NCBI GenBank assembly: GCA_030427125.1
Contig: JAUHXF010000001.1
Coordinates: 83,091-116,101 of the forward strand
Direction of reading: 5' to 3'
Source: a bacterium
GTDB taxonomy: Bacteria > Patescibacteriota > Saccharimonadia > Saccharimonadales > SZUA-47
Length of the DNA stretch: 33,011 bases
The notes beneath the pieces were generated by a model. That model was not told where the DNA came from, ran no database searches, and was given only the letters and a program-made list of their open reading frames with translations. The number at the start of each line of letters is the position of its first letter. Within the stretch, counting starts at the first letter, position 1. Below, in pieces: positions 1-33,011 of this stretch. The translations under genes were made by a program, and so were the position numbers.

Positions 1-1
1 T

Positions 2-124
2 GTAGATGAAGTTATGGATATGATGCTGGCAAAATCAATTTTGAGCATCATGGCGACCAAAGCTGTACGAAATAGTGCTGGTGTTATCTCTACGCCAAAA
101 ATCCTTCGACCACGATTATCATAA
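2..124 (+). CDS. C-terminal end of an unidentified protein (partial)
   Basis: An open frame enters from the left edge and runs 40 codons to a TAA stop. The visible tail is basic, with residues such as STPKILRPRLS just before the stop. It has no motif I recognise, and too little is present to name a family. The stop codon overlaps the A-run that forms the U-tract of a terminator used by the opposite strand. The frame could be chance, since only 40 codons are visible. Confidence 0.4.
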   Translation, partial: VDEVMDMMLAKSILSIMATKAVRNSAGVISTPKILRPRLS

Positions 125-149
125 AAAAACAGAGGATGTAATCCTCTGT
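122..149 (-). terminator. Rho-independent terminator of the pilin-like gene
   Basis: A 9-bp perfect stem (129-137 with 141-149) with a 3-base loop is followed, reading the minus strand, by a run of seven T. It lies downstream of the minus-strand gene ending at 241. It also overlaps the stop codon of the gene entering from the left, so the two units converge here. Confidence 0.75.
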
Positions 150-240
150 CATTATAGTGCTTATGCTTGGTAGTCCAGGTATCTTTAACTAGGAACGTGA
201 TATGGGAAGAGTTAAGTAGGTGGAAAAGTTTAGCATTTGC

Positions 241-939
241 TTAGAATTGTTCTGGTAAAACAATTGATTCAATCAATTCCTCATACACCGAATAATTTGG
301 TGAGTCTTGTGTTCCATTATCAATAATCGTTGCTCTTATAGTTTGGATGTTTGGGTGCTCTATTGTCACATTAGCTTCAAAATCTCCTCCGCAGTTTTGT
401 GCTTCAGGCACTTCTTTACAAATATCAAGATTTTCGCTGTTTTTTCTATCTATAGTAACTTTATAGCCATTTTCAACTTTATTAAGTGAAGTAAACCATG
501 ACTCATCACCAGGTGCACCACTATCAAACTCAAAGAATTCTTTATCCGTATATTTCAAGTAAAACCTAAGACTATCTTCAACAATCACGTAGTGTCTTTC
601 GTTTGGCTCGTAAACGCAAACCAAGAAAGCAGTATTGTATGTTACTGGATTTATGCTAAGTCCTTTATCGTTGAAAGGGGTGTTAGTATTTTCAGGATAG
701 GTTGCTGTACAATCTTCTTTTTCGGAGGACGTTAATTGTTGCTCAACCCTTTCTTCTTGTACGACTTCTTGTTCCTCGCTCGCTTCATTTTCATTTTGTA
801 GTTCCTGCATAGTCTCAGTCTGTTCTGACTCATCATCCTGCTGCTGATTCCATACGTAATAACCACCGAATCCAACTAAAGCTATAACTAGAAAGATTAG
901 CAATCCTTCTACTAACGTAAATCCTTTTTGTGTATTCAT
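241..939 (-). CDS. Type IV pilin-like (prepilin) protein
   Basis: A 232-residue protein begins MNTQKGFTLVEG, a class III prepilin leader: short basic N-terminus, Gly before the cut site, then Phe and Glu at +1 and +5, followed by a hydrophobic helix to about residue 30. Prepilin peptidase should remove the first six residues. The region from about 33 to 70 is very rich in Glu and Gln and probably forms a flexible linker. The C-terminal part is globular with several Cys and no family I can name. I chose the ATG at 939 over an in-frame GTG at 951 because GGGAG lies 5 bases before this ATG and overlaps the GTG. It stands alone, not in a visible pilus cluster, so it may be a minor pilin or pseudopilin. 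Confidence 0.8.
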   Translation of the reverse strand: MNTQKGFTLVEGLLIFLVIALVGFGGYYVWNQQQDDESEQTETMQELQNENEASEEQEVVQEERVEQQLTSSEKEDCTATYPENTNTPFNDKGLSINPVTYNTAFLVCVYEPNERHYVIVEDSLRFYLKYTDKEFFEFDSGAPGDESWFTSLNKVENGYKVTIDRKNSENLDICKEVPEAQNCGGDFEANVTIEHPNIQTIRATIIDNGTQDSPNYSVYEELIESIVLPEQF

Positions 940-1027
940 AATTACTCCCACAACTTCTTTAATAATATCTTAGCACCAAACAAGACTCGAACATACATAA
1001 CAGAGAAGATAATTCTATAAACAAAAA

Positions 1028-1053
1028 AGAGACTGATTTAGGAATCAATCTCT
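1028..1053 (-). terminator. Second terminator downstream of the initiator tRNA
   Basis: A stem of 10-11 pairs (1028-1038 with 1043-1053, loop 1039-1042) has one position that is G-U on the minus-strand RNA and C-A on the plus strand. The U-run also follows on the minus strand, so it works in that direction. It sits just beyond the duplicated tRNA tail, which may once have ended a tRNA transcript. Confidence 0.6.
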
Positions 1054-1067
1054 ATCTATAATTCTTA

Positions 1068-1131
1068 CTTGGTAGCGGGGGCAGGAAATATGGTAATTCG
1101 CCCGACTGTCAGCAAAGCTGACGGGGAATTA
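1068..1131 (-). repeat. Orphan copy of the tRNA-fMet 3' end with a long imperfect hairpin
   Basis: About 18-19 bases around 1068-1086 repeat exactly the sequence at 1210-1227, which is the 3' end of the initiator tRNA gene including its CCA. The rest of a tRNA is absent. Instead an imperfect inverted repeat lies at 1094-1131: arms TAATTC/GAATTA, CCC/GGG and GTCAGC/GCTGAC, with two bulges and an AAA loop. It could be a remnant of a second tRNA, or the mark of a small element inserted at the tRNA end. Confidence 0.55.
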
Positions 1132-1177
1132 GCGAACACTGCGCGCAGCTTCAATTCGGACCTCACGGCCCATCAAG

Positions 1178-1202
1178 ATAAAAAACCGACAAAAAGTCGG
1201 TT
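1178..1202 (-). terminator. Terminator of tRNA-fMet
   Basis: A 7-bp stem AACCGAC/GTCGGTT (1184-1190 with 1196-1202) has a 5-base loop. Reading the minus strand it is followed by a T-run. It begins 8 bases past the 3' end of the tRNA. Confidence 0.8.
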
Positions 1203-1210
1203 GTTCATCT

Positions 1211-1285
1211 TGGTAGCGGGGGCAGGACTCGAACCTGCGACCTCGTGGTTATGAGCCACGCGAGCTGCCGCTGCTCCACCCCGCG
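1211..1285 (-). tRNA. Initiator tRNA-fMet (CAU)
   Basis: The minus strand folds into a full cloverleaf with an encoded CCA. The acceptor 5' arm is CGCGGGG, so bases 1 and 72 (C and U) do not pair, which is the hallmark of bacterial initiators (usually C-A). The D stem is GAGC/GCTC with the A11-U24 pair, the anticodon loop is CTCATAA (CAU), and the T stem is GCAGG/CCTGC. The anticodon stem is CGTGG/CCACG, so only two of the usual three consecutive G-C pairs of initiators are kept (29-41 is U-A). It has its own consensus promoter and terminator. Confidence 0.93.
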
Positions 1286-1300
1286 ATGTGATGGCTTTCT

Positions 1301-1329
1301 ATATTATCAAAGTATCTTGCTATTGTCAA
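1301..1329 (-). promoter_or_regulatory. Promoter of tRNA-fMet
   Basis: On the minus strand TTGACA (1324-1329) and TAATAT (1301-1306) are 17 bp apart. The predicted start is about 8-10 bases before the tRNA. It is back to back with the hsp20 promoter. Confidence 0.85.
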
Positions 1330-1350
1330 CAGAGGTAGACATACTAAAAA

Positions 1351-1377
1351 CTAGCACTCTTGACAAGTGAGTGCTAG
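1351..1377 (+). promoter_or_regulatory. CIRCE operator of hsp20 (HrcA site)
   Basis: A perfect inverted repeat CTAGCACTC - 9 bases - GAGTGCTAG matches the CIRCE consensus (TTAGCACTC-N9-GAGTGCTAA) except for the two outermost symmetric bases. The -35 hexamer lies inside the spacer, so HrcA binding should block RNA polymerase directly. Confidence 0.93.
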
Positions 1378-1388
1378 TTTTCTATTAT
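1360..1388 (+). promoter_or_regulatory. Promoter of hsp20
   Basis: TTGACA (1360-1365) and TATTAT (1383-1388) are spaced 17 bp, which is a sigma70-type promoter. The leader is about 45 bases and carries AAAGGAG 8 bases before the ATG. Confidence 0.9.
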
Positions 1389-1439
1389 GAAAATGTAGCC
1401 TTAAGCTACAGCTTACATTAAACGAAAGGAGTTATTATT

Positions 1440-1877
1440 ATGAGTAATTTAACTAGATGGGACCCTTTTGCAGAGATGCGAGCACTGCAAAAGCAGTTTT
1501 TCGGAGATGATTGGGGGTCATCGTCAGCAAGTACGTTAGCCCTTCCTACGACAGACGTCTACACAAGGGATGATAAAGAATTAGTCGTGGAGGCTCATAT
1601 GCCGAACTTTGCAGACAAAGACATCGATGTTCATGTCGAGAACGGCTACTTAGTCGTGAGGGCCGAGAAGCATGAAAAAGAAGAAGATAAGAAAAAGAAG
1701 TACGTTGTGCGTGAATCAAGCAGCAGCTTTTATAGAAGCATACGACTGCCGAAACACGCAGATCAAGAGTCTATTGATGCACACATGGAAGACGGAGTGC
1801 TGAGGGTAACAGTGCCGTTCAAAGACCTACCGCAACCGAAGAAGATTGCGATTAAATCAAAGTCATCGAAGAAATAA
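1440..1877 (+). CDS. Small heat shock protein, Hsp20/alpha-crystallin family
   Basis: A 145-residue ATP-independent holdase chaperone that keeps unfolding proteins soluble for DnaK/DnaJ. The N-terminal arm (1-35) has the family pattern WDPF..MR. The alpha-crystallin domain spans about 38-128 and ends with the signature GVLRVTVP at 119-126. The C-terminal IAI at 136-138 is the I-x-I motif that links subunits in oligomers. The start is fixed by AAAGGAG (1425-1431). It is a single-gene unit between a CIRCE-regulated promoter and a strong hairpin. HrcA from the same window should repress it, and heat or protein stress should induce it. Confidence 0.96.
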   Translation: MSNLTRWDPFAEMRALQKQFFGDDWGSSSASTLALPTTDVYTRDDKELVVEAHMPNFADKDIDVHVENGYLVVRAEKHEKEEDKKKKYVVRESSSSFYRSIRLPKHADQESIDAHMEDGVLRVTVPFKDLPQPKKIAIKSKSSKK

Positions 1878-1893
1878 AGGCAGTCTAACTACT

Positions 1894-1925
1894 CAAAGAG
1901 CGTCGGTGGGTAGCGACGCTCTTTG
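1894..1925 (+). terminator. Hairpin terminator after hsp20
   Basis: A 12-bp perfect stem CAAAGAGCGTCG (1894-1905) pairs with 1914-1925 across an 8-base loop. There is no clear U-run on either side except the TTT inside the 3' arm, so it may end or stabilise the converging hsp20 and 1958-2443 transcripts. Confidence 0.65.
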
Positions 1926-1957
1926 ATTAGGAGAATATGAGTCTATTGCGCGTGGGG

Positions 1958-2443
1958 TTATTGACGGAAACCGTGTTTTTCGCCTTTGCGCCCCATTTCA
2001 GGACGAATATCTTCTAGGTCAATGCCTTCTGCTTCAGCCCAAGCCTCGATCTCGGCTCTCTTTTCATCCATAAGTGTCCTTACTTCTTCTCTATCAGCCT
2101 CGGACTCTTTTAGAGAATCTATTTCTTCTCTAAACCCATCGTGTAGGTTCTTGAGTTCATCTGACTGCTCTTGCGTAAGGGTGCCATTCTCTACGAGACT
2201 GGCGATATGTTCGGCACGCTCTTCTTCTCGTTCTGCTTCGTGTTCTTCTCGCTTTTCATCAAAGTAGGCTTGCACCTCAGACTCATCGAGATTAAATCTC
2301 TCAGATAATTCGCTTATGTGTTCTTGGTGGTCTTCTTCGTTAAAACTACCCATATGTGCGCTCGCAGCTGTAACTGCTAGCATTGAACCAGCGATAATCG
2401 CCGCGCCAATACCTGAAGTCTTAATGATATTTTTTGTAAGCAT
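1958..2443 (-). CDS. Secreted, highly charged helical protein of unknown function
   Basis: A 161-residue protein with a Sec signal peptide: basic start, hydrophobic helix (about 10-28) and an ASA-H cleavage site near residue 29. The mature part is almost entirely Glu, Asp, Lys, Arg and His with heptad-like helices. Two segments resemble each other: LSERFNLDESEVQAYFDE at about 46-63 and a later stretch with SLVENGTLTQEQSDEL. This layout recalls small extracytoplasmic helical proteins that bind metals or unfolded proteins (DUF2680-like or CpxP/Spy-like), but I see no diagnostic motif. AAGGAG lies 7 bases before the ATG. It converges on hsp20, so a role in envelope stress is only a guess. Confidence 0.75.
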   Translation of the reverse strand: MLTKNIIKTSGIGAAIIAGSMLAVTAASAHMGSFNEEDHQEHISELSERFNLDESEVQAYFDEKREEHEAEREEERAEHIASLVENGTLTQEQSDELKNLHDGFREEIDSLKESEADREEVRTLMDEKRAEIEAWAEAEGIDLEDIRPEMGRKGEKHGFRQ

Positions 2444-2535
2444 AGTATGCTCCTTTTGTTAATTGCATTCATCTTTTGATGAACTTTAACAGCATAAACT
2501 GTGTTACTTAGATTCTACTTTGGGCTAAGTGAGAA

Positions 2536-2985
2536 TCAGCTGAGAGAGCACTTTAGTAATTTATTTAACTCTGTGGGATCCCCATGTGCCGAGTCCCATA
2601 CAGTGGTGTCTAATTCGTTTTTTATAGATATCCATTTTATTTCTTTGGCATCAGGACCTAGTTTCACAAGAGATGGGTCAATATCAACAAAATAAAAAAT
2701 ATTTACTCGAGGTATATCTTGTTTTATGTGCCCTGCGCTTACATGAACTAACCTGGGAGTTGATTTTATCGAGCCAAAAGGAATAGCGATTTCCTCATGT
2801 AGCTCTCGTTCAAGCGCTGTTAGTGTGTCTTCGCCATAATCAATACCACCGCCGGGGAAGCCCCAGTCATCATCCGATTCGTCTCTGATAATCAGTATCG
2901 ATTCACCGTCAAGAATAAGCGCTTTTACAGCGACACGAAACACAGAGTTGTCTAGCTTCATTAGTGTTTTGTGCGGATTAGGCAT
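2536..2985 (-). CDS. NUDIX hydrolase
   Basis: A 149-residue protein of the NUDIX fold, which splits nucleoside diphosphates linked to another group. The Nudix box reads GGIDYGEDTLTALERELHEE, matching G-x5-E-x7-R-E-x2-E-E. The Gly normally three residues past REXXEE is Ala here (EEIAI). The substrate cannot be told from sequence. The start is taken at 2985, since longer readings run into the histidine kinase. No Shine-Dalgarno is visible, and translation may be coupled to the kinase stop 7 bases upstream. It ends the operon response regulator - kinase - NUDIX, so its product may be made under the same signal. Confidence 0.85.
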   Translation of the reverse strand: MPNPHKTLMKLDNSVFRVAVKALILDGESILIIRDESDDDWGFPGGGIDYGEDTLTALERELHEEIAIPFGSIKSTPRLVHVSAGHIKQDIPRVNIFYFVDIDPSLVKLGPDAKEIKWISIKNELDTTVWDSAHGDPTELNKLLKCSLS

Positions 2986-2992
2986 AGCTTTA

Positions 2993-4021
2993 TTATGCAG
3001 GCAATATGACAGAAAACGAAGCGCCTTTATCTGGCTCGCTTTCAACCTCAATCTTGCCGCCGTGAGCTTCGACCGCTGCTTGGGCAATGGATAAGCCGAC
3101 GCCAAAACCGTGCTTTTGTGATTCTGTTCGTGATGGATCAGCCTGATAAAATCGATCGAACAAGAAGGGTATGTCTGTTGGCAAAATACCAGCTCCCTTA
3201 TCTGTAACGGTAATAATCACATGCTTTGCTGTCTTTTTTGTATTGATAACAACCACACCCTTTTCTGGCGAATACTTGATGGCATTATCCAATATGGTCG
3301 TTATCGCTTCTGTAAGCGCAATCATATTACCTGTCGTCGTTATTTTCTTAGATCCTGTTCTTTTCAGTGTAACCTTTTTCTTTGTCGCTTTTGATTGCAC
3401 TCGTTCTAGAGCTGCCTGTATAACATCTTTTATTGATACTTCAGCGAGCTCGATTTTTTCGGCACCAATTCGAGCGAGATGAAGAAGGTTCTCCGTTAGC
3501 GCCGTGAGTTTGTCGAGCTCTTCAATGTTGCTTTCTAGCTGCAATTTAGCATCTTGTAAGCTTAGCTTAGGATCAGATAGTGCCACTTCAGTTTCTAGCT
3601 TCATCGCTGCAATTGGTGTGCGCAGTTCGTGTGATGCATCAGCAGTGAATCTACTCTGTGCTTCATGTGCGCGTTCAATCGGCTCAAGTGTTCGCCTCGC
3701 GAGTATGTAACTAAGCAGTCCGCCACTCACCAGAATAAACATGTTAATCAAAATAAGGTTTGTGCGTAAACGATTCTCAGCATTCTGTAATTGATCTGCA
3801 CGTAATTTTCCAAGTGTATTTCGTATATCTTCTACATCGGTACCGCTCAAGGTTCGCAACACGAATTCTATGTTGGAGTTGGGCCTACGAATGCCTTTCT
3901 GAAGTTCATCGGAACTAATTTGATACAGGCCAAAACTGAAGAGGAGACTAATTGACATTAGAATAACGAGGTACATCGCAGTTAATCTGAGTGTGGCGTT
4001 GCGAAATAAGCTAGCTTGCAT
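2993..4021 (-). CDS. Two-component sensor histidine kinase
   Basis: A 342-residue membrane kinase that should phosphorylate the response regulator encoded just upstream. It has a TM helix at 13-33, a short outside loop of about 55 residues, a second TM at 89-108, then the dimerisation domain with FTADASHELRTP and the phospho-acceptor His131. The ATP domain shows an N box (ILDNAIKYSPE), a G1 box (DKGAGI), an F box (FDRFYQAD) and a G2 box (GFGVGLSIA). There is no recognisable HAMP or PAS domain, so the small outer loop or the membrane itself is the likely sensor. I chose the ATG at 4021, with GGGGAG 4-9 bases before it; it overlaps the regulator stop by 11 bases. Confidence 0.94.
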   Translation of the reverse strand: MQASLFRNATLRLTAMYLVILMSISLLFSFGLYQISSDELQKGIRRPNSNIEFVLRTLSGTDVEDIRNTLGKLRADQLQNAENRLRTNLILINMFILVSGGLLSYILARRTLEPIERAHEAQSRFTADASHELRTPIAAMKLETEVALSDPKLSLQDAKLQLESNIEELDKLTALTENLLHLARIGAEKIELAEVSIKDVIQAALERVQSKATKKKVTLKRTGSKKITTTGNMIALTEAITTILDNAIKYSPEKGVVVINTKKTAKHVIITVTDKGAGILPTDIPFLFDRFYQADPSRTESQKHGFGVGLSIAQAAVEAHGGKIEVESEPDKGASFSVILPA

Positions 4022-4697
4022 GCTTCTCCCCGAAGACATAGCCGAAGCCTCGGCGAGTGTTAATAAGAGGTGGTAGAGTAGGGAAAGCTTTATCTATTTT
4101 ATTGCGGAGGTAGCCAATGTATACCTCAACAGTATTCGGTAGAATATCTGAATCGTAATCCCACACGTGCTGCATGAGTTGGTCTTTGGTGTGAATGCGA
4201 TCCGGTTGTGAGACGAGATATTCAAGCAGTGCAAATTCTTTTGATGTAAGTTCAATAAGTGTGTCATTTCTCGTAGCAGTAAACGTATCGCGGTCTAGGG
4301 TGACTCCGTAAGCGGAGATAGTCGTATCAATTGTTTCTGAAGGTCGTCGTAATAGTGCACGGACACGAGCAATAAGCTCTACAAAAGCAAAAGGCTTGAC
4401 GAGATAATCGTCAGCCCCTGCGTTAAGTCCCTCAGCTCGATCTAGCACTTTGTCCTTAGCAGTTAAGAGTAAAACGGGGGTTTGGATTGAAGAGTCTCGC
4501 ATTCTCTTCAAGATATCCAAACCTTCCGTTCCTGGCAACATACGATCTAGGATAACGAGATCGTATGGCTCACTCAATGCCATTTGCAAACCCTCGTCGC
4601 CATCAGCGATTGCATCAACAGCATAACTCTGCCGTTCGAGGCCTCGTTTTAGCGCGCCCAAGATTTTTTGATCATCTTCTACTACGAGTATTCGCAT
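4011..4697 (-). CDS. OmpR/PhoB-family response regulator
   Basis: A 228-residue DNA-binding regulator. The receiver domain (1-115) has the acidic pocket Asp8-Asp9, the phosphorylation site Asp51 (VILDRMLPG), Thr79 and Lys101 (LVKPF). The C-terminal winged helix (about 130-225) ends with NTVEVYIGYLRNKID and the wing motif TRRGFGYVF. It is the first gene of a three-gene operon with the kinase and NUDIX genes. The start codon lies 6 bases after a TATACT hexamer and has no Shine-Dalgarno, so its mRNA is probably leaderless. A direct repeat typical of this family's own binding sites overlaps the -35 region, suggesting autoregulation. Confidence 0.95.
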   Translation of the reverse strand: MRILVVEDDQKILGALKRGLERQSYAVDAIADGDEGLQMALSEPYDLVILDRMLPGTEGLDILKRMRDSSIQTPVLLLTAKDKVLDRAEGLNAGADDYLVKPFAFVELIARVRALLRRPSETIDTTISAYGVTLDRDTFTATRNDTLIELTSKEFALLEYLVSQPDRIHTKDQLMQHVWDYDSDILPNTVEVYIGYLRNKIDKAFPTLPPLINTRRGFGYVFGEKHAS

Positions 4698-4703
4698 ACT
4701 TAT

Positions 4704-4736
4704 AGTATACGCAGCAACCTGAGAAAATTCTGAGAA
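4704..4736 (-). promoter_or_regulatory. Promoter and probable autoregulatory site of the two-component operon
   Basis: On the minus strand TATACT (4704-4709) ends 6 bases before the ATG. TTCTCAG occurs twice (4719-4725 and 4730-4736) with an 11-base start-to-start period, the phasing used by PhoB/OmpR dimers. The expected -35 (4727-4732) falls inside this repeat and is poor, as in activator-dependent promoters. Confidence 0.6.
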
Positions 4737-4738
4737 TT

Positions 4739-4765
4739 AAAAAGCACTGCTCAAGGCAGTGCTTT
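4739..4765 (-). terminator. Terminator of the RRM-protein gene
   Basis: A 10-bp perfect stem AAAGCACTGC/GCAGTGCTTT (4741-4750 with 4756-4765) has a 5-base loop. The T-run follows on the minus strand, 18 bases past the stop codon at 4784. It separates this gene from the two-component promoter. Confidence 0.8.
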
Positions 4766-4783
4766 AATAAATAACGAGTGGAT

Positions 4784-5035
4784 CTATCGATCTCGCTCTC
4801 GTGCTTCTGATACGTGAATGGTACGACCACCGAATTCCTTGTTATCAAGCCCTTCGATAGCTGCCTTACCTTCCTCTTCAGATTCAAATTCTACGAAACC
4901 AAAGCCACGTGAGCGACCTGTTTCGCGATCTGTGATAACTTTCGCGCTTGAAACGTTACCGAACTGAGAAAAACCCTCTTTGAGCTCATCGTCAGTAGTT
5001 GAAAATGGAAGACCACCTACAAATAGTTTAAACAT
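4784..5035 (-). CDS. RRM-domain RNA-binding protein (single RRM, cyanobacterial Rbp-like)
   Basis: An 83-residue protein made of one RNA recognition motif. RNP2 is LFVGGL (4-9) and RNP1 is RGFGFVEF (43-50), with the aromatic residues that stack on RNA. A short basic tail (ARERDR) follows. Single-RRM proteins of this size occur in cyanobacteria and other bacteria, often cold-induced, and act as RNA chaperones or mRNA-localising factors; the role here is inferred from family only. The gene is monocistronic, with its own promoter about 105 bases upstream and a terminator after it. The only ribosome site, AGGAAAG, can pair with an upstream segment of its own leader. Confidence 0.93.
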   Translation of the reverse strand: MFKLFVGGLPFSTTDDELKEGFSQFGNVSSAKVITDRETGRSRGFGFVEFESEEEGKAAIEGLDNKEFGGRTIHVSEARERDR

Positions 5036-5043
5036 TAGTTTGT

Positions 5044-5093
5044 TCTTTCCTGTTAGTTACTCTGGCAATTCGACCCGTACTTTGGAGGAAAGA
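5044..5093 (-). promoter_or_regulatory. Possible RBS-sequestering hairpin in the RRM-gene leader
   Basis: In the minus-strand leader, TCTTTCCT (5086-5093) is exactly complementary over 8 bases to AGGAAAGA (5044-5051), which contains the only Shine-Dalgarno sequence of the RRM gene. Pairing would hide the ribosome site. The 34-base loop makes it modestly stable, as expected of a temperature- or protein-controlled switch. Confidence 0.4.
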
Positions 5094-5147
5094 TGTTTCA
5101 GCTGAACTGTATTTCGATTTCACTCTTATAAGACTCTTGCAAGTAGA

Positions 5148-5176
5148 ATTAAAGCATAGTTTTAGCAAAATGCCAA
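5148..5176 (-). promoter_or_regulatory. Promoter of the RRM-protein gene
   Basis: On the minus strand TTGGCA (5171-5176) and TTTAAT (5148-5153) are 17 bp apart. It predicts a leader of about 105 bases, long for this window. Confidence 0.55.
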
Positions 5177-5198
5177 GGTTAAGCAGAATCAGTTCGTC

Positions 5199-6593
5199 CT
5201 AACGGCAGGTAATCTTATTTGCTGCTGAGCGAATTGCTTGGTTCCAGGTAGGGAAGGCGTGTATCGTCCAGACTATTTTGCTTGCCTTCATCTTCCACTG
5301 GGTAGCAAGGGTCAATTCGTGAATCATTTCGCCTGCACGAGGTGCAACAATACTCGCACCCAGTATTCGTCCTTTTTTGTCAGCTAGTATTTTTACAAAG
5401 CCTGTGTCCTCTTGAGAGGTGTTTGCTCGTCCAAGCCAGCCTGTCGCGCTGATGCCAACTTGATAGTGAACTCCTTTAGCTTTAAGTTCAGCTTCAGTAG
5501 CACCAACTGCTGCGACTTCAGGGCTTATGAATACGCAGCGCGGTACAGCACGGTAGTCTGCAAGGTGCTTTAGGCTTGAGAACATATTTGATGCTGCAAT
5601 TCGACTTTCGTAGTTTGCGGTGTGTGTGAACATATATCCCCCGGTGACATCGCCAGCAGCATAAATATGATCAGCGCTCGTTTGCATTTCACGATTCACC
5701 TTGATGCCGCGGCGATCAAACGCTACGCCCGCGTTTTCAAGACCGAGGTCCGTATTCGGTATTTTCCCGGCCGCAACAAGGATTTCATCAACAGTTACTT
5801 TGGAGACTTTACCGTGTTTTTCAACATGAACTATTTTTTGTGTTCCTTTTTTCTCAACTTTTACTACCTTTGAGTCAGTGTGTACTGTGACGCCTTTCTG
5901 CTCAAATAGCGCCTCAACAAGTTCACCGATCTCAGGATCCTCTTTAGCAAGTAGCCGCTCAGCGAACTCTGCAATATGCACTTCAACGCCAAATGTTGAA
6001 AATATCTCAGTGAATTCACAGCCAATTGCGCCACCGCCGATAACAAATAATTTTTGCGGCGGCTTTGTGAAGTCAAGTGCTTCGCGATAACCAACAAAAC
6101 CTGTCTCTTCTAGTCCAGTTATAGGAGGTATAAAATCTTTCGTTCCGGCTGCGATAAGGAACTTCTTTGCGCTGTAACGTTTGCCTCCAACATTCACTGT
6201 CCACGGGTCGATAAAGTGAGCATGTCCTTTGAGTACGGCTACGCCATCTTCTTTGTAAGATGCTTCACCAGCGTGTGTTCCTGTGTTCCATACCGCCTTA
6301 TCTTTCCAGGCCTTTAGTGCAGGGTAGTCGACTTTAGGCTCACCAGATACTTTAATAGCAAAGTTTTCCGCTCGTTTCACAGTTTCAAGCGTCTCCGCAG
6401 CTTGTAGGAGAGCCTTTGTTGGTATGCAGCCATAGTTTGGGCATTCGCCGCCCATAGTCTCTTCTTCTACGACAGCCACTTTCTTGCCTTTTTTGTTCAG
6501 CATATGCGCACCAACGCCACCACCAGATCCTGTGCCAATAACAATTACATCATAGTCAGTTATCTTTGGCTGTGCATGTTTTGTCTTATACAT
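5199..6593 (-). CDS. FAD/NAD(P)-dependent disulfide oxidoreductase (Lpd/MerA-like)
   Basis: A 464-residue class I pyridine-nucleotide disulfide reductase. It has an FAD site (VIGTGSGGGVGA, about 18-29), the redox pair Cys51 and Cys56 in GGECPNYGCIPTK, an NAD(P) site (VIGGGAIGCEFTE), the second FAD motif (IYAAGDV) and the dimerisation domain. The C-terminal motif, HAHPTLHE in dihydrolipoamide dehydrogenase, is HAFPTWNQ here. The catalytic His is Phe447 and its Glu partner is Gln452, so it should not work as a normal Lpd. MerA also lacks this His, but there is no metal-binding N-terminal domain and only a single Cys near the end (Cys463). It is last in an operon with a CcdA-like protein, so it may feed reducing power to envelope thiols or handle metal or flavin substrates. 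Confidence 0.9.
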   Translation of the reverse strand: MYKTKHAQPKITDYDVIVIGTGSGGGVGAHMLNKKGKKVAVVEEETMGGECPNYGCIPTKALLQAAETLETVKRAENFAIKVSGEPKVDYPALKAWKDKAVWNTGTHAGEASYKEDGVAVLKGHAHFIDPWTVNVGGKRYSAKKFLIAAGTKDFIPPITGLEETGFVGYREALDFTKPPQKLFVIGGGAIGCEFTEIFSTFGVEVHIAEFAERLLAKEDPEIGELVEALFEQKGVTVHTDSKVVKVEKKGTQKIVHVEKHGKVSKVTVDEILVAAGKIPNTDLGLENAGVAFDRRGIKVNREMQTSADHIYAAGDVTGGYMFTHTANYESRIAASNMFSSLKHLADYRAVPRCVFISPEVAAVGATEAELKAKGVHYQVGISATGWLGRANTSQEDTGFVKILADKKGRILGASIVAPRAGEMIHELTLATQWKMKASKIVWTIHAFPTWNQAIRSAANKITCR

Positions 6594-6602
6594 TCTGTTC
6601 CT

Positions 6603-6881
6603 CTACCAAACTATTCGATGATGCAGCAACATATGTGCAGCATCTTGGTTATATGCTTTTAAGTGTTTTGCAGCTTGTCTGCGGATGTCATTAGCAGTAA
6701 CTTCATGCTTTTTCTGAATCCAATGGTTCACATCTTTCATGACTTTATCTGCGACTAATTCCGCACTGCCGGCAGGTTCACGCACCGCAAGACAGGCTGC
6801 AAACACTGCTGCATAGACCTTTTTAGAGTCATATGGTTCTGTATGGCCAGCTCGTTTTACGATGTGGCTTGTATGGCTCAT
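6603..6881 (-). CDS. Stand-alone ATP-cone domain protein
   Basis: A 92-residue protein that is nearly all one ATP-cone: the family start (IVKRAGHTEPYDSKKVYAAV), a long helix pair, and the closing HEVTANDIRRQAAKHL stretch. ATP-cones bind ATP or dATP and normally regulate ribonucleotide reductase or the repressor NrdR, where they are fused to a catalytic or zinc domain. Here no other domain is present. It lies between the CcdA-like gene (10-base gap, AGGAG 8 bases before the ATG) and the disulfide reductase (9-base gap), so it probably senses nucleotide state for this redox unit. That role is inference. Confidence 0.85.
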   Translation of the reverse strand: MSHTSHIVKRAGHTEPYDSKKVYAAVFAACLAVREPAGSAELVADKVMKDVNHWIQKKHEVTANDIRRQAAKHLKAYNQDAAHMLLHHRIVW

Positions 6882-6891
6882 ATGCTATCTC

Positions 6892-7596
6892 CTACCCGAA
6901 GTTAATTGTGCCATTAGCTATTAAAATCAGAATCCAACCGAGCGCAACGAACATGAGCCCCATTGCTAATCGCATATTACCTTTAGACTCTTCCTTCCAC
7001 TTGCTGACAGTACTGATTTTTGTACCACTGGCAACCATAACAAGGATAACAATAAGCGGTAGTACAAATACGACGTTGTACAAAACCATTAGCAGGAATG
7101 CCCAAATTGTGAAATCTATTCGAAGAATTGTCAGGATAGCAAGGTAGGGCGCTCCAGTACACGGTAGCTCTACTGCTGCGACGAACGCTCCCAGAAGCAT
7201 GACACTCCACACGGATTTACTACTGGTCGACCAGTCATGGATTTTATCTGCATATTTCTTTGGTATCTGCAGGCTCATACCTTTTCCGTACCAGAAGTAG
7301 TCTTTCACCTCAAGAATACCCGCGAATATGACGAGTAATCCGACGGCAATTGAGAGGTATTCAGCTAAGACAATTGGGATGTTCGAAAAGAAGTAGATGA
7401 GACCAAGGCCTGCAATGAGGTATGTGGCAAATATGGCAAAAATGTATGCACCTCCGACTTTAAGAAGTCTCGCGGGTGAGCCACCCTGACCAAGAACAAC
7501 TGAAACCATGAGGATGAGTACACCAATAGCGCATGGATTAATTGAATCAATAGCGGCTGCGCCAAGAACAATGCTTAGTTGTGGGAGATCTAACAT
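6892..7596 (-). CDS. CcdA/DsbD-type thiol-disulfide transmembrane protein
   Basis: A 234-residue membrane protein with about six hydrophobic helices. It carries the two family cysteines in symmetric positions: Cys22 in SINPCAIG and Cys146 in VELPCTGAPY. Proteins of this family pass electrons from cytoplasmic thioredoxin-like donors through the membrane to thiol proteins outside. It overlaps the preceding gene by one base (TAATG), with GGAGGAG before the start, so the two are translationally coupled. The neighbouring disulfide reductase could be its electron source, and the Cys- and His-rich upstream protein its outside partner. Confidence 0.9.
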   Translation of the reverse strand: MLDLPQLSIVLGAAAIDSINPCAIGVLILMVSVVLGQGGSPARLLKVGGAYIFAIFATYLIAGLGLIYFFSNIPIVLAEYLSIAVGLLVIFAGILEVKDYFWYGKGMSLQIPKKYADKIHDWSTSSKSVWSVMLLGAFVAAVELPCTGAPYLAILTILRIDFTIWAFLLMVLYNVVFVLPLIVILVMVASGTKISTVSKWKEESKGNMRLAMGLMFVALGWILILIANGTINFG

Positions 7597-8525
7597 TACC
7601 GGTCTCCTCCTTCCATCTCAACCTGTTTCAAATTGCACAATTCTGGATTAAATTCACTGACGCCAAATTCTGTACAGCGGTCCTGATCACGCACTCCGTA
7701 TTGTTGACAGAGTCTATCTGTAGAGTCCTTTGCAGTATCAAATTCAACAATGAGACAATCACCCGGCGGGACAATTGATTCATCACGCATGATGTATTTC
7801 TTGGGTTCGTCGAGTTTTGTTTGTGTATACGTGTTGCTGCCGTCATCGTTATAGCGCATCAAAAAGGCTTGCACTTCACCAGTACCGGCTTCACCGCAAC
7901 TATCACCATTGCGTGCTTGAATGACAGGTTTGCCATCGCCATCCTGAACTACTAAGTCGCGTACTATTTGCTCATCGCCTCTTGGTACATCTCCATCGAG
8001 GTCATTTTCGAATAATTGTTCGTCTGTGGCAATAATTATCTGATCATTCGTGATGGCACCTTCAGTGACTTGCATGAATTTCTCGAGTGATGCATCAAAT
8101 TCTTTTTCGAAAACAACGCCTTCTAGGTGAATACGCTTGTCATCATGTTCGTGATAGACACTCGTTCCTACTTTGTTTGACAGGAAGGCATATGGATCTC
8201 GTAGCTCAACTTCTTGGCCACACACCCAGAACTCAATGTCTGTATGCCAGTGGACAGGACCTTTTGATTCAGATTGCACGTTCACATACACTGTTGACCC
8301 AACTAATAGTAGAGAAGGCAGGATAATCGTTGACGCGATGAGGACAAATAATGGCGTCTTTAATCCGTGAAATTTCTTGTTTTTTACTGTGATTGCTGCC
8401 AGTACGAGAAGAACAATTAACACAAGTGACGCAACACCGATTACTCGGATGCTGAGTGCTTTAATGTCACCGTTAATATCTTCTCTCTCGGCTGTTTGCG
8501 CGAGTATTGATATAAATGAATGCAT
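7596..8525 (-). CDS. Membrane protein with a His- and Cys-rich outer domain
   Basis: A 309-residue protein with two TM helices (about 26-47 and 57-81) and a large C-terminal domain expected outside the cell. The first part of that domain has His92-Trp-His94, Cys102, His125-x-His127 and His133 (VHWHTDIEFWVCGQ, then YHEHDDKRIHLEG). This pattern suggests a small metal-binding beta domain, as in other HxH proteins of archaea and CPR bacteria. Six Cys are spread over the outer domain. I do not recognise the rest. I start it at the ATG 8525, just after a good promoter; an in-frame TTG at 8606 would add 27 residues. It heads the operon with the CcdA-like, ATP-cone and reductase genes, so metal handling coupled to thiol redox is a reasonable guess. 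Confidence 0.75.
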   Translation of the reverse strand: MHSFISILAQTAEREDINGDIKALSIRVIGVASLVLIVLLVLAAITVKNKKFHGLKTPLFVLIASTIILPSLLLVGSTVYVNVQSESKGPVHWHTDIEFWVCGQEVELRDPYAFLSNKVGTSVYHEHDDKRIHLEGVVFEKEFDASLEKFMQVTEGAITNDQIIIATDEQLFENDLDGDVPRGDEQIVRDLVVQDGDGKPVIQARNGDSCGEAGTGEVQAFLMRYNDDGSNTYTQTKLDEPKKYIMRDESIVPPGDCLIVEFDTAKDSTDRLCQQYGVRDQDRCTEFGVSEFNPELCNLKQVEMEGGDR

Positions 8526-8545
8526 CTTTGTTTCTAGCCCACCAA

Positions 8546-8573
8546 ATATTAATTTATGTTGCTTATGGTTCAA
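8546..8573 (-). promoter_or_regulatory. Promoter of the envelope-redox operon
   Basis: On the minus strand TTGAAC (8568-8573) and TAATAT (8546-8551) are 16 bp apart. Transcription should start near 8539, giving a leader of about 14 bases before the ATG at 8525. This supports that start over the upstream TTG. Confidence 0.7.
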
Positions 8574-8606
8574 ATTGACTATAACATTATGTATATCTGG
8601 GAGCAA

Positions 8607-8612
8607 TATAAT
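8607..8612 (+). promoter_or_regulatory. -10 element of the P-type ATPase gene
   Basis: A perfect TATAAT lies 30 bases before the ATG at 8643, with no clear -35. The short leader contains GTGGTGG as a possible ribosome site. Confidence 0.45.
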
Positions 8613-8642
8613 CTCCCCCTAAAAGTGGTGGTAAATAGATAG

Positions 8643-11549
8643 ATGAATACATGGTTTCAAAAACACGCAGACGATGTTCTCCACGAGCAGAACGTCACGC
8701 TAGATAAAGGACTGAGTAGCACAGAAGTGTCTACTAGATTAAAACAGTATGGCGCTAATCAGCTCGAATCAGCCGAAAAAATAAATCCTTTCACGCTGTT
8801 TATTGGTCAGTTTAAGGACGTCTTAGTCATTATTTTGCTTGTCGCCGCTGTTGTTTCGTGGGGTGTTGGGCTGGTGGCTGAACCTGAAGCGCACCAGCTG
8901 GCATCGGCTGAGCAGCGAATGCAGTTCGAAGAAAAAGTATGCGTAGAACTACCTGGCCAAGGTATCAATGCAGACTGCGCAAAACTACAGGGAGTGTACG
9001 ATGAAAACTCATACGAACTGTGGTGCAGCGATGAAAATGCGTGCGAAGTGCATGAAGCTGGCCATGCACCTGAGGGTGAATCAGGCGAAGGTGCTCAAGA
9101 GGCATTGTTGATTTTTGCTATTGTGCTCGCAATAGCGATTATCGGCTTCTTCAACGAGTATAAAGCGGAAAAGACTGTTGAGGCTTTGAAGAAGCTTGTT
9201 GGTGCTAAAGCAAGTGTGCGACGAGATGGAAAGGTTATCGAGGTTGATGCTACTGAAATAGTGCCCGGGGATATCGTTGTTCTAGAGGAGGGCCAAAAAG
9301 TTCCAGCTGACTTGCGATTAGTACAAGTACGAAACCTCCAGGTGAACGAGGCGAGCTTAACTGGAGAGAGTCTGCCTGTTAGTAAGTCGGAGCAGCTTAT
9401 TAAAGACGATGCTGCACTGGGTGATCAAAAGAACATGGCTTTTGCCGGTACATTTGTTACACAAGGTACAGCTGAGGGTGTGGTGGTAGAGACTGCACAA
9501 ACCACAGAGCTCGGTAAGATAGCGACGCTAGTGAATGCAGTTGATACTGAGCAAACACCAATGCAGCGCAAGCTAGACGAGCTGGGTAAAAAACTCGGTC
9601 TGCTCATTCTTATTATCTGTACAATTGTGTTTTTTGTAGTGATATTCCTCGTTGATGAAGCCCGTGATAAGGACTTCTTACAGCGAATGATTTTTGCTTT
9701 TACTGCGGCGGTAGCCTTAGCGGTCGCGGCTATACCAGAGGGTCTTGCTTTTGTTGTTCGCATTAGTCTTGCGCTTGGAGCGCGACGTATGGCGAGCAAG
9801 AATGGATTGGTGCGCAAGCTGAGTGCTGTCGAGGCACTCGGTTCAACTGACGTTATATGTTCCGATAAGACGGGTACGCTGACACGCGGTGAAATGACAG
9901 TACGAGAGATAGTTGCTGGCGGGGAATCGCTTCAGGTCACAGGCGGTGGCTATGATCTGGTGGGTGATTTTGAAAAAGATGGTAAAAAAACGAAGCCGAG
10001 TCACCCTCACGAGAGGCTGCTTATAATCGGTGCACTATGCAATAATGCTCGCTTAAAGGGAGATACTGTTCTCGGTGATCCTACGGAAGGGAGCCTGCTT
10101 GTTTCTGCAGCTAAGGATAGCTATAACTACGAACGTGTGCAGAAAAACTACCCACGAATAAATGAAGTGCCATTTACGAGTGACCGGAAGTTCATGAGTA
10201 CTGTGCACACTGTCGAAGACGGGTTTCTAGTCGCAGCTAAAGGCTCAGTTGAAGCAACGCTCGCGCGATGCACGCATATGCTTAACGCGAAGGGTAAGAA
10301 GGTAAAAATGACACCGGCCGATAAGAAGGCCATTCAAGAAAGAAATAAGGCTCTGAGCTCTCAAGCATTACGCGTGCTCGCGTTTGCACAGAAAGAAGTT
10401 AAGACCGAACCGAAGACTGAAGCGCAGATAGAAAAGGATCTTGTCTTTGTTGGATTGCAAGCCATGATGGATCCACCGCGTGCAGAAGTCGTACAAGTGG
10501 TTCACCAAGTGCAGACTGAGGCTGGTATGCGAGTAGTGATGATAACCGGTGATTACATTGAGACCGCAAAGGCGGTAGCAGCCGAAATTGGTATCCAAGG
10601 CGAGGCTATCAGTGGTAACGAACTAGAGGCAATGAGCCAGCAAGAATTTGAAGAGAAGGTAGAGGATATTTCTATTTATGCACGGGTGAATCCTGAGCAT
10701 AAAATTCGTATTGTCAAAGCTCTGAAGAAGCACGGGCATCAAGTAGCCATGACAGGTGATGGCGTAAACGACGCGCCAGCGATTAAGGCTGCCGATATTG
10801 GTATTGCTATGGGTATTACAGGTACAGACGCAGCCAAAGAAGCAGCCGATCTCATTCTACTTGATGATAAGTTTGTCACCATCATCAACGCCATTGAGGA
10901 GGGGCGGGGAATTTTCGATAACGTCCGTAAGTTCGTCAATTTCCTCATCAGCTGTAACATCGCTGAAGTTCTTGTGATTCTATTTGGTATTTTATTCTTT
11001 AATAACTTATTGCTCACCGCTGCTCAGCTGCTTTTTATTAATATTGTCACCGATGGGCTGCCAGCCATTGCTCTAGGTTCAGACCCAGCCAGGAGCGATG
11101 TATTGAAGGCGAAGCCGCATCGATTCCAGGAGGCTATCCTGACAAAGCGCGTGTGGACTGAGATTTTTGTTTTTGGATCTCTCATGACTGTCGCCATGTT
11201 GATTCAATATTGGTACAACACAACACACGAAAGTATGTTGGCGGCTGTATCGGCTGCGTTTACTGCGATGGTTGTCTACGAACTGGTACGACTAGTTGAT
11301 ATACGAACTGATTACAAGATTAAATGGCTCTCTAACCCTATGTTGACCGTTGCCATGGCTATATCGTTAGTGCTACAGCTTGCCGTATTGTACGTTCCAT
11401 CGATTGCTGAGTATTTTGGAGTTGGCCCGTTGTCGGCACACGATTGGGTCTTCATGGCCATAGGTTCAGTGCTTTTGTTTGTCGCTATGAAAGCAGCTAA
11501 CCCCATACTCGACTCCCTGGTAGGCGGCGAGCACCATAGGCGCGCATAA
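8643..11549 (+). CDS. Cation-transporting P-type ATPase, SERCA/PMR1-like (Ca2+)
   Basis: A 968-residue P2A-type pump that should export Ca2+ with ATP. It has the N-terminal cation ATPase domain, the actuator TGES (240-243), PEGL in M4 (365-368), phosphorylation Asp408 in DKTGT, the nucleotide-site KGS (533-535) and the hinge GDGVND (705-710). Ca2+-binding positions are kept: Glu in PEGL, Glu775 in M5 and N-x2-TD in M6 (800-804). The outside loop between TM1 (about 58-78) and TM2 (about 153-170) is unusually long, some 75 residues instead of the usual 10-20, acidic, and has four Cys (100, 112, 128, 134). It is divergent from the redox operon, so the loop cysteines could be substrates of that system. 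It is a single-gene unit. Confidence 0.95.
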   Translation: MNTWFQKHADDVLHEQNVTLDKGLSSTEVSTRLKQYGANQLESAEKINPFTLFIGQFKDVLVIILLVAAVVSWGVGLVAEPEAHQLASAEQRMQFEEKVCVELPGQGINADCAKLQGVYDENSYELWCSDENACEVHEAGHAPEGESGEGAQEALLIFAIVLAIAIIGFFNEYKAEKTVEALKKLVGAKASVRRDGKVIEVDATEIVPGDIVVLEEGQKVPADLRLVQVRNLQVNEASLTGESLPVSKSEQLIKDDAALGDQKNMAFAGTFVTQGTAEGVVVETAQTTELGKIATLVNAVDTEQTPMQRKLDELGKKLGLLILIICTIVFFVVIFLVDEARDKDFLQRMIFAFTAAVALAVAAIPEGLAFVVRISLALGARRMASKNGLVRKLSAVEALGSTDVICSDKTGTLTRGEMTVREIVAGGESLQVTGGGYDLVGDFEKDGKKTKPSHPHERLLIIGALCNNARLKGDTVLGDPTEGSLLVSAAKDSYNYERVQKNYPRINEVPFTSDRKFMSTVHTVEDGFLVAAKGSVEATLARCTHMLNAKGKKVKMTPADKKAIQERNKALSSQALRVLAFAQKEVKTEPKTEAQIEKDLVFVGLQAMMDPPRAEVVQVVHQVQTEAGMRVVMITGDYIETAKAVAAEIGIQGEAISGNELEAMSQQEFEEKVEDISIYARVNPEHKIRIVKALKKHGHQVAMTGDGVNDAPAIKAADIGIAMGITGTDAAKEAADLILLDDKFVTIINAIEEGRGIFDNVRKFVNFLISCNIAEVLVILFGILFFNNLLLTAAQLLFINIVTDGLPAIALGSDPARSDVLKAKPHRFQEAILTKRVWTEIFVFGSLMTVAMLIQYWYNTTHESMLAAVSAAFTAMVVYELVRLVDIRTDYKIKWLSNPMLTVAMAISLVLQLAVLYVPSIAEYFGVGPLSAHDWVFMAIGSVLLFVAMKAANPILDSLVGGEHHRRA

Positions 11550-11556
11550 AATACTA

Positions 11557-11585
11557 TTGACAAAAAGAAAAGCATAAGCTATAAT
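11557..11585 (+). promoter_or_regulatory. Consensus promoter of the 51-residue gene and structured RNA
   Basis: TTGACA (11557-11562), 17 bp, TATAAT (11580-11585) is an exact sigma70 consensus, the strongest promoter in the window. The following 64-base leader is A-rich with AAAGGA 9 bases before the ATG. It implies a very abundant transcript. Confidence 0.93.
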
Positions 11586-11655
11586 AGCTAGCGTTGAATC
11601 AAAACAAAAAAACGAATCAACAAAACAAAAAATAAGTACGAAAGGATCAATTCAA

Positions 11656-11811
11656 ATGGTATTTGGTCTCGGTTCTAAAAAAACAGTAAAAGAAGATACA
11701 TCATCTAAGAAAGCAAAAAAAGCTTCCGGATCTTCACAAGCTGATGAAGCCGCTGAACTTCTCAAAAAAATGGAAGAGAAGAAACAGGGCGATGAATGTG
11801 CATTTTGTTAA
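11656..11811 (+). CDS. Small Lys-rich protein with C-terminal CxxC (51 residues)
   Basis: A 51-residue protein that starts MVFGLGSKKT, continues with a Lys/Ser-rich stretch, then a short helix (DEAAELLKKMEEKKQ), and ends DECAFC with the last two Cys spaced C-x2-C at the very terminus. I do not recognise a family. The signals are strong: consensus promoter, A-rich leader, AAAGGA, and a highly basic composition. A terminal CxxC could bind metal, form a disulfide or be modified. It is followed by a long structured non-coding stretch with no promoter visible between, so protein and RNA probably share a transcript. Confidence 0.75.
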   Translation: MVFGLGSKKTVKEDTSSKKAKKASGSSQADEAAELLKKMEEKKQGDECAFC

Positions 11812-12359
11812 CCACTGCGTTACTTGAGAGGGAATGATTTTCCCTCTCAACGCGCAGGGCAACTACAAAAGCAGATTGCTCTGGCTGCTCTCCCTTCGGA
11901 AAATGCACAAGTATTCGTGAAGTGAATTCACAAAAACTTGCTTACTCATGAACTGGAGCAGGCGAGCGAAGCGGTTTGATGAGGACGAGCGATTTTTTCC
12001 CACACTTTTCATCAACAAAAAAGTGCGAATTTTAAAAAATTGCTCGCAACTCACCAAATCTTCTACCTCAAAAGTAGAAGTAAAACTTCGAAATCTACAA
12101 TTTATGTGGATAAGAAAAACAAAACCGGTTTGTTTTTCACGAAGAGTGTATGACATACTAGTCAAGTTCATACAAAAATAAAAAATATAAAACTAACAAA
12201 AAAGGGCTATCTTTTCGATGAGCTACGAACGATCAGTTTCTAAGAGTTTTCTCGTAAAACTTTACGACAAAATCTTTGAAGCTTAGAATGATTAAATCAT
12301 TCTGAACAACAAAACTTCTTTGGGTTTGCAGGGTCAGTCCTCACCCAAAGAAGTTTTTT
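11812..12359 (+). ncRNA. Long structured RNA region of unknown class
   Basis: About 550 bases have no convincing gene but a dense chain of hairpins: 11824-11850 (11 bp), 11870-11889, 11908-11940 (nested), 11986-12046 (13 bp with one G-U, enclosing a 7-bp inner stem), 12060-12080 (7 bp), 12086-12144 (enclosing a 10-bp stem with ACCGG loop), 12147-12174, 12252-12267 and 12285-12303. It ends in a 15-bp terminator. The 13-bp stem keeps pairing through a G-U, which suggests selection on RNA. I see none of the RNase P, tmRNA, SRP or 6S core sequences I know. It may be the 3' part of the 51-residue gene's mRNA or a processed RNA. Confidence 0.55.
12311..12359 (+). terminator. Strong terminator of the structured RNA
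   Basis: A 15-bp perfect stem (12311-12325 with 12343-12357) and a run of six T (12354-12359). The 17-base loop is unusually long and GC-rich and could itself make contacts. AAAGAAGTTTT of the 3' arm recurs at 12369-12379. Confidence 0.9.
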
Positions 12360-12383
12360 AATCTAGCAAAGAAGTTTTATATC

Positions 12384-12392
12384 TGTTAAAAT
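12384..12392 (+). promoter_or_regulatory. Extended -10 promoter of the CAU tRNA
   Basis: TGTTAAAAT fits the extended -10 pattern TGn-TATAAT with one change. It lies 25 bases before the tRNA. No good -35 is visible. Confidence 0.4.
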
Positions 12393-12417
12393 CATCAAAC
12401 AATCATATTTGTAATAT

Positions 12418-12494
12418 GGCAGGGTAGCTCAGTTGGTTAGAGCGCAGGACTCATAAGCCTGAGGTCACGAGTTCAAATCTCGTCCCTGCTACCA
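12418..12494 (+). tRNA. tRNA with CAU anticodon (elongator Met or Ile2)
   Basis: A full cloverleaf with encoded CCA. The acceptor GGCAGGG pairs with CCCTGCT (G1-U72 wobble), the D arm is GCTC/GAGC, the anticodon loop is CTCATAA, and the T arm is ACGAG/CTCGT. Bases 1 and 72 pair, so it is not the initiator. The top anticodon-stem pair, 31-39, is A-G and cannot pair normally. CAU is also read by tRNA-Ile2 after TilS adds lysidine, and tilS lies about 700 bases away. The sequence alone does not let me choose. Confidence 0.9.
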
Positions 12495-12497
12495 AAC

Positions 12498-12521
12498 ACC
12501 CACCATCAAGTGGGTATTTTT
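12498..12521 (+). terminator. Terminator of the CAU tRNA
   Basis: A 6-bp stem ACCCAC/GTGGGT (12498-12503 with 12510-12515) is followed by A and five T. The T-run overlaps the stop codon of the converging HD-domain gene. Confidence 0.8.
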
Positions 12522-13143
12522 ATGTCGCTTTGCCTTCGTTGAATAGTGCATTATCATTCTGAATTTCTGCACGAAACACTTGCCATATCTTTGCTATTTC
12601 TGGTGAAGGTTCGGTTTTTTCGTCTTTTAGTTCAACAACTGTTTTTCTGTCGATGTCATATTTCTTCCAGGTTTTTCCGTCGGACATGATGTTATGCATC
12701 ATTGGCAAGATTTTATCGAGGGCTTTAACGAAAACAGCTTCTTTATCCGTTTGCGCTTCATACTGTCGAATTGTGTCAGTCATATCAGGGAAGTCCTGCC
12801 AGTCCGATTCCAATCTCTTTAGAGCTTCGGCTTCTTTTTGATCTTTTATCTTGTCTTGTTCTTTTGTGCGACCAACTGCCATGACATCACCAGCATGAAT
12901 CTCGACGAGATCATGAGTAAGCGCATAGCGTATTACCTTGTCTTTGTTGAGCTCGGGAAATGAGTCGCATAAGTACCACGCCATCATTGCCAGGTGATAA
13001 CTATGTTCAGTATCAGTTTCTCGTCGGTCTTTGCGTTTCCCATCTGGTAGGAAAATCATTCGCTCTATATCTAAGAATTGATTAAGTAGACGCTGCAAGT
13101 CCATCATACGTTGTGCTATTTTCTCGTTATCTACTCCGCTCAT
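12520..13143 (-). CDS. HD-domain hydrolase, YfbR/HDDC2-like 5'-nucleotidase family
   Basis: A 207-residue metal-dependent phosphohydrolase. The HD signature is spread as His47 (DTEHSYH), His77-Asp78 (ALTHDLVEIHAGD) and a later Asp in FVKALDKILP, with Arg-rich residues (KRKDRRETD) ahead of the first His as in the HD_3 family. Close families remove phosphate from deoxynucleoside monophosphates, so a role in nucleotide salvage or balance is likely, but the substrate is not fixed. The ATG at 13143 faces the tilS start only 19 bases away, and a TATAAT on the minus strand ends 7 bases before it, with no Shine-Dalgarno. Confidence 0.88.
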   Translation of the reverse strand: MSGVDNEKIAQRMMDLQRLLNQFLDIERMIFLPDGKRKDRRETDTEHSYHLAMMAWYLCDSFPELNKDKVIRYALTHDLVEIHAGDVMAVGRTKEQDKIKDQKEAEALKRLESDWQDFPDMTDTIRQYEAQTDKEAVFVKALDKILPMMHNIMSDGKTWKKYDIDRKTVVELKDEKTEPSPEIAKIWQVFRAEIQNDNALFNEGKAT

Positions 13144-13149
13144 GAGCTG

Positions 13150-13156
13150 TATTATA
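13150..13156. promoter_or_regulatory. Symmetric, apparently bidirectional -10 between the HD gene and tilS
   Basis: The 7 bases TATTATA read TATTAT on the plus strand (13150-13155) and TATAAT on the minus strand (13151-13156). Each hexamer ends exactly 7 bases before an ATG (13163 plus, 13143 minus). One core element could start two leaderless mRNAs. Clear -35 boxes are not visible inside the flanking genes. Confidence 0.6.
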
Positions 13157-13162
13157 TATGCA

Positions 13163-14026
13163 ATGGAAAATCAGACATACATACTGGCCGTATCTGGTGG
13201 GGTGGATTCAGTTGCCATGACACACATGTTGGCCGAGAAACGTACCCCTAATATCACGTATGTTATCGCTCACTTTGATCATGGAATCCGGCCAGAATCG
13301 TACAAAGATGCAGAATTAACAGCTGAAATTGCAAAAAACTTGCAATTTCAATTTGAAATTGAACATGGGAATCTTGGGCCTAAAGCAAGCGAAGCACTCG
13401 CGCGTGAAAGGCGATATGAATTTCTTCGAGAAGTTGCTGCAAAATACAATGCAGATAAAATTGTTACGGCTCATCATGAAGATGACATACTTGAGACAAT
13501 CGTTATTAATCTACTGCGTGGGACTGGCCCTCGCGGGTTAATGCCGATGTCTGCGCCGAGTGACATTATTCGGCCACTGTTAAACAAGCGCAAAACAGAG
13601 CTGTATGCATATGTGAAAAAACATAGTTTACAGTGGCGCGAAGACGAAACGAATGAAGACGAAGATTATCTGCGAAACTATGTGCGAAAAAATATCTTGC
13701 CGAAACTTGAAAGCCATAGAGAAGATTTCTTGAACATCAGAAAGCGTCTAAGTGATATTTATGTCGAAGTAGATCAGCTTATCAAGCTGGCAACACCTCG
13801 AATGAACCTGCTGCACCGTACTAGCTTCGTGCATCATTCCTTTGCGGTTCAGAGAGAAATCATTCGAGCTTGGATGATTCGAATGGGCGTAACTGATTTA
13901 GATCGAGCGACCATTGAACGGTTTGTTATGGCGTGCAAAACACTGCCACTTGGCAAAAAAATTGATGTCGATAATGCGCTCTGGCTAGTTTCAGAGCGTG
14001 AAAACGTACGGATTATGAAGAAGTAA
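13163..14026 (+). CDS. tilS: tRNA(Ile)-lysidine synthase
   Basis: A 287-residue N-type ATP pyrophosphatase that adds lysine to C34 of tRNA-Ile2 (CAU), turning it into an AUA reader. The P-loop SGGVDS is at 11-16, then HFDHGIR and the signature HHEDDILETI..LLRGTGPRGL. It is shorter than the E. coli enzyme (about 430) and lacks the C-terminal domains, as in some other small TilS. I start at ATG 13163, placing the P-loop at its normal distance; an earlier ATG at 13142 would overlap the HD-gene start. A -10 lies 7 bases before, so the mRNA is likely leaderless. Confidence 0.93.
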   Translation: MENQTYILAVSGGVDSVAMTHMLAEKRTPNITYVIAHFDHGIRPESYKDAELTAEIAKNLQFQFEIEHGNLGPKASEALARERRYEFLREVAAKYNADKIVTAHHEDDILETIVINLLRGTGPRGLMPMSAPSDIIRPLLNKRKTELYAYVKKHSLQWREDETNEDEDYLRNYVRKNILPKLESHREDFLNIRKRLSDIYVEVDQLIKLATPRMNLLHRTSFVHHSFAVQREIIRAWMIRMGVTDLDRATIERFVMACKTLPLGKKIDVDNALWLVSERENVRIMKK

Positions 14027-14040
14027 CGCACCAAGGGATG

Positions 14041-14046
14041 TATAAT
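14041..14046 (+). promoter_or_regulatory. -10 of ftsH (leaderless start)
   Basis: A perfect TATAAT ends 8 bases before the ftsH ATG, in the 28-base gap after tilS. No Shine-Dalgarno follows. Confidence 0.65.
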
Positions 14047-14054
14047 CGATTTAT

Positions 14055-15923
14055 ATGGATAAAAAAATGAAGAAGCCGCCGAAGAAGAATGGTGGCAACG
14101 CTAAGAATATTAGAACAGCAATTTTCATCGCACTTATCGGAATATTCCTTGTTATCGGTTTTGCGAGCTATACACCAGATCCTGAGCTTGAAGAAATAGC
14201 ATTTTCGCAGGTTATAGAAGACGCAAATAATGGCAATATTTCGGCTATTGATGTGCAAGGCGACGAATTGACCATTACGAAAGATGGCGAAGAAGAGCCG
14301 TCTCAAACATCGCGGAAGGAACCTGGCTCATCAATCTATGAACAGGGTCTTGAGAACAGGGAAGTCGCCGTCACCGTAAAGCCGCAGGACAATTCAGGTG
14401 ATACGTGGCGAACGATTTTATTTGCATTTGGACCAGTACTTCTTATTGGGTTACTGCTATTTTGGATGATGCGCAGTGCGCAAGGGCAAGGAAACCAGGC
14501 TATGAGCTTTGGTCGTTCAAAAGCACGCCTGTATGGCAATGAAAAAGATAAAATTACGTTCAAAGATATCGCAGGCTCCAACGAGGCTAAAGAAGACTTA
14601 GAAGAGATAGTGGATTTCTTAAAGAGCCCAAAGAAATATGAAGGCGTCGGCGCTCGTATTCCGCAAGGCATGTTATTAGTTGGTCCTCCAGGAACCGGTA
14701 AGACTATGTTGGCGCGTGCTGTCGCGGGTGAAGCCGGCGTGCCGTATTTCAGCCTATCTGGTTCTGAGTTTGTTGAAATGTTTGTGGGTGTTGGCGCATC
14801 ACGTGTACGAGATTTGTTTGCTAAGGCAAAAAAGAACTCACCAGCAATAATTTTTATTGATGAAATCGATGCAGTTGGACGGCGTCGTGGGTCTGGCATG
14901 GGTGGTGGTCATGATGAGCGTGAGCAGACACTGAACCAAATTCTTGTTGAGATGGATGGGTTCGAGCAGGGTCAGAATGTGATTGTCCTTGCAGCAACAA
15001 ACCGCGCAGATGTACTTGATCCTGCACTACTTCGACCAGGAAGATTCGACCGTCGGGTAAACATAAGTCTTCCAGACCGTAAGGATCGAGAATCAATTTT
15101 GAAAGTACACGCGAAGAAAAAACCACTTGAAAAAAGCGTCAATCTTGATGCACTCGCGGCAAAAACAGCAGGAACAAGTGGTGCAGACCTCGCGAACATA
15201 ATGAATGAAGCGGCAATCGTCGCAGCAAAGCATAATCGTAAAACCATCACCAATGATGACGTCACTGCTGCATTTGAGAAGGTAGCTATTGGGCCAGAAC
15301 GTAAGAGTAAGGTTATGAACGAGCACGATAAAGAGCTCACCGCATACCATGAAGCGGGCCACGCCATTGTTGGGCATGTTCTGCCAGACAGTGACGATGT
15401 ACATAAAGTGACAATTATTCCGCGTGGTGGAACCGGCGGCGTCACGTGGTTTATACCACCAGAGGATAAGAGCTATCACAGTATTGTTGAGTACAAAGAC
15501 ATTCTTGCGCGTATGCTGGGTGGTCGTATCGCTGAAGAGATTATTTATGGGACTGATCGAGTAACGACTGGTGCTGGAAATGATCTACAAAAGGCAGCTG
15601 AACTCGCCCGAGAAATGGTCACTAATCAAGGTATGGGTAGCGGTAAACTTCGAAACCAAGTCTTTCACAGCGACGAAGGCATGATGATGGAGCGAATGAT
15701 GCACGAAAAGACGTATTCAGACGAAACAGCGAAAGTGATTGATGACGAAGTTGAGTCGTTAATTTCCGAAGCAGCACGACGAGCAACTGATGTGATAAAG
15801 GCGAACAAAAAGAAGCTCGATGAGCTTAAAGATGCATTGCTTGAAAAAGAAACTATCGAAGATGAAGAAGTAAAGAAAATCTTCGAAGGCACTAAAATGC
15901 CGAAATCTGCGGCTTTGTACTAG
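14055..15923 (+). CDS. ftsH: ATP-dependent zinc metalloprotease FtsH
   Basis: A 622-residue membrane-bound AAA+ protease that extracts and degrades misfolded membrane and soluble regulatory proteins. TM1 (about 20-38) and TM2 (about 121-139) flank an outer domain, followed by the AAA module with Walker A GPPGTGKT (210-217), Walker B IIFIDE (265-270) and the second region of homology ending RPGRFD. The zinc site is HEAGH (432-436), with the third ligand Asp in the later GNDLQKA stretch. Length and order match the family. It belongs functionally with the chaperones in this window, although no CIRCE precedes it. Confidence 0.97.
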
Positions 15924-15953
15924 ATTACGGTTCTATTAATCGTCTCAACAGAA

Positions 15954-15959
15954 TATACT
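15954..15959 (+). promoter_or_regulatory. -10 of murJ (leaderless start)
   Basis: TATACT ends 8 bases before the murJ ATG, within the 44-base gap after ftsH. No ribosome site lies between. Confidence 0.6.
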
Positions 15960-15967
15960 TGTAGCTA

Positions 15968-17551
15968 ATGGCTAGAATTCTTGGTCGTAAAAATTCCCGT
16001 ATTTCACTACCAGGCGCCGCATCACTACTCGTCATTACGATGTTGTTTGCACAGGTGCTTGGTTTTTTGCGTACTATGTTCGTGAATGGTGTATTTGCGA
16101 AGGATGGCTTAGGGGATACTGATGCCTATTTTGCAGCTTTTAAAGTCCCAGATTTTTTCTTCTACATATTAGCCGCAGGTGTGTTAAGTGTCGTCCTCAT
16201 TCCGGTGTTGAGTGATCACATGAGCAAGGGCGATAGACGAGGTGTTTGGAAACTCTCGAGTAGCCTCATGAATCTCTTGGGGCTCATAACATTTGTACTT
16301 GGTATCTTTATTCTCATCTTTGCAGACCCATTAATGGGGATAGTCGCAGATTTACACCCAGAACAACACAGAGATGCCGTCGCGATAATGCGGCTTATTG
16401 CATTTAATCCATTCTTTTTCACGTTGTCGGGAATTTTAACGAGTGCGCAACAGGTATTTGGAAGATTCTTTGTTTTTGCGATTACGCCCGTCGTGTATAA
16501 CGCTGTCATTATTGCGAGTATTTTTATATTTGGGGATTGGCTAGGACTTGTAGGTGTTGGATTGGGTGCTGGTATAGCAGGACTTGTTCAATTCCTCATA
16601 GCACTTGCCGGGGTGAAAGGCCTTGGGTTTTATTATCGTCCTAAAATACACTTTAAGTCGCCAGAATTTCGTGGCATTTTGAAGCAGCTGCCAGCGAGAT
16701 CTTTGGACCAAGGTATTGATTCTGTTAACTCAATTGTCGAAACGAATCGAGCCTCTGCAATAGGTCCTGGTGTTGTCAGCGCCTATGAAAATGCATTCAT
16801 TCTTCATACTGCACCAATTTTGCTCGTTGGTTCGTCTATATCAACAGCAGCTTTCCCGCGATTGACAGAGCGACTATCACAGGGCAGGCCAGATCTTTTC
16901 CGCAAAGAGTTTATTGGTGTATTGAAATTTTTAATGTGGATTGCAATACCGGTCATGGTCGTCGCATTTTTTAGTAGAGGGTATCTTGCTCGTTTAATTT
17001 TCAAGCGAGGTAGTCCTGAAATTGCATTAATTCTCGGGTTTTTAGCAGTCGCAATCTTCTTCAGAATCATATTTACGCTCCTAACAAGGTACTTCTACGC
17101 GTACAAAGACAGCACGACGCCTCTTATAATTTCTGTATTTGCAATCGCTTTAAACATCATACTTGTGTTTACGCTCGCACGACCAGAAGCGTATGGAGCC
17201 GCTGGGCTCGCAATAGCACAATCAGTCGTTGCTGGTGTTGAGGTGCTCATATTAAGTATTGTGATATTTCAGCGCGATCCGAAGATATTTACAAAAGATC
17301 TCGCCCAATACTCTTTGAGACTTGTGTCCGTTACAGGCTTTACGATGGTGACTGCATTCATTATGCTTCAGCTGTTGCCGTTGCAGCTAAGTGATGTAGG
17401 TTTCTTCGCTCTCGGAACAAAACTGGGTGCGATTGTGCTCGTTGTATTTACAGTGCACTTATTCGTTTCGGCGTTCTTTGGTTTTAAAGAGGCTACGGAT
17501 TTTATTGAGAAAATTAAGAAGCTAATTATAAGTCCGATTAAAATCCAATAG
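15968..17551 (+). CDS. murJ: Lipid II flippase MurJ (MviN family)
   Basis: A 527-residue polytopic membrane protein with about 14 helices that flips lipid II for peptidoglycan synthesis. Family features include the start with LLVITMLFAQVLGFLRTMFV, the loop GLGDTDAYFAAFKVPDFFF and the charged segments between helices, such as RPDLFRKEF. Together with the predicted pumps and pilin it indicates a normal peptidoglycan-bearing envelope. It lies between ftsH and lepA with short gaps, each with its own -10, so the genes seem to be read as separate or overlapping transcripts. Confidence 0.94.
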   Translation: MARILGRKNSRISLPGAASLLVITMLFAQVLGFLRTMFVNGVFAKDGLGDTDAYFAAFKVPDFFFYILAAGVLSVVLIPVLSDHMSKGDRRGVWKLSSSLMNLLGLITFVLGIFILIFADPLMGIVADLHPEQHRDAVAIMRLIAFNPFFFTLSGILTSAQQVFGRFFVFAITPVVYNAVIIASIFIFGDWLGLVGVGLGAGIAGLVQFLIALAGVKGLGFYYRPKIHFKSPEFRGILKQLPARSLDQGIDSVNSIVETNRASAIGPGVVSAYENAFILHTAPILLVGSSISTAAFPRLTERLSQGRPDLFRKEFIGVLKFLMWIAIPVMVVAFFSRGYLARLIFKRGSPEIALILGFLAVAIFFRIIFTLLTRYFYAYKDSTTPLIISVFAIALNIILVFTLARPEAYGAAGLAIAQSVVAGVEVLILSIVIFQRDPKIFTKDLAQYSLRLVSVTGFTMVTAFIMLQLLPLQLSDVGFFALGTKLGAIVLVVFTVHLFVSAFFGFKEATDFIEKIKKLIISPIKIQ

Positions 17552-17558
17552 TCACCTC

Positions 17559-17567
17559 TGTTATAAT
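17559..17567 (+). promoter_or_regulatory. Extended -10 of lepA
   Basis: TGTTATAAT is a perfect extended -10 (TGn-TATAAT). The ATG follows after 7 bases (AGGTGGA), so the transcript would be leaderless or nearly so. Confidence 0.7.
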
Positions 17568-17574
17568 AGGTGGA

Positions 17575-19353
17575 ATGTCTCAAGAAAATATTAGAAATTT
17601 TTGTATCATTGCTCACATTGACCATGGGAAGAGTACACTCGCTGATCGATTGCTCGAATTGACTGGAACTGTTGAGAAGCGCGAAATGAAGGCGCAGCTA
17701 CTGGATAAAATGGACTTGGAGCGCGAGCGAGGGATCACTATCAAACTTGCTCCAGTGCGTATGCAATACAAAGGTATTCAGTTGAATTTGATTGATACAC
17801 CGGGCCATGTTGATTTTAGTTATGAAGTCTCGCGAAGTCTGCAGGCATGCGAAGGGGCTATTCTGGTTGTCGATGCATCGCAGGGTATTCAAGCGCAAAC
17901 TATAGCGAATGTATATTTGGCAATGGAAGCTGACTTAAAGATCATACCAGTGCTCAATAAGATTGATTTGCCAGCGGCTGATGTGCCGAAGGTTACGAAA
18001 GAAATTATTTCGCTGCTCGGCTGCGATGAATCGGAGATTTTATCGATAAGCGCAAAGACTGGAGAGGGAGTTGAGGCTGTTCTCGATAGGCTCGTTGAGA
18101 CTGTTGACCCACCGAGTGGCAATGAAGACGCTGAATCAAGAGCGCTGATTTTTGATAGTTTCTATGACGAGTACCGCGGTGTAGTCCTGTATGTGCGTGT
18201 GTTTGACGGTGAGTTGCCAAAGCGTGCCGACATAACCATGGCAGCAACACAGGCCAGCGGTGAGGCGCTTGAAGTTGGTTCATTATCTCCAGTCATGAAG
18301 CCATCACCAACACTTAAGACGGGTGAGATTGGCTATATTGTGACGAACTTTCATGACACAAGCGAGGCACGTGTCGGTGATACGGTGACACTATCAAGGC
18401 AGTCACCTGAGTCTTTGGCGGGATACAAAGAAGTAAAGCCTTTTGTCTATGCAGGTTTTTTCCCAAGCTCTAATGAGTTCTATCCACAACTAAAGGATGC
18501 GATGGACAAGTTAAAATTAAGTGATAGTGCCCTAGAGTATGTGCCTGAAAACTCTCCAGTGCTTGGTCATGGATTTCGTGTTGGCTTCCTCGGTTTGCTA
18601 CATCTCGATATTATTCGTGAGCGCATAGAACGTGAATTTGATATTGATTTAATTGTGACAAACCCATCGACTGACTATAAGCTTCGGTTGACGAATGGTG
18701 ATGAGCTTGATGTGACGGCAGCGAGTAATGTGCCGCTCGCGAATGAAATTGAAGAAATTCGTGAACCGTGGATTAATGGTGAAATTGTTGTCCCAAAAGA
18801 ATATGTCGGTGCCGTTATTCAGCTTATTACTGGTGCGCGTGGTGTGCAGAACAATGTGAGTTATGTTGATGACCATTTGGCGCAAGTAGCATTTGAGGCA
18901 CCACTGGCAAATCTTCTGACGGATTTTTATGACAAGCTTAAAAGCCATACTTCAGGGTATGGCTCGTTTAATTATGAGCTTGCGGATTATCGGGCCGAAG
19001 ATCTTGTGCGTGTAGATTTTTATGTAGCTGGCGATATGGTGGAAGCACTGAGTGTCATGTGTCACCGATCTGAATCACAGGTACTCGGTCGCGAGACAGT
19101 TGCAAAGCTAAAAGATATCATTCCGCGACAGAACTTTAAGGTAGCCTTGCAGGCGGCGATTGGTGGGCGGTTTATCGCACGCGAAGATTTAAGTGCGTAT
19201 CGAAAAGATGTGACAAGTGGACTGTACGGTGGTGATGTATCGAGAAAAAAGAAAGTTCTTGCAAAACAAAAACGCGGCAAGGAACGTTTAAAGAGATTTG
19301 GGAAAGTTGATATACCTGCTGAAGCATTTACCGTGCTTCTAAAGAGGGACTGA
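17575..19353 (+). CDS. lepA: Elongation factor 4 (LepA), ribosomal GTPase
   Basis: A 592-residue translational GTPase that acts on stalled or pre-initiation ribosomes. G1 is AHIDHGKSTL near residue 13, G2 RERGITI, G3 DTPGHVDF and G4 NKID. The C-terminal LepA-specific domain is present, ending in the family block KKKVLAKQKRGKERLKRFG. Full family length (about 600). It begins 23 bases after murJ, and the two guanylate-kinase-like genes follow. Confidence 0.97.
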   Translation: MSQENIRNFCIIAHIDHGKSTLADRLLELTGTVEKREMKAQLLDKMDLERERGITIKLAPVRMQYKGIQLNLIDTPGHVDFSYEVSRSLQACEGAILVVDASQGIQAQTIANVYLAMEADLKIIPVLNKIDLPAADVPKVTKEIISLLGCDESEILSISAKTGEGVEAVLDRLVETVDPPSGNEDAESRALIFDSFYDEYRGVVLYVRVFDGELPKRADITMAATQASGEALEVGSLSPVMKPSPTLKTGEIGYIVTNFHDTSEARVGDTVTLSRQSPESLAGYKEVKPFVYAGFFPSSNEFYPQLKDAMDKLKLSDSALEYVPENSPVLGHGFRVGFLGLLHLDIIRERIEREFDIDLIVTNPSTDYKLRLTNGDELDVTAASNVPLANEIEEIREPWINGEIVVPKEYVGAVIQLITGARGVQNNVSYVDDHLAQVAFEAPLANLLTDFYDKLKSHTSGYGSFNYELADYRAEDLVRVDFYVAGDMVEALSVMCHRSESQVLGRETVAKLKDIIPRQNFKVALQAAIGGRFIAREDLSAYRKDVTSGLYGGDVSRKKKVLAKQKRGKERLKRFGKVDIPAEAFTVLLKRD

Positions 19354-19358
19354 TACGA

Positions 19359-19364
19359 TACAAT
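19359..19364 (+). promoter_or_regulatory. -10 of the first guanylate-kinase-like gene
   Basis: TACAAT ends 8 bases before the ATG at 19373, only 5 bases after the lepA stop. No Shine-Dalgarno is present. Confidence 0.55.
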
Positions 19365-19372
19365 AGCTGCAG

Positions 19373-20074
19373 ATGGATAAGTCAGACTTTATCAAGTGGG
19401 CAGGAAAGCTGTACGAAACGTATAGTCCGAATGAACGTGTTCGGGAAGAATTGTCTCATGTCGATTTGGTAGCGATTGTTGGTCCGACGGGCGTCGGTAA
19501 GACAAGTATCATCAAGAAATTAGGACTTCCTGAAGTGTTGAGTGATGTGACACGCGATCCGCGACCAGGTGAAAAAAATAATCACGATTATTATTTTCGA
19601 AATGACTACTTACAGATGCTTCAAGAAATTAAAACCGGTGAATATGTACAGTTTCTGATTAATCGTACAGACGAGTTTTATGGCACGCAACGTCGAGCGT
19701 ACCCAGACCAGGGTCCATGTACGATGGCGGTGCTTGCTGATCAGATTGAACATTTCAAAACGTTAGGTTTTCACGATGTGAAGGTGTTTTACATTATGCC
19801 GCCGGGATATGTCGAGTGGATGAGGCGCGTCGGGACGCATCAGTCACAAAATTTACATCGTCGTTTAGAAGAAGCCAAAGAGTCGATGCAGATTGCCGCG
19901 GAAAATGATGAGTATACGTTCATACTCAATGACAACCTAGATACTGCTGTAGAAGAGATAAAGCAAGTGCTCCAAGGAAACAAGCCTGATCAGCATCGTG
20001 AAGAGCTTGCGCGTGCCACCGTTGGCTCTCTTCTTGAACGACTCGGGGTTGATGACGACGATTATTTTAGTTAA
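19373..20074 (+). CDS. Guanylate-kinase-like protein with intact P-loop
   Basis: A 233-residue P-loop kinase of the guanylate kinase family. It has an N-terminal extension of about 30 residues, Walker A GPTGVGKT (37-44), the GMP-binding stretch SDVTRDPRPGEKNNHDYYF, a YGTQR segment (the usual YGT loop) and the lid region. True Gmk makes GDP from GMP. Here the lid is unusual (RVGTHQSQNLHRR), and the C-terminal tail (about 195-233) is acidic and extra. It may be the cell's Gmk or a paralogue with another substrate. It is followed by a second, degenerate member of the family. Confidence 0.82.
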   Translation: MDKSDFIKWAGKLYETYSPNERVREELSHVDLVAIVGPTGVGKTSIIKKLGLPEVLSDVTRDPRPGEKNNHDYYFRNDYLQMLQEIKTGEYVQFLINRTDEFYGTQRRAYPDQGPCTMAVLADQIEHFKTLGFHDVKVFYIMPPGYVEWMRRVGTHQSQNLHRRLEEAKESMQIAAENDEYTFILNDNLDTAVEEIKQVLQGNKPDQHREELARATVGSLLERLGVDDDDYFS

Positions 20075-20104
20075 ATCGCATTTTGATTATCTGGGGTGAT
20101 TCTC

Positions 20105-20110
20105 TATACT
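20105..20110 (+). promoter_or_regulatory. -10 of the second guanylate-kinase-like gene
   Basis: TATACT ends 6 bases before the ATG at 20117, in the gap after the first paralogue. It supports that start over an in-frame ATT at 20096. Confidence 0.55.
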
Positions 20111-20116
20111 GCATCT

Positions 20117-20857
20117 ATGGAAGAGGTCTCCCTTAAACAAAAACAGGCTTTTAAAGAGATTTTGAGTAATTATCGTGTGTCTCAGCACGCGATGAAAGTG
20201 TTACATGATGTTGAATATGTCGTACTCATCGGTCCGGCTGCAGGCGGGCGAAATACAATTATTAATGAACTTGTTGCACAGCATGATTTTCAGCAGATAG
20301 TATCTGATACAACACGACCACCAAAATTTAGAGACGGTAAAATGGAAGAAGATGGTGTGAATTACTTCTTCCGTACAGAAGAAGGAATGCTAGAAGACTT
20401 ACAAGCTGGTGAGTTTTTAGAGGCTGAATTAATTCATAACCAACAAGTAAGTGGAACCAGTATTCGAGAGTTGGAGAAAGCTGCAGCGGCAGGCAAGCCG
20501 GCGATAAATGAGATTGAATTTGGGGGAGCGCAGAATGTGCTTGCCGCAAAGCCTGATACAAAGGTAATTGCAATTCTACCGCCATCATTTGATGTATGGC
20601 ATGATCGCTTTACAGGCAGAGAACGTATAACAGAAGAAGAGTTTCTTAATCGTGTGCGTACAGCACAAGAGGTAATAAAGCTCATACGAAATGAGTCGCG
20701 AATTAGGGTGGTTATCAATAGTGATTTTCGTGTCGCGGCACAAGAAATAGCTGATTATGTAGGCGGCAAGGAGCAGTCCAAAGAAGATCGGCAAGCGGTC
20801 GGTGCGGTATTAGACGATTTTGAGACAAATTTTGAAAAGCTTATGAGCAAAGCGTAA
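20117..20857 (+). CDS. Guanylate-kinase-like protein with degenerate P-loop
   Basis: A 246-residue paralogue of the preceding gene. The Walker A site is GPAAGGRN (39-46): the invariant Lys is Arg45 and the following Ser/Thr is Asn46, so normal ATP binding is doubtful. The GMP-side motif survives as SDTTRPPKFRDGKMEEDGVNYFF, and the GT loop as SGTSIRE. A lid-like segment (DRFTGRERITEEEF) keeps Arg residues. N- and C-terminal extensions match those of the first gene in size. It could be a regulatory partner of the active paralogue, a non-catalytic GMP binder, or an enzyme using a different donor site. It ends 39 bases before hrcA. Confidence 0.8.
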   Translation: MEEVSLKQKQAFKEILSNYRVSQHAMKVLHDVEYVVLIGPAAGGRNTIINELVAQHDFQQIVSDTTRPPKFRDGKMEEDGVNYFFRTEEGMLEDLQAGEFLEAELIHNQQVSGTSIRELEKAAAAGKPAINEIEFGGAQNVLAAKPDTKVIAILPPSFDVWHDRFTGRERITEEEFLNRVRTAQEVIKLIRNESRIRVVINSDFRVAAQEIADYVGGKEQSKEDRQAVGAVLDDFETNFEKLMSKA

Positions 20858-20887
20858 TTGGCACTCGGCAAGCGCAAGTGCTATAAT
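20858..20887 (+). promoter_or_regulatory. hrcA promoter overlapped by a degenerate CIRCE
   Basis: TTGGCACTC - 9 bases - AAGTGCTAT (20858-20884) matches CIRCE with one change in the left arm and two in the right. TTGGCA (20858-20863) and TATAAT (20882-20887), 18 bp apart, form the promoter, so HrcA would cover both hexamers. The ATG follows after 9 bases without a Shine-Dalgarno. Confidence 0.75.
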
Positions 20888-20896
20888 TGACGTATT

Positions 20897-21610
20897 ATGT
20901 CTAATATGTCACAGAGACAAGAAAAAATTCTTCGAGCTGTTGTCGAAGAGTATGCTGAGGTTGCAAGCCCTGTTGGATCACAGCTTCTTGCAAAAATTTT
21001 TGATGTTTCGAGTGCGACTATTCGATCTGAAATGGCGGAGTTAGAAAAACTAGGGTATATAAAACAGCCACATACAAGCGCAGGTCGTATCCCGACTGAC
21101 AAAGGATATCGTTATTATGTGAATCAAACCGCAGAAGCGGATGAGAAGCCGAGAGCTACTGGAGGCACACGCGCATTAACAGCTCGTATTGGGCAGGGTT
21201 CTGTGCCTGAGCAGACTATTAAGAATACAGTGGACACACTCGTTGAGTTGACGCAGAATCTCGGCGTCGCGACTATCGGTAATCAAGTATATATGAGTGG
21301 TCTCTCTAATCTGTTTGGTCAACCTGAGTTCATCAACTCTCAGCAGGTAAAAGAAGTTGCAAAGCTACTAGACAATCTCGAGCCGTGGCTTCGTGAAGCT
21401 GCCCCAAACAAACCGCTCAGTGTGTACATCGGTAAGGAAAATCCAATCGGTCGAACTGCAGGCTGCTCGCTAATCATAAGCAAATTTCGGAGCCCGTACT
21501 CTGACAAGAGCTTTATCGGTGTGCTTGGCCCGACGCGACAAAGCTACAAAGAAGTGATGAATCTCGTTGAAAACGCAGGGCAGATGCTAGAGGATGCTCT
21601 TTATGCTTAG
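20897..21610 (+). CDS. hrcA: Heat-inducible transcription repressor HrcA (short form)
   Basis: A 237-residue repressor that binds CIRCE and needs GroEL for folding in known species. The N-terminal winged helix is very clear: RQEKILRAVVEEYAEVASPV, SSATIRSEMAELEKLGYI and PHTSAGRIPTDKGYRYYV. The C-terminal GAF-like part is recognisable by GVLGPTRQSYKEVM. Usual HrcA is about 340 residues, so about 100 residues of the central inserted and dimerisation region are missing or shortened. Its operator copies occur before hsp20, its own gene, dnaK and dnaJ. It overlaps the next gene by 8 bases. Confidence 0.94.
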   Translation: MSNMSQRQEKILRAVVEEYAEVASPVGSQLLAKIFDVSSATIRSEMAELEKLGYIKQPHTSAGRIPTDKGYRYYVNQTAEADEKPRATGGTRALTARIGQGSVPEQTIKNTVDTLVELTQNLGVATIGNQVYMSGLSNLFGQPEFINSQQVKEVAKLLDNLEPWLREAAPNKPLSVYIGKENPIGRTAGCSLIISKFRSPYSDKSFIGVLGPTRQSYKEVMNLVENAGQMLEDALYA

Positions 21611-21869
21611 CGCCGAAGACGCGACAAAGAATTATTTTGGTCCTAACTTTGATTGTCTACGGTCAGAAATTGAGTCAAGGATAATTCAATCTGGTGGCCT
21701 CATAACTAATCCATGGGATTCATCCTTGCAGCTAGTTAATGTTGAAGATGTAATCGTGAATGAAAATCCTGAGATAACAACAATGTTTTATCCAGATGAT
21801 TGGGATTCTATCTATGCGTGCGCTGAAGAAGTAGCTATTCAAGGTTTAATTTTAGAACAGAGGAAATAA
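21603..21869 (+). CDS. Unknown small protein between hrcA and grpE
   Basis: An 88-residue protein starting MLSAEDATKNYFGPNF. It is acidic, with no TM helix, two Cys (one near residue 17, one near 69) and a C-terminal helix (CAEEVAIQGLILEQRK). I do not recognise a family. I start at the ATG 21603, with AGAGG 9 bases before; an in-frame ATG at 21594 is possible. It overlaps the end of hrcA by 8 bases and leaves one base before grpE, so it is locked into the heat-shock operon. This placement suggests a chaperone- or HrcA-related role. Confidence 0.72.
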   Translation: MLSAEDATKNYFGPNFDCLRSEIESRIIQSGGLITNPWDSSLQLVNVEDVIVNENPEITTMFYPDDWDSIYACAEEVAIQGLILEQRK

Positions 21870-21870
21870 A

Positions 21871-22350
21871 ATGACGAAGAAAAAAGAACAACCAAAGAAA
21901 GATATTGATTACAAAAAGGAGGCTGAAGAGCTTGCAGCGGAGAATGCGCAGCTTAATGAATCGTTATTGCGAGAACGTGCAGACGCCGAAAATGTACGGA
22001 AGCGTGCCGAGCAGCAAAAAGCTCAACTCGCAAACTACTTTAAAGGGTCCGCTGTCAAAGAGCTGCTACCGATTATTGACAACTTCGAGCGAGCCATGCA
22101 GCAAGCTGATACCAGTGAATTCGCAAAGGGTGTTTCGGGTATTCACAAACAATTCCTGCAGGCACTAGAGAAGATTGGTGTTAGCCGAATAAAAACTGTC
22201 GGCGAACACTTTGACCCGAACACAATGGAAGCCGTCACCATGGAAGAAGGCGACGGCAAAGAAGAAATTGTCTCGGAAGAGCTCCAGTCAGGTTATATGT
22301 TGGGGGACGAATTGCTCCGCCCAGCAATGGTTCGTGTAAAAAGCCAGTAG
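21871..22350 (+). CDS. grpE: Nucleotide exchange factor GrpE
   Basis: A 159-residue cofactor that releases ADP from DnaK. It has a charged N-terminal coiled coil (about 15-75, with NAQLNESLLRERADAENVRKR), the dimer-helix motif ELLPIIDNFERAMQ, then the beta-wing domain with GVSRIKTVGEHFDPNTMEAV and the ending LLRPAMVRVKSQ. GAGGAAA within the upstream gene's end serves as ribosome site. It lies in the operon hrcA - unknown - grpE, and DnaK follows 345 bases later from its own CIRCE promoter. Confidence 0.96.
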   Translation: MTKKKEQPKKDIDYKKEAEELAAENAQLNESLLRERADAENVRKRAEQQKAQLANYFKGSAVKELLPIIDNFERAMQQADTSEFAKGVSGIHKQFLQALEKIGVSRIKTVGEHFDPNTMEAVTMEEGDGKEEIVSEELQSGYMLGDELLRPAMVRVKSQ

Positions 22351-22356
22351 CAAGAT

Positions 22357-22385
22357 TTTTCAATTTGTTAAAAATGGTTTATCTT
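22357..22385 (+). promoter_or_regulatory. Possible promoter of the 65-residue gene
   Basis: TTTTCA (22357-22362), 17 bp, TATCTT (22380-22385), then 6 bases to the ATG at 22392. No Shine-Dalgarno is present, so a leaderless mRNA is expected. Confidence 0.45.
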
Positions 22386-22391
22386 TTAATC

Positions 22392-22589
22392 ATGATTATT
22401 CGTGATTCATCAGATTTTGACTTATCAGGCATCGAAGAGTACAAAGAAATGCTCGAAGGGCTCCCAGAGTTAATCGAGAGAACTCGAAATGTTGTAAATG
22501 ATCCAAATAAATGGGTAGAGCGAGTGACCGTTCCGATTGAAGGGTCATTGACAGGCACTATTTCTAAGCCTGTATTCGTGAGCTACTGA
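22392..22589 (+). CDS. Unknown 65-residue protein between grpE and dnaK
   Basis: A 65-residue acidic protein starting MIIRDSSDFDLSG, with a helical middle (IEEYKEMLEGLPELIERTRNVV) and a C-terminal part that looks like beta strands (ERVTVPIEGSLTGTISKPVFV). It has no TM helix and no Cys. I do not recognise it. The ATG is placed 6 bases after a possible -10; longer in-frame starts (TTG at 22365) lack support. It ends 2 bases before the dnaK CIRCE. Its compact fold-like pattern and position between chaperone genes make it more credible than a chance frame. Confidence 0.6.
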   Translation: MIIRDSSDFDLSGIEEYKEMLEGLPELIERTRNVVNDPNKWVERVTVPIEGSLTGTISKPVFVSY

Positions 22590-22590
22590 A

Positions 22591-22617
22591 TTAGCACTCA
22601 AAGTACTTGACTGCTAA
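22591..22617 (+). promoter_or_regulatory. CIRCE operator 1 of dnaK
   Basis: TTAGCACTC - 9 bases - GACTGCTAA has a perfect left arm and one change in the right arm. It overlaps the -35 hexamer of the dnaK promoter. Confidence 0.9.
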
Positions 22618-22635
22618 AAATCGGTTTGCTACTAT
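22607..22635 (+). promoter_or_regulatory. Promoter of dnaK
   Basis: TTGACT (22607-22612) and TACTAT (22630-22635) are 17 bp apart. Transcription should begin near 22642, giving a leader of about 54 bases with AAAGGGGA as ribosome site. Confidence 0.85.
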
Positions 22636-22637
22636 TA

Positions 22638-22664
22638 TTGGCAGAAGCATTCATAGAGTGCTAA
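22638..22664 (+). promoter_or_regulatory. Degenerate CIRCE operator 2 of dnaK
   Basis: TTGGCAGAA - 9 bases - GAGTGCTAA has a perfect right arm, while the left arm keeps only about five of nine bases. It covers the predicted transcription start, so two HrcA dimers could bind 47 bp apart. Confidence 0.6.
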
Positions 22665-22695
22665 TTAACAGAAGCTAACAAAGGGGAAGTAAAAA

Positions 22696-24621
22696 ATGTC
22701 CAAGATTATTGGAATCGATTTAGGTACGACGAATTCAGCTATGGCAGTGATGCAGTCAGGTAAGCCAGAAATTATTGCTAACAGCGAAGGTAACCGCACA
22801 ACACCATCAGTGATTGCGGTTAACAAGAAAGATGAGAGACTTGTGGGTCAGGTGGCGCGTCGTCAACAGGTGACGAACCCGAAGAACACCATTTATGAAA
22901 TGAAGCGCCTCATTGGTCGAAAGTGGAGCGACAAAGAGGTACAAAAAGACATCAAGCTCATGGGCTACGAAATGGTTAAGAGCGGCAGTGGTGTCAAGGT
23001 AAAGATGGGTGACAAGGAGTACACACCTGAAGAATTGTCAGCAATGGTATTGTCAAAGCTTAAGGCCGATGCTGAGAGTTTTCTCGGTGAGTCTGTAAGT
23101 GAGGCAGTCATAACTGTTCCTGCGTATTTTGATGACTCGCAGCGACAGGCGACTAAGGATGCAGGTAAGATTGCTGGTCTTGAAGTTAAGCGAATTATTA
23201 ATGAGCCAACAGCTGCTGCGTTAGCATATGGTCTTGATAAAGAAGGCAAGAAGGACGAGAAAATCGCTGTGTATGATCTTGGTGGTGGTACATTTGACGT
23301 CTCAATTCTCGAGCTGGGTGATGGTGTCTTCGAAGTTAAATCAACGAACGGCGATACGCACCTTGGTGGTGCAGACTTTGATCGAGTGATTATCAATCAT
23401 CTCGCAGAAGAGTTCAAAAAAGAACACGGTATGGACATTACCGATGACAATGCAGCCATGCAACGTTTGCGCGATGAGGCCGAGAAGTCAAAGATTGAGC
23501 TATCGACCGCACAATCAGTAGATATTAATCTACCGTTCTTAACTGCTGATGCTGATGGTCCAAAGCACTTTGAATACAAAATGACGCGAAGTAAGCTAGA
23601 AAGCCTTGTAGCTGATCTTATTGATAAGACCGCTAAACCTTGTGAAAAAGCAATGAAAGACGCTGGTGTGACTGCAAAAGATATTGATGCAGTTGTTCTT
23701 GTCGGTGGTATGACACGGATGCCAGCGGTACAGGCTAAGGTAAAAGATATCTTTGGTAAAGAGCCTATGAAGGGTGTGAACCCTGATGAAGTTGTTGCTG
23801 TGGGCGCCGCTATTCAGGGTGGAGTACTCGCGGGCGACGTGAAGGACGTACTGCTTCTAGACGTAACGCCGCTTTCAGTCGGTATTGAAACGATGGGTGG
23901 CATTGCAACGAAGCTGATTGAACGCAACGCAACCATCCCGACGTCTAAGAGTGAAGTATTCTCAACGGCTGCAGACAATCAGCCGCAAGTTGAAATTCAC
24001 GTTGTACAGGGTGAGCGTGAAATGGTTGCTGACAACAAGTCACTAGGACGTTTTATATTAGACGGAATCGCGCCGGCGCCACGTGGTATGCCACAAATCG
24101 AAGTGACATTTAACATCGATGCTAACGGTATCTTGAACGTCACCGCAAAGGACAAAGGAACCGGAAAAGAACAGTCAATCACAATCCAAAACAGCGGTAA
24201 CCTCGACAAAGACGAGGTCGAGAAGATGGCAAAAGAAGCTGAAGCTCACGCAGAAGAAGATAAGAAGAAGCGTGAAGCTATTGAGGCACGAAACGCTCTC
24301 GAAAACGGTATCTACCAAACCGAAAAATTCGTCTCAGACAACAAGGATAAAGTTTCTGACGAAGATAAGAAGACACTTGAAGACGCCGTCAAGGACGCAA
24401 AGAAAGTTCTAGAAGACGAAAAGGCTGACAAAGAAGCACTTGAAGCAGCCGCCAAAGAGCTGACTGATAAAATGATGCCGATTGGTGCAAAGATCTATGA
24501 AGAAGCAGCCAAAGAAGAGCAGGCAAAAGCTGAAAAAGAGGATAAAGGCGATAAAAAATCGAAGAAAAAAGACGACAAAGATGAGCCAGTCGAGGGCGAA
24601 ATCGTCGACGAAGAAAAGTAA
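22696..24621 (+). CDS. dnaK: Chaperone DnaK (Hsp70)
   Basis: A 641-residue ATP-driven chaperone. The nucleotide domain has the start [13 protein letters not shown], the phosphate-binding [23 protein letters not shown] and [10 protein letters not shown]. The substrate domain begins after the linker [13 protein letters not shown], and the lid is followed by a Lys/Asp/Glu-rich tail ending in the family motif EGEIVDEEK. The length is normal. It is transcribed alone from a CIRCE-controlled promoter, with an efficient terminator after it. GrpE, DnaJ and Hsp20 partners are all encoded in this window. Confidence 0.98.
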
Positions 24622-24640
24622 ACCCATCTTCGAACATACT

Positions 24641-24667
24641 AAAGAGGCTACTATGTGGCCTCTTTTT
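24641..24667 (+). terminator. Terminator of dnaK
   Basis: An 8-bp stem AAAGAGGC/GCCTCTTT (24641-24648 with 24658-24665) runs into five T. Confidence 0.85.
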
Positions 24668-24698
24668 ATGTATATCGACGTTAGTGCTTAGATTGCTG

Positions 24699-24704
24699 TA
24701 GACT
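24699..24704 (+). promoter_or_regulatory. -10 of the 24711 gene (leaderless GTG start)
   Basis: TAGACT ends 6 bases before a GTG start at 24711, the only non-ATG start I prefer in this window. No Shine-Dalgarno lies between. Confidence 0.4.
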
Positions 24705-24710
24705 TATAGG

Positions 24711-25556
24711 GTGAATCGAGCACGTTCAATGTGGGAAAGTATACGTAGTTTTTTAAAACGAGATCCTATTGTAATTTCAGTTCTCTTTGCGCTCCTTTTA
24801 TTTGGCGTGTATTGTGCAGTGGAGGTAGCTCGCGTAAATAGTTACCAAAGAAGTATCGACAACTATCAAACAAGCCCACGTGTTCAGAACCTACTATCTT
24901 CAATAGATAGGCTCGCCGTTGTTGCAGGGCGCGGAGACACAAGCTCACTTTGTCTATTGGACACAAAGAGCCTCTTTAACTTATCAGAAATAGTCAGTGA
25001 AGATGTTCTGGCTGATATCTCCTCTCATGCCAACAGCTTACGAGGTGAGAATCCTCGATTTGCTTCTGCTGCTGTGTTTCTAGAGAGTGTACGAGATGCA
25101 CGTACGGCAAGCTTTGAGCTACAGAAATCGATGCATAATATCGATAGTACCGCCTCCGTTGGTGCGAGAAGTGCGTACTGTAGTGAGTTGGCAGAAGTAT
25201 TGAGCCAAATCTCTTTTATGAAGGAGCTATCGACTACTTCAGGGGTTGCTGCACTGTACGTTGGTCAGATTGAAAATCTACAAGTGAATTTGAAGCAGGC
25301 TCAAAAAAGGTTTAACGAAATACGTCGAATTCCGACACAGTTTGCCGACCAACATCAGGCGATTAGTAACTCACTACAGTCGCTTGCAATATTATTGCAA
25401 GCGGAACCGACAGACGAAGCTGCTTATAGTCGTTCTGTTGCTGAGGAAGTGGCAAGCATTGACGCCGAGCTCATGGCAATAAGAACAAGCACCTCAGACA
25501 TGCACTCAATCCCAGAACAGTTGCTGCTATATTCGGCTGCACTACGTACGGAGTAA
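24711..25556 (+). CDS. Membrane-anchored helical protein of unknown function
   Basis: A 281-residue protein with one N-terminal TM helix (about residues 20-41, VISVLFALLLFGVYCAVEVA) and a long helical part outside the cell (about 42-281) rich in Ser, Ala, Gln and Glu, with coiled-coil character (VNLKQAQKRFNEIRR). Cys are few: one in the TM and two outside (SSLCLLD, SAYCSEL), which could form a single disulfide. I do not recognise a family. A GTG start fits a -10 at a 6-base distance; an ATG at 24729 is an alternative. It lies directly before the VKOR gene, which could oxidise its outer Cys pair. Confidence 0.7.
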   Translation: MNRARSMWESIRSFLKRDPIVISVLFALLLFGVYCAVEVARVNSYQRSIDNYQTSPRVQNLLSSIDRLAVVAGRGDTSSLCLLDTKSLFNLSEIVSEDVLADISSHANSLRGENPRFASAAVFLESVRDARTASFELQKSMHNIDSTASVGARSAYCSELAEVLSQISFMKELSTTSGVAALYVGQIENLQVNLKQAQKRFNEIRRIPTQFADQHQAISNSLQSLAILLQAEPTDEAAYSRSVAEEVASIDAELMAIRTSTSDMHSIPEQLLLYSAALRTE

Positions 25557-25575
25557 CTACACTTGCAGTAGGGCG

Positions 25576-25596
25576 TATACTAGATATGTAAGGGGA
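25576..25596 (+). promoter_or_regulatory. -10 and ribosome site of the VKOR gene
   Basis: TATACT (25576-25581) precedes AAGGGGA (25590-25596), which is 5 bases before the ATG. Unlike its neighbours this gene has a normal Shine-Dalgarno. Confidence 0.6.
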
Positions 25597-25601
25597 ATAT
25601 T

Positions 25602-26183
25602 ATGAAAAAAATAGAAATAACATATCCAAAAATTTTAGCGCTTGCATCTGCGGTCGGTCTGACATCATCGTTTCTGGCGGCGTATGAACGTGTAGAAATG
25701 CTGAAGAACCCAGGTGAACCATTGTCATGTTCATTAAATCCGGTTATTGACTGCGGTGGTGTGTTGGGTGCTTCTCAATCGGCAATATTTGGCCCGCCGA
25801 ATACTTTTATTGGTATGGTTGTATTTGCTTTATTACTTGGGTTGAGCCTGCAGCTCTTGAGCGGTGGTACGTGGACAAGGTTTGTTCAGAAAACAGTGCT
25901 CGCGTTTAGTGCCATTATGTTTGTTTTCGGTGGCTGGTTTTTCGCAGTCAGCTTGTACGAGTTAAATAAAATTTGTTTATTCTGCCTATGGATATGGCCT
26001 GCAAGCGTGTTCATCTTTGTTTACACGCTCAAGTATTACCTTGAGCAACAGAAAAAGCTCTCAGGCGGATGGAAAAAGCTTAGTGACTACCTCAAGAAAA
26101 ATCACTACGTTGTGGTATTCGGTATTTTTGCATTAATGCTAACAATGTTCTTTATCCAATTTAGCGACTATTATTTTGGATAG
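25602..26183 (+). CDS. Vitamin K epoxide reductase (VKOR) family membrane thiol oxidase
   Basis: A 193-residue membrane protein with about five TM helices. The loop pair Cys43 and Cys51 (SCSLNPVIDCGG) and the membrane active site Cys125-x2-Cys128 (KICLFCLW) are the four VKOR cysteines. Bacterial VKOR takes the place of DsbB: it oxidises a DsbA-like partner and passes electrons to quinone. There is no fused thioredoxin domain and no separate DsbA-like partner in the window. Disulfide formation outside the cell fits the Cys-bearing outer domains of neighbours (24711, 7596, the P-ATPase loop). Confidence 0.93.
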   Translation: MKKIEITYPKILALASAVGLTSSFLAAYERVEMLKNPGEPLSCSLNPVIDCGGVLGASQSAIFGPPNTFIGMVVFALLLGLSLQLLSGGTWTRFVQKTVLAFSAIMFVFGGWFFAVSLYELNKICLFCLWIWPASVFIFVYTLKYYLEQQKKLSGGWKKLSDYLKKNHYVVVFGIFALMLTMFFIQFSDYYFG

Positions 26184-26189
26184 AAACAA

Positions 26190-26219
26190 TTGGCACTCGT
26201 TACATCAAAGTGCTAAAAT
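26190..26219 (+). promoter_or_regulatory. CIRCE and promoter of the dnaJ unit
   Basis: TTGGCACTC - 9 bases - AAGTGCTAA (26190-26216) is CIRCE with one change per arm. The same bases hold TTGGCA (26190-26195) and, 18 bp on, TAAAAT (26214-26219). The arrangement is the same as at hrcA. Confidence 0.85.
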
Positions 26220-26225
26220 ATATGA

Positions 26226-26318
26226 ATGAGCTTTCTTATAGAACTGGTAGTTGATATTGCATTAGAGCTTGTGGCACGTGCTGCTGCATTGTTGTTCGGT
26301 GAGAGGAAGAAGGCATGA
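26226..26318 (+). CDS. 30-residue hydrophobic microprotein coupled to dnaJ
   Basis: A small frame encodes MSFLIELVVDIALELVARAA followed by ALLFGERKKA. One amphipathic or membrane helix with a basic end fills nearly the whole protein. The ATG is 6 bases after the CIRCE-controlled -10, as in other leaderless genes here. Its TGA overlaps the dnaJ ATG (ATGA), and the dnaJ ribosome site GAGAGGAAG lies inside it. It would be the first product of the heat-induced dnaJ mRNA. It could be a coupling leader or a real membrane peptide. I know no family for it. Confidence 0.6.
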   Translation: MSFLIELVVDIALELVARAAALLFGERKKA

Positions 26319-27421
26319 GTAAGCGTGATTATTACGAAGTATTAGGTGTCAGTAAAAGCGCTTCTGATGATGAAATAAAAAAAGCTTTTCGTCGAAAAGC
26401 AGTTGAGCTGCACCCTGATAAAGAAGGTGGCGATGAACAGAAGTTCAAAGAGGTAAATGAAGCCTATGAAGTCTTAAAAGATCAGCAAAAACGTCAGCGT
26501 TACGATCAATTTGGCCACGCTGGTGTTGGTGGTAGTCCTGGTGGTGGCGGTGGAAATCCGTTTGGTGGTTTCGGCGGGCAGCAAGGTGCTAACATAAATT
26601 TTGATTTTGATGACCTTGGTGGCTTTGGAGATTTGTTTGGTAGTTTCTTCGGGGGCGGTGGGCAACGAAGCCGTAAGCCAAAACGTGGTCGCGATGTAGA
26701 AATGATGCTCGAGTTGGACTTTGAAGAAGCTGTGTTTGGTGTCGAAACAGAGGTGAAGCTTGACCTCAATGATACGTGTGAACATTGTGACGGGAAGACA
26801 GTCGAACCGGGCTATGAACTCGAAACGTGTCCGACGTGTAAAGGCTCGGGTCAAGAAGTACGTGTCGCAAAGACAGTACTTGGAAATATTCAACAGGCAG
26901 TGACATGTTCTCAGTGTAAGGGTCGCGGCAAGATTCCTGAGAAAGATTGCACTGTATGTCTCGGAAAAGGTGTCGAACGCAAAGAAAAGAATGTCAAGAT
27001 TAAAGTTCCAGCTGGTATTGATGATGGTGCGACAATTCGACTGAGTAGCTATGGCGAAGCCACTGTAGATGGACCAAAGGGTGATTTATATGTTCACGTC
27101 CGTGTAAAACCACATAAAGAGTTCACGCGTGAAGGTGACCTTATTCTTAGCAAGGTGCACATTGATATGATTGATGCTGCTCTTGGCACGGAAATACTGG
27201 TAGATACTGTGGATGGTGAAGTGAAGATGAAAGTACCTGCTGGTACACAGAGTGGTACTGATTTTAAGCTTTCTGGGCACGGTGTGCCACATATTCGTAG
27301 CGACAAACGTGGCGCCCACATCGTGACGGTTAACGTTGATACACCGACGAAACTTTCTAAGAAGCAAAAAGAAATTCTCGAGTCTTTTAAAGAGAATAAG
27401 AAGCGCGGTTTGTTCAGTTAG
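26315..27421 (+). CDS. dnaJ: Chaperone DnaJ (Hsp40)
   Basis: A 368-residue co-chaperone that brings substrates to DnaK and stimulates its ATPase. The J-domain (1-70) contains HPD at 33-35, followed by a Gly/Phe-rich stretch (about 68-120). The zinc domain has four CxxCxGxG-type repeats (CEHCDGKT, CPTCKGSG, CSQCKGRG, CTVCLGKG), then two C-terminal beta domains. It is full-length type I. It is translated from GAGAGGAAG within the preceding microprotein and coupled to its stop. HrcA should control it through the upstream CIRCE. Confidence 0.97.
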   Translation: MSKRDYYEVLGVSKSASDDEIKKAFRRKAVELHPDKEGGDEQKFKEVNEAYEVLKDQQKRQRYDQFGHAGVGGSPGGGGGNPFGGFGGQQGANINFDFDDLGGFGDLFGSFFGGGGQRSRKPKRGRDVEMMLELDFEEAVFGVETEVKLDLNDTCEHCDGKTVEPGYELETCPTCKGSGQEVRVAKTVLGNIQQAVTCSQCKGRGKIPEKDCTVCLGKGVERKEKNVKIKVPAGIDDGATIRLSSYGEATVDGPKGDLYVHVRVKPHKEFTREGDLILSKVHIDMIDAALGTEILVDTVDGEVKMKVPAGTQSGTDFKLSGHGVPHIRSDKRGAHIVTVNVDTPTKLSKKQKEILESFKENKKRGLFS

Positions 27422-27454
27422 CGATTCCAAGTTGTTTCTATAGAGTGAAACAGC

Positions 27455-27460
27455 TATCAT
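27455..27460 (+). promoter_or_regulatory. -10 of the 36-residue membrane protein gene
   Basis: TATCAT ends 7 bases before the ATG at 27468. Two other in-frame ATGs (27459, 27462) overlap this hexamer and are therefore less likely starts. Confidence 0.4.
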
Positions 27461-27467
27461 GATGCTT

Positions 27468-27578
27468 ATGGCTGCAAAAACACCGAAAAATCAGGATGGT
27501 TTTATAACTATGATTGTCATGATGTTGCTTATTTTGGGTGCAGTAGTTTATTTCGCGTATAGAAATGTAACAGGGTGA
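27468..27578 (+). CDS. 36-residue single-TM small protein
   Basis: A small frame encodes a basic start (MAAKTPKNQDG), one TM helix (FITMIVMMLLILGAVVYFAY) and a short tail (RNVTG). It is typical of bacterial small membrane proteins that sit beside larger complexes, but I know no family for it. A -10 at 7 bases and no Shine-Dalgarno fit the leaderless style of the neighbours. It lies between dnaJ and the ATP-grasp gene. Confidence 0.55.
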   Translation: MAAKTPKNQDGFITMIVMMLLILGAVVYFAYRNVTG

Positions 27579-27605
27579 CCTAGAGGTACGGTTGTTCTTT
27601 ACCGG

Positions 27606-27634
27606 TTGCTTTTTACTATCAAAAAGAGTATAGT
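27606..27634 (+). promoter_or_regulatory. Promoter of the ATP-grasp gene
   Basis: TTGCTT (27606-27611) and TATAGT (27629-27634) are 17 bp apart. The leader of about 40 bases carries AAGGAG (27663-27668), 12 bases before the ATG. Confidence 0.65.
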
Positions 27635-27680
27635 TACCTATTAGTTAAGAATCGGGCGCTTCAAGGAGTAAAATCAGTAT

Positions 27681-29003
27681 ATGTCGTTATTTCGGGAAGC
27701 AGAGCATCGAGATATTATTCTCTTCGTAAATGGTGTGAGGCCTTCAACTGTCGAGGCTATTGAAACGTATGGCAAACGATACGATAAAAAGATAAAAATT
27801 CTAATAATCGTTGATCAGCTCAAGAAGAAGACCGTTGCGTCACTTAATGATGTTAGTGGGCGAGAATCACGCATCGAGGTTATTTCATGTAACTTAGACT
27901 CTCCAGTCGAGATAAAAAAGACGCTCAAACCATACATAAATAGATTGCTGGCAGTTTCGAGTCAGTTTGAAAATTCTGTACCTGCCTTGCAGAAGATATT
28001 GCCGCACGTACCGTACCTTAACGGTCCGACTGAAGAATCACTTGATTGGTCTACTGATAAAATTCAGATGCGGCAGCTATTACGTGCACACAATCGAGAG
28101 ATTTCACCGAAGTTTACTGTGATAGATGAGTACAAAGAATCGACTATCGCACAAATAGAAAAGTCTGTAGGTTATCCGTGTGTTGTGAAGCCGGCAGGGT
28201 TAGCAGCAAGTATGCTCGTAACACTTGTTTATTATCGAGAGGAGCTTGAGGAAGCCCTCGACATGACATTCAAGAAAATTGAAGAAGTATATAAAAAGAA
28301 AATGGGTCGCGGTCGGCCAAAAATTCTTGTTGAAGAAATGATGGAAGGTGTCATGTACTCAATTGACGGCTATGTGAATGACCGCGGGAATATCTATTTA
28401 TGTCCTCCAGTACACATTAAACTTGGAAAAGACATTGGCTTCGATGACTTTTTCGGCTATATGCAGTCTACCCCAACAAAATTGCGAAAACATCAGATTG
28501 AAGCTGCGAATCATGTTGCCCAAGAAGCAATAAAAGCACTTGGATTGCGAAGTACAACCGCCCATGTTGAGCTTATGAAAACTGCTGAGGGCTGGAAGAT
28601 AATCGAATTAGCGCCACGTATGGGTGGCTACAGACACACGCTATATCATTGGTCTTTCGGCATTAATCACATTTTAAATGATATTCTTACGCGGATACCT
28701 CAAAAACCTGTCATACCGAAAAAAGTCCAGGGCTACACCGCAGCATTTAAATTATTTGCGAGAAAAGAAGGCAAGCTTGAAACCATTCGTGGTATGAAAG
28801 TTGTACGAGAACTAGAGTCATATGTCACATTAACGCAAAAAAAGAAGAAGGGTGATTTGTGTTTATATGCTAAAAACGGCGGTAGTGTCGTTATAGAAAT
28901 CACTCTTTTCAACAAAGAACGCGCACGGTTGCAAGCAGATATTCGACGGATGGAGAAGGCAGTTGAAATTGTCGTAGCTCCTCGTCGAAAAGCGCGAACT
29001 TAA
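27681..29003 (+). CDS. ATP-grasp family carboxylate-amine ligase
   Basis: A 440-residue enzyme. The N-terminal part (about 1-110) is a Rossmann-like pre-ATP-grasp domain. The ATP-grasp core (about 125-325) has the phosphate-clamping stretch YPCVVKPAGLAASM, the ILVEEMMEGVMYSIDGYV block, and the metal-binding end AHVELMKTAEGWKIIELAPR followed by GG. This is the pattern of enzymes that activate a carboxylate with ATP and join it to an amine, such as the BacD/L-amino-acid ligase and biotin-carboxylase-like groups. The C-terminal domain (about 340-440) is basic and Lys-rich. The substrate is unknown. It stands alone between small membrane-protein genes. Confidence 0.82.
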   Translation: MSLFREAEHRDIILFVNGVRPSTVEAIETYGKRYDKKIKILIIVDQLKKKTVASLNDVSGRESRIEVISCNLDSPVEIKKTLKPYINRLLAVSSQFENSVPALQKILPHVPYLNGPTEESLDWSTDKIQMRQLLRAHNREISPKFTVIDEYKESTIAQIEKSVGYPCVVKPAGLAASMLVTLVYYREELEEALDMTFKKIEEVYKKKMGRGRPKILVEEMMEGVMYSIDGYVNDRGNIYLCPPVHIKLGKDIGFDDFFGYMQSTPTKLRKHQIEAANHVAQEAIKALGLRSTTAHVELMKTAEGWKIIELAPRMGGYRHTLYHWSFGINHILNDILTRIPQKPVIPKKVQGYTAAFKLFARKEGKLETIRGMKVVRELESYVTLTQKKKKGDLCLYAKNGGSVVIEITLFNKERARLQADIRRMEKAVEIVVAPRRKART

Positions 29004-29019
29004 ATACTGCATCATCCAG

Positions 29020-29025
29020 TACAAT
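29020..29025 (+). promoter_or_regulatory. -10 of the DUF192 gene (leaderless start)
   Basis: TACAAT ends 7 bases before the ATG at 29033. No Shine-Dalgarno is present. Confidence 0.5.
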
Positions 29026-29032
29026 AGTACTA

Positions 29033-29503
29033 ATGGCAAAGCAGGAAATGAGAAAAAAGAAGAACCCTTTTGGTTTATGGCTCGGTGGCGCTTTGATTGT
29101 CTTTGGATTGTTTGCTGTCGTAAATGGGATTGTTTCCCTAACAGATAATAAATCTCGTCTTATTGCACCGGATGGCACAATAACGATTGAAACAGTAGAG
29201 ACGCCTGAAGAAAAGCGAAGGGGATTGTCTGGCAGGAATTCTATTAGTGACGGCGACGGCATGCTTTTTACTTTTGATACGCAAGCAACAAGCAACTGTT
29301 TTTGGATGAAAGACATGCAGTTTGCGATTGATATGGTGTGGTTAGATGATCAGAAGAATGTTGTTACGGTGACGGAAAATGTAGCACCGGACACATTTCC
29401 TGAATCATTTTGCCCTGAAAGCCCCGCCAGCTATGGCCTAGAGGTGGGCGCCGGGCGAGCCAGCGAACTCGGTATCGAGCCAGGTGAAACCTTGCGATTT
29501 TAA
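29033..29503 (+). CDS. Membrane-anchored DUF192 family protein
   Basis: A 156-residue protein with a basic start, one TM anchor (about 14-36) and an outer DUF192 domain. Family motifs are GLSGRNSI, GMLFTFDT, CFWMKDMQFAIDMVWLD and the ending SYGLEVGAGRASELGI. DUF192 proteins are small exported beta-barrels whose biochemical role is not established. Two Cys (in SNCFWM and SFCPES) could form a disulfide outside the cell, fitting the VKOR gene nearby. It probably ends 15 bases before the next start. Confidence 0.92.
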   Translation: MAKQEMRKKKNPFGLWLGGALIVFGLFAVVNGIVSLTDNKSRLIAPDGTITIETVETPEEKRRGLSGRNSISDGDGMLFTFDTQATSNCFWMKDMQFAIDMVWLDDQKNVVTVTENVAPDTFPESFCPESPASYGLEVGAGRASELGIEPGETLRF

Positions 29504-29506
29504 GTG

Positions 29507-29512
29507 TACTAT
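29507..29512 (+). promoter_or_regulatory. -10 of the 29519 gene (leaderless start)
   Basis: TACTAT ends 6 bases before the ATG at 29519, immediately after the DUF192 stop. No Shine-Dalgarno is present. Confidence 0.5.
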
Positions 29513-29518
29513 ATAGCC

Positions 29519-30001
29519 ATGAGCGAAATACTCATCCCCTTTCTCATTTTGACTGGTTTTGTTGGTTCTTTGCTGTGGTTTTTTAAGGCAAACGTCGGTG
29601 TTATGTTTTTGGCAGCTTGCTCCGGACTCGTATTGTTGAGCAGTATTGACCCGGTTGTCATAACGACAGCAGGTTCTGTGGTGCCAAGTGAAGGAGAAGC
29701 ATATGTGCGTCTATCGGTCGTTTTGCTGTCTATCGTATTTGCCTCAATGATGTTTCGTAATGCTGTGCATGGCGCGAAGTTTTTACTGCACGGGGTAATA
29801 GCCCTGCTGCTGTCAGTTGTACTACTACTTGTGCTGCCAGAGACAACGGGAGTTTCTTGGCTTGTAGCTGCTTCAGAGCGGCAGGAGTGGCAAGATTTGA
29901 ATGAGTTTCGTAGTCTGATTCTTGCAAGCGGTTTTGCACTAAGTCTAGTAGCAGTGCTGACAACACAGAAAAAATCTCACCATAAAAAGTCAAAGCATTA
30001 A
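29519..30001 (+). CDS. Multi-pass membrane protein of unknown function
   Basis: A 160-residue hydrophobic protein with about five TM helices: near 4-21, 25-43, 66-82, 88-108 and 132-148. It has a Gly/Ser-rich loop after helix 2 (TTAGSVVPSEGEAY) and a very basic C-terminal tail (TQKKSHHKKSKH). The topology recalls CvpA-like or colicin-V-production-type membrane proteins, but I see no defining motif, so function is open. An upstream TTG at 29504 is less likely than this ATG. It converges on tRNA-Lys and shares its 3' end with that gene's terminator. Confidence 0.7.
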   Translation: MSEILIPFLILTGFVGSLLWFFKANVGVMFLAACSGLVLLSSIDPVVITTAGSVVPSEGEAYVRLSVVLLSIVFASMMFRNAVHGAKFLLHGVIALLLSVVLLLVLPETTGVSWLVAASERQEWQDLNEFRSLILASGFALSLVAVLTTQKKSHHKKSKH

Positions 30002-30022
30002 AAAACTTTCGCGAGGAGAGTT
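29999..30022 (-). terminator. Terminator of tRNA-Lys
   Basis: On the minus strand a 7-bp stem with one mismatch (30016-30022 with 30004-30010) is followed by T-rich sequence. The stop codon of the converging membrane-protein gene lies in the U-tract. Confidence 0.6.
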
Positions 30023-30029
30023 CATATTT

Positions 30030-30105
30030 TGGAGGGCCCACCGGGGCTCGAACCCGGGACACACGGCTTAAAAGGCCGTTGCTCTACCAACTGAGCTATA
30101 GGCCC
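30030..30105 (-). tRNA. tRNA-Lys (UUU)
   Basis: The minus strand gives a complete cloverleaf with encoded CCA. The acceptor GGGCCTA pairs with TGGGCCC (one G-U), the D arm is GCTC/GAGC, and the anticodon stem ACGGC/GCCGT holds the loop CTTTTAA, so the anticodon is UUU. The T stem is CCGGG/CCCGG with loop TTCGAGC. The discriminator base 73 is U, unusual for tRNA-Lys, which normally has A. Confidence 0.95.
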
Positions 30106-30151
30106 TCGCAAACTCATGGCTTTTGCCAGAAATTTTTGAGTAACAGGGGTC

Positions 30152-30180
30152 ATTATCCTTGAAAACTCTTTGAAAGTCAA
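30152..30180 (-). promoter_or_regulatory. Promoter of tRNA-Lys
   Basis: On the minus strand TTGACT (30175-30180) and GATAAT (30152-30157) are 17 bp apart. It predicts about 40 bases of 5' leader to be removed by RNase P. Confidence 0.75.
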
Positions 30181-30182
30181 TA

Positions 30183-30212
30183 TTGATACGTGCTGTTATG
30201 TTAGGCTAACTA
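30183..30212 (+). promoter_or_regulatory. Possible promoter of the SGNH hydrolase gene
   Basis: TTGATA (30183-30188) and TAACTA (30207-30212) are 18 bp apart, back to back with the tRNA-Lys promoter. The short leader holds GAGGA, a rather distant ribosome site. Confidence 0.45.
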
Positions 30213-30234
30213 TGAGGACTTCACTTATAAAAGC

Positions 30235-30972
30235 ATGAATGTAAAAGTAATAATTATTTCCGTAGCAATTTTTTTTGTGCTTGTAATTGTTTCGAATAGT
30301 TTACTTATTGTCTTTGGAGGAAAAAATGTTCCAACACCCGAGATTCCACGTGAAGTGACAAAAATTGGTGAAGGAGAAACCCTTCGCTTTTTGATCATTG
30401 GTGATTCTACAGCTGTGACGCAAGGTGCAGCATATAGTGATGGTTACGTTGTGGCAATCGCGAATGAGTTATCTGAGGATTATGAAGTTGCGTATAAGAA
30501 TAACGCTGTGTCTGGCGCGACCGTGGTCGATGTGGCGAATAACCAACTCAATGATCTGGATAAGTTCGTTCCAGATATAGTACTCGTCGCAGCAGGGGCT
30601 AATGATGTAACGCACCTGACACGATTGAGTGTTATCGAAAACAGCCTCAGAGAGATAATCGGGACTGTTCGCACGCAAAATCCAAAAGCAAGAATCGTAT
30701 TCACTGGAGCTGCGGCCATGGACACTGTAAAACGATTTCCTTTGCCTGCTCGTTGGCTAGTAGGTATACGTACTCACCAAATTAACAATGTGTTTCGTCG
30801 TACACTCTCGCAGGAAAATGTGTATTTCGTCGATATTGCAGAGAAAACACGCGAAACATTTGCTGACAGACCAGGCCTGCTTGCAGAAGACAACTTCCAT
30901 CCAAATGCAGCAGGCTATGCAGAATGGACCAAGGTGTTATTACCTGCTGTGCAAGCTGCACTTAACCAGTAA
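30235..30972 (+). CDS. Exported SGNH/GDSL hydrolase
   Basis: A 245-residue esterase-like protein with an N-terminal membrane anchor (about 4-28). The catalytic Ser58 is in block I (IIGDSTA), the Gly of block II in the NNAVSGAT stretch, the Asn of block III in AAGANDVT, and Asp and His of block V in EDNFHPNAAGY. All four SGNH catalytic blocks are therefore present. Family members cleave acyl esters of lipids, sugars or peptidoglycan. With the anchor it should act outside the membrane, perhaps on cell-wall or host-derived esters; the substrate is unknown. yebC follows 36 bases later with its own ribosome site. Confidence 0.9.
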   Translation: MNVKVIIISVAIFFVLVIVSNSLLIVFGGKNVPTPEIPREVTKIGEGETLRFLIIGDSTAVTQGAAYSDGYVVAIANELSEDYEVAYKNNAVSGATVVDVANNQLNDLDKFVPDIVLVAAGANDVTHLTRLSVIENSLREIIGTVRTQNPKARIVFTGAAAMDTVKRFPLPARWLVGIRTHQINNVFRRTLSQENVYFVDIAEKTRETFADRPGLLAEDNFHPNAAGYAEWTKVLLPAVQAALNQ

Positions 30973-31008
30973 AAATGCTAAACTAGTATTAGTTAGCGGA
31001 GATAAAAA

Positions 31009-31710
31009 ATGGCTGGACATAATAAATGGTCAAAGATAAAACGCGGCAAAGCGGTCGCTGATGCTCAACGTGGAGCAGTTTTTACGAAGCTTGGCAATCA
31101 AATTGCTTTAGCTGCACGTGCTGGCACTGATCCAACGATGAATCCAGCGCTTGCACTAGCTATCGACAAGGCAAAGGCAGCGAATATGCCGAACACGAAC
31201 ATTGAACGTTCTATTGCGCGAGTTTCTGATAAAAATGCCGCACAGCTGCAAGAGGTTATGTATGAAGGCTATGGACCCGGCGGTGTTGCCATTATTGTCG
31301 AATGTGCGACGGACAACACCAACAGAACATATCCTGAGGTCCGAACGGTGTTCACAAAGCGTGGTGGCTCCATCGGTGAGAAAGGTTCTGTCGCATTTCA
31401 GTTTGATAGAAAAGGCATCATCGTTGTGAAAGCAAGTGGAGAGGATGCGCTATTGACCGTACTCGACGCTGGCGCCGAAGACGCTAAAGAGGAAGACGGC
31501 GAGATTATCGTCTATACAGCCATGACGGAGCTCGCAAAAGTGCGCGATGCCATCAAAGAAGCAGGGCTTGAGATTACCGATGCAGAGTTGAGCTATGAGC
31601 CAAACACAACCGTAGAGCTCGATGAAGAAAAGCAAGAGAAAGTAATGGCAATGCTCGAAGCATTTGAAGAGCTCGATGACGTTGTAAACACGTATACAAA
31701 TTTGGCATGA
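31009..31710 (+). CDS. yebC: YebC/PmpR (TACO1) family protein
   Basis: A 233-residue protein of the YebC family, described as a DNA-binding regulator in some bacteria and as a translation factor that relieves stalling at proline runs in others. The N-terminal signature MAGHNKWSKIKRGKAVADAQ, the block AKAANMPNTNIERSI, the motif YEGYGPGGVAIIVEC and the acidic C-terminal domain are all present. GGAG lies 7 bases before the ATG. The next gene overlaps it by ATGA, and ruvC follows, so the yebC-ruvC neighbourhood common in bacteria is kept with one gene inserted. Confidence 0.96.
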   Translation: MAGHNKWSKIKRGKAVADAQRGAVFTKLGNQIALAARAGTDPTMNPALALAIDKAKAANMPNTNIERSIARVSDKNAAQLQEVMYEGYGPGGVAIIVECATDNTNRTYPEVRTVFTKRGGSIGEKGSVAFQFDRKGIIVVKASGEDALLTVLDAGAEDAKEEDGEIIVYTAMTELAKVRDAIKEAGLEITDAELSYEPNTTVELDEEKQEKVMAMLEAFEELDDVVNTYTNLA

Positions 31711-32480
31711 ATTATGATAAAGAACTAGCATTCGCTAAGAATCTTGCTGCTGAGGCGGGCAAGATCATGAGAGAGTATTTTGATACAGACAAGTTACAGC
31801 TGGAGATCAAAAAAGACGATACGCCATTGACCATTGCCGACACGACCATCAATACATTAGTGATTGAGGAGGTAAAGAAAAACTTCTCAGACTGCGGTGT
31901 TATTGGTGAAGAGGATTCTTTCGAGACAGAAAGAGAAAAATTGTGGATCGTCGATCCTATTGACGGGACAATGCCGTTTAGTCTAGGTATCCCTGTATCA
32001 ACGTTTTGTCTGGCTTACGTTGTAGACGGAGAGGTTATGGTTGGTGTTGTCTATGATCCGTTTCTGGATAAGCTGTATAGTGCCTCAAGGGGTGGCGGCG
32101 CATTCGTGAATGATAATAAGCTGAGTGTTACAGGCGTAGATACATTAGATCATAGTTATCTTGCTGCGGGCGGTGATGTCCTCTTGGCAGCGAATAAAAA
32201 CCTTGCCTCAAAAAATACGAGAATTTTTGACCTATATAGCTTTGCGTACTGCGGTGCGTTGGTGTCGTCGGGCAGTTTTGTCGCGGCTGCTATGGACTGG
32301 GGTTCTCCATGGGACGCTGCCGCAATCTCGCTTATCGTGGAAGAAGCAGGTGGAAGAGCAACAGATTTACAGGGAAATACGCGACGCTATAATGCCTGGG
32401 GGCATGGAATTGTATTGTCGAATGGGCATGTGCATGAGGAGCTTTTAAAGAAATTTGACTATGAAAATTCTAGGAATTGA
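31707..32480 (+). CDS. Inositol monophosphatase family phosphatase
   Basis: A 257-residue Mg2+-dependent phosphatase. It has the metal-binding Glu pair in IGEEDSF, the signature WIVDPIDGTMPF with two Asp ligands, and the late SPWDAAAISLIVEEAGG. The family includes inositol-1-phosphatase, histidinol phosphatase (HisN) and 3',5'-bisphosphate nucleotidase; these motifs do not separate them. The usual DGTxNF reads DGTMPF here, with Pro in place of Asn. It overlaps yebC by 4 bases and ruvC by 20 bases, so the three are co-translated. Confidence 0.93.
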   Translation: MNYDKELAFAKNLAAEAGKIMREYFDTDKLQLEIKKDDTPLTIADTTINTLVIEEVKKNFSDCGVIGEEDSFETEREKLWIVDPIDGTMPFSLGIPVSTFCLAYVVDGEVMVGVVYDPFLDKLYSASRGGGAFVNDNKLSVTGVDTLDHSYLAAGGDVLLAANKNLASKNTRIFDLYSFAYCGALVSSGSFVAAAMDWGSPWDAAAISLIVEEAGGRATDLQGNTRRYNAWGHGIVLSNGHVHEELLKKFDYENSRN

Positions 32481-32976
32481 TCCAGGTTCGGGCATTATCG
32501 GTTTCGGTGTAGTTCACAAGGGTAAAAATCCGAAAATGTTAGATGCAGGCGTCATAAAAACGACGATTGGTGATGAGACAGCTAGCCGCTTAGTCGAAGC
32601 CTATGAAGGGATGAAACAGATCATCGATGAATGTAAACCAGACGCAGCAGCAGTTGAGAAACTCTTTTTCGCACAAAACGTTACGACAGCCATGACAGTT
32701 AGTCAGGCGAGAGGTGTCATATTGCTTGCGCTGGCAGAAGCAAATATTCCGATATATGAATACACACCGTTGCAGATTAAGATGGCTATGACTGGCTATG
32801 GACGTGCAAAAAAAGCTCAAATACAAGAGATGGTTCGCGTACAGCTCAACCTAGATAAGAAGCCGACTCAAGACGATGCAGCAGACGCGTTAGCAGTGGC
32901 ACTGACACACATAAGTCATACAATCTATGAAAAAGTACCCGATAAGAAACCGAAAGCGGATTTAAATCCGAGTTAA
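32461..32976 (+). CDS. ruvC: Holliday junction endonuclease RuvC
   Basis: A 171-residue RNase H-fold resolvase that cuts Holliday junctions after RuvAB branch migration. The first catalytic Asp7 is in ILGIDPGSG, the Glu in AAVEKLFFAQN, and the last acidic pair in QDDAADALAVALTH. The length is normal. I start at ATG 32461; the TTG two codons earlier is not needed. The gene begins inside the end of the phosphatase gene. The C-terminal tail after TH is Lys-rich. ruvA would be expected to follow beyond the window edge. Confidence 0.96.
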   Translation: MKILGIDPGSGIIGFGVVHKGKNPKMLDAGVIKTTIGDETASRLVEAYEGMKQIIDECKPDAAAVEKLFFAQNVTTAMTVSQARGVILLALAEANIPIYEYTPLQIKMAMTGYGRAKKAQIQEMVRVQLNLDKKPTQDDAADALAVALTHISHTIYEKVPDKKPKADLNPS

Positions 32977-33011
32977 ATCCGATTTCGCATGATGTAACAA
33001 CAACCTTAGTC

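Follow-up and report, generated by a model that had tools for sequence, protein, structure and literature searches.

Small proteins encoded behind structured leaders are an already known kind of bacterial gene, and the closest described systems to the locus analyzed here are the bicistronic small-protein mRNAs that have structured regulatory untranslated regions (UTRs) and an internal promoter. The locus resembles them in its short open reading frames (ORFs) with their own ribosome-binding sites, in its structured intercistronic region, and in its terminator. It differs in that none of the families described in the searched libraries matches its two reading frames, ORF1 and ORF2, or its RNA element, R1. 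Another useful comparison is with RNAs of the SgrS/SgrT type. As in those RNAs, a short conserved peptide and a structured RNA share one transcript, but for this unit a target, a seed, and action in trans would all be putative. A third comparison concerns one part of the locus, the repeat R2, which is like the REP- and MITE-like elements of bacteria in being short, structured, dispersed in both orientations, and found beside stop and start codons. It differs from them in its three-hairpin, cloverleaf-like form and in the direct repeats of 18 to 49 bp that accompany some copies. Literature searches on the non-coding RNAs, small proteins, and repeats of Saccharibacteria turned up no mention of the locus among the results listed.

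The window, meaning the whole 33,011-nucleotide stretch of DNA that was analyzed, comes from a genome of 0.92 Mb (G000). Its relevant features, with positions counted in the window, are these:

8643-11549, plus strand: gene for a Ca2+-transporting P-type ATPase (LMCA1/SPCA-like), the syntenic upstream neighbor, identified with Pfam
11557-11585, plus strand: promoter P1, TTGACA-17-TATAAT, matching the consensus at 12/12 positions
11593-11621, plus strand: 5'-terminal hairpin, GTTGA..TCAAC with an A-rich loop (z -2.9)
11640-11646, plus strand: Shine-Dalgarno-like GAAAGGA of ORF1, read from the sequence
11656-11811, plus strand: ORF1, a 51-residue Lys-rich protein with a C-terminal helix and a CAFC end, based on homologues, alignment, and pN/pS
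about 11822-11912, minus strand: R2, a three-hairpin interspersed repeat directly after the ORF1 stop codon (core 11844-11897; cmsearch 67.3 bits)
11972-12061, plus strand: R1, stem / internal loop (GGRA-CGAG // CUCG-CAACC) / stem with a variable apical part, based on covariation (z -5.4)
12130-12159, plus strand: probable internal promoter P2, TTGTTT-18-(extended TG)-CATACT, its position and spacing kept in relatives
12199-12207, plus strand: Shine-Dalgarno-like AAAAAGGGC of ORF2, read from the sequence
12218-12286, plus strand: ORF2, a 22-residue protein, MSYERSVSKSFLVKLYDKIFEA, based on conserved length and codon pattern
12311-12360, plus strand: intrinsic terminator with GGTCAGTC in its loop, a 15-bp stem (12311-12357), and a T run

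A preliminary description of this DNA had already pointed to the exact consensus promoter, the tiny Lys-rich protein ending in CAFC, a 13-bp stem kept through one G-U pair, a 10-bp stem with an ACCGG loop, and the 15-bp terminator stem. All of these are present, the first of the two inner stems lying within 11985-12053 and the other at about 12114-12138. Its statement that no further gene follows the Lys-rich protein fails, since the conserved 22-codon ORF2 lies ahead of the terminator.

Of the family's 11 genomes, 10 have DNA matches to the locus, and a search with ORF2 returns the same ten; the single family genome without a match is 66% complete. Because the locus of one genome (G003) is truncated at a contig start, the upstream parts were compared in nine loci. 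The parts that stay constant are P1, the 5' hairpin, R1, ORF2, and the terminator. The locus of G010 is the minimal form, made up of P1, R1, ORF2, the terminator, and almost nothing more, and here R1 and ORF2 are 53 nt apart, the low end of a spacing that reaches 371 nt in other loci. The neighbors on the 3' side vary by genome and include a tRNA-Met in sense, a tRNA-Met in antisense, and unrelated genes. The locus is read here as the source of an mRNA that encodes one very small protein or two, with R1 as a probable cis element in the leader of ORF2.

The promoter is very conserved. All nine untruncated loci of the family share the 29-bp P1 pattern, and an invariant AAAGCATAAGC precedes its -10 element. 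The strong expression proposed in the preliminary description is a prediction from this promoter. In a collection of 84,980 genomes, the exact pattern occurs in only 8 stretches, all of which are this locus, and the relatives that carry it include records named Saccharibacteria or Saccharimonadia; the pattern lengthened by one base, in effect a negative control, returned unrelated sites only. No copies of P1 were found in viral contigs. The 5' hairpin lies 7 to 9 nt past the P1 -10 element in 9/9 loci. At the other end of the unit, the terminator loop word GGTCAGTC is kept in 7 of the 10 genomes.

In every one of the ten family genomes that carry it, ORF2 has exactly 22 codons. Its profile gives E-values of 3e-13 or better (to 1e-15) within the family, and across 387 genomes of the order nothing outside the family does better than 0.009. 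Third positions vary in 20 of its 21 codons, and pN/pS is 0.33 in frame compared to 0.94 and 1.10 in the other two frames. Judged by this codon pattern, ORF2 is under purifying selection at the protein level and is a family-specific small-protein gene. Its Shine-Dalgarno sequence lies 46 to 138 nt from the start codon in 7/9 loci, with hairpins in between, so initiation in those seven genomes is hard to explain. The accessibility of this Shine-Dalgarno sequence, calculated from the partition function, shows no consistent change between P1 and P2 transcripts, and therefore no switching mechanism is visible.

ORF1 is also coding, and it is both less constant and more widespread. It has homologues in 6 of the 11 family genomes and, outside the family, in G033, G051, G020, G034, G035, G023, and G045, and it is missing in G004, G005, and G010, which retain P1, R1, and ORF2. 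At the P1 locus of G004 (L029, about 2328), ORF1 has apparently shrunk to ATGTAA, a start and a stop codon behind an intact ribosome-binding site. In an alignment of 12 rows, M1, K42, and the CxFC motif are invariant, and the aligned homologues from other families all end in C(P/A)FC; pN/pS over the C-terminal 24 codons is 0.16. The AlphaFold prediction consists of one helix (residues 26-46), with the rest at low confidence (mean pLDDT 62). Neither ORF1 nor ORF2 has anything above threshold in the PDB, Pfam, NCBIfam, or PHROGs. The C-terminal helix of ORF1 bears a weak likeness (E 0.016) to the SHOCT-like short domains (PF22746), but ORF1 scores 15.3 bits compared to the curated cut-off of 27, and it differs in its CxFC end; its assignment as a SHOCT domain was rejected on that score.

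The neighborhood offers a hint as to what the ORF1 protein may do. Among solved chains, the ATPase is closest to Listeria LMCA1 and to SPCA1. Nine family loci, counting the window, reach far enough upstream to show this neighbor, and 8 of them have a homologue of it there; in other families, a homologue accompanies ORF1 at 6 of 7 loci. This linkage suggests a role in ion homeostasis, with the CxFC end as a putative metal or redox site. Any roles given to the ORF1 and ORF2 proteins are meant as suggestions.

R1 covaries, and hence a real conserved RNA element exists at the locus. Over nine sequences, 10 of its 22 pairs have changed on both sides and 90.9% of the cells are paired, a result reached by none of 500 shuffles. 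Structures slid along the alignment reach at most 49.5% paired cells; since the R1 structure was drawn by hand from the same nine sequences, this control somewhat favors it. Searched with its covariance model, nine family genomes each give a single match, which is at this locus every time, and no other family in the sample of the order gives any; no Rfam family matches R1 at threshold. Two of its strands, ACGAG and CGCAACCC (11985-12061), resemble the word AACGAGCGCAACCC in the 1100 region of 16S rRNA, which we take to be universal, and the resemblance is presumably a coincidence. R1 stands between P1 and ORF2 in 9/9 loci, including those without ORF1. It is thus a conserved, covarying structure in a UTR, always upstream of ORF2, and it is this position that points to action in cis.

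Between R1 and ORF2, six of the nine genomes carry TTG...-18-TGN(C/G)ATACT or a close variant. The spacing is always 18 nt and the surroundings differ. In its strict form, the motif occurs once in the window. A generic promoter scan did not pick it up, and it is not recognizable in G006, G007, and G010. A hairpin (about 12147-12173 in the window) holds the -10 element in its loop, and its arms covary in G000, G001, G004, and G005. Because the arms differ in sequence and yet pair, this region is also structurally constrained; taken alone, the hairpin in the window folds weakly better than shuffles (z -1.5). With its kept position and spacing, the motif would probably give ORF2 a promoter of its own.

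R2 is a different kind of element. The covariance model of its core, which itself shows covariation, finds 4 to 22 copies per genome in 10 of the 11 family genomes, and it has matches in 54 of the 110 Saccharimonadales genomes. The copies are dispersed in unrelated contexts, and long direct repeats (18-49 bp), as of target-site duplication, flank 5 of 33 copies compared to 1 of 179 control positions, so R2 is apparently mobile; at the copy in the window no direct repeats are visible. Repeats of this length are odd for a DNA transposon and recall retroposon-like insertion. Some copies follow stop codons, for example, those of ORF1 in G000, G006, G008, and G020 and those of rpoD- and ftsX-like genes in G007, which were named by eye from the sequence. 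In the other orientation, R2 lies between the Shine-Dalgarno sequence and the start codon, as for ORF1 in G007 and ORF2 in G002. Copies whose outer stem bridges these two sites were seen at L027 (about 3270-3380), L032 (about 2560-2680), and L131 (about 1440-1560), and further copies occur in L133, L136, L144, L146, L147, and others. The copy in the window is enclosed by TGTGCATTTT at the end of ORF1 (11794-11803) and its exact inverse, AAAATGCACA (11900-11909), an arrangement not seen in G006. In G004 (L029, about 2850-3150) and G035 (L077, 1000-1350), the 3' ends of tRNAs and neighboring sequence are duplicated around structured inserts, which may point to a further family of repeats that makes long target duplications. 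Because the element after ORF1 is interspersed, part of what had looked like structured RNA is the remains of a mobile repeat.

Taken together, the locus is best explained, with moderate confidence, as a transcription unit for small proteins in one family of Saccharibacteria, with R1 as its cis regulator. P1 would give an mRNA of about 0.77 kb comprising the 5' hairpin, which is probably protective, an optional ORF1, R1, ORF2, and the terminator. The probable P2 could give a short mRNA for ORF2 without R1. R1 would most likely act on the P1 transcript as a putative binding site for a protein or ligand, and binding would set the stability or translation of ORF2. The R2 hairpin after ORF1 would be a mobile repeat that inserted long ago and is now at most a stabilizer of a 3' end. 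Counting against the explanation are the lack of R1 in P2 transcripts, the three genomes in which P2 is not recognizable, the inconsistent accessibility of the ORF2 Shine-Dalgarno sequence, and its distance from the start codon in seven of nine genomes.

The main rival to a cis-regulated small-protein mRNA is a dual-function RNA. Here the P1 transcript would itself be the main product, its R1 loop or its GGUCAGUC terminator loop acting in trans, and ORF1 and ORF2 would be accessory peptides, much as in SgrS/SgrT. In its favor are the conserved words that the internal loop of R1 and the terminator loop each contain, the very conserved P1, and the minimal locus of G010, and the RNA does carry a short, conserved, and apparently coding reading frame, ORF2. 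However, GGUCAGUC is absent from G002, G005, and G007, no partner sequence was identified, a search for an intramolecular partner of the GGUCAGUC loop also found none, and coding selection on ORF2 accounts for part of the conservation. We regard such an RNA as unlikely. Somewhat more doubtful is the proposal that R1 anchors a new RNA class and that, in this family, the P1 transcript acts in trans as the RNA half of a pair with the 22-residue protein of ORF2.

ORF2 could also be an active peptide, either in a type I toxin-antitoxin locus or as a secreted amphipathic peptide resembling the phenol-soluble modulins (PSM-like). Its 22 residues, its possible helix with one apolar face, and the strong promoter fit such a peptide, but the helical moment is only weakly above that of shuffles, and the charge is near zero. 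On the minus strand, the promoter scan shows a single weak promoter-like site (9/12) and none of quality. Type I toxins are small, hydrophobic, and membrane spanning, and residues 9-22 of ORF2, with a mean hydrophobicity of -0.13 to 0.32 and no long apolar stretch, offer no membrane-spanning segment. This reading is improbable.

Marginally less probable still is a single new class of structured non-coding RNA of about 550 nt, the reading toward which the preliminary description leaned. The folding it described is real: 11812-12360 (549 nt) reaches -171.6 kcal/mol compared to -113.4 +/- 6.7 for dinucleotide shuffles (z -8.7). The single unit is not, for the stretch is made up of R2, R1, the probable P2, ORF2, and the terminator. 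Homologous loci do show covariation, but in R1, an element of about 90 nt and not 550; apart from R1, only some local hairpins are kept, a gene and a dispersed repeat lie inside, and the distance from R1 to ORF2 varies. The anatomy of the locus thus largely refutes the single RNA, and of the three readings first offered, the long structured UTR comes closest. The reported absence of RNase P, tmRNA, SRP, and 6S RNA holds: none of the Rfam covariance models (RNase P, SRP, 6S, ROOL, GOLLD, HEARO, and the rest) reaches its gathering threshold at the locus, and the matches in the window are three tRNAs only. The best match below threshold at the locus (E 0.05) places a microRNA family on the terminator hairpin. 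The locus was rejected as a tmRNA, the full-length match (81.9 bits) being at G000:C38 instead. Least probable of all is a leader peptide, in which ORF2 and an attenuator formed by R1 plus the terminator would control a downstream gene: a short ORF followed by an intrinsic terminator fits, but the idea is rejected because the downstream genes differ among genomes, and ORF2 has no run of one residue and appears to be selected for its protein sequence.

As a small-protein unit with a cis-acting R1, the locus would add to the little-studied regulation of these bacteria a 22-residue protein family, a family of CxFC small proteins linked to a Ca2+-ATPase, and a covarying RNA element, all new to the libraries searched. 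It also illustrates that DNA that folds strongly and passes for "non-coding" can be pieced together from a short gene and a dispersed repeat. R2, which is found across the order and in places lies between a ribosome-binding site and its start codon, may be of wider importance than this one locus.
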